Assembly (NCBI RefSeq): GCF_004364975.1
Contig: NZ_SOBW01000007.1
Location: 1,302,001 to 1,366,000, forward strand
From: Gelidibacter sediminis
GTDB taxonomy: Bacteria; Bacteroidota; Bacteroidia; Flavobacteriales; Flavobacteriaceae
Length of the DNA: 64,000 bases
Direction of reading: 5' to 3'
Each line of letters begins with the position of its first letter. Positions within the stretch are counted from its first letter, which is position 1. The notes under the pieces are model-generated. The model made no database searches and was not told the origin of the DNA. It saw nothing but the letters and a program-made list of their open reading frames with translations. This document shows, piece after piece, positions 1 to 64,000 of this stretch. The position numbers and the translations under genes were made by a program.

Positions 1-2531
1 AATTGATAAAATAACGAAGCATTTGCCGTGTCAAAAGTGTTTTTGGTGTTGTTACTTTTATTATGGTAACTGTCAAAAGCATAATCAGCTTTAAATACAA
101 AATTATTAAAGTCGTATTGAAGGTTGACAAAAAGATTGTCGTTTTCAAAATTGCTGATGATGTTGTATGATCGGTACGTAGTGTAATCTTTTTTATAACC
201 AACTTCTATATTTGGATAAGATTTAAAAAAGGTCTCAGCACTTATGGTTGAAGAAACAGATTTTGAACTATTAAGACGTGTGTCGTCATTTAAAATTTGA
301 TAAAAGTCGTTGTACCTGAAGTTACTTCGCAGTTTGTAGCGAATCTTGTTAATTTTTTTTGAAATCTGTCCACTTAGGTTCCAGTTATGTTCCGGTTGAT
401 CAAACATGATGAGCGTATTGAATTGTTCAATCCCTTGCAATTGGGTCACACTTTTAAAATGGGTCACCTTTTTATTAAAGCTTGTATTCAGGTTGAGGTT
501 CAAATTCTTAAAAAGGCTAAACTTAAAATAACTCAAATTAACGCTGTGGTACAATTGATTCTCTAACCTGGTGTTTCCTTTATACACACTATTAAAATTG
601 TTCAAAATAAAATTATTGGCAAGTTGATCTATCCCTGGAAAACGGGCGTTTAAACTGTATTTAAAATTAATTTTCTCACTGTTATTGAATTCTATTTTGG
701 TGGTGAATTGGGGGAGCAGTAATGCTTTGGTGTTACTGAAGCGCTCGTCAAACTGTTTGGTGTTCCAATTGTAAAAATGGGCGTAGAGCATTGGTTTAAA
801 GGTGGCGATGCCAATTTGAAATTTGTACTCCAATCCTACAAATGTGTTTACAAATTGATAGCTAAAATCATTCCCAAAACCAGCCGACTTAAAATTGTTG
901 TTGGTGCCATCACTTAACAATTGTTCATCTGTATTATAAAAATTGTTGAAAGCCGCATTGATGCCAACGCTCGTATAAAGGTGGTTGAAATTATTGAGCA
1001 CCCAATAGTCTTTAGTAATGGCGTTTACAGTATGTGCGCGACTTCGTTTGGTTTGTAAAATAGTATAAAGATCATCATCTTCCAGCGGAATCAAGTCTTG
1101 TAGAATTTTTTGGTTGGTAAACCATTCCGTTAAGGGTTTGTCATTTTGAAAGTTGTAGGTAGCTTCCAACGTTAATGTATGGTCTTTTGAAAGTTTACGG
1201 CTATACGTAAGGTTCTGTTTTAGGTTGATAGCCTTGATATCTGTATGTGTTGCTATAGTGTTGTTTTGAATAGGATTGATGGTGCTTATCAATCCTTGGC
1301 TTTCATTATTGGTCACCTTTATAAAACTATTGTAGGCAAGATCTTCTTCAGCACTTGGGTTATATTTAAGGGTGATTTTACCAATGGTAAAAAAGTTATT
1401 GAATTTGTTTGCGGTGTTTCTGTCTTCAACATACGGTTCACTAGTATTTAAATACTCATTTACAGTAGCGCTTTCGGTATCTGTTTTACTGTTTGAACTG
1501 ATGACGTAGCCACTAATATCCGTAACATTAGTAACGGACTGCCGTATATTTAAAGCAGCAAATTGATTGGTATTTGCGGTATAATCCTGATTGTTGAGGT
1601 AGTTTGCAAAGTCACTATTAAATAAATCAAAGTAACTACCAGCATCATTTAAGAGTTTGCCAAAACCACCTTCAAATTCTAAATAATCTCGAAAACTAAA
1701 ACTCTTAATACCTTGGTTGTTGAGGTCGCCAATAAAATTGACATTGGTTTTAGGGCTGTAATAAAATAGGTTGGGGTGGATCAAATAACGGTCTTTTATA
1801 CCCGCACCGGCTTCAACATCACCAAAGGTAAACTTTTTCTTGTCTTCCTTTAGCTTGATGTTCATGGCCATATCCTCACTATCCTGTAACCCTTTTAACA
1901 TGGCCACCTCGTTATAGTTGTCCAAAATTTCAACTTTGTCCACCGCATCCGCAGGAATGTTATTAACCGCTAATTTGCTATCGCCCGTAAAAAAAGTTTT
2001 GTTTTCCACTAATACCTTGGTTACCTTTTTGCCTTGCACGGTAACATTGCCCGCTCTATCCACTTCTACTCCTGGTAATTTTTTAAGGGCATCCCGTAGT
2101 TTGCGTTCTTCACCAGTAACAAATTTACTAACATCGTAAGTTATGGTGTCTTTTTTGATCACAATTGGAGGGGTGTAGTTAATGGTAACTTCGTTTAATT
2201 GGTTTGGATTTTCTTTGAGTGTAAAGTTTTGGATGAGGTCTTCCTCTGTGGTGGTTAAAACTTGGGTATGTGGTGTAAAGCCCAGAAAACTAACCGTTAC
2301 GTTATAGGTTTGGTTCTTGGAAAGCCCAAGTTTGTAACTGCCATTTTCTTCTGTAATCGCAAATTTGACAGCCTCGTTATCGTTTTCTGGGATGGCTAAA
2401 ATGTTGGCGTAGGCTAAAGGGTTTTGTAGGGTATCTGTGACTTTGCCTGAAACAATAATTTTTTGGGCGCAAACTGGAAATATTACTATAAATATAAAAA
2501 AGAGTGGAAGTAGCAGTTTTAAATGTTTCAA
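1..2531 (-). CDS. TonB-dependent outer-membrane receptor with carboxypeptidase-like N-terminal domain (3' end off window)
   Basis: The leftward reading frame is open from 2531 to the window edge, so the C-terminal end of the barrel is missing. The protein begins KHLKLLLPLFFIFIVIFP and ends its signal peptide at VCAQ. A carboxypeptidase-regulatory-like fold follows (about residues 25-105), then a plug-like region with the motif LPGVEVDRAGNVTV (about 140-155) and a long stretch of alternating beta-barrel sequence. There is no ATG near the N-terminus. The TTG at 2529-2531 directly precedes the signal peptide, so it is the likely start. The GLPGLI gene stops 12 bases upstream in the same frame, so the two are probably one operon. 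Function: outer-membrane uptake or export of an unknown ligand. The family is secure; the substrate is unknown. Confidence 0.9.
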   Translation of the reverse strand, partial: MKHLKLLLPLFFIFIVIFPVCAQKIIVSGKVTDTLQNPLAYANILAIPENDNEAVKFAITEENGSYKLGLSKNQTYNVTVSFLGFTPHTQVLTTTEEDLIQNFTLKENPNQLNEVTINYTPPIVIKKDTITYDVSKFVTGEERKLRDALKKLPGVEVDRAGNVTVQGKKVTKVLVENKTFFTGDSKLAVNNIPADAVDKVEILDNYNEVAMLKGLQDSEDMAMNIKLKEDKKKFTFGDVEAGAGIKDRYLIHPNLFYYSPKTNVNFIGDLNNQGIKSFSFRDYLEFEGGFGKLLNDAGSYFDLFNSDFANYLNNQDYTANTNQFAALNIRQSVTNVTDISGYVISSNSKTDTESATVNEYLNTSEPYVEDRNTANKFNNFFTIGKITLKYNPSAEEDLAYNSFIKVTNNESQGLISTINPIQNNTIATHTDIKAINLKQNLTYSRKLSKDHTLTLEATYNFQNDKPLTEWFTNQKILQDLIPLEDDDLYTILQTKRSRAHTVNAITKDYWVLNNFNHLYTSVGINAAFNNFYNTDEQLLSDGTNNNFKSAGFGNDFSYQFVNTFVGLEYKFQIGIATFKPMLYAHFYNWNTKQFDERFSNTKALLLPQFTTKIEFNNSEKINFKYSLNARFPGIDQLANNFILNNFNSVYKGNTRLENQLYHSVNLSYFKFSLFKNLNLNLNTSFNKKVTHFKSVTQLQGIEQFNTLIMFDQPEHNWNLSGQISKKINKIRYKLRSNFRYNDFYQILNDDTRLNSSKSVSSTISAETFFKSYPNIEVGYKKDYTTYRSYNIISNFENDNLFVNLQYDFNNFVFKADYAFDSYHNKSNNTKNTFDTANASLFYQ

Positions 2532-2543
2532 TAGTAAACTTAT

Positions 2544-3263
2544 TTATGGTCTGTTTTCATTACCTATTTTTTTTCCAATGTTCAAAAATTCATGATAAGA
2601 TACTTCATGTCCTCTTGAGGGTTTTTCAATTTTGATTTTTATATTGGTGTTTAATGCAATATTACTGGCGTAGAAAATTTGATTTCCTTCTTGTAGTTCC
2701 AATATCAATCCAGGTAAGCCATGATAGCCTTTAGGTCCAAAATTTGTGGCTATTTCAGGTGTGTACCACGCTATAACTTCTTTTTTAAAGACCCCTTTAT
2801 CATTTGTAACAATTTTAACCGTTTTTGCTTTGTAACAAAGGTAACCACTTATTTTTGCTGATTCTTTAGTTAGTTCCCATTTAAATGTCTCATTTGGAAA
2901 GATAAAAAATTCTCCATATGCTTGCGCCTGACAAATATTTTTTTCTTTTAAAGTATCTGCATAATAAACATAAATGCCACCAAAATAAAGTTGAGCTATT
3001 TTTTTAGAAATATCTTCAGTATCAAGTTCTTCTTTTAATTTGTAAATTGATTTGTTTGAATTGAATAATAACTCAAATTGAATATCATTTTTATCAATTG
3101 ATTTTTCGATTAGATTAAGGCTCTTGTTTTTATCACTAGGTTTTAAGTTGTCGTCAATTTTCATTGCGCTATACAAAATCTTATTAATGGGTTCTTTATC
3201 AATAGGCTCTGATGAAGAAGAAATTGACAGGAAAATAATTGAAAGTATGAGCAGTTTTATCAT
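2544..3263 (-). CDS. GLPGLI family protein
   Basis: 239 residues with an N-terminal hydrophobic export signal (MIKLLILSIIFLSIS). The family signature is visible in the C-terminal half as GPKGYHGLPGLILEL. The central part (about residues 70-180) has the alternating hydrophobic pattern of a secreted beta-rich protein. The GLPGLI family is restricted to Bacteroidota and has no established biochemical role. Its genes are often paired with TonB-dependent receptors of the carboxypeptidase-like type, as here: the receptor starts 12 bases after this stop codon. A role in the same cell-envelope process as that receptor is inferred from this pairing only. Confidence 0.88.
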   Translation of the reverse strand: MIKLLILSIIFLSISSSSEPIDKEPINKILYSAMKIDDNLKPSDKNKSLNLIEKSIDKNDIQFELLFNSNKSIYKLKEELDTEDISKKIAQLYFGGIYVYYADTLKEKNICQAQAYGEFFIFPNETFKWELTKESAKISGYLCYKAKTVKIVTNDKGVFKKEVIAWYTPEIATNFGPKGYHGLPGLILELQEGNQIFYASNIALNTNIKIKIEKPSRGHEVSYHEFLNIGKKIGNENRP

Positions 3264-3278
3264 AACAAGTTTTTTTAA

Positions 3279-3306
3279 AAGAGACTGAAATAAATTCAGC
3301 CTCTTT
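3279..3306 (-). terminator. Weak hairpin between the small secreted gene and the GLPGLI gene
   Basis: On the minus strand AGAGGCTGAA and TTCAGTCTCT can pair with one internal mismatch, followed by TTTT. The hairpin lies in the 50-base gap after the small secreted gene. It could be a leaky terminator that lowers expression of the downstream GLPGLI-receptor pair. The U-tract is short, so confidence is low. Confidence 0.3.
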
Positions 3307-3313
3307 CTATAGG

Positions 3314-3511
3314 TTAATTGGCATTTTCACAAGCTTCTAATGCTTGACCTGATATTTCATACGCAGTGGCATGATCTACACCAGCATCTTGTAGCATACC
3401 ATGAATTTCTGTGGCCATAGCTTCACAATCTGAAACTTGCAGAGCATAAGTATTTAACGAACTAGACATAAATAACACAATAGCCATAAGGCCGAATATT
3501 TTATTTTTCAT
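3314..3511 (-). CDS. Small secreted protein of unknown function
   Basis: 65 residues. Residues 1-23 form a typical signal peptide ending at NTYA. The mature part is about 40 residues, acidic and predicted helical, with two cysteines (in SDCEAMA and EACENAN) near its two ends that could form a disulfide closing a helical hairpin. No family recognised. It lies 50 bases upstream of the GLPGLI-TonB receptor pair on the same strand and may be the first gene of that unit. The signal peptide and clean composition argue that it is a real gene. Confidence 0.6.
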   Translation of the reverse strand: MKNKIFGLMAIVLFMSSSLNTYALQVSDCEAMATEIHGMLQDAGVDHATAYEISGQALEACENAN

Positions 3512-3573
3512 AATTTCTAAATTTTAAACCCACACATTTTTTAAATGCAGGTTGGTTATTAACTTGTTTTTTC

Positions 3574-3702
3574 TACAAAGTCTTAAAAATTACAAAGTCA
3601 TGTTTTACAAAGTCAAAAATTACAAAGTCTTAAAAAAATAAACCAGCTGGTTTTTGGATCAATCCAATTTGTCTCAAATGGCTAAGAAGTGACTTTGTAA
3701 TT
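3574..3702. repeat. Nested direct/inverted repeat block (TACAAAGTC) enclosing two palindromes
   Basis: TACAAAGTC occurs four times at 3574, 3591, 3606 and 3621 (spacings of 17, 15 and 15). A reverse copy, GACTTTGTAATT, sits at 3691-3702 and pairs perfectly with AATTACAAAGTC at 3618-3629. Inside this long stem are two adjacent palindromes, AAACCAGCTGGTTT (3640-3653) and TTGGATCAATCCAA (3654-3667). No ORF is present. This could be a folded RNA, a short non-autonomous element, or a transcription end. Confidence 0.55.
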
Positions 3703-3952
3703 ACTCCAAAAACCATCATCAACCCTGTAAACATAAAAAAAAAAAAAAATGATAAATTCAAACTTTTCTTACATTTATTTAAAAGTCTAACCTACTCTAA
3801 GTATGGGTTATGTATTTTACGCCTTACAACATTTGTCATTGTTGAAAACTACGGGAAAACTGTAACGGCAATTATTTTTAAGAATTTTTCAATTGCCAAT
3901 TAAAAATCGCTGTCGGTAAAAATTGGACCCACTGTGCTTTGCATCTTTTTTC
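3703..3952. other. Intergenic stretch with no recognised gene
   Basis: AT-rich, with a run of 14 A residues near 3735-3748. No open frame with coding character and no RNA gene was recognised. Confidence 0.5.
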
Positions 3953-3960
3953 TATATTTG
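3953..3960 (+). promoter_or_regulatory. Candidate -7 box for the hmgA transcript
   Basis: TATATTTG matches the flavobacterial -7 consensus TAnnTTTG exactly. No TTG lies at the expected -33 distance. It would give hmgA a leader of about 155 bases. A second, weaker box, TATCTTTA, lies at about 4047-4054, so the true start of transcription is uncertain. Confidence 0.4.
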
Positions 3961-3964
3961 TAGC

Positions 3965-4033
3965 ATGACCACACTTTTCTGGACCGGTTTATTAGAGCAT
4001 CTTCAATTCCTTATCAAAAGGAATCCAGAATAA
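3965..4033 (+). CDS. Possible 22-residue upstream ORF in the hmgA leader
   Basis: An ATG five bases after the -7 box opens 22 codons (MTTLFWTGLLEHLQFLIKRN then PE and stop). If transcription starts at the expected distance, this would be an almost leaderless message. Its last third contains a hairpin, ATTCCTT-ATCA-AAGGAAT. Nothing shows that it is translated. It could equally be chance, or a leader peptide or hairpin acting on hmgA. Confidence 0.2.
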   Translation: MTTLFWTGLLEHLQFLIKRNPE

Positions 4034-4121
4034 GCGCGCATTATTGTATCTTTATAGAGTTTCATATCCTGCCGTAATCAACGGAGTCACAGGGTGATTG
4101 TTGATCATTAAACTCAAAAAA

Positions 4122-5276
4122 ATGCCATTTTATCATAAACTCGGGAACATACCTCCCAAAAGACATACGCAATTCCGAAAACCGGATGGCAGCTTGTATT
4201 CTGAACAATTGTTTGGCACCATCGGTTTTGATGGCATGTACACCAATTCCTATCATGAGCAACGTCCAACCCAGGTTAAGGAAATCAGAAAGCAATACAG
4301 TGTAGCGCCCAAAATTGCCAAGGCCAATCACATTCAATCGTATCGCTTCCGCGGATTTGAAGTGAAGCCTGAAAACGATTATTTGGAAAGCCGTAAAACA
4401 GTGCTTACCAATTCAGACTGCAGCATCATTTTAGCAGCACCAAAACAGTCTACCACAGCTTATTTTTATAAAAATACCGATGCTGATGAATTGATTTTTA
4501 TTCATAAAGGCAGTGGAAAACTACGCACACATCTGGGAAATCTCGATTTCAAATACGGCGATTATCTACTCGTGCCGAGAGGCATCATCTATAAAATGGA
4601 TTTTGATACGGAAGATAACCGCTTGTTCATTGTCGAGTCTCGCCGCCCAATCTACACTCCAAAACGTTACCGTAACTGGTTTGGACAATTGTTGGAACAT
4701 GCGCCGTATTGTGAACGCGACCTACGCCGTCCTCAAGAATTAGAAACCCACAATGAAACCGGCGACTTTCTCATAAAAGTCAAAAAGCAGAATGATATTT
4801 TTGAAATGATCTATGCGGCACATCCATTTGATGTGGTCGGGTATGATGGGTATAATTATCCGTATGCCTTTTCAATCCACGATTTTGAACCTATTACCGG
4901 TCGTATCCACCAGCCGCCACCTGTGCATCAAACTTTCGAAACCGATGCCTTTGTGGTCTGTAGTTTTGTACCGCGTTTGTATGATTACCATCCGTTGAGC
5001 ATTCCAGCGCCTTACAACCACAGTAATATTGATAGTGATGAGGTGTTGTATTATGTGGACGGCGATTTCATGAGCCGTAATGATGTGGATGCTGGACATA
5101 TTTCACTACATCCCGCTGGTATCCCGCACGGTCCGCATCCAGGAGCCGTAGAACGCAGTCTCGGGAAAACTAAAACTGATGAATTGGCCGTAATGGTCGA
5201 TACGTTTAAACCGTTGCAGATTACGGAAGAAGCCTTGAAAATTGCGGATGAGGATTATTTTAGGTCGTGGGTTTGA
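4122..5276 (+). CDS. hmgA: Homogentisate 1,2-dioxygenase
   Basis: 384 residues. The enzyme opens the ring of homogentisate to maleylacetoacetate with a non-haem iron, the third step of tyrosine and phenylalanine breakdown. It is a cupin-fold protein. The diagnostic C-terminal motif HPAGIPHGPHPGAVERS is present with its metal-site histidines, as is QPPPVHQTFETDAFVV upstream (written here from two adjacent pieces). It is shorter than proteobacterial and eukaryotic HmgA, as is usual in Bacteroidota. I chose the ATG at 4122: the frame extends to a TTG at 4098, but that would add only a lysine-rich tail (LIIKLKK) before MPFYHKLGNIPP, which fits the family N-terminus. hppD lies downstream in the same direction, separated by a repeat-rich insertion, which suggests that the two were once directly adjacent. 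Confidence 0.95.
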   Translation: MPFYHKLGNIPPKRHTQFRKPDGSLYSEQLFGTIGFDGMYTNSYHEQRPTQVKEIRKQYSVAPKIAKANHIQSYRFRGFEVKPENDYLESRKTVLTNSDCSIILAAPKQSTTAYFYKNTDADELIFIHKGSGKLRTHLGNLDFKYGDYLLVPRGIIYKMDFDTEDNRLFIVESRRPIYTPKRYRNWFGQLLEHAPYCERDLRRPQELETHNETGDFLIKVKKQNDIFEMIYAAHPFDVVGYDGYNYPYAFSIHDFEPITGRIHQPPPVHQTFETDAFVVCSFVPRLYDYHPLSIPAPYNHSNIDSDEVLYYVDGDFMSRNDVDAGHISLHPAGIPHGPHPGAVERSLGKTKTDELAVMVDTFKPLQITEEALKIADEDYFRSWV

Positions 5277-5435
5277 TAGTATTGAGTAGTTAGTATTGAG
5301 AATTAAGTACAAAGAACAAAGAACATAGAACATAGAACATAGAAAATAGAAAAGAGAGAAGAGAGAATAGAGAATAGAGAATAGAGAGAAGAGAGAAGAG
5401 AGAAGAGAGAGGATTTGCTTCAATTTAAATTTGAT
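5277..5435. repeat. GA-rich low-complexity head of repeat array A
   Basis: Short tandem units GAACATA (about 5314-5345) are followed by runs of GAGAATA and GAGAGAA up to about 5412, then GGATTTGCTTCAATTTAAAT. The GA tract is close to the reverse complement of the CT-rich tail that ends every ~101-bp unit that follows. The same head, ending GGATCTGCTTCAAATTGAAT, is found again at 6202-6270. Confidence 0.8.
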
Positions 5436-5772
5436 AGAAAACAGAATAAATGAAAGATTGAAAAGAAAGACTAGGATGTGAAAATTTTGACGATACAAAG
5501 TCTCTAATCTCTATTCTCTTCTCTCTTTTCAAAAAAAGAAAACAGAATAAATGAAAGATTGAAAAGAAAGACTAGGATGTGAAGATTTAGACAATACAAG
5601 TCTCTACTCCCTATTCTCTTCTCTCTTTTCTAAAAAAATAAAACATAAATAAAGAAAGACTAGAGTGCGAGAAATTAGAGAGTGTAAAAGTCTCTATTCT
5701 CTTCTCTCTTTTCGAAATAATTTAACACAAGAATTAGAATGCGAGAAATACGAGAATCAAAGTCTCTATTCT
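5436..5772. repeat. Repeat array A: four ~101-bp units upstream of the four-helix-bundle gene
   Basis: Each unit reads roughly AAAACAGAATAAATGAAA, GAAAAGAAAGACTAGGATGT, a short AT-rich middle, AAGTCTCTA, then CTCTATTCTCTTCTCTCTTT. The GACTAGGAT-type anchors are at 5469 and 5570, with degenerate forms at 5658 (GACTAGAGTG) and 5731 (GAATTAGAATG). Within each unit AGACT and AGTCT can pair. Units 3 and 4 are shorter and more diverged and lead straight into the ORF at 5801. There are no unique spacers, so this is not a CRISPR array. Confidence 0.85.
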
Positions 5773-5800
5773 TTTTTTATATAAACAGAGATGCCAGGTA

Positions 5801-6160
5801 ATGACAATAAAAATTCGACATAATTATAAAAATTTGAGGATATGGTCCCTGGGTTTAGATATTGTTAATGATGTTTTTGATGTTATTGGAGAGTTGCCAA
5901 GCGATGAAAAATTTGGATTAAAATCGCAGCTTAGTAGATGTTCAATATCAATACCGAGTAATATTGCAGAAGGCTCTTCAAGAACTGATAAATCATTTTC
6001 GCATTTCATTGATATCGCTCTAGGTTCTTCGTTCGAATTAGAAACGCAATTAATCATTGCCAGTAACAGGAATTATATAACGAAAGAAAAATTAAATCAG
6101 ATACAAGAGAAAATAGCGGAATTTCAAAAAATGACGATGAGCTTTCAGAATAAGCTTTAG
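5801..6160 (+). CDS. Four-helix-bundle protein (23S rRNA intervening-sequence / S23 family)
   Basis: 119 residues. The hallmark SIPSNIAEGSSR lies at about residues 50-61, preceded by LRIWSLGLDIVNDVF and followed by helices with LETQLIIA, all typical of the IVP/S23 family (also related to the Avd accessory protein of diversity-generating retroelements). The family forms a small homo-oligomeric helical bundle. Its function is unknown, although members are encoded inside intervening sequences of 23S rRNA in some bacteria. Here it stands alone between hmgA and hppD with four copies of a structured repeat on each side. No reverse transcriptase is near. Its setting suggests a repeat-associated element rather than a gene of aromatic metabolism. 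Confidence 0.9.
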   Translation: MTIKIRHNYKNLRIWSLGLDIVNDVFDVIGELPSDEKFGLKSQLSRCSISIPSNIAEGSSRTDKSFSHFIDIALGSSFELETQLIIASNRNYITKEKLNQIQEKIAEFQKMTMSFQNKL

Positions 6161-6201
6161 TAGGGGTGTTCTTCATTGTAAACGAAATTCTTCAATGGAT
6201 A

Positions 6202-6270
6202 TGAGAATAGAATAGAATAGAGAATAGAGAATAGAGAGAAGAGAGTGGATCTGCTTCAAATTGAATTTTA
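6202..6270. repeat. GA-rich head of repeat array B
   Basis: GAGAATAGAATAGAATAGAG and further GAGAATA/GAGAGAA units lead into GTGGATCTGCTTCAAATTGA. This is a diverged copy of the head at 5346-5435. It shows that head plus units were duplicated as a block around the ORF. Confidence 0.8.
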
Positions 6271-6670
6271 TAGAAAACAGAATAAATGAAAAATTGAAAA
6301 GAAAGACTAGGATGTGAAAATTTTGACGATACAAAGTCTCTACTCTCTATTTTCTTCTCTCTTTTCTAAAAAATAAAACAGAATAAATGAAAAATTGAAA
6401 AGAAAGACTAGGATGTGAAAATTTTGACGATACAAAGTCTCTACTCTCTATTCTCTTCTCTCTTTTCAAAAAAAGAAAACAGAATAAATGAAAAATTTGA
6501 AAAGAAAGACTAGGATTTGAAAATTTTGACGATACAAAGTCTCTAATCTCTATTCTCTTCTCTCTTTTTTAAAAATAAAACATAGCAAAAGAAAAATTTG
6601 AAAAGAAAGACTAGGATGTGAAGATTTAGACAATACAAGTCTCTACTCTCTATTCTCTTCTCTCTATTCA
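6271..6670. repeat. Repeat array B: four ~101-bp units downstream of the four-helix-bundle gene
   Basis: The GACTAGGAT anchors are at 6305, 6406, 6508 and 6609, giving a regular spacing of 101-102 bases. The last two units carry the same sequence variants, in the same order, as the first two units of array A (AAAATTTTGACGATACAAAG, then AGATTTAGACAATACAAG). This indicates segmental duplication or recombination between arrays rather than independent growth. Each unit ends in a CT-rich tail followed by an A-run. Confidence 0.85.
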
Positions 6671-6737
6671 AAAAAAAAAGATAAAAGAAAATAGAGTGAT
6701 TAAACATCATCTAAATCATAACATAAAATCATAAATA

Positions 6738-7898
6738 ATGAGTAAAGACATAAAATCCGTTGAATACGGGCTAGAGAAAATTTTTGAAGGGGCATCAGAC
6801 TTTTTACCACTATTAGGTACAGATTACGTAGAGTTTTACGTGGGTAATGCTAAGCAAGCGGCTCACTTTTACAAAACTGCTTTCGGATTTCAGAGTTATG
6901 CCTATAAAGGTTTGGAAACGGGATCGAGAGATGAGGTGAGTTATGTGCTCAAACAGGATAAAATCCGATTGGTACTGACCACGCCTCTAAATAGCAAGTC
7001 ACCAATAAACGACCATATCGTGAAACATGGTGATGGGGTTAAAGTGGTGGCATTATGGGTTGAAGATGCGCGTAGTGCGTATGAAGAAACCACCAAGCGT
7101 GGTGCAAAATCGTATATGGAACCAACCGTGGAGACGGATGAACATGGTGAAGTGGTAAGAGCCGGGATTTACACTTATGGCGAAACCGTCCACATGTTTG
7201 TAGAACGCAAAAATTATAATGGCACCTTTATGCCAGGATTTAAAGCATGGAAATCTGATTACAATCCGGAGCCTGTAGGCTTGAAATTTATTGACCATAT
7301 GGTCGGTAACGTTGGTTGGGGAGAAATGAATACTTGGGTCAAATGGTATGAAGATGTGATGGGCTTTGTGAACTTCCTCTCTTTTGATGATAAGCAAATC
7401 CATACCGAATATTCGGCGTTGATGAGTAAGGTAATGAGCAACGGCAATGGCCGCATCAAATTCCCAATCAATGAACCAGCTGAAGGCAAAAAACGCTCCC
7501 AAATAGAAGAATATTTGGACTTTTACGAAGGCCCAGGGGTACAGCACATAGCAGTGGCAACAGATGATATCATTACCACAGTGGCCAAATTAAAATCGAG
7601 AGGGGTTGAATTTTTGTCCACACCTCCGGAAGAATATTATAGAGCCGTTCCTGGACGTCTGGAAGAGCACAGCCATGAATTGCGGGAAGATATTGAAACC
7701 CTAAAAAGCTTGGGCATCATGATTGATGCTGATGAGGAAGGCTACTTATTGCAAATCTTTACCAAACCTGTTGAAGATCGGCCAACTTTATTCTTTGAAA
7801 TCATTCAGCGTATGGGTGCCAAAGGCTTTGGTGCAGGTAATTTTAAAGCACTTTTTGAGTCTATAGAAAGAGAGCAGGAATTGCGTGGTACACTGTAA
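6738..7898 (+). CDS. hppD: 4-hydroxyphenylpyruvate dioxygenase
   Basis: 386 residues. The enzyme converts 4-hydroxyphenylpyruvate to homogentisate, the substrate of HmgA. Two vicinal-oxygen-chelate domains are visible (about 20-150 and 180-360). The iron ligands are in the second: His in KFIDHMVGNV (about 186), His in GVQHIAVATDD (about 268) and Glu in LFFEIIQRMG (about 353). The C-terminal GFGAGNFKALFESIE is the family's substrate-gating helix. The start ATG follows repeat array B by about 70 bases. No consensus promoter was found immediately upstream, so the gene may be expressed from within or beyond the repeats. It is followed by a good terminator. Confidence 0.97.
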   Translation: MSKDIKSVEYGLEKIFEGASDFLPLLGTDYVEFYVGNAKQAAHFYKTAFGFQSYAYKGLETGSRDEVSYVLKQDKIRLVLTTPLNSKSPINDHIVKHGDGVKVVALWVEDARSAYEETTKRGAKSYMEPTVETDEHGEVVRAGIYTYGETVHMFVERKNYNGTFMPGFKAWKSDYNPEPVGLKFIDHMVGNVGWGEMNTWVKWYEDVMGFVNFLSFDDKQIHTEYSALMSKVMSNGNGRIKFPINEPAEGKKRSQIEEYLDFYEGPGVQHIAVATDDIITTVAKLKSRGVEFLSTPPEEYYRAVPGRLEEHSHELREDIETLKSLGIMIDADEEGYLLQIFTKPVEDRPTLFFEIIQRMGAKGFGAGNFKALFESIEREQELRGTL

Positions 7899-7936
7899 CT
7901 AAAACGCTAACAAATATTTAACGTATTGATAGGTTT

Positions 7937-7970
7937 AAAAACTCCGCATTAATTTGACGGAGTTTTTTTG
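7937..7970 (+). terminator. Intrinsic terminator of hppD
   Basis: AAAAACTCCG (7937-7946) pairs with CGGAGTTTTT (7958-7967) across an 11-base loop, and the T-run continues. The same bases contain the -33 element of the next promoter. Confidence 0.85.
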
Positions 7971-7984
7971 TTTTAATACTTTTG
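7954..7984 (+). promoter_or_regulatory. Promoter for DUF3108-kynA-M23-pgi
   Basis: TTG at 7954-7956, a 20-base spacer and TACTTTTG at 7977-7984 match the flavobacterial consensus. The -33 TTG lies in the loop of the hppD terminator. The leader to the ATG at 8060 would be about 70 bases. Confidence 0.65.
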
Positions 7985-8059
7985 GAACGCTAATTGTAAT
8001 TATTGAGGAGACATGCGAAAACATCGCAGAAGAAGTTATATTTACAATTATTAAGAATT

Positions 8060-8845
8060 ATGAAAAAATTTCAATTGATCATTGCGTTATTCTTTGTAGT
8101 CCTCAGCGCCTCAGCTCAAGTAAAACAAGAAAAATATGCCTTTCAAGAAGGGGAGTGGTTCAAATTTAAAATGAGCTATAGCGGCTTTTTGAAAGCAGGT
8201 AATGCTACTTTGGAAGTCAAAGAAGCCCGATTGAATGGAAAGGACGTCTATCACGTGGTTGGCAAAGGCTGGACTTCGGGAGCCATCAAATGGTTTTTTA
8301 AAGTAAAAGACCGCTATGAGTCTTATTTTGATAAACACACAGGTTTACCTTATAAGTTTATCCGGGATATTGATGAGGGTGGACATACCAAAGACCTTGA
8401 AGTTGAGTTTGACCATAAGGCTTCATTGGCACATGTTCATAATAAAAAGGAGAAAACCAGAGAATCATATACCATAGAACATAATGTTCAGGATATGGTT
8501 TCGGCATTCTACTATCTCAGAAACAATTATAACACAAATTCTATTAAAGAAGGTGAAGTAGTGAGTCTCAACATGTTTTTTGATGAGGAAAATTATAACT
8601 TCCGACTCAAATTTTTAGGTCGTGAAGAACTGAACACAACATTTGGTACCATAAAAACACTCAAATTTAGGCCATATGTCATGGCGGGCCGTGTATTTAA
8701 AGAAAAAGAGAGCTTGACACTATGGGTCAGTGCTGACGACAATAAAATTCCATTGCGCATTCAAGCTGATTTGGCTGTTGGTTCTTTAAGAGCCGATTTA
8801 GAAGCGTTTAAAGGTTTAAAACATTCATTTAAAGTACAATTCTAA
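8060..8845 (+). CDS. DUF3108 domain-containing exported protein
   Basis: 261 residues. A signal peptide (MKKFQLIIALFFVVLSASAQ) is followed by about 240 residues of predicted beta-strand sequence. The aromatic-rich opening (FQEGEWFKFKMSYSGFLKAG) and the ending IRADLAVGSLRADLEAFKG-like strand pattern are typical of DUF3108, a periplasmic family with no assigned activity. The frame could open earlier at 8003, but only the ATG at 8060 puts the signal peptide at the N-terminus. It is first in a run of four same-strand genes. Six bases separate it from kynA. The frequent neighbourhood with tryptophan dioxygenase in flavobacteria does not by itself define a function. Confidence 0.85.
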   Translation: MKKFQLIIALFFVVLSASAQVKQEKYAFQEGEWFKFKMSYSGFLKAGNATLEVKEARLNGKDVYHVVGKGWTSGAIKWFFKVKDRYESYFDKHTGLPYKFIRDIDEGGHTKDLEVEFDHKASLAHVHNKKEKTRESYTIEHNVQDMVSAFYYLRNNYNTNSIKEGEVVSLNMFFDEENYNFRLKFLGREELNTTFGTIKTLKFRPYVMAGRVFKEKESLTLWVSADDNKIPLRIQADLAVGSLRADLEAFKGLKHSFKVQF

Positions 8846-8851
8846 CCACTA

Positions 8852-9784
8852 ATGTCCAATCCACAAGATTTTGATCCTATTTTAAAGGAACTACAGCAAA
8901 AATACGCTGCCATAAACCAAGATACCCATACGTATTTAGAAGGCTTACTCCACAGTAAGCCTATTACGTATTGGGACTATATCCAAACTGATGCGCTGTT
9001 GAATTTACAGGTGCAAAGAACAACACTTCCTGATGAGATGGTTTTTATTGGGTATCATCAAATAAATGAATTACTGTTCAAGATGATTCTTTGGGAAATT
9101 TCCCAAGTCTCAGAAAACGATGCCATAACAACTGAATTTTTTGAATCTAAATTAATGCGTATCAGTAGGTATTTTGATATGCTTACCACCTCCTTCAACA
9201 TCATGAGAGAAGGGATGGATGTGGAGCAATATATGAAGTTCAGAAGCACTTTAACACCGGCTAGTGGTTTCCAAAGTGCTCAATACAGATTGATAGAATT
9301 TGCGTCTACAGAATTGATTAATTTGATAGACTATCGCTTCCGTAAAGACATTGATCGCAATACTTCCTACACTCATGCGTTTGAACATTTGTATTGGCAA
9401 GCAGCAGGAAAGGATTATCATACAGGAAACAAATCCATTTTACTGATCAATTTTGAAAAGCGTTATAAAGATGAGTTTTTAAGATTTATGGAAGCCCATA
9501 ACACAAAAAATTTATGGACCAAGTTCAAAGAACTTCCTGAAGCTGATCAAAAGGATGAAGAATTGGTAAAGGCGATGCGTCATTATGATTATACCGTTAA
9601 TGTAACATGGGTCATGGCCCATTATAATGCTGCTAAGCACTATATAGAAAGTGGTTCTGGAGACGGAGAGGCCACAGGAGGAAGCGATTGGAAAAAATAT
9701 ATGCATCCTAAATACCAAAGACGGATATTTTTTCCTCAACTTTGGAGCGAAAATGAATTAGAAAACTGGGGAACGGACCTTTAA
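8852..9784 (+). CDS. kynA: Tryptophan 2,3-dioxygenase family protein
   Basis: 310 residues. A haem enzyme that converts L-tryptophan to N-formylkynurenine, the first step of the kynurenine route. Family features are visible: TYWDYIQTDALLNLQ (about 37-51), DEMVFIGYHQINELLFKMIL (61-80) and FRSTLTPASGFQSAQYRLIE (130-149), the last being the conserved substrate-binding segment around SGFQS. The C-terminal part has WVMAHYNAAKHYI and a glycine-rich loop (GSGDGEATGGSDW). Its length is normal for the all-helical enzyme. No other kynurenine-pathway genes are in the window. It is co-transcribed with DUF3108 (6-base gap) and probably with the peptidase that follows. Confidence 0.93.
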   Translation: MSNPQDFDPILKELQQKYAAINQDTHTYLEGLLHSKPITYWDYIQTDALLNLQVQRTTLPDEMVFIGYHQINELLFKMILWEISQVSENDAITTEFFESKLMRISRYFDMLTTSFNIMREGMDVEQYMKFRSTLTPASGFQSAQYRLIEFASTELINLIDYRFRKDIDRNTSYTHAFEHLYWQAAGKDYHTGNKSILLINFEKRYKDEFLRFMEAHNTKNLWTKFKELPEADQKDEELVKAMRHYDYTVNVTWVMAHYNAAKHYIESGSGDGEATGGSDWKKYMHPKYQRRIFFPQLWSENELENWGTDL

Positions 9785-9800
9785 AAAATCGGAGTAATTA

Positions 9801-11084
9801 ATGTATCAAAAAAGTATAGTAGTAGCACTGTTGTTGGGCGTGATATTGTGGTCGTGTAAAGACGAGGAAACAGAGATTAATAAAGCACCTTTTCAAGCTT
9901 ATATAGAGCCAGTAGAACTTAGGGAGTTTGGGTTTAACCTTAATGATTATGTGGTAAAAAAGGACACCATCCGGTCTGGAGATAGCTTTGGTGCCATACT
10001 ACAACGTCATAATGTAGACTATTCAAAAATTTATGAGATTGCAGAAAGTGCCAAGAAATCTTATGACATCAGAAAATTGAGAGCAGGAAACCCTTATACC
10101 TTACTCTTAGCAAAGGATAGTTTGCAAACACCACAATGTTTTATTTACCAAGAAAATAATGTAGATTATGTGGTGATACATTTTGCAGATTCCATTGTGA
10201 CCTATAAAGAGAAAAAGCCTGTAACCGTGGTGACTAAAGAAGCTTCGGGAGAAATTAACGGGAGTTTGTCAGTTACTATGGATGCCCAAGGTTTGCCACA
10301 AAGTTTGATTGGGGAAATGGCCGATATTTACGCCTGGACCATTAACTTCTGGAAACTTCAAAAAGGCGATAAATTTAAAATCATCTATAAGCAACGGTAT
10401 ATTGAAGATTCCATCTATGCGGGATTGGATGGGATTGATGCGGCGTATTTTCAACATAAGGGGGAAGATTTTTATGCCTTTAAGTTTGTAACTGATACCC
10501 TTACTAAAAAGGGAGATTTTTTTGATGAAAAGGCTAAAAGCTTAAAGCGTGCCTTTTTAAAAGCACCTGTAAATTTTGGCCGGATTTCGTCTCGTTACAA
10601 CCTAAACAGACGTATTGCATATTATGGTTATGCTTTAAGACCTCATAAAGGTACCGACTTTGCGGCACCAATTGGGACCCCTATTTTGGCAACCGCCAAC
10701 GGTACGGTTGTAGAATCTACACAACGGGGTGGTAACGGTAAATATGTAAAAATAAAGCACAGTGACACGTACAGTACACAGTATTTGCACATGCGTAACC
10801 AGGCGGTTAAGAAAGGTCAGTTTGTAAAACAAGGAGACGTTATTGGCTATGTAGGGATGACCGGGAATACCGGTGGCCCACATGTGTGTTACCGTTTTTG
10901 GAAAAACGGAAAGCAAGTGGATCCATTTAAGGAAAAACTACCAACTTCAGAGTCTATACCAAACCATCTCGTGGTTAAATATCAAGATTTTATAAAGCCG
11001 CTTAGAACCCAATTGGACAACATCCCTTATAAATATCAAAACGAAACGACGATAGAACAAGGATATTCCATCACAAAAAATTAA
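9801..11084 (+). CDS. M23-family (LytM-like) metallopeptidase lipoprotein with a Cys in the usual zinc-His position
   Basis: 427 residues. The N-terminal lipobox LLGVILWSC places the lipidated Cys at 19. A LysM-like/coiled middle (about 45-250) precedes the M23 domain (about 270-400). Zinc and catalytic residues can be followed: HKGTDFAAP supplies the first His and Asp, and QYLHMRN the next His. The terminal motif, normally GxHLHYE, reads GGPHVCYRFWKNG, so the second His of HxH is Cys. Cys can bind zinc, so activity may persist. The expected role is cleavage of peptidoglycan cross-bridges in the periplasm. It is 16 bases after kynA and 3 bases before pgi, so it is in the same transcript. Confidence 0.9.
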   Translation: MYQKSIVVALLLGVILWSCKDEETEINKAPFQAYIEPVELREFGFNLNDYVVKKDTIRSGDSFGAILQRHNVDYSKIYEIAESAKKSYDIRKLRAGNPYTLLLAKDSLQTPQCFIYQENNVDYVVIHFADSIVTYKEKKPVTVVTKEASGEINGSLSVTMDAQGLPQSLIGEMADIYAWTINFWKLQKGDKFKIIYKQRYIEDSIYAGLDGIDAAYFQHKGEDFYAFKFVTDTLTKKGDFFDEKAKSLKRAFLKAPVNFGRISSRYNLNRRIAYYGYALRPHKGTDFAAPIGTPILATANGTVVESTQRGGNGKYVKIKHSDTYSTQYLHMRNQAVKKGQFVKQGDVIGYVGMTGNTGGPHVCYRFWKNGKQVDPFKEKLPTSESIPNHLVVKYQDFIKPLRTQLDNIPYKYQNETTIEQGYSITKN

Positions 11085-11087
11085 TTT

Positions 11088-12734
11088 ATGGCCTTACCTA
11101 AAATCAACCCTACCCAAACCAAAGCTTGGGTAAAACTTCAGGAGCATTACAAAAGTATCAAGGATGTGCATATGACCCAATGGTTTTCTGAAAATGAGCA
11201 TCGTGCGTCAGAAATGACCATTAAATGGGAAGATTTTTATGTGGACTATTCTAAAAACAGAATGGATACCAAAACTCTGGCGTTGTTATTGGAGTTGGCT
11301 GAAGAAACGCAACTCAAGTTGGCTATAGACAAGCAATTTCAGGGTGATGTCATCAACGAAACTGAAGGCAGGGAAGTGTTGCACACGGCTTTAAGAAACC
11401 CTAAGTCGGCAAAAGTAATGGTAGAAGGGCAGGATATTATGCCTGAAATCCATGAAGTAAAAGCAAAAATCAAAGACTTCACGGCAAGTGTGGTTAATGG
11501 CACAAAAAAAGGCTACACCAATAAAGCCTTTACAGATGTTGTAAATATTGGCATTGGCGGATCAGATTTAGGCCCGGCAATGGTAGTAGATGCGCTGCAA
11601 TACTATAAAAATCAACTGACCACCCATTTTGTGAGTAATGTAGATGGCGACCATGTTAATGAAGTGCTCAAAAAACTCAATCCTGAGACCACACTTTTCG
11701 TTATCGTTTCAAAAACGTTTACCACCCAGGAGACACTTTCTAATGCCAATACTATAAAAGAGTGGTTCTTAAAATCGGGCAAAGAATCTGATATTGCCAA
11801 GCATTTTGTGGCCGTGTCTACCAATATTGAAAATGTCAAAAGTTTTGGAATTGACGAAAACAACATTTTCCCAATGTGGAATTGGGTAGGCGGACGATTT
11901 TCCTTATGGAGTGCCGTGGGCTTATCTATAAGCCTAGCTGTGGGTTATTCCAATTTTGACGCTCTGTTGGCGGGCGCGCATGATATGGACGAACATTTTA
12001 AATCTGAAGACTTTGAATCCAATATCCCTGTCATACTCGCTTTAATAGGTGTTTGGTACACTAACTTTTTCGAATCTGAAAGTGAGGCCGTCATTGGGTA
12101 TTCGCAATATTTAAACCAGTTTGCGACTTATCTGCAACAGGCCAATATGGAAAGTAATGGCAAAAGTGTGGATAGAAACGGGGAGATGGTAACCTACCAA
12201 ACGGGGAATATTGTTTGGGGAGAACCCGGAACCAATTCGCAACACGCCTTTTTCCAATTGATCCATCAAGGCACAAAATTAATTCCTGCTGATTTTATAG
12301 GTTTTGCCAAATCGTTACATGGTAATGCTGATCATCAAGATAAGCTGATGTCCAATTTTATTGCGCAAACTGAAGCGCTCCTAAATGGTAAATCGGCAGA
12401 AGTTGTCAACAACGAATTTGAAAATCAAGGCGTTGACAATGCCGTAAAAGAGCAGCTTACACCTTTTAAAATCTTTGAAGGAAACAAGCCTACAAACACC
12501 ATTTTAATCAATCAATTGACCCCCAAAAGTTTAGGTAAATTGATTGCGCTGTACGAGCACAAAATCTTCGTACAAGGCGTCATTTGGAACATTTACAGCT
12601 ATGATCAGTTTGGAGTGGAACTTGGAAAGCAATTGGCCACTAAAATATTGAACGAATTGAATAGTAATGACAAAATTATCAATCATGACAATTCTACCTT
12701 GGATTTATTGTCATATTACAAGAATTTTAAGTAA
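11088..12734 (+). CDS. pgi: Glucose-6-phosphate isomerase
   Basis: 548 residues, normal for the long bacterial/eukaryotic form. It interconverts glucose-6-phosphate and fructose-6-phosphate in glycolysis and gluconeogenesis. The first family signature reads VGGRFSLWSAVGLSISL (about 267-283). Phosphate-binding residues are in NIGIGGSDLGPAMV (about 153-166) and SKTFTTQET (about 206-214). The C-terminal signature region contains YEHKIFVQGVIWNIYSYDQ and ends at GVELGKQLA. The catalytic His/Lys region (HAFFQLIHQG) is intact. Last gene of the DUF3108-kynA-M23-pgi run. Confidence 0.97.
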   Translation: MALPKINPTQTKAWVKLQEHYKSIKDVHMTQWFSENEHRASEMTIKWEDFYVDYSKNRMDTKTLALLLELAEETQLKLAIDKQFQGDVINETEGREVLHTALRNPKSAKVMVEGQDIMPEIHEVKAKIKDFTASVVNGTKKGYTNKAFTDVVNIGIGGSDLGPAMVVDALQYYKNQLTTHFVSNVDGDHVNEVLKKLNPETTLFVIVSKTFTTQETLSNANTIKEWFLKSGKESDIAKHFVAVSTNIENVKSFGIDENNIFPMWNWVGGRFSLWSAVGLSISLAVGYSNFDALLAGAHDMDEHFKSEDFESNIPVILALIGVWYTNFFESESEAVIGYSQYLNQFATYLQQANMESNGKSVDRNGEMVTYQTGNIVWGEPGTNSQHAFFQLIHQGTKLIPADFIGFAKSLHGNADHQDKLMSNFIAQTEALLNGKSAEVVNNEFENQGVDNAVKEQLTPFKIFEGNKPTNTILINQLTPKSLGKLIALYEHKIFVQGVIWNIYSYDQFGVELGKQLATKILNELNSNDKIINHDNSTLDLLSYYKNFK

Positions 12735-12740
12735 ATATTG

Positions 12741-12784
12741 TTAAAAACTTTTGTGTAGCTTCCATCTGAGAGCGAAGTTTTTAA
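12741..12784 (+). terminator. Possible terminator after pgi
   Basis: TTAAAAACTT (12741-12750) and AAGTTTTTAA (12775-12784) are perfect complements around a 24-base loop. The stem is AT-rich and the loop is long, so it is weak. Confidence 0.35.
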
Positions 12785-12857
12785 TGTTAAAATCTGTTAA
12801 ATTCGTGCTGTTAAAAATTTCTTAACGTTTAAGTATTATAAAATCATAATAATGCTG

Positions 12858-12865
12858 TAATTTTG
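12858..12865 (+). promoter_or_regulatory. -7 box for the TonB receptor gene
   Basis: TAATTTTG matches TAnnTTTG exactly and lies 35 bases before the ATG. No TTG is seen at the usual -33 spacing. Confidence 0.55.
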
Positions 12866-12900
12866 CGCGAAATTTAAAATCTAATTTTTAAACATTAAAA

Positions 12901-15549
12901 ATGAAAAAATTAACTCAATTCTTAATGATGTCTGTTGCGATGTTATTTGCTACAGCAGCTTTTTCTCAAAGCACGGTAAGAGGAAAGATTATGGATGCGG
13001 ATATGAACGCACCACTTCCAGGCGCCAATGTTGTTGAAAAAGGTACAACCAACGGAACTACTACCAACTTTGACGGGGAGTTTGTTTTAACTACACAGTC
13101 TAATTCTGGTAGTTTGGTAATTTCTTATGTAGGTTTTGGTTCTAAAACCATTACATTTTCAGGATCGCAAGATGTTGGCACCATCAACTTGCTAACAGAC
13201 AATTCTCTTGATGAGGTTGTAATTGTTGGTTCTGGTCTTATCGATTTAGCTGATGATAGAAAAACACCTATCGCAGTGTCAACGATTAGAGCTTCTGAAA
13301 TTCAAGCTAAAGTAGGAACAAATGATGTTACTGCTACTTTGGTAAACACACCTTCTGTATATGTTGCAGGACAAGCTAGTGGATTTGGAGATTCAAGAAT
13401 CTCTGTTCGTGGTTTTGAGCAAGATAACACGGCATTCTTATTAAATGGGCAACCAATCAACGGAATGGAAGACGGTAAAATGTACTGGTCTAACTGGTCA
13501 GGTATGTCTGATATTGCTAGTGCAATTCAAATTCAACGTGGTTTAGGATCTTCTAAATTGGCAATTTCATCAGTAGGTGGAACAGTTAACTTTGTAACTA
13601 AAGCAACGGATAAAAGAGAAGGTGGATTTATTCAAGCAGGTGTTGCGAATAATAATTATGTAAAAACGACTGTTGGTTACAGCAGTGGTATGACTGAAAC
13701 TGGTTGGGGTGTAAGCGCAATGTTGACACACTGGCAAGGTGATGGTTATAATAATGGAACCTTTGGTGAAGGTCAAAACTACTTCGTATCTGTAGGGTAC
13801 AAAGCAAATGACAATCACAACTTCAACTTCTTGATTACAGGTGCACCACAACAACACGATCAGAACTTTTCAAAAAGTATTGAAACGTATTTGGAGCGTG
13901 GAAGAAAATTTAATGACAACTACGGTTTTTACAACGGTGAATACTTAACTGAAAGAACGAACTACTACCACAAACCGGTAGCTAACTTAAACTGGGATTG
14001 GGACATTAATGACAATTCTAGATTATCTTCTGTACTTTACGCTTCTTGGGGCCGTGGAGGTGGAACTGGTAACTACGGTAGAAGTAGTGGTAGAGTAAGA
14101 GATGCAGAAACAGGATTGATTGATTTTGATGCTATTGCTGCAAACAATGCTACAAAAGGTGAAGGTAGTTTTGGCAACAGTGCGTATTTATTACGTGCAT
14201 CTGCAAACAACCATAACTGGTACGGTTTTGTTTCTAACTTTGAAACAGAACTTTCTGAAAACTTAACGTTAAACGCAGGTTTAGATTTAAGAACTTACTA
14301 CGGAACACACTACAGACAAGTGGTTAACTTTATTGGTCTTGATAGCTGGAAAGAAGATGTGAATTTAAGAGGTGCTGATCACCAAAGAAATTCTGCTAAC
14401 AATGTGATCAGAATTATTGATCAATCAAACTCTATCAACCCATGGAATGCAACATTCAACACTGCTGCTGAAGATCAAAGAATCAACTATGACTACAGTG
14501 AAAGAATTAACTACGGTGGAGCTTTTACACAAGTAGAATATGCTACAGATGCTTTTTCTGCATTCTTCCAAGGGTCAGTATCATCTCAAAACCATGAGCG
14601 TTATGACCGTTATGATTACGTAGCTCAATATAAAGATGCTGAAAAAGTAAACAATGTTGGTTACAACTTAAAAACTGGTGGTAGCTTCTTATTGAATGAA
14701 GATAATTCAATCTATGTAAACGCAGGTTACTATTCACGTCAACCATACCACGATAATATCTACTTAAACTTTACAAACCAAGTAAACCCATTAACTCAAA
14801 ACGAGAAAATCTTAGGTTTAGAAGCTGGTTATGCCTTTAAAAGTGCTTATTTTACAGCCAACTTAAACGCTTACAGAACCTCTTGGAAAGACAGAGTTAC
14901 AAGTTCATCTAGAGTATTGTCTAGAGATACTGAAATTGGTGGAACTACAATTCCTTCAGGAACTCAAGTATTTACAACTAACGAAGGTGTTGAGCAATTA
15001 CACCAAGGTTTAGAATTGGATTTTGTTGCAAAACCAACTAGCAAATTGGATATTAAAGGATTCGCTTCTTTTGGTAACTGGGAATACGTTGGAGATGCTG
15101 TAACAACTACAAGAGATGATAACCGTGTGGTATTGGACATAGAGGCTGAAGATGTTGATGGTGGTAAAGTTGGAGACGCTGCACAATTTACTGTAGGTTT
15201 AGGTCTTGACTACGAAATCTTAGAGCGTTTCTCTATTGATGCTGACTACAGAATGTATGACAAATTATACTCTAATGTTGGTGCGGTTAAGGATAATGTT
15301 GAATTACCTTCTTATGATATCATGGATGCTGGAATCTCTTACAAAATGTTATTAGGTAAAGAGAAAACAAATTCTTTAAACCTAAGATTAAACGTGAACA
15401 ACGTTTTTGGAGAAGTTTACTTATCTGAGTTAAGAACTGCATATGCTGCAGAAGCTGGTGATGATACTTACAAAGGTATCAATGTAAGAAACCAAGGGTA
15501 TTTTGGATACTTAAGAACTTGGAACTTTAGCTTACGTTACAATTTCTAA
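12901..15549 (+). CDS. TonB-dependent receptor with carboxypeptidase-like domain
   Basis: 882 residues. The signal peptide ends at ATAAFSQ. A carboxypeptidase-regulatory-like domain (about 24-105, with GANVVEKGTTNGTTTNFDGE) precedes the plug (about 110-235, including RGFEQDNTAFLLNGQPINGM) and a 22-strand-type barrel rich in aromatic residues, ending with the typical C-terminal WNFSLRYNF. It has no STN domain and no SusD partner, so it is not a standard SusCD pair. Monocistronic: its own -7 box upstream and a strong terminator downstream. Asn/Tyr-rich codons look highly expressed (regular AAC/TAC use). The ligand is unknown; it could be iron-related or an oligomer. Confidence 0.93.
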   Translation: MKKLTQFLMMSVAMLFATAAFSQSTVRGKIMDADMNAPLPGANVVEKGTTNGTTTNFDGEFVLTTQSNSGSLVISYVGFGSKTITFSGSQDVGTINLLTDNSLDEVVIVGSGLIDLADDRKTPIAVSTIRASEIQAKVGTNDVTATLVNTPSVYVAGQASGFGDSRISVRGFEQDNTAFLLNGQPINGMEDGKMYWSNWSGMSDIASAIQIQRGLGSSKLAISSVGGTVNFVTKATDKREGGFIQAGVANNNYVKTTVGYSSGMTETGWGVSAMLTHWQGDGYNNGTFGEGQNYFVSVGYKANDNHNFNFLITGAPQQHDQNFSKSIETYLERGRKFNDNYGFYNGEYLTERTNYYHKPVANLNWDWDINDNSRLSSVLYASWGRGGGTGNYGRSSGRVRDAETGLIDFDAIAANNATKGEGSFGNSAYLLRASANNHNWYGFVSNFETELSENLTLNAGLDLRTYYGTHYRQVVNFIGLDSWKEDVNLRGADHQRNSANNVIRIIDQSNSINPWNATFNTAAEDQRINYDYSERINYGGAFTQVEYATDAFSAFFQGSVSSQNHERYDRYDYVAQYKDAEKVNNVGYNLKTGGSFLLNEDNSIYVNAGYYSRQPYHDNIYLNFTNQVNPLTQNEKILGLEAGYAFKSAYFTANLNAYRTSWKDRVTSSSRVLSRDTEIGGTTIPSGTQVFTTNEGVEQLHQGLELDFVAKPTSKLDIKGFASFGNWEYVGDAVTTTRDDNRVVLDIEAEDVDGGKVGDAAQFTVGLGLDYEILERFSIDADYRMYDKLYSNVGAVKDNVELPSYDIMDAGISYKMLLGKEKTNSLNLRLNVNNVFGEVYLSELRTAYAAEAGDDTYKGINVRNQGYFGYLRTWNFSLRYNF

Positions 15550-15595
15550 GCAACAGTTTTAAAATAATTGGCAATTACCATTGCTAACTAGTACG

Positions 15596-15628
15596 AAAAC
15601 GTCCATCATCATGATGGACGTTTTTTTT
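15596..15628 (+). terminator. Intrinsic terminator of the TonB receptor gene
   Basis: AAAACGTCCATCAT (15596-15609) and ATGATGGACGTTTT form a perfect long stem with a 2-base centre, followed by a run of eight T residues. Confidence 0.92.
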
Positions 15629-16106
15629 ATGGATACGTGTTAGGTTTGACAAATTAAAGAAAGTTAAGATATAACGAAATACCGGCTACTAAATGATTTA
15701 AACACTATTTTAGAGCCGTTCTTACTCAAAGCTAACAACTATAAGTAAAATCTTTTACTAATAGCTTTTGACCCCTTCTATGCGGTTTTCTACTAATCGC
15801 TTAAACTTAAACGGGAATATTCAAAATGCACCTCACTTCACAAGCTCGGATATCATTTATTGGGTGTAGGTGTGAATGTTGTAATTGGGCTAAATATGGT
15901 CACTTCTAGGACGTCTTAAGTCAGATTAACCTTTGCAAGAGTTGTTGTGCATTGCTGATACAATTTAACCTAAAAAGTCTTTAAAAACAATTTGGTAGCT
16001 GTTGGTAGTTTGGAGAGGTCCCAACTGTTGACGATACGCGACATGGCCGTATAGAAAGTTCATTATTTTCAGCTCACCTAAAGATCAGTACCTTATAAAG
16101 GAAACA
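15629..16106. other. Intergenic stretch with no recognised gene
   Basis: About 480 bases of higher complexity than the other gaps. Several short frames on the minus strand are interrupted by stops (for example a 36-codon frame beginning MNFLYGHVAYRQQLG near 16060). This could be a decayed gene or an unrecognised RNA. No family could be assigned. Confidence 0.4.
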
Positions 16107-16147
16107 GCATAAAAAAACCACTACAACTATAAAAGCGTAGTGGTTTT
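16107..16147 (-). terminator. Terminator of the rplM-rpsI-rpsB-tsf operon
   Basis: On the minus strand AAAACCACTAC and GTAGTGGTTTT form an 11-bp stem around a 12-base loop, followed by a T-rich run. It lies 60 bases after the tsf stop. Confidence 0.85.
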
Positions 16148-16206
16148 AAAATGTATGAAAAACTCCAATGTTTTCTACTGGGCAGAAAACCGGAGAAATT
16201 TGATGT

Positions 16207-17172
16207 CTAACCTAAAGAAACACGTTTAAAGTCTGTAACCTTCACGTCGCCGTAAGATGCTACATACCCATCAACATTCATTTTCTCATCTTTGATAAAG
16301 GTTTGGTCCAACAAACATTTTTCTTGATCTAAAGTTGTGTTGTCAGAGATAAAACGCTCCATTTTACCAGGAAGGATTCTGTCCCAGATTTGTTCAGGTT
16401 TGCCTTCAGCTTTCAATTCAGCTTTCGCATCCTCTTCAGCTTTAGCCAATACTTCAGGAGTCAATTGAGACATAGAGATGTATTGTGGTACATTTTTAAG
16501 TGTTTTACCCAAACGTTCCAATTCTTCATTATCTTTTTCGATAACCGCAATTCTTGCTTCAGTTTCAGAAGCCACAAATTCAGGATCAAAATCTTTGTAA
16601 GATAATGTCGTAGCACCCATAGAAGCTACTTGCATAGCTACGTCTTTCGCTAAAGTTTCAACATTGTCAACTTTAGAAGAGAAACTTACTAAAGCAGCAA
16701 TTTTATTGATATGAACGTAAGCACCAACATAAGGAGCTTCCAATCTTTCAAAAGCGTTTATTTCAATTTTCTCACCAATAACACCCGTTTGCTCAACCAA
16801 TTTTTCAGCAACGGTCATGCCACCAAAATCAGCAGCCAAAAGCTCTTCTTTAGAGGTAGCGTTAATAGCAATGTCAGCAATATCATTAGCCAAAGCAATA
16901 AAAGAATCGTTTTTACCAACAAAGTCAGTCTCACATCCTACAACAATAGCAACACCAACAGTATTGTCATCATTCAATTTTGCAACAGCAGCACCTTCAG
17001 AAGATTCTCTGTCCGCTCTTTTTTCAGCAACTTTTTGGCCTTTTTTACGCAATATATCAATTGCTTTATCAAAATCACCTTCGGCCTCAACCAAAGCTTT
17101 TTTACAGTCCATCATTCCTGCGCCTGTACTTTGTCTTAGTTTGTTAACTTCTGCAGCTGTTATTTTTGTCAT
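16207..17172 (-). CDS. tsf: Translation elongation factor Ts
   Basis: 321 residues. EF-Ts is the nucleotide-exchange factor that reloads EF-Tu with GTP. The N-terminal UBA-like domain reads VNKLRQSTGAGMMDCKKAL (about 9-27), with the EF-Tu-contacting signature LRQSTGAGMMDCKKAL. The core contains VGCETDFVGKNDSF (about 78-91), including the TDF motif that inserts into EF-Tu. The C-terminal part is longer than the E. coli protein, as in other Bacteroidota. It follows rpsB by about 90 bases on the same strand, the usual rpsB-tsf arrangement, and ends at a strong terminator. Confidence 0.97.
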   Translation of the reverse strand: MTKITAAEVNKLRQSTGAGMMDCKKALVEAEGDFDKAIDILRKKGQKVAEKRADRESSEGAAVAKLNDDNTVGVAIVVGCETDFVGKNDSFIALANDIADIAINATSKEELLAADFGGMTVAEKLVEQTGVIGEKIEINAFERLEAPYVGAYVHINKIAALVSFSSKVDNVETLAKDVAMQVASMGATTLSYKDFDPEFVASETEARIAVIEKDNEELERLGKTLKNVPQYISMSQLTPEVLAKAEEDAKAELKAEGKPEQIWDRILPGKMERFISDNTTLDQEKCLLDQTFIKDEKMNVDGYVASYGDVKVTDFKRVSLG

Positions 17173-17264
17173 AATTTCTAAGTGTATTTATTAAAAAAAG
17201 TCGTTCAATTTATTTTCAACAAAGAAAAGAAACAAACGACTTTAAGATATTGTATAATTATTAA

Positions 17265-18047
17265 TTATTCTTCTTCGTCAGCGACTACCTTTTTAGCAGC
17301 GGCTTTCTTTTCTGTTTTCTCTACTTTATCTTCTTTGCCTTCTTTATCAGATTTGTCAGATTTACGCTCAGACAAACCATCAGCGATAGCTGAAGTGACG
17401 ATAGATAAAACTTTATCAATAGATTTTGAAGCATCATCATTTGCAGGAATCACGTAGTCTACTTGACGTGGATCAGAATTCGTATCCACCATTGCAAAGA
17501 TTGGAATGTTTAACTTCTGGGCTTCTCTAATAGCAATGTGTTCACGTTTAATGTCCACTACAAATAAAGCACCTGGCAAACGTGTCATGTCAGAAATAGA
17601 ACCTAAGTTTTTCTCCAACTTAGCTCTTAAACGGTCAACTTGTAAACGTTCTTTCTTAGACAGTGTTAAGAATGTACCATCTTTTTTCATTCTATCAATA
17701 GAGGCCATTTTCTTAACCGCTTTTCTGATAGTTACAAAGTTAGTCAACATTCCACCTGGCCATCTTTCAGTGATGTAAGGCATAGTTACAGCACCTGCTT
17801 TATCAGCAACGATGTCTTTAGCTTGTTTTTTTGTAGCTACAAATAAAATTTTCTTTCCTGAGGCTGCAATTTTCTTAAGGGCTTCTGAAGTTTCCTCAAT
17901 TTTAGCTGCAGTTTTGTAAAGGTTGATGATATGGATACCGTTACGTTCCATATAAATGTAAGGAGCCATGTTTGGATCCCATTTTCTTGTCAAGTGACCA
18001 AAGTGTACACCTGCTTCAAGTAATTCTTTTACTTCTACTTTTTCCAT
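17265..18047 (-). CDS. rpsB: 30S ribosomal protein S2
   Basis: 260 residues. It binds the 30S head/body junction. Conserved opening: KELLEAGVHFGHLTRKWDPN; later PYITERWPGGMLTNFVTI and ALFVVDIKREHIAIREA. The C-terminus has a long charged tail (about 215-260, rich in K, D, E and A) beyond the usual S2 core. The frame extends further upstream (to 18080), but the family N-terminus is MEKVEVKELLEAG, so I take the ATG at 18047. A 221-base leader with three hairpins separates it from rpsI. Confidence 0.97.
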   Translation of the reverse strand: MEKVEVKELLEAGVHFGHLTRKWDPNMAPYIYMERNGIHIINLYKTAAKIEETSEALKKIAASGKKILFVATKKQAKDIVADKAGAVTMPYITERWPGGMLTNFVTIRKAVKKMASIDRMKKDGTFLTLSKKERLQVDRLRAKLEKNLGSISDMTRLPGALFVVDIKREHIAIREAQKLNIPIFAMVDTNSDPRQVDYVIPANDDASKSIDKVLSIVTSAIADGLSERKSDKSDKEGKEDKVEKTEKKAAAKKVVADEEE

Positions 18048-18268
18048 TTTGTAATAGTTTACGTTCTGTTGAATTAGCAATGATAAAGTGGTTGCATTTT
18101 GCGCGCCTTTACCATTTAGATGCTAAACTAAACCCTCACACCGTAGTGTGATAGACAACATTAACTGGGTTAAATTTTTTGTTGGGTATGAACCAACGGA
18201 TTTTTAAAGGTTTAATACACAAATTGATTGGGCTGATCTTGATGAGACCCCCAATCAAGTTGAGGATA
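18048..18268 (-). promoter_or_regulatory. Structured leader of rpsB (candidate ribosomal-protein autoregulatory RNA)
   Basis: On the minus strand three hairpins lie between the rpsI stop and the rpsB ATG. They are TTGATTGGG/CCCAATCAA (18224-18258, 9-bp stem), GTTGG/CCAAC (18181-18197) and TCACAC-TACG-GTGTGA (18136-18151, a perfect stem with a UACG loop). None is followed by a T-run, so they do not look like terminators. S2 is known to autoregulate rpsB-tsf in E. coli through its leader. A similar role here is inference. Confidence 0.45.
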
Positions 18269-18655
18269 TTAACGCTTAGAGAATTGAAATTTCTTACGAG
18301 CTTTCTTCTGACCGAATTTCTTACGTTCAACCATTCTTGGGTCTCTAGTCAACAATCCTTCTGGTTTCAAAATGCCTCTGTTTTCTGCATCAACCTCACA
18401 CATTGCGCGAGATAATGCCAAACGGATTGCTTCTGCCTGACCAGTAATACCACCTCCATATACATTTACTGTAATATCAAAGTTGCCATCATTGTTAGTC
18501 ATGACTAAAGGTTGGTTTATTTTATACTGCAATGCTGCAGTAGGAAAATAGACCGCCATGTCTTTTTTATTAATTGTGATGTTCCCAGAACCTTGAGAAA
18601 CATACGCACGAGCAACAGCCGTCTTTCTACGGCCAATTTTGTGAATTACTTCCAT
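18269..18655 (-). CDS. rpsI: 30S ribosomal protein S9
   Basis: 128 residues. It opens [19 protein letters not shown]. It contains VNVYGGGITGQAEAIRLALS and the C-terminal LTRDPRMVERKKFGQKKARK, followed by a basic tail ending KR that reaches toward the P-site tRNA. Its ATG shares one base with the rplM stop (TAATG), indicating translational coupling. Length and arrangement are standard. Confidence 0.97.
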   Translation of the reverse strand: MEVIHKIGRRKTAVARAYVSQGSGNITINKKDMAVYFPTAALQYKINQPLVMTNNDGNFDITVNVYGGGITGQAEAIRLALSRAMCEVDAENRGILKPEGLLTRDPRMVERKKFGQKKARKKFQFSKR

Positions 18656-19110
18656 TACTTGAATTCGTTTAGATTAATTGTTTTTGGTTTTTGCGCAGCA
18701 TGTGTGTGCTCAGAACCAACAACAACGTTTAGGTTGCGGAATAAATCTGCACCTAATTTGTTTTTAGGGAGCATCCCTTTTACTGATTTTTCTACTACTC
18801 TAGCCGGATCTTTTCCGAATAGCTCCATAGCAGTTAAACTTTTTTGACCACCTGGATACCCTGTGTGACGAATGTAAGTTTTATCGTTCCACTTGTTTCC
18901 TGATAAGTTGATTTTTTCAGAGTTGATAACAATAACGTTATCTCCGCAATCAACGTGTGGTGTGAAGTTAGGTTTGTGTTTGCCTCTTAAAAGTTTTGCA
19001 ACTTTAGAAGCTAAACGACCTAGTGTTTGCCCTTCAGCGTCAACCAAAACCCACTGCTTATCTGCAGTAGCTTTGTTAGCTGAAATCGTTTTGTAGCTTA
19101 ATGTATTCAC
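18655..19110 (-). CDS. rplM: 50S ribosomal protein L13
   Basis: 151 residues. Family motifs are [20 protein letters not shown] (about 20-39), [20 protein letters not shown] (43-62) and the signature region [12 protein letters not shown]-like ([19 protein letters not shown]). First gene of the rplM-rpsI-rpsB-tsf unit, with a strong consensus promoter about 70 bases upstream. Confidence 0.97.
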
Positions 19111-19179
19111 ACTAATTAATTTTTATAAGTCACGCCATAAGCGCAACAGGTTAAACATTCCTCTCTTAAAAAGAGTTTG

Positions 19180-19209
19180 CAAATTTACGATAATCTATGT
19201 GATTACCAA
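19180..19209 (-). promoter_or_regulatory. Promoter of rplM operon
   Basis: On the minus strand TTG (19209-19207), a 19-base spacer and TAAATTTG (19187-19180) match the flavobacterial consensus perfectly. Confidence 0.8.
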
Positions 19210-19643
19210 ATACTATACGCCGAATTTTGTTGATAAAATTTGACGTGTTTGGCTTTGCCTTATTCGTGGGGTGTTTTTTAAGCTATTTTAAAATAAAGAA
19301 AGCGATTTAAATGCACCTAATGATTTATAAATGATTGGATTACTTTAGATGTGAATGAGAAGAATTTCAGGAAGCGTTGCATGGGGTACTCTCCACATAA
19401 AAGTTGTTTTTTTAATTGACTTATTAACATCTCAATCCTGTCAAAAAAGTGATGTTGTCAGACTAAAACTTATAGGGATGACAACCATTCATATTAATCA
19501 GAAACCTTTCCGCGCACTTTTTTTTAAAATTAAAATAGAGACTTGATAAATCAGAATAGCTACAATTGACTTCTTCACACAAAACACTTCCTAAAAAAAA
19601 TCTTCAAGCCTCTCCTTTGTAATTTATCAAGCCAAAAGTTCGA
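19210..19643. other. Intergenic stretch with a 10-bp inverted repeat, no gene recognised
   Basis: AT-rich. CTTGATAAAT (19542-19551) and ATTTATCAAG (19622-19631) are perfect complements 70 bases apart. They lie just downstream of the MFS gene end and may bound a small element or be chance. A 63-codon frame at 19355-19546 has no coding character. Confidence 0.4.
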
Positions 19644-20852
19644 TTAGGTAGTGCTCACCCGCTCTAGGGTCTTAATCTTTCGGGTGCCCCAATAGAGTAT
19701 GATTACAGAAGCACTAGCGCATAAAAACATAATTCCTGTCATGGGTAACGGTGTTTCGTTACTAAGCGTAGAGACCAGCGCCGTAATTATCGCACCTATT
19801 CCTAATTGTAGCGCGCCCATTAGCGCAGAAGCCGTGCCTGCACTCTTTTCAAAGGGCGCCAGCGACAGGGCTGAAGTATTTGGGAAGGCAAAACCTTGGG
19901 TACTCAAAAAGAGAAACACCAAAACGATCATGGAATACATTTCAATAAGCTGAAATATAGTGCCGAAAAATAACAGTGCCCCCGCCACGACTTGGCATAA
20001 CAGGGTGACTTTTACAATTTGTTGACTTGTGTATTTTTTTAGCATATACGTGTTAACCTGACTGGCGGTTACCAAACCCATGGCAATAATCCCGAAAATC
20101 CATCCGTATTGTTTTTCGGAAACTCCGTAAAGTTCCATAAATACGTGAGGCGAACCCGCGATATAGGCATAGAGACCACTGGCGGCAAAAGATCCCGTGA
20201 GCGTGTAGGTATAAAATTGAGGTGTTTTAAATACGTTCCAAAACTTGGTTATGATCGGTTTTGGTTTTAAAGACATCGTTGTATCAGGTGGAGCTCCTAA
20301 AGGAAGCCAGAAATAAACGAGAAGAATATTAAGTGCCACGAGCACCGCCAAAATTATAAAAATGGAAGGCCAGCCCCAACGGGCTGTAGCGAAACCACCC
20401 AAAGTAGGGGCAATAATTGGCGAAACAGCAATCACCAACATTAGCAGACTGAATATTTTTGCGGTTTCAGTTACCGGAAAGAGGTCGCGGACCAAAGCTC
20501 GGGCAGCCACCATCCCGGCGCATCCCCCCAAGGCTTGTATAAATCGGGCGAGAATCAGGGAATCTACTGAAGTCACATAAACAATATAAACTGATGCAAG
20601 AAAATAAATAAACAACCCAACCAAGAGCGGTGTTCGTCTCCCAAATCGATCCAGCAAGGGTCCATAGATCATCTGTCCAAGGCTCACCCCAACAAAATAA
20701 CTGGATAAAGAAAGTGCCACGCGTCCTGTAGTGGAGTTTAAATCGCGCGCTATCTCGGGGAATCCTGGTAAGTAGAGGTCAATCGAAAATGGTCCAAGGG
20801 CAGAGAGCAGTCCTAAAATGAGAATGATCAGATTTCGTTTTTTCTTTTGCAT
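19644..20852 (-). CDS. Bcr/CflA-type MFS drug exporter
   Basis: 402 residues with 12 hydrophobic segments. The opening LLSALGPFSIDLYLPGFPEI matches the Bcr/CflA subfamily. The MFS loop 2-3 motif reads GPLLDRFGRRTPLLVGLFIY (about 60-80). Loop motifs RFIQALGGCAGMVAARALVR and SPIIAPTLGGFATARWGWP follow as in this family. Proton-driven export of drugs or sulfonamide/bicyclomycin-like compounds is known for relatives; the actual substrate here is unknown. The frame runs up to a TTG at 20873, but the -7 box overlaps that codon. The ATG at 20852 (MQKKKRNLI) is therefore the start. Confidence 0.92.
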   Translation of the reverse strand: MQKKKRNLIILILGLLSALGPFSIDLYLPGFPEIARDLNSTTGRVALSLSSYFVGVSLGQMIYGPLLDRFGRRTPLLVGLFIYFLASVYIVYVTSVDSLILARFIQALGGCAGMVAARALVRDLFPVTETAKIFSLLMLVIAVSPIIAPTLGGFATARWGWPSIFIILAVLVALNILLVYFWLPLGAPPDTTMSLKPKPIITKFWNVFKTPQFYTYTLTGSFAASGLYAYIAGSPHVFMELYGVSEKQYGWIFGIIAMGLVTASQVNTYMLKKYTSQQIVKVTLLCQVVAGALLFFGTIFQLIEMYSMIVLVFLFLSTQGFAFPNTSALSLAPFEKSAGTASALMGALQLGIGAIITALVSTLSNETPLPMTGIMFLCASASVIILYWGTRKIKTLERVSTT

Positions 20853-20870
20853 TTTGGTAATAACAGTTTG

Positions 20871-20878
20871 CAAAATTA
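20871..20878 (-). promoter_or_regulatory. -7 box of the MFS gene
   Basis: TAATTTTG on the minus strand, 18 bases upstream of the ATG at 20852. It rules out the TTG at 20873 as a start codon. Confidence 0.55.
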
Positions 20879-21178
20879 CGAAAGACGGAGTTGTAATAGG
20901 CCTGTATGAATAGATGATTTAGCTTAATCCATATGATCTACGGAAAACAGTTCAGAACATAGATGATACCTAATTTTGATAGGGCTAGTACACAGTACAT
21001 AAAAAGAGAATCGCAAAGGTCAGAATGTGAGCGCTTTCAGTGCAGCTTAGTGATGCGGTATCAACAATTCCAGATTTATAAAAGTGCAAAAGGATTGGTG
21101 ATTGCTAATGGGGGTTTGGCATCAAAACAAATAAGTGAAGTGGTTTTTACAGTATCTTTCTATAAAGTTATACATCTC

Positions 21179-21427
21179 ATGAATACATTTACAACTTTTC
21201 AGAGAGAATATCTAAGACCGTCAAGAACCATAGAAACAATTCTTGTGTCGAAAGAAAATTTAAGTCAAGTGTACTTTATTTATAATTATGAAGGGAACTC
21301 TTTTAGAGTTTTTAAAAATCATTTGGATTTGATACTATTCTTTCAGGATAAGACGGAAGGTGATTTTGAGTTTGGGACGGAAGAGGCGTTGGATTGGTTT
21401 TTGGCTAAGGTGTACATTGCAGAATAA
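21179..21427 (+). CDS. Small protein of unknown function
   Basis: 82 residues, starting MNTFTTFQREYLRPSRTIET. No signal peptide or membrane segment. Mixed alpha/beta pattern with an acidic, aromatic-rich C-terminal half (FQDKTEGDFEFGTEEALDWF). The frame remains open upstream to 20963, but those codons give an unlike, basic sequence, so I prefer the internal ATG. It lies between the MFS gene and the restriction island. Not recognised; it may be a lineage-specific cytoplasmic protein. Confidence 0.5.
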   Translation: MNTFTTFQREYLRPSRTIETILVSKENLSQVYFIYNYEGNSFRVFKNHLDLILFFQDKTEGDFEFGTEEALDWFLAKVYIAE

Positions 21428-21685
21428 CGGTATTTCTTTTACCAGGTCTTATTTGTCTTTTGAGCATTACCACTCCCGAGAAATATTATGAAGTATCAGA
21501 TTTCTTTTTAAAATATACAATGTTTTAAGGATTACTTGCGCATTCCCCTTCGTGTAGGGCTTTCCGTTGCAATTTTTTTGTGCGGTTTCTGAGTGATGTC
21601 GTGAAGGGTATTGTATCGAAGGACGCTTATAAAGGATTTTCACTTCAATCTCTAAAGCAAAAGAAATACTCGATAAATGATACAC
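21428..21685. other. Intergenic stretch, probable non-coding repeat-derived sequence
   Basis: The minus-strand frame here (79 codons) reads as low-quality sequence (for example HHSETAQKNCNGKPYTKGNA) without family resemblance. The DNA AATTGCAACGGAAAGCCC (minus strand) resembles short sequences that recur at gene ends in flavobacterial genomes; this is from memory, not shown here. Confidence 0.35.
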
Positions 21686-21711
21686 ATTGTAGGTTGACTG
21701 CAGCATACAAT
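21686..21711 (+). promoter_or_regulatory. Inverted repeat, candidate operator of the XRE regulator
   Basis: ATTGTA (21686-21691) and TACAAT (21706-21711) are perfect complements separated by 14 bases, centred about 30 bases before the regulator's ATG. An imperfect -7 box, TAGTTTCG, follows at 21717-21724. The position suits autorepression by the HTH protein. Confidence 0.4.
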
Positions 21712-21728
21712 TAGTATAGTTTCGATCT

Positions 21729-21992
21729 ATGATAAATAACTTTCTTTTAAAAGAATTTGGTGATAGAATTCGATACTTAAGAACTCAAGAAAATTTGAGT
21801 CAAGAACAACTATCATATAAAACAGGATTTCACAGAACTTATATAGGAATGATAGAAAGAGGTGAACGAAATATTTCACTTACTAATATGGCGATTTTTG
21901 CGAAAGTATTCAAATTAACTGTTGATGAACTCTTGAGGTTTGATAACGCAAAAGAATTACTCAAAAAGTATAAACTAAAAACTGAAGATTAA
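21729..21992 (+). CDS. XRE-family helix-turn-helix regulator of the McrBC island
   Basis: 87 residues, almost all one HTH_3 domain. RIRYLRTQENLSQEQLSYKT (about 13-32) and HRTYIGMIERGERNISLTNM (36-55) contain the recognition helix (TYIGMIERG). The ending KVFKLTVDELLRF is typical of small phage/R-M regulators. Size and placement directly before a restriction pair resemble the controller (C) proteins of restriction systems. It ends 45 bases before mcrB on the same strand. Probable role: timing or limiting expression of the nuclease module by binding the inverted repeat upstream. The function as controller is inferred. Confidence 0.88.
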   Translation: MINNFLLKEFGDRIRYLRTQENLSQEQLSYKTGFHRTYIGMIERGERNISLTNMAIFAKVFKLTVDELLRFDNAKELLKKYKLKTED

Positions 21993-22037
21993 ATCTTTCG
22001 TTATTGGGCATTATAAAACGACACTCAAAAAGAAAAT

Positions 22038-23474
22038 ATGAGCATTGAAAATATTAGAAAATTTATAGAAGAAAAAGCGGAACAATTCGGTGCTAAGGTT
22101 GACAACGAATTCAATAAACCGTATGTTGAAAGAAATAACACAGGACAAGAAGCTCTCAAAGATAATGGTGCATATTTTGGCTTTATTCATCCAGAAGAAG
22201 AAGCATCTGGACCATTTCACGACTTTTCCTTAACAATATTTCCAAATGATCAGGATAAACCTTGGCTAGTTTGCCTTGGAATTGGTTCCAGCGGATTTAA
22301 AAATGACTATGCGCTAGCAACATATCCAGGACTACGGCGATTGTTTTCAAACCTAACAAACGAAAAAGGCTTTTGTAAGTCTGATTTTTCTGATATAGAA
22401 ACTAGTTTGCCAAAAGCAATTACCGGAGCAACAGACTTGCAGCACATTAAAAACACGATTAAAACTTACACCAAAGTTTTACCTACTTGCCAAATCGTTG
22501 ATGACCCAGAAAGTGAAAAAGGAAAACAAATTATTGGTGCCTTTGTTGCAGGTTATGCAAAGCTACGAGAATGGGCAACTAATAAAGACCATCGAAAAGC
22601 AATTTCTGAAGCTTTAGAGCCTTTTCTTAAGAAAGAAGCTAATGATGAAATAGAAGAAGTAAAGAGCCTGTTAAAAGAGCGAAAATATATTGTCCTTCAA
22701 GGGCCTCCCGGAACTGGAAAGACAAGATCAGCAAAAAGTGTTGCAGACGAAATTGGTGCAAAGATATTTTTTACTCAGTTTCACGCAGAGACTAGTTTTT
22801 CCGATTTCATTTTCGGAATTAGACCTGACACTGCAAACGAAGAACTTCGATATAAGGAATATTTGGGAAGCTTTGCGGAAGCCTTAAAGTATGCTGTTGA
22901 GAATAGTAAAGAAGATGTAATTTTAATAATTGACGAAATAAATAGAGCCAACCTCTCCAATGTTTTAGGTCCAATTTTTTACTTATTCGAGCACAAAATG
23001 GAAGTCTCAAATGTTGAAATTGAAATTTCTCCTAATTTCAAGGTAAATAAACTGCCTAACAATTTCTTTGTAATTGCAACTATGAACACAGCCGATAGAA
23101 GTTTGGCTGTTGTAGATTTTGCACTAAGAAGACGTTTTGCTTGGTATAGTATGACTCCAAAAATTATTAATGGCTTAAGCAAAAGGCTAGAGAATGTCTA
23201 CGTGAATGTAGTAACTGAGGAAGAGTTTTTCTTTAAAGAAGACTTTGCTGTAATCGAGGGGATTTTTAATTGGTATGCGTCGAGTACTGAATTAGACCTT
23301 CAGCCAGGTGAAGGATATTTCATTGCTAAAAATGAATTGGAAATGCTCAATAGAATCCGTTACGAAATATTCCCTTTGATTAAAGAATATTTACAAGAAG
23401 GGCTTTTACGGAATGCTAAAGAAGAGTTTAACAACTATTTCTCGACAAGAATAAATCTATCTCTTTTCGAATGA
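22038..23474 (+). CDS. mcrB: McrB-like AAA+ GTPase/ATPase of a type IV restriction system
   Basis: 478 residues. The N-terminal ~190 residues form a separate domain (MrcB_N/DUF3578-like, with FGFIHPEEEASGPFHDFSLT), probably the sensor of modified DNA. The motor domain has Walker A GPPGTGKT (about 222-229), Walker B VILIIDEINRANL (about 294-306) and the McrB-specific sensor motif ATMNTADRS (about 348-356), followed by the arginine finger region FALRRRFAW. McrB rings use nucleotide to translocate on DNA and activate the nuclease McrC. The stop overlaps the mcrC start by four bases (ATGA), the normal coupling. Which DNA modification it recognises cannot be told. Confidence 0.93.
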   Translation: MSIENIRKFIEEKAEQFGAKVDNEFNKPYVERNNTGQEALKDNGAYFGFIHPEEEASGPFHDFSLTIFPNDQDKPWLVCLGIGSSGFKNDYALATYPGLRRLFSNLTNEKGFCKSDFSDIETSLPKAITGATDLQHIKNTIKTYTKVLPTCQIVDDPESEKGKQIIGAFVAGYAKLREWATNKDHRKAISEALEPFLKKEANDEIEEVKSLLKERKYIVLQGPPGTGKTRSAKSVADEIGAKIFFTQFHAETSFSDFIFGIRPDTANEELRYKEYLGSFAEALKYAVENSKEDVILIIDEINRANLSNVLGPIFYLFEHKMEVSNVEIEISPNFKVNKLPNNFFVIATMNTADRSLAVVDFALRRRFAWYSMTPKIINGLSKRLENVYVNVVTEEEFFFKEDFAVIEGIFNWYASSTELDLQPGEGYFIAKNELEMLNRIRYEIFPLIKEYLQEGLLRNAKEEFNNYFSTRINLSLFE

Positions 23475-24844
23475 CAAAATCATTAGATGTGTTTTGTGAA
23501 ATACCGTGCTTAACTGAACGATCAAGACAGTTGGACGGAATTGTGTTACAAAAAAAATGGTTCAAATCGGCAGACAAGAGAGTTATTGGGCAATATCTGC
23601 AAAAATTTATTGATTACAATTCAGAGCAATTTAAATTCTTGGGAGTTCGGCCTTATATAATTGGCTCAGACCAAAGTACTGCATTAACATTTCATTCATC
23701 AGGCTTTATTGGCTCAATTCCACTTAGAGCCTCTGATACCGGAAAGCAAATCGGTGATTTTGTAGTAATGCCCAGATTTACAGGGCGTGATAGATTTGAG
23801 GACTATATCGAAATTTTAAACCTACTCGGAACAGAAATCAGCCCTGAGGTTATAGATAGTTTACCACTAGCGTCAGGGAAAAACTTTAGACCGCCATTAT
23901 ATTTAGAAGCTGTGAAATTCATTGCCTCTCTTGAAAAACTGACGATGAGACATTGGCGTAAGTTTGACAACGTTGAAAAAACTTCTAATCAACCTACTGG
24001 ACAAATAAACTGGACTAAATACATTAATTCGGAATACAAAGTTGAAAACCGTTTAAAGTTTCCTGCTAGAACCAATGTATTGAGCGAGTTTCATAGCGAA
24101 TATTCTGAAATTAGAAACGTGTTTGATATTTGTAAAAATGAACTCCTCTCAGCTAATACACCACAAAGAATAAAAAACACATTACGAAATAAGTTGAACT
24201 TTCTTGAAGAGCGGTTGTATAATCATAAGCCAAAAGCAACCAATGAAATGGTCATTCGGTTTTCAGACAGCCCAACAGTAAAAGCTTGTAAAGAACAAGC
24301 AAATAAAATTCTCAACTTTAATCTTGTTGACAGTACGGCTTGGCGTGTTGACTTTTCAGATGTATTCGAAAAATTTATTCAACATATATTTAAAGAAACA
24401 GCAAAGGAAACAGGTGGGCAACTTTATTCGAATTTTAAATTCCGCAGTAAGACTTCAAAGCATTACTCTTGGGAACTAAAACATATTGAACCTGACGCTA
24501 TTTTTCAGAAAGAAAATTTAATGGTCTTTATTGACGCAAAGTACAAATCAAATCTTTATAATAAATTTGACCAAAGTGAAGTGCTTAAAGAATATCATAG
24601 GCACGACTTACACCAGATAATGGCGTATTCCTCATTTAGTAAATCGGATTTCAAATATGGCTTTCTTTGTTACCCATCAGACCAAATAGAAATTAAAAGT
24701 ATTGAATATAAAAACGGGATAAACAAAGTGACAAATACGATTTTGATTTTGGGCGTACCCTTGAAAAAGGACGCTATAACGGAAACTAAACGACTTTTGA
24801 CGAATGAACTTAACGAAATTGAGAGAAGAATTTCCGCCAAATAA
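23471..24844 (+). CDS. mcrC: McrC-like PD-(D/E)XK nuclease of a type IV restriction system
   Basis: 457 residues. The N-terminal half (about 1-280) is the McrB-stimulating part. The C-terminal nuclease core shows HIEPDAIFQ (about 338-346) and LMVFIDAKYKSNL (about 351-363), the PD...DxK active site, followed by DLHQIMAYSSF (about 378-388) with the conserved Gln-Tyr helix. All catalytic positions appear intact. McrC is the endonuclease of the GTP-dependent McrBC complex that cuts DNA bearing modified bases. Codon use is AT-rich compared with the neighbouring ribosomal and polA genes, consistent with an acquired island. Confidence 0.92.
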   Translation: MTKSLDVFCEIPCLTERSRQLDGIVLQKKWFKSADKRVIGQYLQKFIDYNSEQFKFLGVRPYIIGSDQSTALTFHSSGFIGSIPLRASDTGKQIGDFVVMPRFTGRDRFEDYIEILNLLGTEISPEVIDSLPLASGKNFRPPLYLEAVKFIASLEKLTMRHWRKFDNVEKTSNQPTGQINWTKYINSEYKVENRLKFPARTNVLSEFHSEYSEIRNVFDICKNELLSANTPQRIKNTLRNKLNFLEERLYNHKPKATNEMVIRFSDSPTVKACKEQANKILNFNLVDSTAWRVDFSDVFEKFIQHIFKETAKETGGQLYSNFKFRSKTSKHYSWELKHIEPDAIFQKENLMVFIDAKYKSNLYNKFDQSEVLKEYHRHDLHQIMAYSSFSKSDFKYGFLCYPSDQIEIKSIEYKNGINKVTNTILILGVPLKKDAITETKRLLTNELNEIERRISAK

Positions 24845-25297
24845 CGCTTGGTATAATTAATTGCCTGAAAATGGTGTAATGGGGAATTGAAGCCTTGGTA
24901 ATATATAGATGTAGTTTGACAGGAGATTATTTCGGAATTACCATCTAATTATAGCTGCAATCGATAGATTGTATTTAGCGTTATTTTAATAAACTGAATT
25001 TGAAAAATATTTCATTCAAAAAAACTTGACAAAATACTTTTGATTAAATAAAACCCTCGAAAAGTATTTAATTTAAAATTCGAAATGTTTTTTTCTAGCA
25101 ATTGAACATGGGTATGATTCTGGAAAATTTCTTGGTGATAGATTAATTAATGACTCATGTTTAATTTTCTAAATATGACACAGTACATTGAAGAAATTTT
25201 CATTTGTGACATTATTCAAAAAAGAATTTATCCTTATCAAGCTCTTTTATTTTATTAGATACTAGTTGCGTTACTAGCTCCTCATAGATGCCTTGAT
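24845..25297. other. AT-rich intergenic stretch after the McrBC island
   Basis: No gene recognised. A small inverted repeat, ACTAGT-TGCGTT-ACTAG, lies at about 25261-25278. Very low G+C and lack of frames suggest decayed or junction sequence at the island's right side. Confidence 0.4.
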
Positions 25298-25684
25298 TCA
25301 TAGTTCAGTAAATTCTTGTAAAATAGGTAAATCAGCCTCCGCCCAATCCAAATTACACAACTCTTCTTTTTCTACTAAAACATAATCAGCATGTTCCTTC
25401 AATTTTAAATCCCCAGACACATAATCAACCACAAAAGGAATCAATTCTATTTTAAAATCAGGATAGGTATGAATAACTGGCGTTAGGCGTTCTTTTGCCT
25501 CAATGTGTATGTTTAATTCTTCAAGGACTTCGCGTGTTACACAATCCACTTCACTTTCACCTGGTTCAATCTTGCCACCAGCAAATTCCCATTTTAAAGG
25601 AAGTTTCATGTGTTCACTTCTTTGAACCGCAAGGATTTTATCGCCAAATTGAATGAGTGCACAAGTCACCTGAATAGTTTTCAA
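25298..25684 (-). CDS. NUDIX hydrolase, MutT-like ((deoxy)nucleoside triphosphate pyrophosphohydrolase)
   Basis: 128 residues, the size of MutT. The Nudix box is complete: GGKIEPGESEVDC followed by VTREVLEELNI (about 36-59), with the REVLEEL metal-binding helix. The opening VTCALIQFGDKILAVQRSEH matches the MutT/CTP-pyrophosphohydrolase group that sanitises nucleotide pools (for example 8-oxo-dGTP). The exact substrate cannot be read from sequence. It lies downstream of polA on the same strand, about 110 bases away with a palindrome between, which fits a DNA-maintenance neighbourhood without proving co-transcription. Confidence 0.9.
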   Translation of the reverse strand: MKTIQVTCALIQFGDKILAVQRSEHMKLPLKWEFAGGKIEPGESEVDCVTREVLEELNIHIEAKERLTPVIHTYPDFKIELIPFVVDYVSGDLKLKEHADYVLVEKEELCNLDWAEADLPILQEFTEL

Positions 25685-25746
25685 TACACTGTTTAATTTA
25701 AAAATTACGCCATGTCTAATCTTAAAGAATCAAGTCTCTATGCTTT

Positions 25747-25762
25747 CCCGATAACTATCGGG
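25747..25762. repeat. Palindrome CCCGATA-AC-TATCGGG between polA and the NUDIX gene
   Basis: A perfect 7-bp stem with a 2-base loop and no adjoining T-run, so it is not a standard terminator. A related core (CCCGATA...TGTCGGG) is in the tRNA-Gln terminator at 40122-40155. It may be a copy of a dispersed flavobacterial palindrome. Confidence 0.55.
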
Positions 25763-25793
25763 ACTAAATGCGCAGCGGTCTTAATGCTAACTC

Positions 25794-28637
25794 CTAATGC
25801 GCTTCCAACCAATCTGCTCCAACACCTAAATCGACATCTAATGGCACGGTTAAGGTATGTGCGCTTTCCATCTCTGTTTTTACCATGGTTTTGATGGCTT
25901 CCAATTCTGGTTTATAGACATCAAACACCAACTCATCATGTACCTGAAGGAGCATTTTCGTTTTAAACTGTCCCTCTTGTAGTTTCTTGTGAATATTGAT
26001 CATCGCTACTTTAATAATATCCGCAGCACTTCCTTGAATTGGCGCGTTTACGGCATTACGTTCCGCAGCGCCTCTCACCACGGCATTTCGGGAGTTGATG
26101 TCTTTTAAATAACGACGACGCCCTAAAACCGTTTGCACATAGCCATGGTCTCTGGCAAAATCAATTTGCTCACCAATATAGCGGCGTAGTTTTGGGTAGG
26201 TTTCGTAATAGGTGTCAATAAGGTCTTTGGCTTCGCTTCGCGATAAATCGGTTTGATTGCTCAATCCAAATGCCGAAACTCCATAAATGATTCCGAAATT
26301 GACCGTTTTAGCGTTGCTACGTTGCTCGCGGGTAACGTCTTCCAGCGGCACACCAAATACTTTTGATGCGGTAGACGCGTGAATGTCTTCGCCATTTTTA
26401 AACGCGTTGATCATCGTTTCTTCCTCACTTAAGGCTGCAATAATGCGCAATTCAATTTGAGAATAATCGGCCGCCAAAAGGATGTAATTCTCATCTCTTG
26501 GTATAAAGGCTTTCCGCACCTGGCGTCCCCGCTCCGTGCGGATGGGAATGTTTTGAAGGTTCGGGTTATTGCTGCTCAAACGTCCGGTAGCGGCTACGGT
26601 TTGCATATAATCGGTATGCACACGACCGGTTGTGGGCTCTACTTGATTGGGTAGCGCATCTACATAGGTGCTTTTCAGTTTTGCCAAGCCCCGGTAGTCT
26701 AAAATATGCTGAATAATATCATGGTCTTTGGCCAAATAAGATAAAATTTCTTCGCCCGTGGCGTATTGCCCCGTTTTGGTTTTTTTAGGCTTGTCTACCA
26801 ATTTAAGCTTGTCAAATAGAATATCGCCCAACTGTTTCGGGGAGGCGATGTTAAACTCTTCGCCTGCTTCCGCAAAAATTTGGGTCTGTAAACTGTTGAT
26901 GTCTTGGTCCAATTTTTCGGATAAAGAATTTAAAAAGTCTTTATCCAAATTGATGCCTTCCAGTTCCATATCGGCAAGCACGCGCAAGAGGGGAATTTCA
27001 ATCTCATCAAATAATTTTTGGGTGTTGGCTTCACCCAGTTCCTTTTCAAAATGCTCCTTGAGCTGCAGGGTGATGTCCGCATCTTCTACGGCATATTCTG
27101 TTTGTTGCGCTAAAGGCACATCGCGCATCGATTTTTGGTTCTTGCCTTTTTTGCCAATCAGCGACTCTATAGAAATCGGCGTATAGTTCAAATAGGTTTC
27201 CGCCAAAACATCCATATTATGACGCATGTCCGGATTGATCAGGTAATGGGCTAACATCGTATCAAACAATTTGCCTTTTACTTGAATGTTGTATTTGTGG
27301 AGGACTTTAATGTCGTATTTCAAATTCTGACCCACTTTTTCGATGCTTTCCGTCTCAAAAAATGGTCGCAATTGTTCAATTAATTCCTGGGCTTCAGCTT
27401 GATCTTCTGGGAACGGCAGGTAAAAACCTTTCCCTACTTCCCACGAAAATGCAATGCCCACCAACTCGGCCGTAATCGGGTCGAGCCTTGTGGTTTCAGT
27501 ATCAAAACACACGCTGGTTTGTTTCATCAAATTTTGAATAAACAACTTGGTGCCCATCCCCGGCGCCACACTTTGGTAAAAGTGAGCCGCTGAGGCTGAC
27601 GTATGCCGTGTAAAAGCGTCTGTGGTAGGGGCTTGGCTATCAGCATCGCCCCCGAATAATGAGAACTGACCAACGCCTGCCGCTGCTGATGTTGTTGCAG
27701 TTGGTGCAGCTGGTGTTTTGTTGTTTTCCGTGCCCCCGTTATTAGCGCCTGGCGCAAATGTTTTTAGGAAATTATCGGTTAAACGTCTAAACTCCAATTC
27801 CTGAAAAATGGCAGTCACGGCTTCCACATCGGGCTCGGACATTTCAAAATCAGTTTCACAAAATGATACTGGTACGTCCAACATGATGGTGGCTAAAGTT
27901 TTGGAGAGTAGGCCCAATTCTTTATTGGCTTCAATATTTTCTTTCATCTTTCCTTTCAGCTCGTGTGTATTGGCCAAAAGATTTTCCATGCTGCCGTATT
28001 GCTTGATGAACTTTTTTGCAGTTTTTTCGCCTACCCCTGGTAACCCGGGAATGTTATCGGAAGAATCGCCCATCATGCCCAAAAAGTCTATGACTTGTTC
28101 CGGGCGTTCTACCTCAAATTTTTTCTTTACTTCTTCAATGCCCCACGTTTCATAGCCTCCACCAAATGATTTTGGACGGTACATCAGTATGTTTTCGGTT
28201 ACCAATTGGGCAAAATCCTTATCGGGTGTTACCATATAGGTTTTGTACCCTTGTGCTTCTGCCTGACGGGATAGAGTGCCTATAACATCATCAGCCTCAA
28301 ATCCTTCCTTCACCATAATAGGGATGTGCATGGCTTCCAATATTCGGCAAATATGTGGGATGGCCGTGCGGATGCCTTCTGGGGTTTCATCGCGATTGGC
28401 TTTATAGGCTTCGTACATTTCTACCCTGTCAGTACTGCCACCTTTGTCAAAACAAACAGCCAAATGGTCTGGGCGTTCTCTCTTAATCACATCTAATAGG
28501 GAGTTCATAAACCCCATTATGGCTGAGGTGTCCTCACCTTTTGAATTGATTCTCGGGTTTTTGATAAAGGCGTAGTAGCCTCTAAATATTAAGGCGTAAG
28601 CATCAACTAAAAAAAGGCGCTTTTGTTCTGGCTTCAT
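25794..28637 (-). CDS. polA: DNA polymerase I with 5' nuclease, proofreading and polymerase domains
   Basis: 947 residues. The 5'-3' nuclease (about 1-290) opens RLFLVDAYALIFRGYYAF and contains GFEADDVIGTL and GLPGVGEKTAKKFI. The proofreading exonuclease (about 360-540) is intact: VCFDTETTRLD (about 374-384), the LKYDIKVL segment and YAVEDADITLQL. The polymerase has motif A AADYSQIELRIIAAL, motif B RSNAKTVNFGIIYGVSAFGL and motif C LQVHDELVF. An insertion rich in A, T and G (about 300-345) links nuclease and exonuclease. It functions in gap filling, Okazaki primer removal and repair. Transcribed alone or with the NUDIX gene. Confidence 0.97.
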   Translation of the reverse strand: MKPEQKRLFLVDAYALIFRGYYAFIKNPRINSKGEDTSAIMGFMNSLLDVIKRERPDHLAVCFDKGGSTDRVEMYEAYKANRDETPEGIRTAIPHICRILEAMHIPIMVKEGFEADDVIGTLSRQAEAQGYKTYMVTPDKDFAQLVTENILMYRPKSFGGGYETWGIEEVKKKFEVERPEQVIDFLGMMGDSSDNIPGLPGVGEKTAKKFIKQYGSMENLLANTHELKGKMKENIEANKELGLLSKTLATIMLDVPVSFCETDFEMSEPDVEAVTAIFQELEFRRLTDNFLKTFAPGANNGGTENNKTPAAPTATTSAAAGVGQFSLFGGDADSQAPTTDAFTRHTSASAAHFYQSVAPGMGTKLFIQNLMKQTSVCFDTETTRLDPITAELVGIAFSWEVGKGFYLPFPEDQAEAQELIEQLRPFFETESIEKVGQNLKYDIKVLHKYNIQVKGKLFDTMLAHYLINPDMRHNMDVLAETYLNYTPISIESLIGKKGKNQKSMRDVPLAQQTEYAVEDADITLQLKEHFEKELGEANTQKLFDEIEIPLLRVLADMELEGINLDKDFLNSLSEKLDQDINSLQTQIFAEAGEEFNIASPKQLGDILFDKLKLVDKPKKTKTGQYATGEEILSYLAKDHDIIQHILDYRGLAKLKSTYVDALPNQVEPTTGRVHTDYMQTVAATGRLSSNNPNLQNIPIRTERGRQVRKAFIPRDENYILLAADYSQIELRIIAALSEEETMINAFKNGEDIHASTASKVFGVPLEDVTREQRSNAKTVNFGIIYGVSAFGLSNQTDLSRSEAKDLIDTYYETYPKLRRYIGEQIDFARDHGYVQTVLGRRRYLKDINSRNAVVRGAAERNAVNAPIQGSAADIIKVAMINIHKKLQEGQFKTKMLLQVHDELVFDVYKPELEAIKTMVKTEMESAHTLTVPLDVDLGVGADWLEAH

Positions 28638-28907
28638 AAAATTGGATTGAAAAAGTGAGTTCTTTACAGGGTTGGGCGTTATGTTGTAGCTGTTTAATGG
28701 ATTAGCCTACAGTTCTCGTCACCGCCTAAAAGTACAGCTCGCAAATTACAAAACTTATGCATCGAATAGAAATTAATTGAAATGCAATTTGTATTTTAAA
28801 GACATTAAGTTATAGTACTATTTGCTTGTAGATGTTGAGCCATTTGAAGTGGTAAAGAGCTGCGCAAACATTCTTAAAATGTGAAACTGATAAATCGAAA
28901 AAAAAGA
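28638..28907. other. Intergenic stretch upstream of polA
   Basis: Holds the presumed polA promoter region. GTAATTTGCG on the minus strand near 28745 is only a partial -7 match. No gene or RNA recognised. Confidence 0.4.
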
Positions 28908-28950
28908 TAAAAAAACATCGAAACGCTTCAATTAAGAGCCATTTCGATGT
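28908..28950 (-). terminator. Terminator of the small secreted gene
   Basis: On the minus strand ACATCGAAA (28950-28942) and TTTCGATGT (28923-28915) form a 9-bp stem followed by a run of seven T residues. Confidence 0.75.
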
Positions 28951-28976
28951 CTATAGTTAGGAGCTTGCTATTAATA

Positions 28977-29246
28977 TTAGCAGTTTTTTACTTCTTTTAC
29001 TTTTATTTGAAGACTTTTTCGGTAGGCCTTAATGCTGATCAACTCAATACTTTTTCTGTAGCTTAAATAGTTGACATCATTTTTTGTAAAAGTCCCTATA
29101 GCAACCTGATTTTCTAAAGTTGTAATTGTAGGGAACACTTTAGAAGCTGCTTCATGAGCTTGATTTTCTGGAGCATTTTTGGCGTCTTGACCAAAAGTAA
29201 GAACAGGAAAAGTTACGAAAGCGATAAGTAACACAAGATTTTTCAT
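28977..29246 (-). CDS. Small exported protein of unknown function
   Basis: 89 residues. Signal peptide MKNLVLLIAFVTFPVLTFGQ, then DAKNAPENQAHEAASKVFP and a C-terminal half that is basic and probably beta-rich (KSIELISIKAYRKSLQIKVK), ending in a cysteine. The frame is open upstream to 29411, but that part is Cys/aromatic-rich and unlike a gene. The ATG at 29246 places the signal peptide correctly. It is divergent from the aldehyde dehydrogenase and followed by its own terminator. No family recognised. Confidence 0.65.
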   Translation of the reverse strand: MKNLVLLIAFVTFPVLTFGQDAKNAPENQAHEAASKVFPTITTLENQVAIGTFTKNDVNYLSYRKSIELISIKAYRKSLQIKVKEVKNC

Positions 29247-29420
29247 GAGGGATATAAGGGATTTGGATGAATTAATTGCCCTAAGTAATAAAACAAAACC
29301 ATTAAAATAGAATATATTAGTCCAATAACATCGATAAATGGATAAGTTGTCAAGTGGGTCTAAAAATTCCGACGAAATGCATAATTCTGGCTTGCAGCTC
29401 AATAAACACACAAATATTAC

Positions 29421-30833
29421 ATGGAAGATTTAAATAGTAACCCGTATCACGAGGTTTTTACGCGACAAAAGGCAAATCAATTTAAAATAGGGAATAGTAC
29501 TTATAAAGAACGCATCAAAAAATTGGACGCTCTTAAAACGGCTTTGGAAGTCAATTATAAGCAAAAAATCCGGGAGGCCATGTATGCCGATTTTAAGAAA
29601 CCATTCTTAGAAACTGATTTGACGGAAATCTATCCGGTACTGACCGAGATTAAATTCGCTAAAAACAATTTAAAATCGTGGATGAAGGACCAGAAAGTGG
29701 ATACGCCTTTGGCACTGCTAGGCGCTTCTTCATATATTGTATATGAACCAAAAGGGGTGTGTTTAATTATATCGCCGTGGAATTTCCCTATTAATTTAAC
29801 TTTTGGGCCGCTAGTATCTGCTATAGCTGCAGGAAATACTGTTATAATTAAACCTTCAGAAATGACCCCCAACGCTTCTAAAGTCATGGCTGACATTGTT
29901 AAGGATTTGTTTCAGGATGACGAGGTGGCTCTTTTTGAAGGTGAAGTTGAAGTTTCTGAAAACTTGTTGAAATTACCTTTTAACCACATTTTCTTTACAG
30001 GCTCTCCTCAAGTAGGAAAGATTGTGATGAAAGCCGCTTCCAAACATTTGACCTCGGTAACCTTGGAATTGGGTGGTAAGTCGCCCACTATTATTGACGA
30101 TTCCGCCAATTTGGAGAAAGCTGTTGAGAAACTAATTTTCGGAAAATTTACCAATGCAGGTCAAACCTGTATTGCGCCAGACTACGTGTTATTACAGGAC
30201 ACTCTTGAAGAAAAATTTAAAAGTTTATTTAAGGAAAAAATTAAAACGTTTTACACGGATAATGCGGAAGCTTCAGAGTCGTATTGCCGCATTGTCAATG
30301 CAAAGCATTTTGAACGCTTAACAGGGTATATTGAGGAGGCCAAGCACAACACAAGTACCATCGTCTCCGGTGGGGCTTCTAACAGCAGTGATCATTTTAT
30401 TGAGCCCACTTTGGTGTTTGATGCACCCGAAGATTCAAAACTAATGCAAGACGAAATCTTTGGTCCCATTCTTCCTGTCAAAACGTTTACGAGTTTGCAG
30501 GAGCCGGTGGATTATATCAATTCTAAAGAAAAACCTTTAGCCTTGTACATATACTCGAAATCTAGTAAAAACATTGATTTTATTATAAGCAATACCCGCG
30601 CGGGAAGTGGATGTGTCAACCATAATCTGTTACAGTTTTTAAATCATAATCTGCCATTTGGGGGTAGTAATAATAGTGGCATAGGAAAATCGCACGGTTT
30701 CTTTGGTTTTGAGGCTTTTTCCAATAAACGCGCCATGATGAAACAGCACACCATGGGAGCTACCGATTTGTTGACACCACCTTATACTAATTTTAAACAG
30801 AAATTGATTGATTTGACATTGAAGTGGTTCTAG
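29421..30833 (+). CDS. NAD(P)-dependent aldehyde dehydrogenase (class 3-like)
   Basis: 470 residues, the length of the ALDH3/fatty-aldehyde group. The nucleotide-binding and catalytic motifs are present: IISPWNFPINLTFGPLVSAI (about 112-131), NHIFFTGSPQVGKIVMKAA, the general base Glu in VTLELGGKSPTI (about 212-223) and the nucleophile Cys in FTNAGQTCIAPDY (about 240-252). It oxidises aldehydes to acids, possibly fatty or aromatic aldehydes. The C-terminal GGSNNSGIGKSHGFFGFEAFSN is typical of the class. The start ATG is the only good one. No operon partners. Its stop codon abuts a heptanucleotide repeat. Confidence 0.93.
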   Translation: MEDLNSNPYHEVFTRQKANQFKIGNSTYKERIKKLDALKTALEVNYKQKIREAMYADFKKPFLETDLTEIYPVLTEIKFAKNNLKSWMKDQKVDTPLALLGASSYIVYEPKGVCLIISPWNFPINLTFGPLVSAIAAGNTVIIKPSEMTPNASKVMADIVKDLFQDDEVALFEGEVEVSENLLKLPFNHIFFTGSPQVGKIVMKAASKHLTSVTLELGGKSPTIIDDSANLEKAVEKLIFGKFTNAGQTCIAPDYVLLQDTLEEKFKSLFKEKIKTFYTDNAEASESYCRIVNAKHFERLTGYIEEAKHNTSTIVSGGASNSSDHFIEPTLVFDAPEDSKLMQDEIFGPILPVKTFTSLQEPVDYINSKEKPLALYIYSKSSKNIDFIISNTRAGSGCVNHNLLQFLNHNLPFGGSNNSGIGKSHGFFGFEAFSNKRAMMKQHTMGATDLLTPPYTNFKQKLIDLTLKWF

Positions 30834-30846
30834 GTTTTAGTACCTA

Positions 30847-31034
30847 GTATTCAGTATTCAGTATTCAGTATTCAGTGTTCAGCATTCAGCATTCAGCATT
30901 CAGTGTTCAATATTCGGTGTTCAGTGTTCAGTATTCAGCATTCAGCATTCGGTGTTCAGTGTTCAGTATTCAGCATTCAGCATTCGGTGTTCAGTGTTCA
31001 GTATTCAGTGTTCAGTATTCAGTGTTCAGTATTT
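30847..31034. repeat. Heptanucleotide tandem array with a 35-bp higher-order period
   Basis: About 26 tandem copies of a 7-bp unit in three main variants, CAGTATT, CAGTGTT and CAGCATT, with occasional CGGTGTT. CGGTGTT recurs at 30915, 30950 and 30985, giving a 35-bp (5 x 7) higher-order repeat. There are no spacers and no coding frame. It lies between two convergent genes (ALDH and GH92). Confidence 0.92.
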
Positions 31035-31129
31035 AGCGGGTCAGCTGAATGAGGTGTATTATAGGGGAGATGCTGCGATGTTTAAAAAAGCATTTGTTTA
31101 CTGGCAGCCAATGGCTAAATAGCTATATT

Positions 31130-34093
31130 TTACATTTCTTTGGCCTCTGGCTGTTCAATAACAGGCTGCGACTCAATGCTGATTTCGTCAACAAAAATCC
31201 AACTTTTTCCATTGTCCTTTGCGCCAGGGTGCCATTTTGGAAGTTGCTCCATTTTTTTGGCAATAACCTTAAGGTGGGTTGCGGTTCTACCTTTTAAGTT
31301 GAACGTAATGGTACGGATATCGACGTCTTCTGATCGTTTGCTCGCATTTAAGTTTTGTTTGCCAATAAATTGATAGGTGTTGCCATCCGTAGAGGTGTAA
31401 CAGAAAACTTCCGAAGGGTAAAATATCCAAGAGCGTTGGTCCTGCAACACATTAATGGATACTTTTTGCACGTGTTTGGCTTCGCCTAAATCGATAATTG
31501 CCAAAACATCTTCACCCTCATAACCTTGCCACAAGCCCGTTCTATGGTCTTTGGTGCCTTTAACGCCATCAATTAAGGCATTTGGCCCGCCAGCACTGTA
31601 AGCCTTAGCGTAGTTGGTTTGCAAGGTGATGGTTCTATTGGAGTCAAGTTTAAAAAACTCAGTGGCTATCGTTCTGCTTTTCTCATCTTCTTTCTCGGCA
31701 TACATCTTTAAAGTTGAAGCTTCTGAAATGATAAATGGTTGTTCGTATTTCGTGTATACAGAATCATTCAACGTATAAAAAATATCAGTTTCCAATTGCG
31801 CGATTCCTAAAGTGACTTCTGTTTCTTCCTTAAATGAAATATCGGCCTTTGCGATAAACGGCATCGGCACAATTTTAAAATCGCTAATGGCTGATGTTGG
31901 TGCTTCGTCATCATCCGTACCCCAATCAGAAGGTTCATCGGTCATAAAAAATTCTAATATGCCGCCAGATAAAATATCTTTTGAAGTGATAAAGGTTTTA
32001 TGCAATCGGCTTCCGTTCAAACGGACATAATCGATATACTTATTGTCATCTGAAAGATCAAATGCTTTTATGGTAAAGTTTTTTCCGTTTTCAAGATTGA
32101 TAGTCGCTTTATCAAATAATGGGGTGCCAATAATATAATCATTGGATCCTGGCGTGACCGGATAAAAGCCCATTGCTGAAAATACATACCACGCGCTCAT
32201 TTGTCCGCAGTCTTCATTGCCTGCAATGCCATCTGGATCATTTTTATAGAGCGTGGTGAGTATTTGATGCACTCTTTCTTGGGTCTTATAAGGTTTATTG
32301 ACAAAGTTATAGAGATAAGCCATGTGGTGACTCGGTTCGTTGCCATGTGCATATTGACCTATGAGCCCGGTAATGTCTTGCATGTGGCGGCCAGCAGTGT
32401 TGCTCTCTGCAGTAAACAGCGTATCCAATTGGGCCTCTAAAATTTCTTTTCCGCCCATTAATTCAATAAGGCCAGAAACATCTTGAGGCACATAAAAACT
32501 GTATTGCCAAGCATTGGCTTCAGTGTAATTGTAATTGACCTCATACGGATCAAACGGCGATGTCCAGGTGTTTTTGAATCGGCCCCTCATAAATTTGGTT
32601 TCAGGATCAAACACATTTTTATAGTGTTGCGCCCGCTTTATATAGGTTTCGTAATCGTTTTGTTTATCTAGGGCTTGTGCCATTTTAGCAATGGTCCAAT
32701 CATCATAGGCATACTCTAAGGTTTTGGACACCGATTCGCTTTCTGCTTCCACCGGAATAAATCCGAGCGACTTATATGATTTTAGTCCCAAATGGTCTTT
32801 GTTGGCCGAGTGTTTCATCGCTTTAAAAGCTCTCTCCGCATCAAAACCTTTAATCCCTTTTAGATAAGCGTCAGCAATTACCGGTACCGCATGATAGCCA
32901 ATCATGGTGCCTGTGTAATTAGCACTTAAATCCCACATGGGCAGGATGCCACCTTCATCATATTTTGCAAGCATGGTATTTACAAAATCGCTTGTACGCT
33001 TGCGTTCAATAATACTGTATAAGGGGTGGGCAGCGCGGTAGGTGTCCCATAATGAAAATACCGTATAGTATTGAAAATCTTTGTTGGTGTGTATCTTTTG
33101 ATCCATACCTCTATAACGCCCATCTACGTCCTGATACAAATTAGGGGCAATCATAGTGTGGTACAGGGCGGTGTAAAAGTTGATTTTATGGTCTTGGTTA
33201 TCCGTTTCAATGACAATTTTCTCCAATTGTTTTTCCCAGGTACTTTGGGCTATTTCTTTTACCTGATCAAAAGTCTTATCACCTACTTCAGCTTCCATGT
33301 TTTTCTTCGCGCCATCTTCATCTACAGCGCTAATCCCAATTTTTACGTAAATAGGTTCATTTTTAGGATTGTCAAATTGAAATACGGCCTTTCTATTGGT
33401 CAGGTTTTGTTTTCTTGCAATCAAATCAACGGACAAGGGGTGCGAAAACTTGATGTAATAAAAAAGTTTCTGATTGCTGGCCCAGGATCTGGAATGGCGG
33501 TAGCCTGTTAGTTCGGTTCTGGAGGTCTGCTTAATTTTAGAGGCCAATAACTGATCGCGGTGTTCCAAGTCTAAAACGATGATTTGATTTTTAGAAGTGG
33601 GGAATTGGTATTTGTGTATGCCGCTGCGCTCAGAAACGGTGAGTTCTACTTCAATATTACTGTCTTCCAAAAGCACTTTATAGTAGCCCGGTTCGGCTTT
33701 TTCAGTGGCATGTGAAAATTTTGATCGGTAGCCTTTTTTGCCATCACTGCCATTGTTGAACACCACTTCAGTAGTAGGCATCAGCAATACATCAGCATAA
33801 TCGCTAACACCAGTACCGCTAAGGTGCGTATGGGTAAATCCGTAAATGTGGGTGTCACTATAATGATAGCCAGAAGCGCCATCCCAACCTTCTAGTCGGG
33901 TGTCAGGGCTCAGCTGCATCATTCCAAAGGGCATAGTCGCGCCAGGAAAGGTGTGCCCGTGACCGCCAGTTCCGATAAAAGGATTGACTAAGGACACTAA
34001 AGATTTATTTTTTTTAGCTGGCGTTGTTTTTGGCCGGTCAGAGCAGCTTACGATTAGTAAAAACGCAGTAATAGCTATAAAAATAGACTTCAT
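31130..34093 (-). CDS. GH92-family alpha-mannosidase lipoprotein with extra C-terminal domains
   Basis: 987 residues. Lipobox LLIVSC (Cys 17) indicates a lipid anchor. The GH92 catalytic region covers about 30-760: VNPFIGTGGHGHTFPGATMP, then FGMMQLSPDTRLEGWDGASG, YGFTHTHLSGTG, and near the end GNEDCGQMSAWYVFSAMGFY and PVTPGSNDYIIGTPLFDKA. GH92 enzymes are calcium-dependent exo-alpha-mannosidases acting on N-glycan or mannan-type oligosaccharides. Beyond the usual length there is a beta-rich domain (about 790-850, chitobiase-C-terminal-like) and a discoidin-like domain (about 850-980, with ALIDGVKGTKDHRTGLWQGY). No SusCD pair is adjacent, so this is not an obvious polysaccharide-utilisation locus. 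Confidence 0.93.
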   Translation of the reverse strand: MKSIFIAITAFLLIVSCSDRPKTTPAKKNKSLVSLVNPFIGTGGHGHTFPGATMPFGMMQLSPDTRLEGWDGASGYHYSDTHIYGFTHTHLSGTGVSDYADVLLMPTTEVVFNNGSDGKKGYRSKFSHATEKAEPGYYKVLLEDSNIEVELTVSERSGIHKYQFPTSKNQIIVLDLEHRDQLLASKIKQTSRTELTGYRHSRSWASNQKLFYYIKFSHPLSVDLIARKQNLTNRKAVFQFDNPKNEPIYVKIGISAVDEDGAKKNMEAEVGDKTFDQVKEIAQSTWEKQLEKIVIETDNQDHKINFYTALYHTMIAPNLYQDVDGRYRGMDQKIHTNKDFQYYTVFSLWDTYRAAHPLYSIIERKRTSDFVNTMLAKYDEGGILPMWDLSANYTGTMIGYHAVPVIADAYLKGIKGFDAERAFKAMKHSANKDHLGLKSYKSLGFIPVEAESESVSKTLEYAYDDWTIAKMAQALDKQNDYETYIKRAQHYKNVFDPETKFMRGRFKNTWTSPFDPYEVNYNYTEANAWQYSFYVPQDVSGLIELMGGKEILEAQLDTLFTAESNTAGRHMQDITGLIGQYAHGNEPSHHMAYLYNFVNKPYKTQERVHQILTTLYKNDPDGIAGNEDCGQMSAWYVFSAMGFYPVTPGSNDYIIGTPLFDKATINLENGKNFTIKAFDLSDDNKYIDYVRLNGSRLHKTFITSKDILSGGILEFFMTDEPSDWGTDDDEAPTSAISDFKIVPMPFIAKADISFKEETEVTLGIAQLETDIFYTLNDSVYTKYEQPFIISEASTLKMYAEKEDEKSRTIATEFFKLDSNRTITLQTNYAKAYSAGGPNALIDGVKGTKDHRTGLWQGYEGEDVLAIIDLGEAKHVQKVSINVLQDQRSWIFYPSEVFCYTSTDGNTYQFIGKQNLNASKRSEDVDIRTITFNLKGRTATHLKVIAKKMEQLPKWHPGAKDNGKSWIFVDEISIESQPVIEQPEAKEM

Positions 34094-34118
34094 TAGAAAA
34101 CAGATTGGTATTGCAGCG

Positions 34119-34126
34119 GAAATATA
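34119..34126 (-). promoter_or_regulatory. Possible -7 box of the GH92 gene
   Basis: TATATTTC on the minus strand (one mismatch to TAnnTTTG), 25 bases before the ATG at 34093. Confidence 0.35.
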
Positions 34127-34185
34127 CTAAATCTTAAGGGACGGTTAAATTTAATCGCAACATTTTAATAACAGTTTAATTCATT

Positions 34186-34193
34186 TATCTTTG
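34186..34193 (+). promoter_or_regulatory. -7 box of the metallophosphoesterase gene
   Basis: TATCTTTG is an exact -7 match. Its last three bases are the TTG that would otherwise be read as a start codon, so translation should begin at the ATG at 34209 instead. Confidence 0.55.
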
Positions 34194-34208
34194 AAGAAAA
34201 CTGCTTCT

Positions 34209-35444
34209 ATGATGCGATGGGTACTCTTTACCATTTTCTATATCTTGATATCGCTCTATGGATTTCAGGCCATTAGGACCCTTACAAAAGCGGTTTGGAT
34301 TCACTATATATTTATTGCGATTGCCGTTATTATTGCCGGAAACTTAATTCTTCAATTTAGTACGGGCGCTGGCGGCCGTGTGCTTTCGCCATCCAAAAGC
34401 TATGCATTCGGCTTTATCTTAGCTTTTATGCTTTTTAATTTGGTGATGATTGTCTTTCTCTTGGGCGAGGATATCGTGCGCTTTGTAATGGGCGTGTATT
34501 CCAAACTATTTGGTGCCAATGAACATTTCCATATGCCTTCTAGGCGAAAATTTATCAGCGGTATAGCACTTGGCGTAGCTGCTGTACCATTTGCCTCCAT
34601 GCTCTATGGCATGTATAAGGGAAAGTACAATTATAAAGTGATTAAACACAGCTTGCATTTTGAAGATTTACCAGAGGCTTTTGACGGGTATCGTATTACC
34701 CATATAAGTGACATCCATTCTGGTAGTTTTGATAACCGATCTGAAATTGAGCATGCTGTTAATATGATTAAGGAGCAACGTAGTGATGCCATTATGTTTA
34801 CTGGAGATTTGGTTAACAATAAGAGTTCTGAAATGCTGCCGTGGAAAGAGTTGTTTGCAGAGCTAAAGGCAAATGATGGCGTGTATTCGGTTTTGGGAAA
34901 TCATGATTATGGCGATTATATTGATTGGAATTCGACTGCTGAAAAAAAGCAGAATCTTGAGGAGCTAATTCTTCTGCAAAAAGAAATGGGCTATGACCTC
35001 TTACTGAATGAACACCGATTTATTGAGCGTAACGGACAACGTATTGCAGTGGTAGGTTGCGAGAATTGGGGTAAAGGCGGATTTAAAAAATCTGGCGATT
35101 TAAAGAAAGCAGCAGATGGCATACATCCTGACGATTTTAAAATTTTGATGACCCATGATCCTAGCCATTGGGATGAGGTCGTGATCAGTGATGACTACCA
35201 TTACCATTTAACCTTGAGCGGGCATACGCACGGGATGCAGTTTGGGATTGAAATTCCGGGGTGGATTAAATGGAGTCCTATAAAATACCGTTACAGACAT
35301 TGGGCGGGTGTTTACAAAGAAATGGGGCAATTTATAAATGTTAATAGAGGATTTGGGTATTTAGGATTTCCCGGACGTGTGGGAATTTGGCCAGAAATTA
35401 CGGTTATTGAATTAAAAAAAGGACCAAAGATCAATAACACATAA
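34209..35444 (+). CDS. Membrane-anchored metallophosphoesterase with internal twin-arginine-like segment
   Basis: 411 residues. Three hydrophobic helices (about 3-20, 29-48 and 68-90) come first, then SRRKFISGIALGVAAVPFAS (about 114-133), a twin-arginine-like fourth segment. The calcineurin-like phosphoesterase domain follows: ITHISDIHSGSF (DxH), MFTGDLVNN (GDxxN-type), SVLGNHDYGDY (GNHD), LMTHDPSHW and LSGHTHGMQFG (GHTH), all metal ligands present. Relatives such as YkuE/YaeI act on phospholipid or cell-wall-linked phosphoesters outside the cytoplasm. The substrate here is unknown. Divergent from GH92. Confidence 0.9.
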   Translation: MMRWVLFTIFYILISLYGFQAIRTLTKAVWIHYIFIAIAVIIAGNLILQFSTGAGGRVLSPSKSYAFGFILAFMLFNLVMIVFLLGEDIVRFVMGVYSKLFGANEHFHMPSRRKFISGIALGVAAVPFASMLYGMYKGKYNYKVIKHSLHFEDLPEAFDGYRITHISDIHSGSFDNRSEIEHAVNMIKEQRSDAIMFTGDLVNNKSSEMLPWKELFAELKANDGVYSVLGNHDYGDYIDWNSTAEKKQNLEELILLQKEMGYDLLLNEHRFIERNGQRIAVVGCENWGKGGFKKSGDLKKAADGIHPDDFKILMTHDPSHWDEVVISDDYHYHLTLSGHTHGMQFGIEIPGWIKWSPIKYRYRHWAGVYKEMGQFINVNRGFGYLGFPGRVGIWPEITVIELKKGPKINNT

Positions 35445-35506
35445 AGTGAAGATTTAGCCAAAGCAAGCTATTTACGTATGTTTTAGGATAATAAAAAAAA
35501 AATAAG

Positions 35507-35514
35507 TAGGTTTG
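35507..35514 (+). promoter_or_regulatory. -7 box of the thioredoxin-like gene
   Basis: TAGGTTTG, an exact TAnnTTTG match, 32 bases before the ATG. Confidence 0.55.
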
Positions 35515-35546
35515 TGGTAACACATTTGATTTAAACATTAAAATGT

Positions 35547-35843
35547 ATGTCAAAATTTGGAGAACTTATAGATGTCGACATTCCAGTTTTGTTGGATTTT
35601 TTTACAGAATGGAACGAACAATCTACAGCAATGCATCCGGTGTTAAGAGATGTAGCTGCAGCGCTTGGAGACAAGGCAAAAGTAATCAAAATAGATGTTG
35701 ATAAGAACAAAGATTTGGCAGAGGCGCTTCGCGTAAAAGGTTTACCTACACTAATCATCTATAAGCGCGGCGAAATGAAATGGCGACATAGCGGCGAACA
35801 AGATGCTAATACGCTCATCAATATCCTTCAAGAATATATCTAA
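35547..35843 (+). CDS. Thioredoxin-fold protein without the CxxC active site
   Basis: 98 residues. The thioredoxin fold is clear: PVLLDFFTEWNEQSTAMHPV (about 13-32), then KVIKIDVDKNKDLAEALRVK and the cis-Pro loop GLPTLIIYKRGE (about 65-76). The catalytic WCGPC is replaced by WNEQS, and the protein contains no cysteine at all, so it cannot do dithiol-disulfide exchange. It may act as a chaperone or binding partner, as known for other redox-inactive thioredoxin-fold proteins. It has its own promoter and is convergent with the deacetylase gene, sharing four bases at the stops. Confidence 0.9.
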   Translation: MSKFGELIDVDIPVLLDFFTEWNEQSTAMHPVLRDVAAALGDKAKVIKIDVDKNKDLAEALRVKGLPTLIIYKRGEMKWRHSGEQDANTLINILQEYI

Positions 35844-36490
35844 AATTTTATACTTTTAAATTGATACCCTTGGTTGCTAAAATGCTCTAGGGTGGCTAGT
35901 AAAGCGTGCTTCATGCGTGGTGCTGCCTTGACGCTGTCATGGAACACCACAATGCTTCCTGGACCAGCTTTTGTAATGACATTTTGGGCGCACGTTTCTT
36001 TAGATAAGGTTTGTTTCCAATCAAAGGACAAGATATCCCACATGATAATCTGATACCCGAGGGCTATTAGTTGCTTGCCTTGGTGTGGTTTAATTTGCCC
36101 ATAGGGTGGGCGGAAGAGGCGTGTTGATGAATTCCAGTCTTCAAGTACTGAATGCATTATTTGGTTTGTTTTAAACACTTCGGCTAAATAATTTTCAGTG
36201 TTGGTACGCCAGCCATAAGGATGGTTAAAGGTATGATTGCCTACCACATGTCCGTTATTCAGAATGTCTTGGAAAATGTGTGGGTGTTTTTTAACATTAT
36301 TGCCTATACAAAAAAAGGTAGCCTTTGCCTGATAAGATTTTAATAGGTCTAGGGTCCAATTGGTTATTTCTGGAGTAGGTCCATCATCAAAGGTAAGGTA
36401 GAGAGTTTTTTGATCTGTAGGCATATTCCAAGTATAGTCTGGAAATATGCCTTTGATCAATGTTGGTGTTTTAATAGGAATGAGGTTCAC
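35840..36490 (-). CDS. Polysaccharide deacetylase (NodB-like) family protein
   Basis: 216 residues, essentially one NodB domain. All five motifs are visible: LTFDDGPTPE (catalytic Asp and metal Asp), GNHTFNHPY (the two metal histidines), RLFRPPYGQIKP, IIMWDILSFDW and IVVFHDSVKAAP. Such metal-dependent carbohydrate esterases remove N- or O-acetyl groups from peptidoglycan, chitin-like or capsule sugars. No signal peptide or membrane helix is seen, so a cytoplasmic glycan-intermediate substrate is possible. It follows the DUF2723 gene by 5 bases on the same strand (one transcript), pointing to envelope-glycan or glycoprotein metabolism. Confidence 0.9.
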   Translation of the reverse strand: MNLIPIKTPTLIKGIFPDYTWNMPTDQKTLYLTFDDGPTPEITNWTLDLLKSYQAKATFFCIGNNVKKHPHIFQDILNNGHVVGNHTFNHPYGWRTNTENYLAEVFKTNQIMHSVLEDWNSSTRLFRPPYGQIKPHQGKQLIALGYQIIMWDILSFDWKQTLSKETCAQNVITKAGPGSIVVFHDSVKAAPRMKHALLATLEHFSNQGYQFKSIKF

Positions 36491-36495
36491 AAAAG

Positions 36496-39400
36496 TTAGT
36501 CCATTTGTAATAACGTGTCAATAGTATCTGTAGCCAAATCGCGCTCTTCACGTGGTGCTTGTTGTTGCGGTTCTTCACCCATAAAATGCTTAAACAGATT
36601 CAAGTAATTATTGAATTTCTCAGTTTCTTCCATGGCAAACTCCTTATCATTGTAAATAACCAGTAAATCTACTAAGCTTCTATAGCGCTCAATATCTGTA
36701 ACAATTTCATCCAAATAACGTGTTTGGTTCTCTATGGTCAAACCACTGTAATAAGTTAAGCTTTCTTGGTATTTCTTGCTAACATCCTTATAGAGTTTAC
36801 GGCCTTTGTCAACTTTTCCAATTTCATAATAAGCACTTATATATGGCTCTAATAACGTGTAGAAACCAAAATAGTCTACTGGCATTTGTGTCATGGCGAG
36901 ATCGGCAATTTTCTCAGCTTTTTCTGGTTGGTCTTCGTTAATCAATTGCTCCATCAAACGCGCTAAATTACCTCTATAGGTTATGGAATTTTTACGTGTT
37001 TCTACATCATGATAGATATTAGGATCATTACTGTTGCCCCAGTCCCATGCCATTACTTGCTCATACATAGCTTCACTATCTACGCGGCCCATATCAAATG
37101 GATTAGCGCGATCAACTGGCGTTTTAATTGGGACAAGTTTATAACAAAGGCCGTCTAATTGGAGGTAGTCCTTCATCCAAATATAATCGTCATCACCAAA
37201 GCTACCTCCTGTAAAATAGATAGGGCGTTCCCAATTGTTATTGGCAATGATATCCAACATCAACAATCGGTTTTTATAAAGTGCACCGCCTTTAATTTCG
37301 ATAACAATATCATCCACAATTTTATCAGCGTCTTTTTCTTTTACTATCCCATGCTTTAAAACAGAAGCTTTATCAACCGGAATTCTGACAAATTTTGTTG
37401 GATAGTAATTGGAGTTCAGCATGTTTGCTGGATATCCGCTAATATCTCTACCTTCTTGTTGTAGGGTATGTTTTAATTTTGTGCGCGGATTATCACTGCT
37501 CACAAAATCCATAAAATCCTTAATATCTAAAGTATCCTTTGTAATTTCTTTTTCAATAATATAGTCGCGCGTTCCATAACGGTATTGCTTGTGCGTCAGT
37601 TGTGATGGAATAGGGTCACTGCTATAGGCTTTGCGTTTCATTTGGTCAATATACCAATCTGTTTGGAACAAACTGGTGTTCACTACCCTCACATCTCTAC
37701 GGATGCCCTCAATTTCTTGGGCATACCACAAAGGAAAAGTATCATTATCTCCAATAGTAAATAAGATGGCATTAGGCGCACAAGATTCGAGATATTTGAC
37801 AGCCATAGCATGGGCTGTTCGTTTACCTGAACGGTCATGATCATCCCAATTATTAGCGGCCAAAATACCAGGAACTAAAATTAAACACGCCAAGGTAATG
37901 GCATGTGGTAAGAATTTTGAATTGACATATTTTCTAAGCGCATCAAAAATGGCATAGACTCCAAAGCCAATCCAAATGGCAAATACGTAAAAGGAGCCTA
38001 CCACAGAATAATCACGCTCTCGTGGTTCAAATGGCCGGACATTGGTATAAAATTGTATCGCAATTCCCGTCATTAGGAAAAACACCAACAAGGTCCAGAA
38101 ACGTTTTTTATCCTTAGCTATCAAAAACAAGAACCCGATAAGCCCCAAAATAAGGGGTAAAAAATAATATGTATTGCGCGCTTTGTTGTTTTTAACGTCA
38201 CTAGGTAAATTGTCTTGAGACATGTTGAGGTGCCAGGCATCAATTGGATTAATCCCACTGATCCAATTCCCATTTAAATCGTCATACTTTCCTTGAATAT
38301 CATTTTGCCGACCTACAAAATTCCACATAAAATAGCGCCAGTACATGTATCCAAATTGATATTCTACCATATACCCGATGTTCTGGATTAAGGATGGTTT
38401 TTCAATTGTTAAATACTGTCCAAATTGTTTTAAAAATTTGTGATAATCACTGTAATCTACATTGCCTTGACGGACATTTTGTTTGAAATCCGTCACGATA
38501 TTTCGGATCTGATTCTCCATTTGATATTCTGGTTTGATGGTAAAGTCCAATAAACCGGTAAACATCATATAGTTTTCAGCGTTCTCAGCACTCCACATTC
38601 TCGGAAGAATGGCAGCGTGTTCAGAATTGAAATTTTGTTTGGCGTTTTTATAATCGTTTACGATAACATATTTGCCAGCTTCCTCATCTTTCTCATAATT
38701 CGGCTTGTCATCAACATATGGCTCATTCTCATCAAGTCCTGTGTACTGTTCAGTAAATAGTGGGCCGTAAAACAAATGGGTTTCAGGGTATTGTTCTAGA
38801 TTGTAATACGCTAAAAGCTCACGCGCATCCGAAGGATTATTTTCATTAACGGTTACTTTAGCATTTGCTCTAATAGGAAGCATTAGCCAACATGAAAACC
38901 CGATAAATATAAATAATAAGCATAACACCAAAGTATTGGCCACTGTTTTTTGATGTTCTCTAGTGTATTTTAATCCGAAGTAAAACGCAGCAACCACAAT
39001 AATAAAGGCAATGATGGTGCCGGAATTAAACGGCATGCCAAGGCTATTGACAAAAAAGATTTCTGATGCACTAAATATCTTTAAGGCATTTGGAAGCAAC
39101 AATTTAAAGATGAATAATAGGATAGCGGCAGAAACCACGTTGGCCACGATAAAGTTAGTTACCGTAATGGTTTTATAATTTTTAAAGTAGTATATCAGGC
39201 CAATAGCCGGGATGGTTAATAGACCCATAAAGTGAACTCCAAAAGAGAGGCCAATTACAAAGGCAATTAATATAAGCCAACGGTTCCCTCTTGGTTTGTC
39301 CATATCCTGTTCCCACCGCAGGGCAAGCCAGAACATGACGGCCATTATTAAGGTTGCCATAGCATATACTTCGGTTTCTACAGCATTGAACCAAAATGAA

Positions 39401-39813
39401 TCTGTAAATGTAAAGGCCAAACTTCCAACGAGTCCACTACCAAGAATGGCAATCTTTTTTGAAGTTGTAAATTCCTCCTCTGTTTCAGTTGTGATCAATT
39501 TTTTAAGGAGCAGTGTAATGGTCCAAAACATAAACAAAATTGTGAAGGCACTGGCGGCGCCACTCATCATATTCAACATGGCTCCAATTTGGGAGGGCTC
39601 AAGGGCAAACATAGAGAAGAACGCCCCAATCATTTGGAAGAGCGGTGCTCCTGGTGGGTGTCCTACTTGAAGCTTTGCGGAAGTCAATATATATTCTCCA
39701 GCATCCCAAAAACTAACAGTTGGTTCAATGGTCAGCGCATACACAATAAAAGCTACAGCAAAGGAGAACCAACCTAAAATGGTATTCCATTTTTTAAAGT
39801 TGAAATGATTCAT
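36496..39813 (-). CDS. DUF2723 multi-span membrane protein (GT-C-like glycosyltransferase candidate)
   Basis: 1105 residues. Residues 15-560 hold about a dozen membrane segments. The first luminal/periplasmic loop carries FWDAGEYILTSAKLQVGHPP, the DUF2723 signature; acidic residues in this first loop are typical of GT-C glycosyltransferases. The C-terminal half (about 620-1105) is soluble, with FTIGDNDTFPLWYAQE and TPR-like helices at the end, then a Q/E-rich tail. The human family member TMEM260 is a protein O-mannosyltransferase, so a role in O-glycosylation of exported proteins is a reasonable inference. Co-transcribed with the deacetylase. A near-consensus -7 box (TAAATTCG, 39847-39840 on the minus strand) precedes it. 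Confidence 0.9.
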   Translation of the reverse strand: MNHFNFKKWNTILGWFSFAVAFIVYALTIEPTVSFWDAGEYILTSAKLQVGHPPGAPLFQMIGAFFSMFALEPSQIGAMLNMMSGAASAFTILFMFWTITLLLKKLITTETEEEFTTSKKIAILGSGLVGSLAFTFTDSFWFNAVETEVYAMATLIMAVMFWLALRWEQDMDKPRGNRWLILIAFVIGLSFGVHFMGLLTIPAIGLIYYFKNYKTITVTNFIVANVVSAAILLFIFKLLLPNALKIFSASEIFFVNSLGMPFNSGTIIAFIIVVAAFYFGLKYTREHQKTVANTLVLCLLFIFIGFSCWLMLPIRANAKVTVNENNPSDARELLAYYNLEQYPETHLFYGPLFTEQYTGLDENEPYVDDKPNYEKDEEAGKYVIVNDYKNAKQNFNSEHAAILPRMWSAENAENYMMFTGLLDFTIKPEYQMENQIRNIVTDFKQNVRQGNVDYSDYHKFLKQFGQYLTIEKPSLIQNIGYMVEYQFGYMYWRYFMWNFVGRQNDIQGKYDDLNGNWISGINPIDAWHLNMSQDNLPSDVKNNKARNTYYFLPLILGLIGFLFLIAKDKKRFWTLLVFFLMTGIAIQFYTNVRPFEPRERDYSVVGSFYVFAIWIGFGVYAIFDALRKYVNSKFLPHAITLACLILVPGILAANNWDDHDRSGKRTAHAMAVKYLESCAPNAILFTIGDNDTFPLWYAQEIEGIRRDVRVVNTSLFQTDWYIDQMKRKAYSSDPIPSQLTHKQYRYGTRDYIIEKEITKDTLDIKDFMDFVSSDNPRTKLKHTLQQEGRDISGYPANMLNSNYYPTKFVRIPVDKASVLKHGIVKEKDADKIVDDIVIEIKGGALYKNRLLMLDIIANNNWERPIYFTGGSFGDDDYIWMKDYLQLDGLCYKLVPIKTPVDRANPFDMGRVDSEAMYEQVMAWDWGNSNDPNIYHDVETRKNSITYRGNLARLMEQLINEDQPEKAEKIADLAMTQMPVDYFGFYTLLEPYISAYYEIGKVDKGRKLYKDVSKKYQESLTYYSGLTIENQTRYLDEIVTDIERYRSLVDLLVIYNDKEFAMEETEKFNNYLNLFKHFMGEEPQQQAPREERDLATDTIDTLLQMD

Positions 39814-39993
39814 AGATATTTTTGGTTGAAATTGAGTGGCGAATTTAAGAATAATAATATAAGAGTAGAAAGTTTTTATGTAAACGTTAAGTATTTATAA
39901 GGTGTTTTTAGTTTGAAATAAGAGCTTTACAGTTAAAAAAGATGAACGATAACCGAAAGACTGTTTTTATTTGTGTTTTTTCTATGAAAATAT

Positions 39994-40023
39994 TTGCGCA
40001 AATAAAACTTTGTAGTAAATTTG
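39994..40023 (+). promoter_or_regulatory. Promoter of tRNA-Gln
   Basis: TTG (39994-39996), a 19-base spacer and TAAATTTG (40016-40023): a perfect flavobacterial promoter ending 17 bases before the tRNA. Confidence 0.8.
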
Positions 40024-40040
40024 CATCCTCAATTAGAGAT

Positions 40041-40113
40041 TGGCCTATGGTGTAACTGGCAACACGTCTGGTTTTGGTCCAGAAGAGTCTAGGTTCGAGC
40101 CCTAGTAGGCCAA
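40041..40113 (+). tRNA. tRNA-Gln (anticodon TTG)
   Basis: Acceptor TGGCCTA (40041-40047) pairs with TAGGCCA (40106-40112), with discriminator A at 40113. The anticodon arm TCTGG-TTTTGGT-CCAGA gives anticodon TTG. The T arm is CTAGG-TTCGAGC-CCTAG. The 3' CCA is not encoded. It stands alone with its own promoter and terminator. Confidence 0.97.
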
Positions 40114-40121
40114 CAAGAAAT

Positions 40122-40155
40122 AAAATCCCGATATAGCAATATGTCGGGATTTTTT
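40122..40155 (+). terminator. Terminator of tRNA-Gln
   Basis: AAAATCCCGA (40122-40131) pairs with TCGGGATTTT (40144-40153), with a continuing T-run. Confidence 0.88.
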
Positions 40156-40170
40156 GTTTTTGTAGTTATT

Positions 40171-40216
40171 AGAAAAGAGAAAATAGAAAAGAGAACAGAG
40201 AGCAGAGAGCAGAGAT
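40171..40216. repeat. GA-rich tract related to the heads of arrays A and B
   Basis: AGAAAAGAGAAAATAGAAAA followed by GAGAACAGAGAGCAGAGAGC resembles the GA-rich heads at 5346-5412 and 6202-6247. No ~101-bp units or ORF accompany it. Confidence 0.6.
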
Positions 40217-40343
40217 TTGTTGGGAGCAGTGCTCAAATATTGGTTTTCGATTTATGATTTCTTTATATAGTTATAAATTAGACTAAGAGATTTACGTCTA
40301 ATCATCAAACAGTCTAAGATCTCAAAAACAAAGCCCACTCAAG
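40217..40343. other. Intergenic stretch after the tRNA
   Basis: AT-rich, no gene or structure recognised. Confidence 0.4.
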
Positions 40344-40415
40344 TCTAACAGCGAAGCGGTCTTTGTTATCTATTCTAACAGCGAAGCGGTCTTTTTTACA
40401 ACAGCGAAGTGGACT
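40344..40415. repeat. Three copies of an AACAGCGAAGCGGTC repeat overlapping the usp stop codon
   Basis: TCTAACAGCGAAGCGGTC begins at 40344 and 40374. A third, variant copy, ACAACAGCGAAGTGGACT, spans 40398-40415. On the minus strand the core reads GACCGCTTCGCTGTT with a CGC-TTCG-type foldback. The third copy supplies the TAG stop of the universal stress gene (40414-40416). Confidence 0.8.
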
Positions 40416-41244
40416 ATGTCAAAATCTTAAACGTCATTACTGGTCGCTTAGAATGGTTGACAAGGTCTTCACTAATGCTTCCATTGAAAAAATGCGCGAT
40501 GCCTTGACGTCCATGCGTGCTAATTCCGATTAAATCAGCATCAATATCTTTGGAAAAATTCAATATACCCTGTTCTACACTGTCGTCGTTATAAATATGC
40601 GTAGAGTAATTTTCGAATTCAGAATCTTTAATGAATGCATTAATCCTTTTTCTGGCTTCAGAAGTGGATATAAAACTATTGGCGGTATTGACCATCACCA
40701 AGTACATTTTGGCGTTAAAAATTTTGGCAACTTCTGTAGCCTGTTTGTATGTTTCTCTGTTGTCTTTATTAAAATCTGATGCAAAAACAAAGCGATCAAC
40801 TTTAAAGTTGGCGTGCTCATTTTTAATGACTAAAACAGGAATGTCAGAGGTGCGAACTACCTTTTCAGTATTGGAGCCAATAAACATTTCTTTTAAACCT
40901 GTAGCCCCGTGGGAGCCCATCACGATGAGATCGACATTGTATTCGTGGCAGGTGTCAATAATACTGCTGAATGAAGGGTAGTTTTTAACAATATCATGCA
41001 CCATTAAACCATTTAAATAGTCCCTAGCCAGCAGGTCCTCAAATTTTTGCTGTGCAAGTTTCATGAAAAACATGGCTTCAGGGATTGGGCTTGCAGCGTT
41101 CATCATATCAACTTCTTGCAACGGAAGCTCAAGCATGTGCAATAAGTATATTTTGGAATCGTGTTTTCTAGCCAATTGTGCAGCTACTTTTAAAGCATTT
41201 TCTGCCTGTTCAGAGAAGTCGGTGGGAACGAGTATTTTTTTCAT
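40414..41244 (-). CDS. Universal stress protein with two tandem UspA domains
   Basis: 276 residues. Domain 1 (about 1-140) opens KKILVPTDFSEQAENALKVA and has the ATP-binding motif VMGSHGATGLKEMFIGSNTE. Domain 2 (about 148-276) opens RFVFASDFNKDNRETYKQA and ends GISTHGRQGIAHFFNGSISE, with the loop less conserved. UspA proteins bind ATP/AMP and are induced by starvation, redox or envelope stress. The target is unknown. The C-terminal residues and stop codon run into the repeat described at 40344-40415. Divergent from the rimP operon. Confidence 0.93.
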   Translation of the reverse strand: MKKILVPTDFSEQAENALKVAAQLARKHDSKIYLLHMLELPLQEVDMMNAASPIPEAMFFMKLAQQKFEDLLARDYLNGLMVHDIVKNYPSFSSIIDTCHEYNVDLIVMGSHGATGLKEMFIGSNTEKVVRTSDIPVLVIKNEHANFKVDRFVFASDFNKDNRETYKQATEVAKIFNAKMYLVMVNTANSFISTSEARKRINAFIKDSEFENYSTHIYNDDSVEQGILNFSKDIDADLIGISTHGRQGIAHFFNGSISEDLVNHSKRPVMTFKILT

Positions 41245-41302
41245 GATGACGAAGTGGCTTAGTGAGTATTAAATTTAATAATAAAATTCGACATTACATC
41301 CT

Positions 41303-41334
41303 TTGGATAAATCAATAAAAAAATTGTATATTTG
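41303..41334 (+). promoter_or_regulatory. Promoter of the rimP-nusA-infB operon
   Basis: TTG (41303-41305), a 21-base spacer and TATATTTG (41327-41334). The expected transcription start is about 41340, giving a leader of about 60 bases. Confidence 0.72.
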
Positions 41335-41360
41335 CACCGCTGAATGGTAAAAGAAAACAC

Positions 41361-41387
41361 GAGGGGACAAGAAAGTCCCCTCTTTTT
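41361..41387 (+). terminator. Terminator-like hairpin (candidate attenuator) in the rimP leader
   Basis: GAGGGGAC (41361-41368), a six-base loop, GTCCCCTC (41375-41382) and TTTTT (41383-41387). It lies between the promoter and the rimP ATG at 41399. A perfect GC-rich stem plus U-tract is a standard intrinsic terminator. In a leader, it would stop transcription before rimP-nusA-infB unless overridden. Confidence 0.75.
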
Positions 41388-41398
41388 ATACTAATTAT

Positions 41399-41866
41399 AT
41401 GCTGAGTGAGAAGACAGTTAAGGACTTAATTGATAACGCATTAGAGGAAAGGTCAGATCTTTTTTTAATTGATCTCAAAGTGAATCCGGATAACAAGATT
41501 AGTGTTGTTATTGATGGAGATAACGGTGTTACTGTAGAGGACTGTATGTTTATGAGTCGTGGTATTGAAAACAATTTAGACAGAGAAGAAGTTGATTTTT
41601 CTTTGGACGTTGCATCCTCTGGAGCTACTTCGCCTTTGATCAATACGCGGCAGTATAAAAAAAATATAGGAAGAACCTTGGCGGTAAAAGCAAAGCCCGA
41701 TTTGAAATTTGAGGGTGAATTAACAGATGTTGATGAGGCTGGCGTGACCTTGGAATGGAAAACAAAAGAACCTAAGCCAGTTGGTAAAGGGAAAATAACC
41801 GTAAATAAGCAGGCTAAGATTATGTATGATGATATTTTAGAAGCTAAAGTGATAATAAAATTTTAA
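41399..41866 (+). CDS. rimP: Ribosome maturation factor RimP
   Basis: 155 residues. It assists 30S subunit assembly. The N-terminal alpha/beta domain has FLIDLKVNPDNKISVVIDGD (about 21-40) and VTVEDCMFMSRGIENNLDRE, then the conserved FSLDVASSGATSPLINTRQY (about 65-84). The C-terminal SH3-like barrel follows (FEGELTDVDEAGVTLEW). Length and order are normal. First gene of rimP-nusA-infB; nusA starts 11 bases after the stop. Preceded by a promoter and an intrinsic-terminator hairpin. Confidence 0.95.
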   Translation: MLSEKTVKDLIDNALEERSDLFLIDLKVNPDNKISVVIDGDNGVTVEDCMFMSRGIENNLDREEVDFSLDVASSGATSPLINTRQYKKNIGRTLAVKAKPDLKFEGELTDVDEAGVTLEWKTKEPKPVGKGKITVNKQAKIMYDDILEAKVIIKF

Positions 41867-41877
41867 TTCGATAAGTT

Positions 41878-43110
41878 ATGGAGAATATTGCGTTAATTGA
41901 TTCTTTTTCAGAATTTAAGGACGATAAATTAATTGATCGTGTAACCTTAATGGCGATTTTAGAAGATGTTTTGAGGAATGCATTGAAGAAGAAGTATGGA
42001 GATGACGATAACTTTGATATCATTATAAATCCTGACAAGGGAGATTTAGAAATTTGGAGAAATAGAGTTGTTGTTGCTGATGGAGAGGTTGAAGAACCTA
42101 ACCAAGAAATTGAATTGTCAGAAGCACGCAAAATTGAACCCGATTTTGAGGTGGGCGAAGATGTTGCAGAAGCAGTAAAACTTATCGATTTAGGAAGACG
42201 TTCTATTTTGGCTTTGCGTCAGAATTTGATCTCTAAAATCCATGAGCATGATAATACAAATATCTACAAGCACTTTAAAGACTTAGTAGGTGAAATTTAT
42301 ACTGCTGAAGTACATCACATTCGTCATAGAGCTATTATTTTATTGGATGATGAAGGTAACGAGATCATCCTTCCAAAAGAAAAGCAAATTCCATCTGATT
42401 TTTTCCGTAAAGGAGAAAATGTAAAGGGAATTATAGAAAGTGTTGAGCTTAAAGGTAATAAGCCAACTATTATCATGTCTAGAACAGCGCCAGTCTTTTT
42501 GGAGAAATTGTTTGAACAAGAAATTCCAGAAGTTTTTGACGGTTTGATTACGGTTAAGAAAGTAGTGCGTATGCCAGGTGAAAAGGCTAAAGTGGCGGTA
42601 GATTCTTATGATGATAGAATTGACCCTGTTGGCGCCTGTGTAGGGATGAAAGGATCTAGAATTCACGGTATTGTGAGAGAGCTAGGTAATGAAAACATTG
42701 ACGTTATCAACTATACCAGTAATATCCAATTGTTCATCACCAGGGCCTTAAGTCCAGCAAGGGTAACCTCTGTAAAGCTTAATGAAGAAACCAAGCGGGC
42801 TGAAGTGCTTCTTAAACCAGAAGAAGTGAGTAAAGCTATTGGTAGAGGAGGTCACAATATTAGATTGGCTGGACAGTTAACAGGATATGAAATCGATGTC
42901 TTTAGGGAAGGTGCAGAAGAGGATGTTGAATTGTCAGAATTTTCTGATGAAATTGAAGGTTGGATTATTGAGGAATTCAGTAAAGCAGGTTTAGACACTG
43001 CTAAGAGTATATTAGAACAAGATGTTCAGGATTTGGTTAAGAGAACCGATTTAGAAGAAGAAACCATTTTAGATGTTATCAGAATTCTTAAGGAAGAATT
43101 TGAAGAATAA
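41878..43110 (+). CDS. nusA: Transcription termination/antitermination factor NusA
   Basis: 410 residues. The N-terminal RNA-polymerase-binding domain (about 1-130) includes LMAILEDVLRNALKKKYGDD. S1 (about 135-200) and the KH domains (about 205-380) are seen in RMPGEKAKVAVDSYD, VGACVGMKGSRIHGIVRELG and the final KAIGRGGHNIRLAGQLTGYE. The C-terminal acidic repeats of E. coli NusA are absent, as in many bacteria. Function: pausing, termination and rRNA antitermination. Because NusA acts on hairpin-dependent termination, it is a candidate regulator of the leader hairpin of its own operon. Confidence 0.96.
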   Translation: MENIALIDSFSEFKDDKLIDRVTLMAILEDVLRNALKKKYGDDDNFDIIINPDKGDLEIWRNRVVVADGEVEEPNQEIELSEARKIEPDFEVGEDVAEAVKLIDLGRRSILALRQNLISKIHEHDNTNIYKHFKDLVGEIYTAEVHHIRHRAIILLDDEGNEIILPKEKQIPSDFFRKGENVKGIIESVELKGNKPTIIMSRTAPVFLEKLFEQEIPEVFDGLITVKKVVRMPGEKAKVAVDSYDDRIDPVGACVGMKGSRIHGIVRELGNENIDVINYTSNIQLFITRALSPARVTSVKLNEETKRAEVLLKPEEVSKAIGRGGHNIRLAGQLTGYEIDVFREGAEEDVELSEFSDEIEGWIIEEFSKAGLDTAKSILEQDVQDLVKRTDLEEETILDVIRILKEEFEE

Positions 43111-43139
43111 CACATATTAAGTTATATTAGAAGCAATTT

Positions 43140-45953
43140 ATGGCTGATACAATTAGATTAAATAAAGTATTAAGAGAGCTCAATATTTCCATTGACCGTG
43201 CAGTTGATTTTTTAGAATCAAAAGGCATTGCTGTGGAAAAGAGTCCTAATACGAAAATATCAGAGGATGTTCATACGATTCTTTCCAATGAATTTCAAAC
43301 TGATGCCAATAAAAAAATGGCCTCTCAGGAGGTTAGTGAGGCAAAGTTGAAAGAAAAAGAGGAGTTACGTGAGCAGCGTGAAAGGGAGATTGAGGAAAAA
43401 CTGAAGAAAGAGGAGGCCAACAAACAAGTTGTAAAGGCGAAAGCGTCTCTTAGTGGGCCGAAGCAAGTTGGTAAGATTGATTTAGACGGCAAGAAGTCTG
43501 AAACAACCGAACAACCAAAAGTGGAAGCACCTAAAGAGGACAAGCCTAAAACGGAAGAACCAAAGGTTGAAAAGCCGGTGGAAGAGCCAAAAGCGCCTAA
43601 ACCGTCAGAAGAAGCTAAGCCAGCTGAAAAGGTGGCACCAGTTGCCAAAGAGACACCTAAGGAAGATTCTAAAAAAGCTGATACGCCCAAAGAAGCGCTA
43701 AAAAAAGAGACGCCAGCTGAAAAGACGGAAGCTCCTAAAGTTGCCGATGCTGTAGAAGCACCTAAAACTTCAGAGACAGGTGAAGAACAAATCAAAACCC
43801 AATATCAAAAACTATCTGGTCCTAAAATAGCGGGAGAAAAGATAGACCTTTCTCAGTTTAACAAACCGAAAAAGAAAAAAGAAGAGAAGAAGCCGGCAGC
43901 AAATGACGCCAATAAGAAAAAGAGACGTCGTATTAGCAAAGGACCTTCGGCTCCCGGAGACAAACCGGCTTTTGGTGCCAATAGAGGTACAAGTCCTAAT
44001 TATAAAGGGAAATCTGGAAACAGAACCAGTACAGTAAAAGAAGAGCCAAGTGAAGCGGATGTGCAAAAGCAAATTCGCGAAACCCTTGAAAAACTTCAAG
44101 GAAAAACCAATAAAGGTAAAGGCGCCAAGTACAGAAGGGATAAAAGAGATCAGCACCGTTCGCAAACGGAAAAGGATATTGAGCAGCAAGAAGCGGAAAG
44201 CAAAGTGTTGAAAGTAACTGAGTTTGTTACGGCAAGTGAGGTGGCTACTATGATGGATGTTCCGGTAACGCAAATTATCTCAGCCTGTATGTCTTTAGGG
44301 ATGATGGTAACGATGAACCAGCGTTTAGACGCCGAAACCTTATCAGTTGTTGCTGATGAGTTTGGTTATGACGTTGAATTTGTAACCTCAGATCTAGAAG
44401 ACAACATTGTGGTTGTTGAAGACAAACCAGAAGACTTAATAGATCGAGCACCTATTGTGACTGTAATGGGGCACGTAGATCACGGTAAGACATCACTTTT
44501 GGATTACATCCGTAAAGAAAATGTTATTGCCGGGGAGTCTGGAGGGATTACACAGCATATTGGAGCCTACGGGGTGCAATTGGAAGGTGGTCAAAAAATG
44601 GCCTTCTTGGATACACCAGGTCACGAAGCCTTTACGGCAATGCGTGCCCGTGGCGCTCAAGTAACAGATTTAGCAATTATTGTTATTGCAGCAGATGATA
44701 GTATCATGCCGCAGACTAAAGAAGCAATTGCCCATGCGCAAGCGGCTGGAGTGCCAATTGTTTTTGCCATTAATAAAATAGATAAGCAGGGAGCTAACCC
44801 TGAAAAGGTAAAAGAAGGTTTAGCGCAAATGAACTTATTGGTTGAAGATTGGGGTGGAAAAATCCAATCCCATGATATCTCAGCCAAAACAGGTCATGGC
44901 GTAAAAGAACTATTGGAAAAAGTACTTCTTGAGGCTGAATTGTTAGAGCTTAAAGCAAACCCTAACAAAAGTGCAGTTGGTACTGTTGTAGAAGCCTTTT
45001 TAGATAAAGGTAGAGGGTATGTTTCCACAATTTTAGTGCAGGCAGGAACCTTAAGAGTAGGAGATTACGTATTGGCTGGAAAAAACAGTGGTAAGGTAAG
45101 AGCCATGCATGATGAACGTGGAAATGATGTTAAGAGTGCAGGACCTTCTACACCAGTATCGATCTTAGGATTGGATGGGGCACCACAAGCAGGTGATAAA
45201 TTTAATGTATTTGCTGATGAACGTGAAGCAAAACAAATTGCCGCAAAACGTACACAGTTACAACGTGAGCAATCTGTAAGAACGCAACGTCATATCACGC
45301 TTGATGAAATTGGTCGTCGTATCGCCCTTGGAGATTTCCAAGAGTTGAATATTATCCTTAAGGGAGATGTGGATGGATCAGTTGAGGCCTTAACGGATTC
45401 ATTCCAAAAACTGTCTACTGAAGAAATTCAAGTAAATATCATCCATAAAGGTGTTGGTGCCATTACAGAAAGTGATGTATTGTTAGCCACCGCATCTGAT
45501 GCTATTATTATCGGATTTAACGTACGCCCAATGGGTAATGCACGTCAAATTGCTGATAAGGAAGAAATTGATATCAGAATGTACTCTATTATCTACGATG
45601 CTATTAATGACCTTAAAGATGCCATGGAAGGCATGTTGTCTCCAGAGCTTAAAGAGGAAATTACAGGAACTGCCGAAATTAGAGAAATCTTTAAGGTGTC
45701 TAAAATTGGAACAATTGCTGGGTGTATGGTCACTTCAGGTAAAATCTTCAGAAACTCAGGCATCCGCTTGATTAGAGAAGGTGTCGTGGTTTATACAGGT
45801 GAATTGTCATCATTGAAACGTTTCAAAGACGATGTTAAAGAAGTCTCTAAAGGTTACGATTGTGGAATGCAAATTAAAAACTATAATGACATTAAAGAGA
45901 ATGATGTTATTGAAGCCTTCCATGAAGTAGAAGTGAAAAAGAAATTGAGATAA
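43140..45953 (+). CDS. infB: Translation initiation factor IF-2
   Basis: 937 residues. N-terminal IF2-N-like helix-turn (about 1-55: [20 protein letters not shown]), then a long low-complexity K/E/P/A-rich linker (about 65-350), a second IF2-N domain (about 360-410, [20 protein letters not shown]) and the G domain with G1 GHVDHGKTS (about 446-454), G3 DTPGHEA and G4 NKIDK. Domains II-IV follow, with the C-terminal fMet-tRNA-binding part ending near [20 protein letters not shown]. It positions initiator tRNA on the 30S subunit. Ends at a strong terminator. Confidence 0.97.
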
Positions 45954-45971
45954 GATTAGTTATATAACCAT

Positions 45972-46005
45972 AAAAAAAGCGACTCGTAGGAGTCGCTTTT
46001 TTTTA
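45972..46005 (+). terminator. Terminator of the rimP-nusA-infB operon
   Basis: AAAAAAAGCGACTC and GAGTCGCTTTTTTTT form a perfect stem around GTAG, with a run of eight or more T residues. Confidence 0.93.
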
Positions 46006-46177
46006 TGTAGTATAATGGTTCTGATGTTGTTGTGTAATTTTATATGAATCGCCATAAAATAGTATTTTAAAGCGCATTTAATGCTCATAACGTCCATCGC
46101 ATATAATAATTAGCAGGTGTTTGTTGATGGGAGCCTTAAATAGCCTCAAACGTAGTCATCCACCTAAACCGGTAACT

Positions 46178-46555
46178 CTATTTTATTTTTGGAAGTAAAA
46201 TAAAAGCGTTTGCATAGCTTTTCTTTACCGTAATCAGGGCACGGTCTGCTTCTAAACGTGTTCTAAAATTGCCTACCCATATTTTGTAGTTCGGTTGTTC
46301 ATACTCTATAGAATTACTCCATTGAGGAAACAAGCTGGCTGCCTGACTTTTTGCTGCTTCCGCGCCACCTCTCGATCCATTATAGACTTGAATTCTAAAC
46401 GCGTTCAAAATTCGCAGATCTTTCTTAAACTCTAATAATTTATCAATATCCTTTGGCTGATCAATGGACACTGTGCCTTGTTGCGCAACCATAGCATCAG
46501 TGGTTAAGAAACACGTAAATGCAATTAGGGCTAATTTTGCGATAGGTTTTATCAT
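46178..46555 (-). CDS. Exported SPOR-domain protein
   Basis: 125 residues. The signal peptide ends near TTDAMVAQ. The mature part contains a SPOR fold (about 50-125): FRIQVYNGSRGGAEAAKSQA and NYKIWVGNFRTRLEADRALI. SPOR domains bind denuded peptidoglycan, often at division sites. It is a single-domain periplasmic protein with no other enzymatic part. It lies divergently upstream of the alternative complex III operon and has its own consensus promoter; the functional link with that operon is unknown. Confidence 0.9.
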   Translation of the reverse strand: MIKPIAKLALIAFTCFLTTDAMVAQQGTVSIDQPKDIDKLLEFKKDLRILNAFRIQVYNGSRGGAEAAKSQAASLFPQWSNSIEYEQPNYKIWVGNFRTRLEADRALITVKKSYANAFILLPKIK

Positions 46556-46602
46556 GGAATTTTCTTCTTTTAGAATAAATAGTGTTTATTTGTTGTTGTG
46601 AT

Positions 46603-46632
46603 CAAATTTAATTTAGCGTTCACAATTTGCAA
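46603..46632 (-). promoter_or_regulatory. Promoter of the SPOR gene
   Basis: On the minus strand TTG (46632-46630), a 19-base spacer and TAAATTTG (46610-46603). Additional near-identical boxes (TATTTTTG, TAAATTTG) lie just upstream at 46630-46646. Confidence 0.72.
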
Positions 46633-46764
46633 AAATATCAAATTTAATTTGCAATCCGCTCATGTCATTTTAATTAACTAGAATAAGGGCTCGTTTATTA
46701 TTTAGAATCTTTATAAATTATCAATTAACAGAACTGTAACATTTCCATAATCGACTTTAAGTAT

Positions 46765-46772
46765 TACTTTTG
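46765..46772 (+). promoter_or_regulatory. -7 box of the act-cox operon
   Basis: TACTTTTG, an exact TAnnTTTG match. No TTG at the usual -33 position. It gives a leader of about 30 or 70 bases depending on which actA ATG is used. Confidence 0.55.
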
Positions 46773-46851
46773 CCAGAGATTTTATAACTGTATTTTTTTC
46801 TTTTTAATGAAAAAATCATACCAAAGTTTGGAAGATAATTCAACTAATAAT

Positions 46852-48144
46852 ATGAAACAGGTGATACACCGTAAATTGGCCTCTAATATTCTACAATTAG
46901 GGTTTCTTATTTTACTTACGTTTTCAACATCGCTTCACGCTCAAGATGGTGATCCTGCAAAGGGAAAAACATTATACAACTCCAATTGTGCCGCATGTCA
47001 TAAATTAGACGGGCCCATGACTGGACCAGCGCTTCGTAATATCGAGCAACGTTTGGCAGATGAGCAAGGTCTGGATAGGGAGTGGTTAACTGCTTGGATT
47101 CATAATAGTGCCGGCCTTATCAAATCTGGTGATGCTTACGCAAATAAAATATACAACGATTACAACAAGTTGCCAATGACGGCTTTTCCTCAGTTGTCTG
47201 ATCAGGATATCAGTGATATCTTGGCCTATACTGCTGAAGAGAAGGCAGCTCCTCCAGTTCCTGAGGCGAATACTGGTGGCGGCGCTACTGGTGGTGATTC
47301 TGGTACGTCAAATACTTTGATTCTTGGAGCTCTTGCAGTTTTGTTTGCACTATTGGCCATGGCTTTAATTTTAGTAAGACGTACGTTAAACCGTTTTGCT
47401 GAAGCTAAGGGAATTGTGGTTGAAGATCAAAAAGGCGTTTCTATCTGGAAAGCCTTTGTTCAAAATCAATTCTTAGTATTGGTTAGTGTTGTGTTATTAT
47501 TGCTTGCTAGTGGTTATTTTGTATATGGCTATTTTATGCAGGTAGGTGTAGATCAAGGATATGAGCCAGTGCAGCCAATTCATTACTCTCACCGAATTCA
47601 CGCCGGAGACAATGGTATTGATTGTAAGTACTGTCACTCTTCTGCTAGAGTAAGTAAACAATCTGGCATCCCATCATTAAACGTGTGTATGAATTGTCAT
47701 AAATCTATTTCTGAAGTGTCTCCGGAGACTTTGGCAGAAGGGCAAGAGTACGGCGTAGATTACAATAAAGAAATTGAAAAACTTTACGCTGCTACAGGAT
47801 GGAGTCCTGCTGAGCAAAAATATACAGGCGAACCACAACCCGTAAAATGGATTCGTATACACAACTTGCCTGACTTTGCATATTTCAACCACGCACAACA
47901 CGTAACGGTTGGTGGTATTGAGTGTCAAACTTGTCACGGTCCTGTTGAAACTATGGAAATTATGTCGCAGCATGCGCCATTAACAATGGGTTGGTGTATC
48001 AATTGCCACAGAGAAACTGATGTGAAGGTTGAGGACAATGCATATTACACCAAAATTCATGAGCAGTTGTCTAAAAAATATGGTGTAGAGAAACTAACTG
48101 TTGCACAAATGGGTGGTTTAGAATGTGGTAAATGCCATTATTAA
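46852..48144 (+). CDS. actA: Alternative complex III subunit ActA, monohaem plus pentahaem cytochrome c
   Basis: 430 residues from the ATG at 46852, which opens a signal peptide (MKQVIHRKLASNILQLGFLI). An in-frame ATG at 46807 would add 15 polar residues. There are six CxxCH motifs: CAACH in an N-terminal monohaem domain (ending about residue 105), then after a Gly-rich linker and two membrane segments CKYCH, CMNCH, CQTCH, CINCH and CGKCH, the classic pentahaem set. ActA passes electrons from the ActB/ActC quinol-oxidising core to the periplasmic face and on to the oxidase. First gene of actABCDEF-coxBA. Confidence 0.93.
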   Translation: MKQVIHRKLASNILQLGFLILLTFSTSLHAQDGDPAKGKTLYNSNCAACHKLDGPMTGPALRNIEQRLADEQGLDREWLTAWIHNSAGLIKSGDAYANKIYNDYNKLPMTAFPQLSDQDISDILAYTAEEKAAPPVPEANTGGGATGGDSGTSNTLILGALAVLFALLAMALILVRRTLNRFAEAKGIVVEDQKGVSIWKAFVQNQFLVLVSVVLLLLASGYFVYGYFMQVGVDQGYEPVQPIHYSHRIHAGDNGIDCKYCHSSARVSKQSGIPSLNVCMNCHKSISEVSPETLAEGQEYGVDYNKEIEKLYAATGWSPAEQKYTGEPQPVKWIRIHNLPDFAYFNHAQHVTVGGIECQTCHGPVETMEIMSQHAPLTMGWCINCHRETDVKVEDNAYYTKIHEQLSKKYGVEKLTVAQMGGLECGKCHY

Positions 48145-48207
48145 ACGAGTAAATAGAGCGCTATTCCTCTAAAGGAAGCTTTAGAACAAACAAAAAAGGT
48201 ATAACAT

Positions 48208-48296
48208 CTTAGACTTACGATTGACGACTTACGATTGCCATGCTAGAGACAATCTGTAAATTAGAATCGTAGATCGGAAATCAAAAATCGTAAATA
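48208..48296. repeat. Imperfect inverted repeat inserted between actA and actB
   Basis: Left arm: CTTAGACTTACGATTGACGA then CTTACGATTG (48208-48237). Right arm: GAATCGTAGATCGGAAATCA then AAAATCGTAAAT (about 48264-48296). Internal ACTTACGATT/AATCGTAAAT-type units repeat within each arm. The gap of 158 bases is the longest in the operon; the other spacings are 2-31 bases. Confidence 0.65.
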
Positions 48297-48302
48297 TAAA
48301 TT

Positions 48303-51300
48303 ATGTCATCAAACAAGAAATACTGGAAAAGTGTTGAGGAGCTAAATACAGATAGCTCTATTGTTGAGGCGCTTAGGCAAAATGAATTTGTTGAAGAAAT
48401 TCCGACGGACGAATTTTTAGGTAACAAATCCAATTTGGAGAAGTCTTCAACAACACGTCGTGATTTCTTAAAATATGTTGGTTTCAGTACAGCAGCCGCT
48501 TCTTTAGCAGCTTGTGAAGGCCCGGTAATCAAATCGATTCCTTACGTTGTGCAACCAGAAGAAATCATACCTGGTGTGGCTAATTATTATGCTACTACAA
48601 TTGCTGATGGTTTTGATTTTGCAAGTGTTTTAGTGAAAACTCGCGAAGGACGTCCTATTAAAATTGAAAGTAATGATCTAGAAGCCGCTAAAGGTGGTGT
48701 CAATGCTAGAGTTCATGCTTCTGTTTTAGGGTTGTACGACAACCTAAGAGTTAAAGGCCCTCAAAAAGAAGGTAAAAACATTTCATGGTCTACATTCGAT
48801 TCTGAGACAAATCAGAAATTGACTGATGTGATGAATGGCGGGAAAGAGATTGTGTTATTGACACAAACTTTTGCAAGTCCATCAACAAGCAAGCTAATTT
48901 CTAAGTTTAAGGAAAAGTATGGTTCGGTGCGTCACGTGGTTTATGATGCCGTTTCTGAATCTTCTGCATTAGATGCGTATCAAGCAAAATATGGCGAACG
49001 AGGTTTTGCTAATTATGATTTTGCTAAAGCATCTGTAATTGTATCTGTGGGTGCAGATTTTCTGGGAGATTGGCAAGGCGGTGGTTTTGAAGCTGGGTAT
49101 GCCCAAGGACGTGTTCCAACAAACGGGAAAATGTCACGACATATTCAAGTAGAATCCAACATGTCTCTTACTGGTGCAAATGCTGACAAACGTATTCCGG
49201 CAACACCATCTCAACAAAAACAAGCACTTGCTAAATTATATTCTTATGTAACCGGACAATCTGTAACTACAGATTTACCTGCACATATTGATGAGAGTAT
49301 TCAGAAAGTAGCTTCAGAGTTAAAAAGAGCGGGTAGCAACGGTGTTGTTGTGACAGGTATAAATGATGTCAATGCACAAACAGTTGCCCTAGAGATTAAT
49401 ACTGCCTTAGGAAGTAAAGCTTTTGATGCAGCTACGCCTATCAAAATAAGACAAGGTAGCGATAAGGAAGTTATGACTTTGGTGGCTGATATGAAAGCTG
49501 GTAAGGTTGGGGCCTTAATTATGAGTGGTGTTAATCCGCTATATACATTGCCAAATGCAAAGGAGTTTGCAGAAGGTTTAAAACAAACAGAATTGTCTAT
49601 CGCATTTTCTATGAAAGCCGATGAGACCGCTTCTGAATCTCAATATATTGCTGCAGCACCTCACTATTTAGAGTCATGGGGTGATGTTGAGCTTAAAAAA
49701 GGTCATTTTGGTTTAACACAACCAACAATCCGCCCTTTATTTGATACACGTCAATTTCAGGACGCGTTGTTAAAATGGAGTGGAAGTGATCTTTCTTACT
49801 ACGATTTTATCAAAGAAAACTGGGATACTGGTGTGCTTGGTGGTGCTTCATTTAATCAAGCATTACATGATGGTATATTTGTATCAACAGGCCTAACCAG
49901 TGTATTGGCTACAGGTCCAGAATCTGCACCAGAAGGTGATGTTGCTGAACAAACCATGACCGCTTCCTCAGGAGGTGAAGCTGCAAGAGCTTTAGCTACT
50001 GCTGCCAAAGGAAATGGAATGGAATTGCAACTTTATACCAAAACTGGTATGGGAGATGGGCAACAGGCCAACAATCCATGGTTACAAGAGTTTCCTGATC
50101 CAATTACTAGGACAACTTGGGATAACTATGTCACGGTTTCTAGCGCTGACGCCAAAAAATTGGGCATTAAAAATTGGCATGTTGCTGATGGAGGTCTTAA
50201 TGGAAGTTTGGTTGAAGTTACAGTTAATGGTCATGCCATGACTGTGCCAGCAATCATTCAGCCAGGTCAAGCTTTAGGATCTGTAGGGATGTCTTTTGGT
50301 TACGGTCGTAAAAAAGGTCTTAAGGAAGAAATGCAAGTAGGTATAAACGCTTACCCTTTCTATAATAATTTTAATAATGTTCAAGATTGTTCTTTAAAGG
50401 TAGTTGCTGGAACGCATGAATTTGCTTGTATCCAATTGCATAATACTTTAATGGGTCGTGGCGATATCATAAAGGAAACTACACTCGAAATTTTCAATAC
50501 TAAGGATAAGAGCTACTATAATGAAGTTCCTCACGTCTCCTTAAATCATATCGAAACTCCTGTAACGTCTCCAGATGTCGATTTATGGGACGAGTTTGAT
50601 AGATCTATTGGTCATCATTTTAACTTGTCTATAGACCTGAATGCGTGTACAGGATGTGGGGCGTGCGTTATTGCTTGTCACGCTGAAAACAACGTACCGG
50701 TAGTAGGTAAAGCTGAAGTGAGAAAGAGTAGAGATATGCATTGGTTGCGTATTGATAGATATTACTCTTCAGAAGATACATTTACCGAAGATCTCAATAA
50801 GAAAGAGGCTGCAAATGGCTTAACTGGTGACACCGGTATTAAGAACACCCTACACGAAATGGAAATTGCAGCCGACAATCCTCAGGTAGCATTCCAACCT
50901 ATGATGTGTCAACACTGTAACCACGCACCTTGTGAAACTGTTTGTCCTGTAGCGGCAACATCTCATGGACGTCAAGGTCAAAACCATATGGCGTATAATA
51001 GATGTGTTGGTACACGTTACTGCGCAAACAACTGCCCATATAAAGTGCGTCGTTTCAACTGGTTCTTGTATGCTAAGAATGATGAGTTTGATTACCACAT
51101 GAACAATGATCTTGGACGTATGGTATTAAATCCTGATGTTGTAGTGCGTTCTCGTGGTGTTATGGAAAAATGTTCAATGTGTATTCAAAAAACACAGAAA
51201 ACGATTCTTGATGCGAAACGTGATGGACGTGAAATTAAAGATGGTGAATTCCAAACTGCATGTTCTGCAGCTTGCGGTACAGGGGCAATGGTATTTGGAG

Positions 51301-51431
51301 ATATCAATGATAAAGAAAGTAAAGTTGCGAAACTTAAGGAAGATAAACGTATGTATCACGCACTGGAATACGTTGGCACCAAGCCAAATGTTCAGTACCA
51401 CACAATCGTGAGAAATACAACCGAAGCATAA
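48303..51431 (+). CDS. actB: Alternative complex III subunit ActB (molybdopterin-oxidoreductase-like fused to Fe-S domain)
   Basis: 1042 residues. A twin-arginine-like signal TTRRDFLKYVGFSTAAASLA (about 50-69) is followed directly by Cys, so it may also be a lipoprotein. Residues about 80-740 resemble a molybdopterin enzyme but serve structurally in ACIII. The C-terminal ferredoxin-like part (about 770-1000) has four Cys groups: CTGCGACVIACHAENN, CQHCNHAPCETVCPV, CVGTRYCANNCPYKVRRF and CSMCIQK. It conducts electrons from quinol to ActA. In the F. johnsoniae ACIII structure this subunit holds [3Fe-4S] and [4Fe-4S] clusters. Confidence 0.95.
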   Translation: MSSNKKYWKSVEELNTDSSIVEALRQNEFVEEIPTDEFLGNKSNLEKSSTTRRDFLKYVGFSTAAASLAACEGPVIKSIPYVVQPEEIIPGVANYYATTIADGFDFASVLVKTREGRPIKIESNDLEAAKGGVNARVHASVLGLYDNLRVKGPQKEGKNISWSTFDSETNQKLTDVMNGGKEIVLLTQTFASPSTSKLISKFKEKYGSVRHVVYDAVSESSALDAYQAKYGERGFANYDFAKASVIVSVGADFLGDWQGGGFEAGYAQGRVPTNGKMSRHIQVESNMSLTGANADKRIPATPSQQKQALAKLYSYVTGQSVTTDLPAHIDESIQKVASELKRAGSNGVVVTGINDVNAQTVALEINTALGSKAFDAATPIKIRQGSDKEVMTLVADMKAGKVGALIMSGVNPLYTLPNAKEFAEGLKQTELSIAFSMKADETASESQYIAAAPHYLESWGDVELKKGHFGLTQPTIRPLFDTRQFQDALLKWSGSDLSYYDFIKENWDTGVLGGASFNQALHDGIFVSTGLTSVLATGPESAPEGDVAEQTMTASSGGEAARALATAAKGNGMELQLYTKTGMGDGQQANNPWLQEFPDPITRTTWDNYVTVSSADAKKLGIKNWHVADGGLNGSLVEVTVNGHAMTVPAIIQPGQALGSVGMSFGYGRKKGLKEEMQVGINAYPFYNNFNNVQDCSLKVVAGTHEFACIQLHNTLMGRGDIIKETTLEIFNTKDKSYYNEVPHVSLNHIETPVTSPDVDLWDEFDRSIGHHFNLSIDLNACTGCGACVIACHAENNVPVVGKAEVRKSRDMHWLRIDRYYSSEDTFTEDLNKKEAANGLTGDTGIKNTLHEMEIAADNPQVAFQPMMCQHCNHAPCETVCPVAATSHGRQGQNHMAYNRCVGTRYCANNCPYKVRRFNWFLYAKNDEFDYHMNNDLGRMVLNPDVVVRSRGVMEKCSMCIQKTQKTILDAKRDGREIKDGEFQTACSAACGTGAMVFGDINDKESKVAKLKEDKRMYHALEYVGTKPNVQYHTIVRNTTEA

Positions 51432-51462
51432 TAATTAATTAAGAAATAATTCTAAAAGCATT

Positions 51463-53211
51463 ATGGCGTCTCATTACGAAGCACCTATTAGAAGACCTTT
51501 AGTTAGAGGTGAAAAATCATACCACGACGTTTCCGTGGATATCGCTAAGCCTGTAGAAGGAAAAGCCAACAAGTCGTGGTGGATAGTTTTTTCTATCTCG
51601 CTTCTCGCCTTTCTTTGGGGAATTGGTTGTATTATATATACCGTCTCAACAGGGATTGGTGTTTGGGGTCTAAATAAAACAGTTGGATGGGCCTGGGACA
51701 TTACCAATTTCGTTTGGTGGGTAGGTATCGGTCACGCAGGAACCTTGATTTCAGCAGTATTGTTATTATTCCGTCAAAAATGGCGTATGGCTATTAACCG
51801 TTCTGCGGAAGCGATGACCATTTTCGCTGTTGTTCAGGCAGGATTGTTCCCAATCATACACATGGGTCGACCTTGGTTAGCTTACTGGGTATTGCCTATT
51901 CCAAATCAATTTGGTTCTTTATGGGTTAACTTTAATTCGCCATTACTTTGGGACGTGTTTGCAATTTCTACATATCTATCGGTATCTTTAGTGTTCTGGT
52001 GGACTGGTTTGTTGCCTGATTTTGCCATGTTGAGAGATAGAGCTGTAAAGCCGTTTCAAAAGAAAATATATGCTTTATTAAGTTTTGGATGGTCAGGTAG
52101 AGCTAAAGATTGGCAACGTTTTGAAGAAGTGTCATTGGTTCTTGCAGGTTTGGCAACACCACTTGTACTTTCTGTACATACGATTGTATCTTTTGACTTC
52201 GCAACCTCAGTAATTCCAGGATGGCATACTACCATTTTCCCTCCATACTTTGTTGCCGGAGCGGTATTCTCAGGCTTCGCTATGGTAAACACCTTATTGA
52301 TCATCATGAGGAAAGTGGTAAGTCTTGAAGATTATATTACCATTCAGCATATTGAATTGATGAACATCGTCATCATGATTACCGGGTCTATTGTTGGTGT
52401 TGCTTATATTACTGAGTTGTTTATCGCTTGGTATTCTGGAGTAGAATATGAGCAATATGCTTTCTTAAATAGAGCTACTGGACCTTACTGGTGGGCGTAT
52501 TTACTGATGATGACCTGTAACGTGTTCTCTCCACAATTTATGTGGTTCAAGAAATTGAGAACGAGTATTATGTTCTCATTCTTTATCTCCATTGTTGTAA
52601 ACGTTGGAATGTGGTTTGAGCGTTTCGTAATTATCGTGACCTCATTACATAGGGATTACTTGCCATCATCATGGACCATGTTCTCTCCAACCTTTGTTGA
52701 TATCGGCATCTTTATCGGGACCATTGGATTCTTCTTTGTATTGTTTTTGTTATATGCACGTACATTCCCAGTAATTGCACAAGCAGAAATCAAAACAATT
52801 TTAAAATCATCTGGTCAGAGTTACAAAAGCATAAGAGATTCAGGTGGAAGCTTGGTAGGTACGGGTATTGATAAGCGTACACACAAAGTTGTTCCGCATG
52901 CAGGAGCTCCAGTGGTGGAAGCGCCATCAACGGCAGCGGCACATGACCCTGAAGCGATTAATAAGCTTATGGAGGGTGTTGGCACTTTTGATCCATTGAC
53001 ACAAACAAAAGACGACTTACAGCAAATTAACGGAATAGGTCCTAAAATGGAAGAAATTCTTAACGGAATAGGTATTTACTCCTACTTGCAAGTAAGTAAG
53101 ATGACGAAAAGAGAATATGACTTGTTAGACGAGATTACGGCATCTTTCCCAGGAAGGGCTGAGCGTGATGATTGGGCAGGACAAGCTATAACATTAATTA
53201 ACAACAAATAG
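51463..53211 (+). CDS. actC: Alternative complex III subunit ActC (NrfD/PsrC-like) with C-terminal helix-hairpin-helix domain
   Basis: 582 residues. About ten membrane helices (about 35-440) of the NrfD/PsrC type form one of the two quinol-site membrane subunits; FVWWVGIGHAGTLISAVLLL and AGLFPIIHMGRPWLAYWVLP are typical. Beyond the family core there is an Ala/Pro-rich linker (about 470-510) and then a soluble domain, DLQQINGIGPKMEEILNGIG through to YSYLQVSKMTKREYDLLDEI (about 515-560), a helix-hairpin-helix pair of the kind usually seen in DNA-binding or ribosomal proteins. This appended domain is unusual for a respiratory membrane subunit. Confidence 0.94.
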   Translation: MASHYEAPIRRPLVRGEKSYHDVSVDIAKPVEGKANKSWWIVFSISLLAFLWGIGCIIYTVSTGIGVWGLNKTVGWAWDITNFVWWVGIGHAGTLISAVLLLFRQKWRMAINRSAEAMTIFAVVQAGLFPIIHMGRPWLAYWVLPIPNQFGSLWVNFNSPLLWDVFAISTYLSVSLVFWWTGLLPDFAMLRDRAVKPFQKKIYALLSFGWSGRAKDWQRFEEVSLVLAGLATPLVLSVHTIVSFDFATSVIPGWHTTIFPPYFVAGAVFSGFAMVNTLLIIMRKVVSLEDYITIQHIELMNIVIMITGSIVGVAYITELFIAWYSGVEYEQYAFLNRATGPYWWAYLLMMTCNVFSPQFMWFKKLRTSIMFSFFISIVVNVGMWFERFVIIVTSLHRDYLPSSWTMFSPTFVDIGIFIGTIGFFFVLFLLYARTFPVIAQAEIKTILKSSGQSYKSIRDSGGSLVGTGIDKRTHKVVPHAGAPVVEAPSTAAAHDPEAINKLMEGVGTFDPLTQTKDDLQQINGIGPKMEEILNGIGIYSYLQVSKMTKREYDLLDEITASFPGRAERDDWAGQAITLINNK

Positions 53212-53215
53212 TAGT

Positions 53216-53749
53216 ATGGAAGTATCTTCAAAAGTTATTCACGCTATTTATACAGATGATGATGTCTTAATGGCTGCCGTAAAGAAAGTAAGGGCAGAAC
53301 GATATCATATTGAAGAAATATATACGCCTTTTCCGGTTCACGGACTAGACAAAGCAATGGGATTGGCACCAACACGTTTGGCAATTACAGCCTTCATTTA
53401 CGGATGTATTGGTCTCGCGGTTGCTACAGTGATGATGAATTATATCATGATAGAAGATTGGCCACAGAATATAGGTGGAAAACCAAGTTTCAGCTATATT
53501 GAAAGTATGCCAGCATTCGTTCCTATTATGTTTGAGTTGACTGTATTCTTTGCAGCGCATTTAATGGTGATTACATTTTACCTACGCAGTAGAATTTGGC
53601 CGTTTAAAGAAGCCGAAAACCCAGATGTACGTACAACAGATGATCATTTTTTAATGGAGATCAGTGCGGGTCAAAATCTTGATGAGCAGTTTGATATGTT
53701 AAGAAATACAGGAGCAGTAGAAGTTACCTTAATTGATAAAGCACACTAA
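53216..53749 (+). CDS. actD: Alternative complex III subunit ActD (DUF3341)
   Basis: 177 residues. Two membrane helices (about 58-80 and 98-122) follow a cytoplasmic N-terminal domain (VIHAIYTDDDVLMAAVKKVR...IYTPFPVHGLDKAMGL), exactly the DUF3341/ActD pattern. It is a structural subunit near ActC without a cofactor. The C-terminal half forms a soluble ferredoxin-fold-like cap. Four bases separate it from actC and five from actE. Confidence 0.94.
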   Translation: MEVSSKVIHAIYTDDDVLMAAVKKVRAERYHIEEIYTPFPVHGLDKAMGLAPTRLAITAFIYGCIGLAVATVMMNYIMIEDWPQNIGGKPSFSYIESMPAFVPIMFELTVFFAAHLMVITFYLRSRIWPFKEAENPDVRTTDDHFLMEISAGQNLDEQFDMLRNTGAVEVTLIDKAH

Positions 53750-53754
53750 TACAC

Positions 53755-54336
53755 ATGAAAAGCTTATTTAAATTAGTAGTATTGATGGTAGTGTTGATCT
53801 CTTTTGCATCATGTCAGAAGAGTACGAGACCAAATTATCAGTATTTTCCAGATATGTATGAGTCGGTAGGATATGAATCCTATGATGAAGTTGAGTTCTT
53901 GCCTAATGGGATGCAAGCTAAATTACCAGCAGAAGGTTCAGTAGCTAGAGGCCATAAACCATTTGACATTGATGGTTCAATTGAAGGTTATAATGAAGCA
54001 AAAGCAAGTTTAAAGAATCCTTTAGATTCTACACAAATTGATTCTCCAAGAGGCGGACAATTATATGATATTTACTGCGCCGTATGTCATGGTAAAAAAG
54101 GTGATGGAAAAGGCATCTTAGTATCTCGAGAGAAAATTTTAGGCGTCCCTTCTTTTGATGATCAAGGTAGAGCTTTGACTGAAGGTAGTGTTTACCACAC
54201 CATACATTATGGTAAAAACGTGATGGGGTCCTATGCAAACCAATTGGACGAAGAAGAGCGTTGGCAAGTTGTAGATTATGTGATGCAACTTAAATCAGAA
54301 TTAGGAGGAAGTCAGACTGTTAAAGATTCAATATAG
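53755..54336 (+). CDS. actE: Alternative complex III subunit ActE, monohaem cytochrome c lipoprotein
   Basis: 193 residues. Lipobox VLISFASC (Cys 20). A single haem-binding motif CAVCHGKKGDGKG (about 112-124) is followed by the likely axial Met region NVMGSYANQL. The N-terminal stretch PNYQYFPDMYESVGYESYDE is conserved in ActE. It is the monohaem electron exit subunit of ACIII, membrane-anchored by its lipid. Two bases separate it from actF. Confidence 0.93.
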   Translation: MKSLFKLVVLMVVLISFASCQKSTRPNYQYFPDMYESVGYESYDEVEFLPNGMQAKLPAEGSVARGHKPFDIDGSIEGYNEAKASLKNPLDSTQIDSPRGGQLYDIYCAVCHGKKGDGKGILVSREKILGVPSFDDQGRALTEGSVYHTIHYGKNVMGSYANQLDEEERWQVVDYVMQLKSELGGSQTVKDSI

Positions 54337-54338
54337 AT

Positions 54339-55718
54339 ATGTACACAATTTCAAATAGATTAAAGACATTTTCCATTATCCTTATCGTCCTAGGTGTTTT
54401 AGGAGTGGCTTATGGTTTTATGACATCTCATAAATCTTTAGAAGAGGTAAAAACAATGTTGGCTCAAGATGGTCATGGGGGCGGTCATGAAGCTACTACT
54501 GAGGCACATGTTGTGGCCGGTGACAATGAACATGCAGATAACACGCATGATGCTAACGCACATGACGCTACCGCTGATGTAGAGCATGGTTCTCATGATG
54601 ATGAGCACGCAGCACACGTACAAGAACGATTGGCAAAGAGACCATGGTCAGCACTTTATGTGGCAGCCTTTTTCTTTATGATGATTGCCTTGGGTGTTTT
54701 AGCATTTTATGCGGTTAATGTAGCTGCGCAAGCAGGTTGGTCGCCATTGCTAAACCGTGTTATGGAAGGTATTACAGCCTACCTATTGCCAGGGGCTATT
54801 ATTGTAGTCGCTATTGCTGTAGGCTCACATTATATTGGTCATCACAACGAAATTTTTATCTGGATGAACCCAGAAGTAGTTGCTGATGATAAGTTGATTC
54901 AAAACAAATCTGGATATCTAAATATTCCATGGTTTATTATCAGAGCAGTGATTTTTATTGCAGGATGGGTGGCATATAGACATTTTGCCCGTAAGTTCTC
55001 CATCGCTCAAGATACAGCGGAACCAGGTGATAATAGAAACTTTAAAAAAGCATTTCGTATTGCAGCGGCATTTTTAGTATTCTTTATTTATACAGAATCT
55101 ATTATGTCTTGGGATTGGATTATGAGTGTGGATCCACACTGGTTTAGTACCTTATTTGGTTGGTACGTTTTAGCAGGGATGCTTGTAAGTGGGGTGACTG
55201 TAATTGCAATGGTAACCATATTCTTAAAATCATTAGGCCATTTGCCTTTAGTCAATGACAGTCATATTCATGATTTGGCAAAGTATATGTTTGGGTTTAG
55301 TGTATTGTGGACATACTTATGGTTCTCACAGTTTATGTTAATCTGGTATGCAAATATTCCGGAGGAAGTAACATACTTTGTAACACGTATTGAAGATTAT
55401 AAATTACCATTCTTTGGAATGTTAATCTTAAATTTCTTGTTCCCATTGTTAATCTTAATGAACAGTGATTACAAACGTATTCCATGGTTTGTAATTATGT
55501 GTGGTGTCCTTATTTTAGTAGGTCACTATATTGATATCTTTGTTATGATTATGCCTGCAACAGCTGGTGATCAATGGTTCATTGGAATTCCTGAAATAGG
55601 ATCTATTCTATTATTTGGTGGCTTATTCTTGCTTGTTGTGTTCTCATCATTAGCAAAAGCACCGTTAACTGTTAAGAATAATCCATTCCTTAAAGAGAGC
55701 GAACATTTCCATTATTAA
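54339..55718 (+). CDS. actF: Alternative complex III subunit ActF (NrfD-like membrane subunit) with His-rich loop
   Basis: 459 residues, about ten membrane helices, related to ActC. Conserved segments include SWDWIMSVDPHWFSTLFGWY (about 264-283). Between the first helix (about 9-27) and the second lies a periplasmic or cytoplasmic loop (about 45-95) extraordinarily rich in His, Asp, Glu and Ala (HGGGHEATTEAHVV, HADNTHDANAHD, HGSHDDEHAAH). This may bind metal such as Cu or Zn, or simply be an expanded linker. Confidence 0.94.
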   Translation: MYTISNRLKTFSIILIVLGVLGVAYGFMTSHKSLEEVKTMLAQDGHGGGHEATTEAHVVAGDNEHADNTHDANAHDATADVEHGSHDDEHAAHVQERLAKRPWSALYVAAFFFMMIALGVLAFYAVNVAAQAGWSPLLNRVMEGITAYLLPGAIIVVAIAVGSHYIGHHNEIFIWMNPEVVADDKLIQNKSGYLNIPWFIIRAVIFIAGWVAYRHFARKFSIAQDTAEPGDNRNFKKAFRIAAAFLVFFIYTESIMSWDWIMSVDPHWFSTLFGWYVLAGMLVSGVTVIAMVTIFLKSLGHLPLVNDSHIHDLAKYMFGFSVLWTYLWFSQFMLIWYANIPEEVTYFVTRIEDYKLPFFGMLILNFLFPLLILMNSDYKRIPWFVIMCGVLILVGHYIDIFVMIMPATAGDQWFIGIPEIGSILLFGGLFLLVVFSSLAKAPLTVKNNPFLKESEHFHY

Positions 55719-55746
55719 TAACAATATATAAAGAAGAGAGACGACA

Positions 55747-56820
55747 ATGACTGCTTTATTAACAATTATCATAGTACTTTTCATAGCGGTAGCTATTTGG
55801 CAAATGGTCAAAATTTTTGATCTAGCTCAAGTCAGTACTGACACGTCACATAGTGGGATTGCAACAGATTATGACAATAAGATCAACGGATATTTAATGA
55901 TGGGCTTTTTGGCCTTTATATACATTATAACCATTGTTTCTTTTGTAAAATGGGGAGATTTGCCTTTAATGTCTAACGCTGCATCAGAGCACGGTTCAGA
56001 GATTGATAATCTTATGATGATCTCTATGGCGGTTATTTTTACTGTTCAAATCATCACCCAGTTTCTATTACACTGGTTTGCCTTTAAATACAGAGGCGAA
56101 AAAGGAAAGAAAGCCTTGTTTTTTGCTGATAACAATACTTTGGAGGCCATTTGGACAATCATTCCTGTAATCGTTTTAGCAGGATTGATCATCTACGGAT
56201 TATTTACATGGACGTCCATCATGAATATTGATGAAGATGCTGATCCAATGATTGTAGAAATATATGGCCAGCAATTTAACTGGACAGCTCGTTATGCTGG
56301 TCAGGATAACGTTTTAGGTATGGCTAATGTTAGATTAATTGATATTGATAAGGCTAACGTTTTAGGTATCGATGAAGCTGATCCTAATGCACAAGATGAT
56401 ATTGTAGTTAAAGAATTACATTTAGTTGTGAATAAGCCAGTGTTGTTTGAGATACGTTCTCAAGATGTCCTACACTCTGTATATATGCCACACTTTAGAG
56501 CTCAGATGAATTCAGTGCCTGGTATGATCACCAAGTTTGGATTTACACCAACGGTAACTACAAAAGAGATGCGTGAAACCCCAGAGATGATTGAGAAGGT
56601 TCAAAACATCAATAATATCCGCGCCGAAAAAAGTAAAGAGTTAATGGCTAAGGGCGAAGAGGCGTTAGATCCTTATGAGTTTAACTACCTCTTACTTTGT
56701 AACAAGATTTGCGGGAAATCTCACTATAATATGCAAATGAATATTATAGTAGAAACCCAAGAGGAGTATGATGCATGGATTAGTGAGCAACAAACCTTCA
56801 AAGAATCATTGAATAAATAA
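55747..56820 (+). CDS. coxB: Cytochrome c oxidase subunit II (CuA)
   Basis: 357 residues. Three membrane segments (about 2-20, 52-70, 90-115, plus 137-158) precede the cupredoxin domain. CuA ligands are visible: His in QDVLHSVYMPHFRAQM, then LLCNKICGKSHYNMQMNII with both Cys, His and Met in register. It receives electrons from ACIII or cytochrome c. The N-terminus is more complex than in classical CoxB, with an additional helix, consistent with the modified oxidase that docks on ACIII in F. johnsoniae. Confidence 0.95.
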   Translation: MTALLTIIIVLFIAVAIWQMVKIFDLAQVSTDTSHSGIATDYDNKINGYLMMGFLAFIYIITIVSFVKWGDLPLMSNAASEHGSEIDNLMMISMAVIFTVQIITQFLLHWFAFKYRGEKGKKALFFADNNTLEAIWTIIPVIVLAGLIIYGLFTWTSIMNIDEDADPMIVEIYGQQFNWTARYAGQDNVLGMANVRLIDIDKANVLGIDEADPNAQDDIVVKELHLVVNKPVLFEIRSQDVLHSVYMPHFRAQMNSVPGMITKFGFTPTVTTKEMRETPEMIEKVQNINNIRAEKSKELMAKGEEALDPYEFNYLLLCNKICGKSHYNMQMNIIVETQEEYDAWISEQQTFKESLNK

Positions 56821-56851
56821 CAAAAAAGTTTTTAAAAAGTATATATAGATT

Positions 56852-58648
56852 ATGTCAACACACGCAGTAGATACTCACGCACACGACGACGATCACGGAC
56901 ATCATCACAAAGAAACCTTTGTAACTAAGTATATCTTTAGTCAGGATCATAAAATGATCGCCAAACAATACCTTATTACTGGTACCTTCATGGGTATTAT
57001 TGGGGTTTTGATGTCAATCATGTTTCGTATTCAAATTGCATGGCCAGAAGAGCCAAATGTACTTTTTGAAGCGTTATTGGGCAAATGGGCACCAGGGGGT
57101 GTTATGGATGCTGATATTTATCTGGCATTGGTTACCATACACGGTACCATCATGGTATTCTTTGTGTTAACTGCAGGTTTAAGTGGTACCTTTAGTAACT
57201 TATTAATTCCGTTGCAAATTGGTGCGCGAGATATGGCTTCTGGTTTCTTGAACATGGTATCCTATTGGTTATTTTTCCTTTCAAGTGTCATTATGTTAAT
57301 CTCATTATTTGTGGAGGCAGGACCTGCAGCAGCGGGTTGGACTATTTATCCACCATTAAGTGCATTGCCAATGGCTCAAGGAGGATCTGGTATGGGGATG
57401 ACTTTATGGTTAATCTCTATGGCTATCTTTATTGCATCCTCTTTATTAGGGTCATTAAACTACATTGTTACGGTAATTAATATGCGTACCAAAGGGATGA
57501 GCATGACGCGTTTGCCATTAACAATTTGGGCATTCTTTGTCACTGCCATTATTGGTGTGGTATCGTTCCCAGTATTGTTTGCAGCAGCCTTATTATTGAT
57601 CATGGATAGAAGTTTTGGTACATCGTTCTTCTTATCAGATATTTTTATTCAAGGTGAAGTTCTGCATTACCAAGGTGGATCTCCAGTATTGTTTGAGCAT
57701 TTATTTTGGTTCTTAGGACACCCTGAAGTATACATTGTGATTTTACCAGCAATGGGATTAGTGTCAGAAATTATGGCGTCTAATTCACGTAAGCCAATCT
57801 TTGGATACCGTGCAATGGTTGCTTCCATTTTAGCAATTGCATTCTTATCGACCATTGTTTGGGGTCACCATATGTTTGTGTCAGGGATGAATCCATTCTT
57901 AGGGTCTGTATTTACTTTTACCACCTTATTAATTGCAATTCCATCTGCTGTAAAAGCATTCAACTGGATTACAACCTTATGGAAAGGAAATCTACAGATG
58001 AACCCGGCCATGTTGTTCTCTATAGGATTTGTTTCGACCTTTATCACTGGTGGATTAACAGGAATCATTCTAGGGGACAGTGCCTTAGATATTAACGTGC
58101 ACGATACTTATTTCGTTATTGCCCACTTCCATTTAGTAATGGGAATCTCAGCAATTTACGGGATGTTTGCAGGGGTTTACCATTGGTACCCTAAAATGTT
58201 TGGTAGAATGTTAAACAAAAATTTAGGATATATCCACTTCTGGGTCACTGCAATCTGTGCGTACGGGGTGTTCTTCCCAATGCATTTTATCGGAATGGCA
58301 GGTTTACCAAGACGTTATTACACCAACTCAGCATTCCCATTATTTGATGATTTAGCTGACGTAAATATTGTGATCACTATTTTCGCTATCATCGGTGGTA
58401 TTGTACAAATTGTTTACCTATATAACTTCTTCGCTAGTATGTTTATCGGTAAGAAGGCAGTACAAAATCCATGGAGATCAACAACGTTGGAGTGGACAAC
58501 GCCAGTAGAGCATATGCACGGCAACTGGCCAGGAGCAATACCTCACGTTTATCGTTGGTCTTATGATTATAGTAAGCCAGGTCATGACGATGATTTTGTG
58601 CCTCAAAATGTGCCTTTAAAGGAAGGTGAAGAGGAGTTACAACACTAA
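56852..58648 (+). CDS. coxA: Cytochrome c oxidase subunit I (aa3 type)
   Basis: 598 residues, 12 membrane helices. Haem/CuB ligands: His in ALVTIHGTIMVFFVL, FWFLGHPEVYIVILPAMGL (CuB His with the His-Tyr pair), VWGHHMFVSGMNPF (two His) and HDTYFVIAHFHLVMG (haem a and a3 His). This is the oxygen-reducing, proton-pumping subunit. The N-terminus carries a His/Asp cluster (THAHDDDHGHHHKETF). It is the last gene of the act-cox operon; subunits III and IV are not encoded in the window. Terminator follows. Confidence 0.97.
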   Translation: MSTHAVDTHAHDDDHGHHHKETFVTKYIFSQDHKMIAKQYLITGTFMGIIGVLMSIMFRIQIAWPEEPNVLFEALLGKWAPGGVMDADIYLALVTIHGTIMVFFVLTAGLSGTFSNLLIPLQIGARDMASGFLNMVSYWLFFLSSVIMLISLFVEAGPAAAGWTIYPPLSALPMAQGGSGMGMTLWLISMAIFIASSLLGSLNYIVTVINMRTKGMSMTRLPLTIWAFFVTAIIGVVSFPVLFAAALLLIMDRSFGTSFFLSDIFIQGEVLHYQGGSPVLFEHLFWFLGHPEVYIVILPAMGLVSEIMASNSRKPIFGYRAMVASILAIAFLSTIVWGHHMFVSGMNPFLGSVFTFTTLLIAIPSAVKAFNWITTLWKGNLQMNPAMLFSIGFVSTFITGGLTGIILGDSALDINVHDTYFVIAHFHLVMGISAIYGMFAGVYHWYPKMFGRMLNKNLGYIHFWVTAICAYGVFFPMHFIGMAGLPRRYYTNSAFPLFDDLADVNIVITIFAIIGGIVQIVYLYNFFASMFIGKKAVQNPWRSTTLEWTTPVEHMHGNWPGAIPHVYRWSYDYSKPGHDDDFVPQNVPLKEGEEELQH

Positions 58649-58702
58649 AATAAATTTGAACTTGGGAGAGCAGTATTTAATCTCAAAATTCAATCAACTC
58701 AT

Positions 58703-58735
58703 AAAAGCCTTTCTTAATAAGAAAGGCTTTTTGTT
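58703..58735 (+). terminator. Terminator of the act-cox operon
   Basis: AAAAGCCTTTC (58703-58713) pairs with GAAAGGCTTTT (58721-58731) around TTAATAA, followed by TTTG. Confidence 0.9.
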
Positions 58736-58743
58736 TATCTTTG
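58736..58743 (+). promoter_or_regulatory. Candidate -7 box of ruvB
   Basis: TATCTTTG, an exact match immediately after the act-cox terminator. The -33 region would lie within the terminator stem and shows no TTG. Confidence 0.4.
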
Positions 58744-58796
58744 TTTTCTGTCTATAGGAATGATACCAATAGACGCTATTATTAATTAAATTGAGA

Positions 58797-58814
58797 TTCC
58801 CGCATTTGTGGGAA
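58797..58814 (+). repeat. Hairpin repeat TTCCCGC-ATTT-GTGGGAA just before ruvB
   Basis: A 7-bp stem (one G-T pair) with a four-base loop, within the longer GAGATTCCCGCATTTGTGGG AAATGAC context typical of dispersed flavobacterial palindromes. It overlaps a possible GTG start (58808), which argues for the downstream ATG. Confidence 0.6.
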
Positions 58815-58819
58815 ATGAC

Positions 58820-59842
58820 ATGAACGACAACCTAAATCCATCCAATGACAATTTTTCTCCTGAAGAACTTGATGTCGAGAAAAAATTAAGACCGTTAACA
58901 TTTGATGATTTCTCTGGTCAGGATCAGGTGTTGGAGAATTTAAGAATTTTTGTCGAAGCTGCAAACCAACGTAATGAAGCTTTAGACCATACCTTGTTTC
59001 ATGGACCTCCAGGACTTGGTAAAACAACCTTAGCGCACATATTAGCGAGTGAACTGGGCGCAAGTATAAAGGTGACTTCAGGGCCGGTTCTAGACAAGCC
59101 GGGTGATCTTGCCGGACTATTGACCAATTTAGATGAACGTGATGTCTTGTTTATTGATGAAATTCACCGCTTGAGCCCTATCGTAGAAGAGTATTTATAT
59201 TCTGCTATGGAAGATTATAAAATTGACATCATGATTGAGTCTGGGCCAAACGCCAGAACTGTTCAGATAAACCTCAATCCTTTTACGCTTATTGGAGCGA
59301 CAACGCGATCAGGACTTCTTACCTCGCCAATGCGTGCAAGGTTTGGAATTCAAAGCAGGTTGCAGTATTACAACACGGAATTACTGACCACCATTACACA
59401 ACGTAGTGCCTCTATTTTAAATGTTCCCATTTCTATGGAAGCGGCTGTTGAAATTGCAGGTAGGAGTAGAGGTACGCCACGTATATCTAACGCATTGCTG
59501 CGTCGTGTACGCGATTTTGCCCAGATAAAAGGCAACGGAAGCATTGATATTGCCATAGCAAAATTTGCGCTTAAGGCACTCAATGTAGATGCCCACGGAC
59601 TTGATGAAATGGATAATAAGATTTTAATGACTATTATTGATAAGTTTAAAGGTGGACCAGTAGGTATAACCACCTTAGCAACTGCTGTAAGTGAAAGTGC
59701 CGAAACCATTGAAGAAGTTTACGAGCCATTTTTAATACAACAAGGGTTTATTATGCGTACTCCTCGCGGGAGGGAAGTAACGGATTTGGCCTACAAGCAT
59801 CTTGGGAAGATACGAGGGGGCATACAAGGTGGTCTGTTTTAG
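58820..59842 (+). CDS. ruvB: Holliday junction branch-migration helicase RuvB
   Basis: 340 residues. AAA+ motor: Walker [15 protein letters not shown] (about 60-73), Walker [14 protein letters not shown] (about 111-123), sensor 1 [20 protein letters not shown] (about 157-176) with the arginine finger region, and a C-terminal winged helix with [16 protein letters not shown]. It drives RuvA-guided branch migration in recombination repair. The ATG at 58820 ([11 protein letters not shown]) is preferred over the GTG at 58808, which falls inside a hairpin. Followed by the P450 gene after about 80 bases. Confidence 0.96.
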
Positions 59843-59920
59843 CTAATTTTAAACCCTATTTTGTGTATTGGTTCTAGTATGAATCTGAGTACAATATGAG
59901 CATTACCAAAGTTTTTAATA

Positions 59921-61255
59921 ATGGCTAGCACGACTAATATTCCAACAGTTTCCCTTATTCATTTTCTGAAACATTCTGTGGATATTCTCAAAAACCCCTT
60001 GCCTTTTCATCATTCTAATTTTATTGCCAAAGGCGATACCTTCAAATTAAAAATAGGATTTACAGATGAAGTCGTGTTTTCACGTGATGCTTCATTTGCA
60101 GAATATGTACTTCAAAAAAATCAAAAAAATTACAAAAAGTCTAAAATCCAAACTGTTGATTTGGTCAAATATGTGGGGAGAGGGCTACTTACCGCAGAAG
60201 GTGACTTATGGAAAAAACAACGTCAATTAATTCAACCCGCTTTTCATAAAAGAAATTTGGCAAATTTAATGGGAAAGGTACAACAGGCTATCAGGTCTGA
60301 GTATACACATATTCAGCCAGGAAAGCGTATTGATGTTTTCCCGGTGTTTAATGATTTGGCATTTCAAACGGTTGTAAAATCATTGTTCAGTAGTGCGGCA
60401 AGTGCTGAAGACATTAACAGGTTGCAATTTATTACAGAAGCGGCTCAGAAAATGTTGGTGCGGGAGCTACGTCAGCCTTACCTAGGGTGGTGGTTTAAAG
60501 CGAGTGGTACCATTGAAAAACATTTAGAGCTGACCCGGGAAGCCCGTCAAATTCTAAAGAACATTGTTAGAGCTAGACGTAATTCTCAAGAACGGCAAGA
60601 CGATTTGTTGGACATGCTTTTAGAGGCCCGTTATGAAAATGGCAATGCTATGGATGAAGAACAATTGATTGATGAAATCTTGATCCTTTTTACGGCAGGA
60701 CATGAAACCACTTCAAATGCGCTCACCTTTACCTTTCAACTCTTAGCACTGCATCCTGAGTGGCAAGACAAAATTTATGAGGAAAGTCTGCAAATTTCAG
60801 AAGATTCTAAAGGTTTGATGCAAATGGTGATGGCCTCCAAAATTTGCCAGCAGGTTATTGAAGAATCGATGCGCTTATACCCACCGGTATATTTTATTGA
60901 TCGGGTGAATGTAGAGGAAGATGTATTCAATAATATGGTGTTTAAACAAAATTCTAACTTATTATTCTCCATTTATGAGATCCATCGTCATCCCGGTTTA
61001 TGGGAACATCCAAACGATTTCCTGCCGGAGCGTTTTGATGAAGGCGGACGTCAATTTTCCTCCCAATATTTTCCATTTGGCGCAGGGCCAAGAAAATGTA
61101 TAGGGAATAATTTTGCAATGTTTGAAATGATTTTAGCGGTTACGGAGTTGATTCGAAACTATAAGGTGTATCCTGAATTCGATTCGATTGAGATTACACC
61201 TTTGATATCGTTAAAGCCTAAGAACGCCTTAATGAGATTTGAAACGCGTTTGTAA
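59921..61255 (+). CDS. Cytochrome P450
   Basis: 444 residues, normal for a soluble bacterial P450. The oxygen-activating I-helix reads LFTAGHETTSNALTFTF (about 249-265), the K-helix ExxR is VIEESMRLYPPVYF (about 308-321), and the haem-thiolate loop is FPFGAGPRKCIGNNFAMFE (about 385-403) with the ligand Cys. The N-terminus FLKHSVDILKNPLPFHHSNF lacks a membrane anchor. The group resembles the CYP102/fatty-acid-like class by its ETTSN and PPV motifs, but the substrate cannot be assigned. No redox partner is adjacent. Confidence 0.95.
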   Translation: MASTTNIPTVSLIHFLKHSVDILKNPLPFHHSNFIAKGDTFKLKIGFTDEVVFSRDASFAEYVLQKNQKNYKKSKIQTVDLVKYVGRGLLTAEGDLWKKQRQLIQPAFHKRNLANLMGKVQQAIRSEYTHIQPGKRIDVFPVFNDLAFQTVVKSLFSSAASAEDINRLQFITEAAQKMLVRELRQPYLGWWFKASGTIEKHLELTREARQILKNIVRARRNSQERQDDLLDMLLEARYENGNAMDEEQLIDEILILFTAGHETTSNALTFTFQLLALHPEWQDKIYEESLQISEDSKGLMQMVMASKICQQVIEESMRLYPPVYFIDRVNVEEDVFNNMVFKQNSNLLFSIYEIHRHPGLWEHPNDFLPERFDEGGRQFSSQYFPFGAGPRKCIGNNFAMFEMILAVTELIRNYKVYPEFDSIEITPLISLKPKNALMRFETRL

Positions 61256-61273
61256 GGGTGAATTATAAGTTAT

Positions 61274-61302
61274 TTGTCAGGCTGAGCGCAGTCGAAGCCC
61301 TG
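61274..61302. repeat. Left repeat of the GIY-YIG element
   Basis: TTGTCAGGCTGAGCGCAGTC followed by GAAGCCCTG, 11 bases before the GIY-YIG ATG. Its reverse complement recurs downstream of the gene. Confidence 0.88.
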
Positions 61303-61312
61303 ATTAAACTAT

Positions 61313-61642
61313 ATGTACAACTACTACGTTTATATTTTAAAATGCGCTGACGGTTCCTATTACACCGGAATCACAAACGATATTGCCCGTAGGTTTGAAG
61401 AGCATCAACTCGGAAAAAATAAAGAATGTTATACCTTTAAAAAACGGCCGGTCATCATGGAGTTTCATCAGGAATTTAATGATGTGTTACAAGCCATTTA
61501 TTTTGAAAAGAAACTAAAAGGGTGGACAAGGGCAAAAAAGAAGGCTTTAATTGAGGGGGATTTTGATAGATTGCAAGTCCTAGCGGAGTGTCGAAATAGT
61601 ACTCATTATAAATATGATCCTAATAAGGAAAGTGAAGAATAA
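61313..61642 (+). CDS. GIY-YIG nuclease family protein, repeat-associated
   Basis: 109 residues, a stand-alone GIY-YIG domain of the UPF0213/YhbQ type. Signature residues are intact: YNYYVYILKCADGSYYTGIT (about 2-21), the catalytic Arg in DIARRFEEH and the metal-binding Glu in QAIYFEKKLKGWTRAKKKAL. The function of such proteins is unclear; they are structure- or repair-type nucleases or domesticated homing domains. It sits between P450 and queG, framed by one direct and four inverted copies of a palindromic repeat, in a region that otherwise would run P450-queG. This suggests a mobile or repeat-maintaining element. Confidence 0.93.
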   Translation: MYNYYVYILKCADGSYYTGITNDIARRFEEHQLGKNKECYTFKKRPVIMEFHQEFNDVLQAIYFEKKLKGWTRAKKKALIEGDFDRLQVLAECRNSTHYKYDPNKESEE

Positions 61643-61645
61643 AGA

Positions 61646-61753
61646 GGCTTCGATTGCGCTCAGCCTGACAGGGCTTCGACAGAGCTTAGTCTTACAAGGG
61701 CTTCGACTGCGCTCAGCCTGACAGGAGTTTAAAATGCGCTTAGCCTGACAAAT
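61646..61753. repeat. Right repeats of the GIY-YIG element (four inverted copies)
   Basis: GGCTTCGATTGCGCTCAGCC TGACA (61646-61670), GGGCTTCGACAGAGCTTAGT (61671-61690), GGGCTTCGACTGCGCTCAGC (from about 61698) and AAAATGCGCTTAGCCTGACA (61731-61750). All four are reverse complements of the left repeat at 61274-61302 with graded divergence. Confidence 0.88.
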
Positions 61754-61797
61754 AATTAGATTGCCATCAAGCTGATAGAAAATAAACAAACTAAAGA

Positions 61798-62724
61798 GTG
61801 AATAATAAATCCAAATACAGCCAACTCATTAAGGAAGAAGCCAAACGCCTTGGTTTTTTGTCTTGCGGTATCAGCAAAGCACAATTTTTGGAGGAGGAAG
61901 CACCACGGCTGGAACGCTACCTCAAAAACAACATGCATGGTGAGATGCGCTATATGGAGAACCATTTTGACAAACGTCTGGACCCAACAAAACTTGTGGA
62001 CGATTCTAAATCTGTCATTTCACTATTATTAAATTATTACCCTGAAGAGCAACAAATAGATCAGACCTATAAACTGAGCAAATATGCATACGGAACAGAT
62101 TATCATTTTGTCATTAAAGACAAGCTAAAATCACTTCTAAATTTTATTCAAGAAGAAATAGGCGAGGTACACGGACGTGCCTTTACAGATTCCGCACCCG
62201 TTTTAGATAAAGCATGGGCTGCAAAATCAGGATTGGGCTGGGTAGGAAAACACACCCTGTTATTAACCCAACAAGCAGGATCGTTTCATTTTGTGGCTGA
62301 ATTGATACTTGATCTCGAATTGGAATATGATTTGCCCACAACTGACCATTGTGGCACATGCACCAAATGTATCGACGCTTGCCCCACACAAGCCATTGCT
62401 GAGCCCTATGTAGTAGATGGGAGCAAATGCATTTCTTATTTCACAATTGAGTTAAAAGATAAAATCCCTACAGAATTTAAAGGTCAATTTGATGATTGGA
62501 TGTTTGGGTGCGATATCTGCCAAGACGTGTGTCCTTGGAATCGCTTTTCAAAAGCGCATAGCGAACCTTTGTTTAATCCGCATCCAGAATTACTGTCCAT
62601 GACTAAAAAAGATTGGGAAGAAATTACCGAAGATGTATTCAGGGACCTTTTTAAGAAATCACCAGTAAAACGCACAAAATTCGAAGGTTTAAAGCGTAAT
62701 ATTGATTTCTTAAAGAAGAACTAA
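61798..62724 (+). CDS. queG: Epoxyqueuosine reductase
   Basis: 308 residues, starting at GTG (no ATG fits the N-terminus before MHGEMRYM). It reduces epoxyqueuosine to queuosine at tRNA position 34 with a cobalamin cofactor. It contains the N-terminal EERYMENH-like segment ([17 protein letters not shown]), the catalytic [20 protein letters not shown] and two ferredoxin clusters: [16 protein letters not shown] (about 182-197) and [16 protein letters not shown] (about 240-255). The length is normal. Its substrate tRNAs include Gln-independent GUN anticodons, so the tRNA-Gln in this window is not a target. The stop overlaps the convergent barrel gene. Confidence 0.95.
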
Positions 62725-64000
62725 TTATACCAAACCGGTTTAGGTTTGCCCAAATCAAAACTTTGGAATCCGAAATCATCAGTTTCAAAAGCATTGGTTT
62801 TTAGGATATTTTCCCCTTGCCCAGGAATTTGTGGATAGAAGGAAAAGGACACCTGAAAGGAACTGAATACCAAATAATCATTCCGGACAATAAAACCTGC
62901 ACCAAAGGAGGTGTATACTTTGCTCTGCGTAATAGAAGTGCCTTCATTACCTAAAGCTGCTGCACTAAAATTAAGATAGGGGTTCAAACGGAACCCCCAC
63001 AATTCCCAAGGCGAATAAAACTGGGTTTGTAAAGACAATACATATTTTTTAGTGCCCATTAGGTCACTATCAAAACCTCTGATACCAGCACCGTTTTTAA
63101 GATCGAAATTGTGATCATAAACCCCTCTAAATTTATTGTTGTAATCAATAGTAAGTCGGTCGCCCTCTGAATCTAATCTATTGGTACCAATCAAAATTTG
63201 CGGTTTAATAAATTGACGCATCTTCCAGTTTTTTCCCAATGAAATTAAATTTGTAAAGTAATTGGCCTGTAACGAGATGGTGGTTTGTTCTAAATGGGTG
63301 TTGTCCACAAAACTTCCAATTTCAAAATTAGTACTTAAAAATCCCCAATTGAAATAATTACCATGTGTAGCTTTTAACCCTAAGTACAATCGGTTATGCT
63401 TATTTTTGCGTTGATAGCCTCCTGTTAGCGCATATACAGTACCAATAGGGACATCTTCAATGGTGCCATCTCTAAAAATATAATCATCTTTTATATATTG
63501 CCGAGAGGCAATCCCGACACTTCCCAAATAAAACGATTCATTCGCAAAATAACCCACCGGATCATATTCCTCAGAAGGTCGTTCCTTATAACCCACATGC
63601 AGATAACGTAGGCTAGTTATTAGGTTGGTAGTTCGCTGTTTTTCTGAATTACCCTTAAACAATTGGTAGGCATGGCCACCCCAAAAATCCTGGGTCAAGT
63701 ATTTGAAATCTTGAAGGTTTGTCTCTATGTCAGCGGTACCAATATATTCTTTACGGTATTGTTCATCCAGATATAAGCCGCCCGCCCATCGGGTTAATGC
63801 AGAGTAGAATGGTCGGTCAATTTTTAGAAGCTTGCTATAATACCCATTTAAATCTGTTTTATAGGCTAAAGTCGTTTTGATAAAGGTGTTTTTGAAATTA
63901 GGTACAGTATATTGCATATCGTAGCCATAATTGCCATCTTCCAGGCTTTTAACGACACTGTTATTAAATTCATGCCCGAATCCCAAGAAATTCCTGTTTT
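62721..64000 (-). CDS. Outer-membrane beta-barrel protein, BamA/TamA-like (5' end off window)
   Basis: The frame is open from the right edge, so the N-terminus is missing. The visible ~426 residues are a long series of amphipathic strands with aromatic girdle residues (for example [40 protein letters not shown] and [20 protein letters not shown]). The stretch [20 protein letters not shown] resembles the barrel part of BamA/TamA-type proteins, where a conserved RGF-like motif lies in the channel. It ends [15 protein letters not shown], without the terminal Phe of classical barrels. A role in outer-membrane assembly or secretion is plausible. Convergent with queG, sharing four bases. Confidence 0.72.

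What the first reader, a model, noticed from the sequence alone, without database searches (positions are those of the whole stretch)
5346..6670. Four-helix-bundle gene framed by two four-unit repeat arrays between hmgA and hppD
Eight ~101-bp units (anchors at 5469, 5570, 5658, 5731, 6305, 6406, 6508 and 6609) lie four on each side of an IVP/S23-family ORF, each array led by the same GA-rich head. Variant order is preserved between the arrays, so the whole block was duplicated or is exchanged. The insertion separates two genes of one pathway. No recombinase or reverse transcriptase is present. The layout suggests that the bundle protein acts on, or is mobilised with, the repeats: a possible undescribed repeat-protein system.
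Basis: partly seen in the sequence, partly recalled or inferred. Interest (0 to 1): 0.72.

Follow-up and report, generated by a model that had tools for sequence, protein, structure and literature searches.

The report
IVP gene with matching heptamer-repeat arms
A small four-helix protein gene sits between two metabolic genes with repeats on both sides; surveying its relatives shows that many such genes in this bacterial phylum are framed by 7-letter repeats running in opposite directions, and that related proteins carry the same 7-letter word wherever they lie, which suggests an undescribed protein-plus-repeat element.

Summary
The layout is real: two GA-rich heads, two arrays of about 101-bp units (units 3 and 4 decayed), and an IVP ORF (PF05635) between hmgA and hppD. 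The 101-bp unit is a local accident: it occurs nowhere else in this genome or in 299 family genomes, and two congeners carry degenerate head and units there without IVP. Five other genera carry the IVP at this site with no detectable unit.

The general rule lies underneath. In 78 Flavobacteriales IVP genes and 81 from a separate scan, the two flanks are reverse complements far more than mismatched flanks or other genes' flanks (p 4e-27, 4e-30), with a 7-nt period and fixed polarity (AG-rich 5' arm, CT-rich 3' arm). The heptamer word differs between IVP clades, but related IVPs at different sites share it (cosine 0.42 vs 0.12; 0 of 2000 permutations). IVPs are under purifying selection, sit between co-directional genes and need no reverse transcriptase. 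There is no G-U excess, so arms read better as inverted recognition repeats than as RNA stems. Verdict: a new variant of the rRNA intervening-sequence (IVS/S23) kind. Binding and mobility are untested.

The parts
4098..5276 (+). hmgA-like gene (homogentisate 1,2-dioxygenase family), upstream neighbour
   Evidence: PF20510 49.7 bits, PF04209 21.8 bits, TIGR01015 below its cut-off
5305..5410 (+). GA-rich head 1, 7-nt period (ATAGAAA/AGAGAAT words): 5' arm
   Evidence: TRF period 7; inverted to the CT tails of the units, score 23 at 5349-5530
5436..5535 (+). unit 1
5536..5637 (+). unit 2 (94% to unit 1)
5638..5718 (+). unit 3, shortened and diverged (74-77% to units 1-2); 74% to the unit next to hppD in congener G006
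   Evidence: blastn 94% over 81 nt to the G006 spacer
5719..5775 (+). unit 4, decayed
5801..6160 (+). IVP / S23-family four-helix-bundle protein, 119 aa
   Evidence: PF05635 E 1.9e-32, TIGR02436 102 bits; solved relative 2GSC E 9e-16; dN about 0.25-0.27 against dS about 1.6-1.7 to its relatives
6203..6246 (+). GA-rich head 2
   Evidence: 92% identical block with head 1; inverted to a CT tail, score 19.5 at 6213-6368
6272..6372 (+). unit 5
6373..6473 (+). unit 6
6474..6574 (+). unit 7
6575..6676 (+). unit 8 (carries the unit 2 variant)
6738..7898 (+). hppD (4-hydroxyphenylpyruvate dioxygenase), downstream neighbour
   Evidence: TIGR01263 455 bits, over cut-off

Best explanation
The block is a decorated copy of a widespread kind of small genetic element in Bacteroidota: an IVP gene framed by two arms made of a roughly 7-nt word, the right arm being the reverse complement of the left, lodged in the spacer between two genes read in the same direction. 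Shown here: inverted arms, 7-nt period, fixed polarity, arm word tied to the IVP clade at different sites, purifying selection on the protein, presence and absence at operon sites. Inferred: the IVP (a pentamer in its solved relative) recognises its own word in both arms as double-stranded nucleic acid and bridges the two ends, and this recognition maintains the element and occasionally lets it move with host enzymes, since no catalytic protein is encoded in it. In this genome one arm-plus-loop segment was amplified into the 101-bp units and the head was duplicated, so that four units ended up on each side. The IVP was probably present between hmgA and hppD before the genus arose and was lost in the eight congeners examined, two of which keep the arm remnants.
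For: Arms reverse-complementary within an element: median score 12.0 vs 7.0 for mismatched flanks and 7.5 for other genes, p 4e-27 and 4e-19, n=78; repeated on loci of a separate collection scan, 12.5 vs 7.0 and 7.5, p 4e-30 and 7e-19, n=81. Period 7 and no other lag: 16/78 IVP genes have an array within 200 nt, 0.73 expected; 11/81 vs 0.7. Polarity: AG 270 vs CT 35 in 5' arms, 60 of 61 elements one way; first 60 nt upstream 388:200 vs 745:668 for other genes, downstream 204:322 vs 849:616. Cognate word: pairs at different sites with IVP similarity of at least 0.5 have arm cosine 0.415 vs 0.122, 0 of 2000 permutations; without the clade of the window's IVP 0.256 vs 0.117, 0 of 2000. The AGA(G/A)AAT word recurs in most of the window IVP's close relatives at hmgA-hppD, thiolase-ACAD and other sites. 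At the one thiolase-ACAD site two IVP clades carry two different words. Both neighbours co-directional in 73 of 78. dN/dS well below 1. At one site three genomes have IVP plus arms and six lack both. Same IVP at hmgA-hppD in Winogradskyella sp. and four unnamed genera. No G-U excess (143 vs 190 A-C), as expected of a DNA-level inverted repeat. That the solved relative is a pentamer is from PMC4990558.
Against: No binding, expression or movement was observed. Many IVP genes have weak or no detectable arms, and arms below score 11.5 were left out of the word test. Proteins mostly cluster by site, so movement is rare, and part of the word-clade link may be common descent of a moved unit rather than recognition. 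Some IVP-less spacers also hold heptamer-armed hairpins or arrays, so arms are not exclusive to IVP genes. An earlier whole-flank comparison showed little or no link between IVP similarity and flank similarity (down-down only, rho 0.10). The window's own arms are far from its ORF, and the window entered the word test by a unit segment in the CT reading, not by its head.
Confidence: 0.45

Rival explanations
1. RNA intervening sequence in an mRNA: the arms pair in the polycistronic transcript, putting the IVP gene in the loop of a long hairpin that RNase III cuts, as in 23S rRNA IVSs. The element is tolerated in operons because it is cut out or folded away.
For: Same architecture as the Coxiella IVS: S23 ORF in the loop of a 28-bp terminal stem cut by RNase III, with tandem heptamers GACAGAT just upstream of the S23 start (PMC4990558). 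Co-directional position in 73/78. Spacer RNAs here and in G006 fold better than shuffles, z -4.17, -2.48 and -3.40.
Against: Among mismatches in the arms, wobble pairs are not favoured: G-U 143 vs A-C 190, whereas selection for RNA pairing should favour G-U. The arm word follows the IVP clade, which pairing alone would not require.
Confidence: 0.25
2. Arms are by-products: slippage makes heptamer arrays, template switching copies one arm onto the other, and arms are inherited with the IVP gene without being recognised by it.
For: Copy number and arm length vary freely; mismatches show no wobble bias; IVP-less heptamer arrays exist; here the arm was amplified into 101-bp units without need.
Against: Fixed AG/CT polarity; word conserved across genera at which synonymous sites are saturated for several pairs; heptamer arrays strongly enriched at IVP genes.
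Confidence: 0.22
3. One reading: the 101-bp unit is the recognised or mobilised repeat.
For: Units frame the gene on both sides with the same head.
Against: Unit absent elsewhere in this genome and in 299 family genomes apart from short GA/CT matches; related units without IVP in congeners.
Confidence: 0.04

Closest known systems
23S rRNA intervening sequences with S23/IVP ORF (Coxiella, Leptospira)
   Same: IVP-family ORF between complementary terminal arms in a transcribed region; heptameric direct repeats next to the ORF in Coxiella (PMC4990558)
   Different: Sits between protein genes, not in rRNA; arm word differs by IVP clade; protein under purifying selection rather than decaying; no wobble signal for an RNA stem
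bAvd / Avd accessory protein of diversity-generating retroelements
   Same: Distant homology of the protein (bAvd 33 bits, below cut-off)
   Different: No reverse transcriptase in the genome, and scores below the Avd cut-offs
Heptamer TAACTGA arrays of Beggiatoaceae, Cyanobacteria and some Bacteroidetes (PMC4679880)
   Same: Intergenic direct heptamer repeats, also in Bacteroidetes
   Different: A term search of that paper shows no mention of S23, four-helix or intervening sequences; arrays there are one word, mostly upstream of start codons
Miniature inverted-repeat elements (MITE-like)
   Same: Gene-less spacers with inverted arms exist beside gene-bearing ones
   Different: Arms are short tandem words of variable sequence, and no transposase family is known to go with them

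Membership tests
IVP / S23 protein family (PF05635, TIGR02436) | Profile score over the curated cut-off | tested here: met
   112.1 vs 33.8 and 102.5 vs 24 bits
23S rRNA intervening sequence | Lies inside a 23S rRNA gene | tested here: not met
   Lies between hmgA and hppD; 14 distant loci also show no rRNA at Rfam gathering score
23S rRNA intervening sequence | Complementary terminal arms | tested here: met
   GA head against CT tails; general for IVP genes
23S rRNA intervening sequence | Excision of the RNA by RNase III | not testable with these tools
   Needs RNA work
Diversity-generating retroelement Avd | Score over the Avd or bAvd cut-off | tested here: not met
   bAvd 33.1 vs 40; Avd 23.2 vs 80
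Diversity-generating retroelement Avd | Reverse transcriptase present | tested here: not met
   No PF00078 match in the window's genome; G010, G014 and G015 have IVP genes and none either
Transposon with terminal inverted repeats | Transposase and target-site duplication | not tested
   No transposase-sized ORF lies between the arms; target-site duplications were not examined

The most novel reading that the evidence does not exclude
IVP proteins are sequence-specific readers of clade-specific heptamer words, and IVP genes with their inverted word arms form a large, undescribed class of protein-plus-repeat elements living in operon spacers, of which the rRNA intervening sequences are one specialised branch.
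Probability: 0.4. Interest if true: 0.82.

Novelty: new variant of a known kind. Interest (0 to 1): 0.62.

Why it matters
IVP/S23 proteins have been known for decades with no function assigned. A protein whose clade predicts the 7-letter word on both sides of its gene gives a direct, testable binding target for the family, links rRNA intervening sequences to a broader class of elements in mRNA operons, and explains part of the puzzling heptamer arrays in Bacteroidota genomes.

Tried and rejected
Whole-flank comparison of IVP similarity with flank similarity gave no clear link; restricting to the aligned arms did, so the word result depends on first choosing arms by their complementarity. G-U wobble test for an RNA stem: negative. 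Reverse transcriptase as mobiliser: not required. Search for gene-less hairpins in 400 kb of this genome: none at score 17 or more, one heptamer-armed one at the lower threshold outside the window. Literature searches with the terms used found no description of heptamer arms at IVP genes; only open-access text was searched, and one query was malformed. IVP remnants in congener hmgA-hppD spacers: none significant.

Full report
Observation. The two GA-rich heads, the repeat units and the IVP ORF are all present at the stated places. The anchors check out one by one; spacings are 101, 88 and 73 in the first array and 101, 102 and 101 in the second. Units 3 and 4 are decayed. A 222-nt block (head, unit 1 and part of unit 2) recurs with 92% identity. 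The ORF at 5801-6160 is an IVP/S23 protein, with the solved relative 2GSC. The neighbours match hmgA and hppD.

The 101-bp unit is local. It has no further copy in the genome, and in 299 genomes of the family only fragments of at most 35 nt match outside this locus, mostly the CT tail. None of eight congeners has an IVP in this spacer (the six spacers tested by profile show none); in G001 and G006 the spacer holds the GA head and two diverged units, with inverted arms scoring 19.5 and 12.5. Five other genera (Winogradskyella sp. L135, and L270, L271, L287, L295) have an IVP 70-80% identical to the window's at the same place. The simplest history is an old IVP here, lost in most of the genus, with arm amplification in the window's species; re-acquisition cannot be excluded.

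General rule. The genome has eight IVP matches, and 27 of 39 genomes searched have some. I compared the 100 nt before each IVP start with the reverse complement of the 100 nt after its stop. Own pairs score 12.0, mismatched pairs 7.0, other genes 7.5 (n=78). A scan of genome contigs gave 79 named loci, nearly all Bacteroidota, and the result repeated: 12.5, 7.0 and 7.5 (n=81 ORFs). The first set includes congeners sharing sites, so its elements are not all independent, and I did not check the second set for overlap with the first. Period 7 stands alone among the lags tested. IVP genes have both neighbours in their own direction in 73 of 78 cases; for comparison, 76% of ordinary adjacent gene pairs are co-directional.

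Polarity. The 5' arm is AG-rich and the 3' arm CT-rich in 60 of 61 elements with a difference. Flanks of other genes do not show this.

Word and clade. Taking the 116 elements whose arms align at 11.5 or more, arm 4-mer similarity rises with IVP similarity among pairs at different sites. With sites separated strictly by any similarity of flanking proteins, close pairs have cosine 0.415 against 0.122; without the clade of the window's IVP 0.256 against 0.117; 0 of 2000 permutations reach either. Permutations shuffle arms among elements and do not model relatedness, so a shared history of moved units can also produce this. Most close relatives of the window's IVP, at the hmgA-hppD, thiolase-ACAD and other sites, carry AGA(G/A)AAT-type arms, with a few exceptions such as L284 and L290. 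At the thiolase-ACAD site one IVP clade has CAAGANN arms and another has the GA word.

Mechanism. If arms were kept only for RNA pairing, G-U pairs should be tolerated and the word could drift. Neither is seen: G-U 143 against A-C 190, and the word follows the clade. An inverted pair of recognition arrays read as double-stranded nucleic acid fits better. This step is inference. Fold energies of the spacers are better than shuffles, so an RNA hairpin may still form.

Selection and machinery. dN is well below dS within sites, so the protein is kept for something; saturated pairs were not usable. No reverse transcriptase is needed in the genome. The protein falls below Avd cut-offs.

Presence and absence. 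At one site (downstream gene of the CoA-transferase type, named from its sequence only) G000, G001 and G006 have IVP and arms, and six genomes have neither. At others, IVP-less spacers keep heptamer traces or short-loop heptamer hairpins (the output was cut, and not every spacer was read). This suggests gain, decay and gene-less relics.

Relation to known things. The Coxiella 23S IVS has an S23 ORF, a 28-bp terminal stem cut by RNase III, and tandem GACAGAT heptamers before the ORF (PMC4990558). The elements here share that plan but not the rRNA location. Intergenic heptamer arrays were reported for TAACTGA in several phyla (PMC4679880) without, in the passages searched, a link to IVP genes.

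Noticed in passing
window 30824-31041: Long heptamer array (AGTATTC type, about 27 copies) after an aldehyde-dehydrogenase-like ORF; no IVP ORF was seen in the stretch read (30300-31600). Possibly a relic of an IVP element.
   Followed up: partly
window 40159-40222: Short GA heptamer array just after the tRNA-Gln at 40041-40114.
   Followed up: no
window 40340-40420: Three copies of a short 'aacagcgaagcggtct'-like motif; similar 'gcagcggtct' or 'agaccgctgcg' strings appear in L115 and in congener spacers (L227, L220).
   Followed up: no
L051 and L052, hmgA-hppD spacer: In G002 and G008 the spacer holds a REP-like element with ccctcccgaagggagggc and a ctccccttt/cggggagattaagaggggc end instead of GA arms.
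   Followed up: no
L050, L053, L054, hmgA-hppD spacer: G004, G005 and G007 carry AGAGTCA/AAGATTCA heptamers and a longer shared repeat of roughly 130 nt there, without IVP.
   Followed up: no
L117 17390-17560: IVP-less GA-armed hairpin in another intergenic stretch of this genome, similar in style to the hmgA-hppD arms.
   Followed up: no
G005: Seven PF00078 matches with the same score and frame length, looking like copies of one reverse transcriptase element.
   Followed up: no
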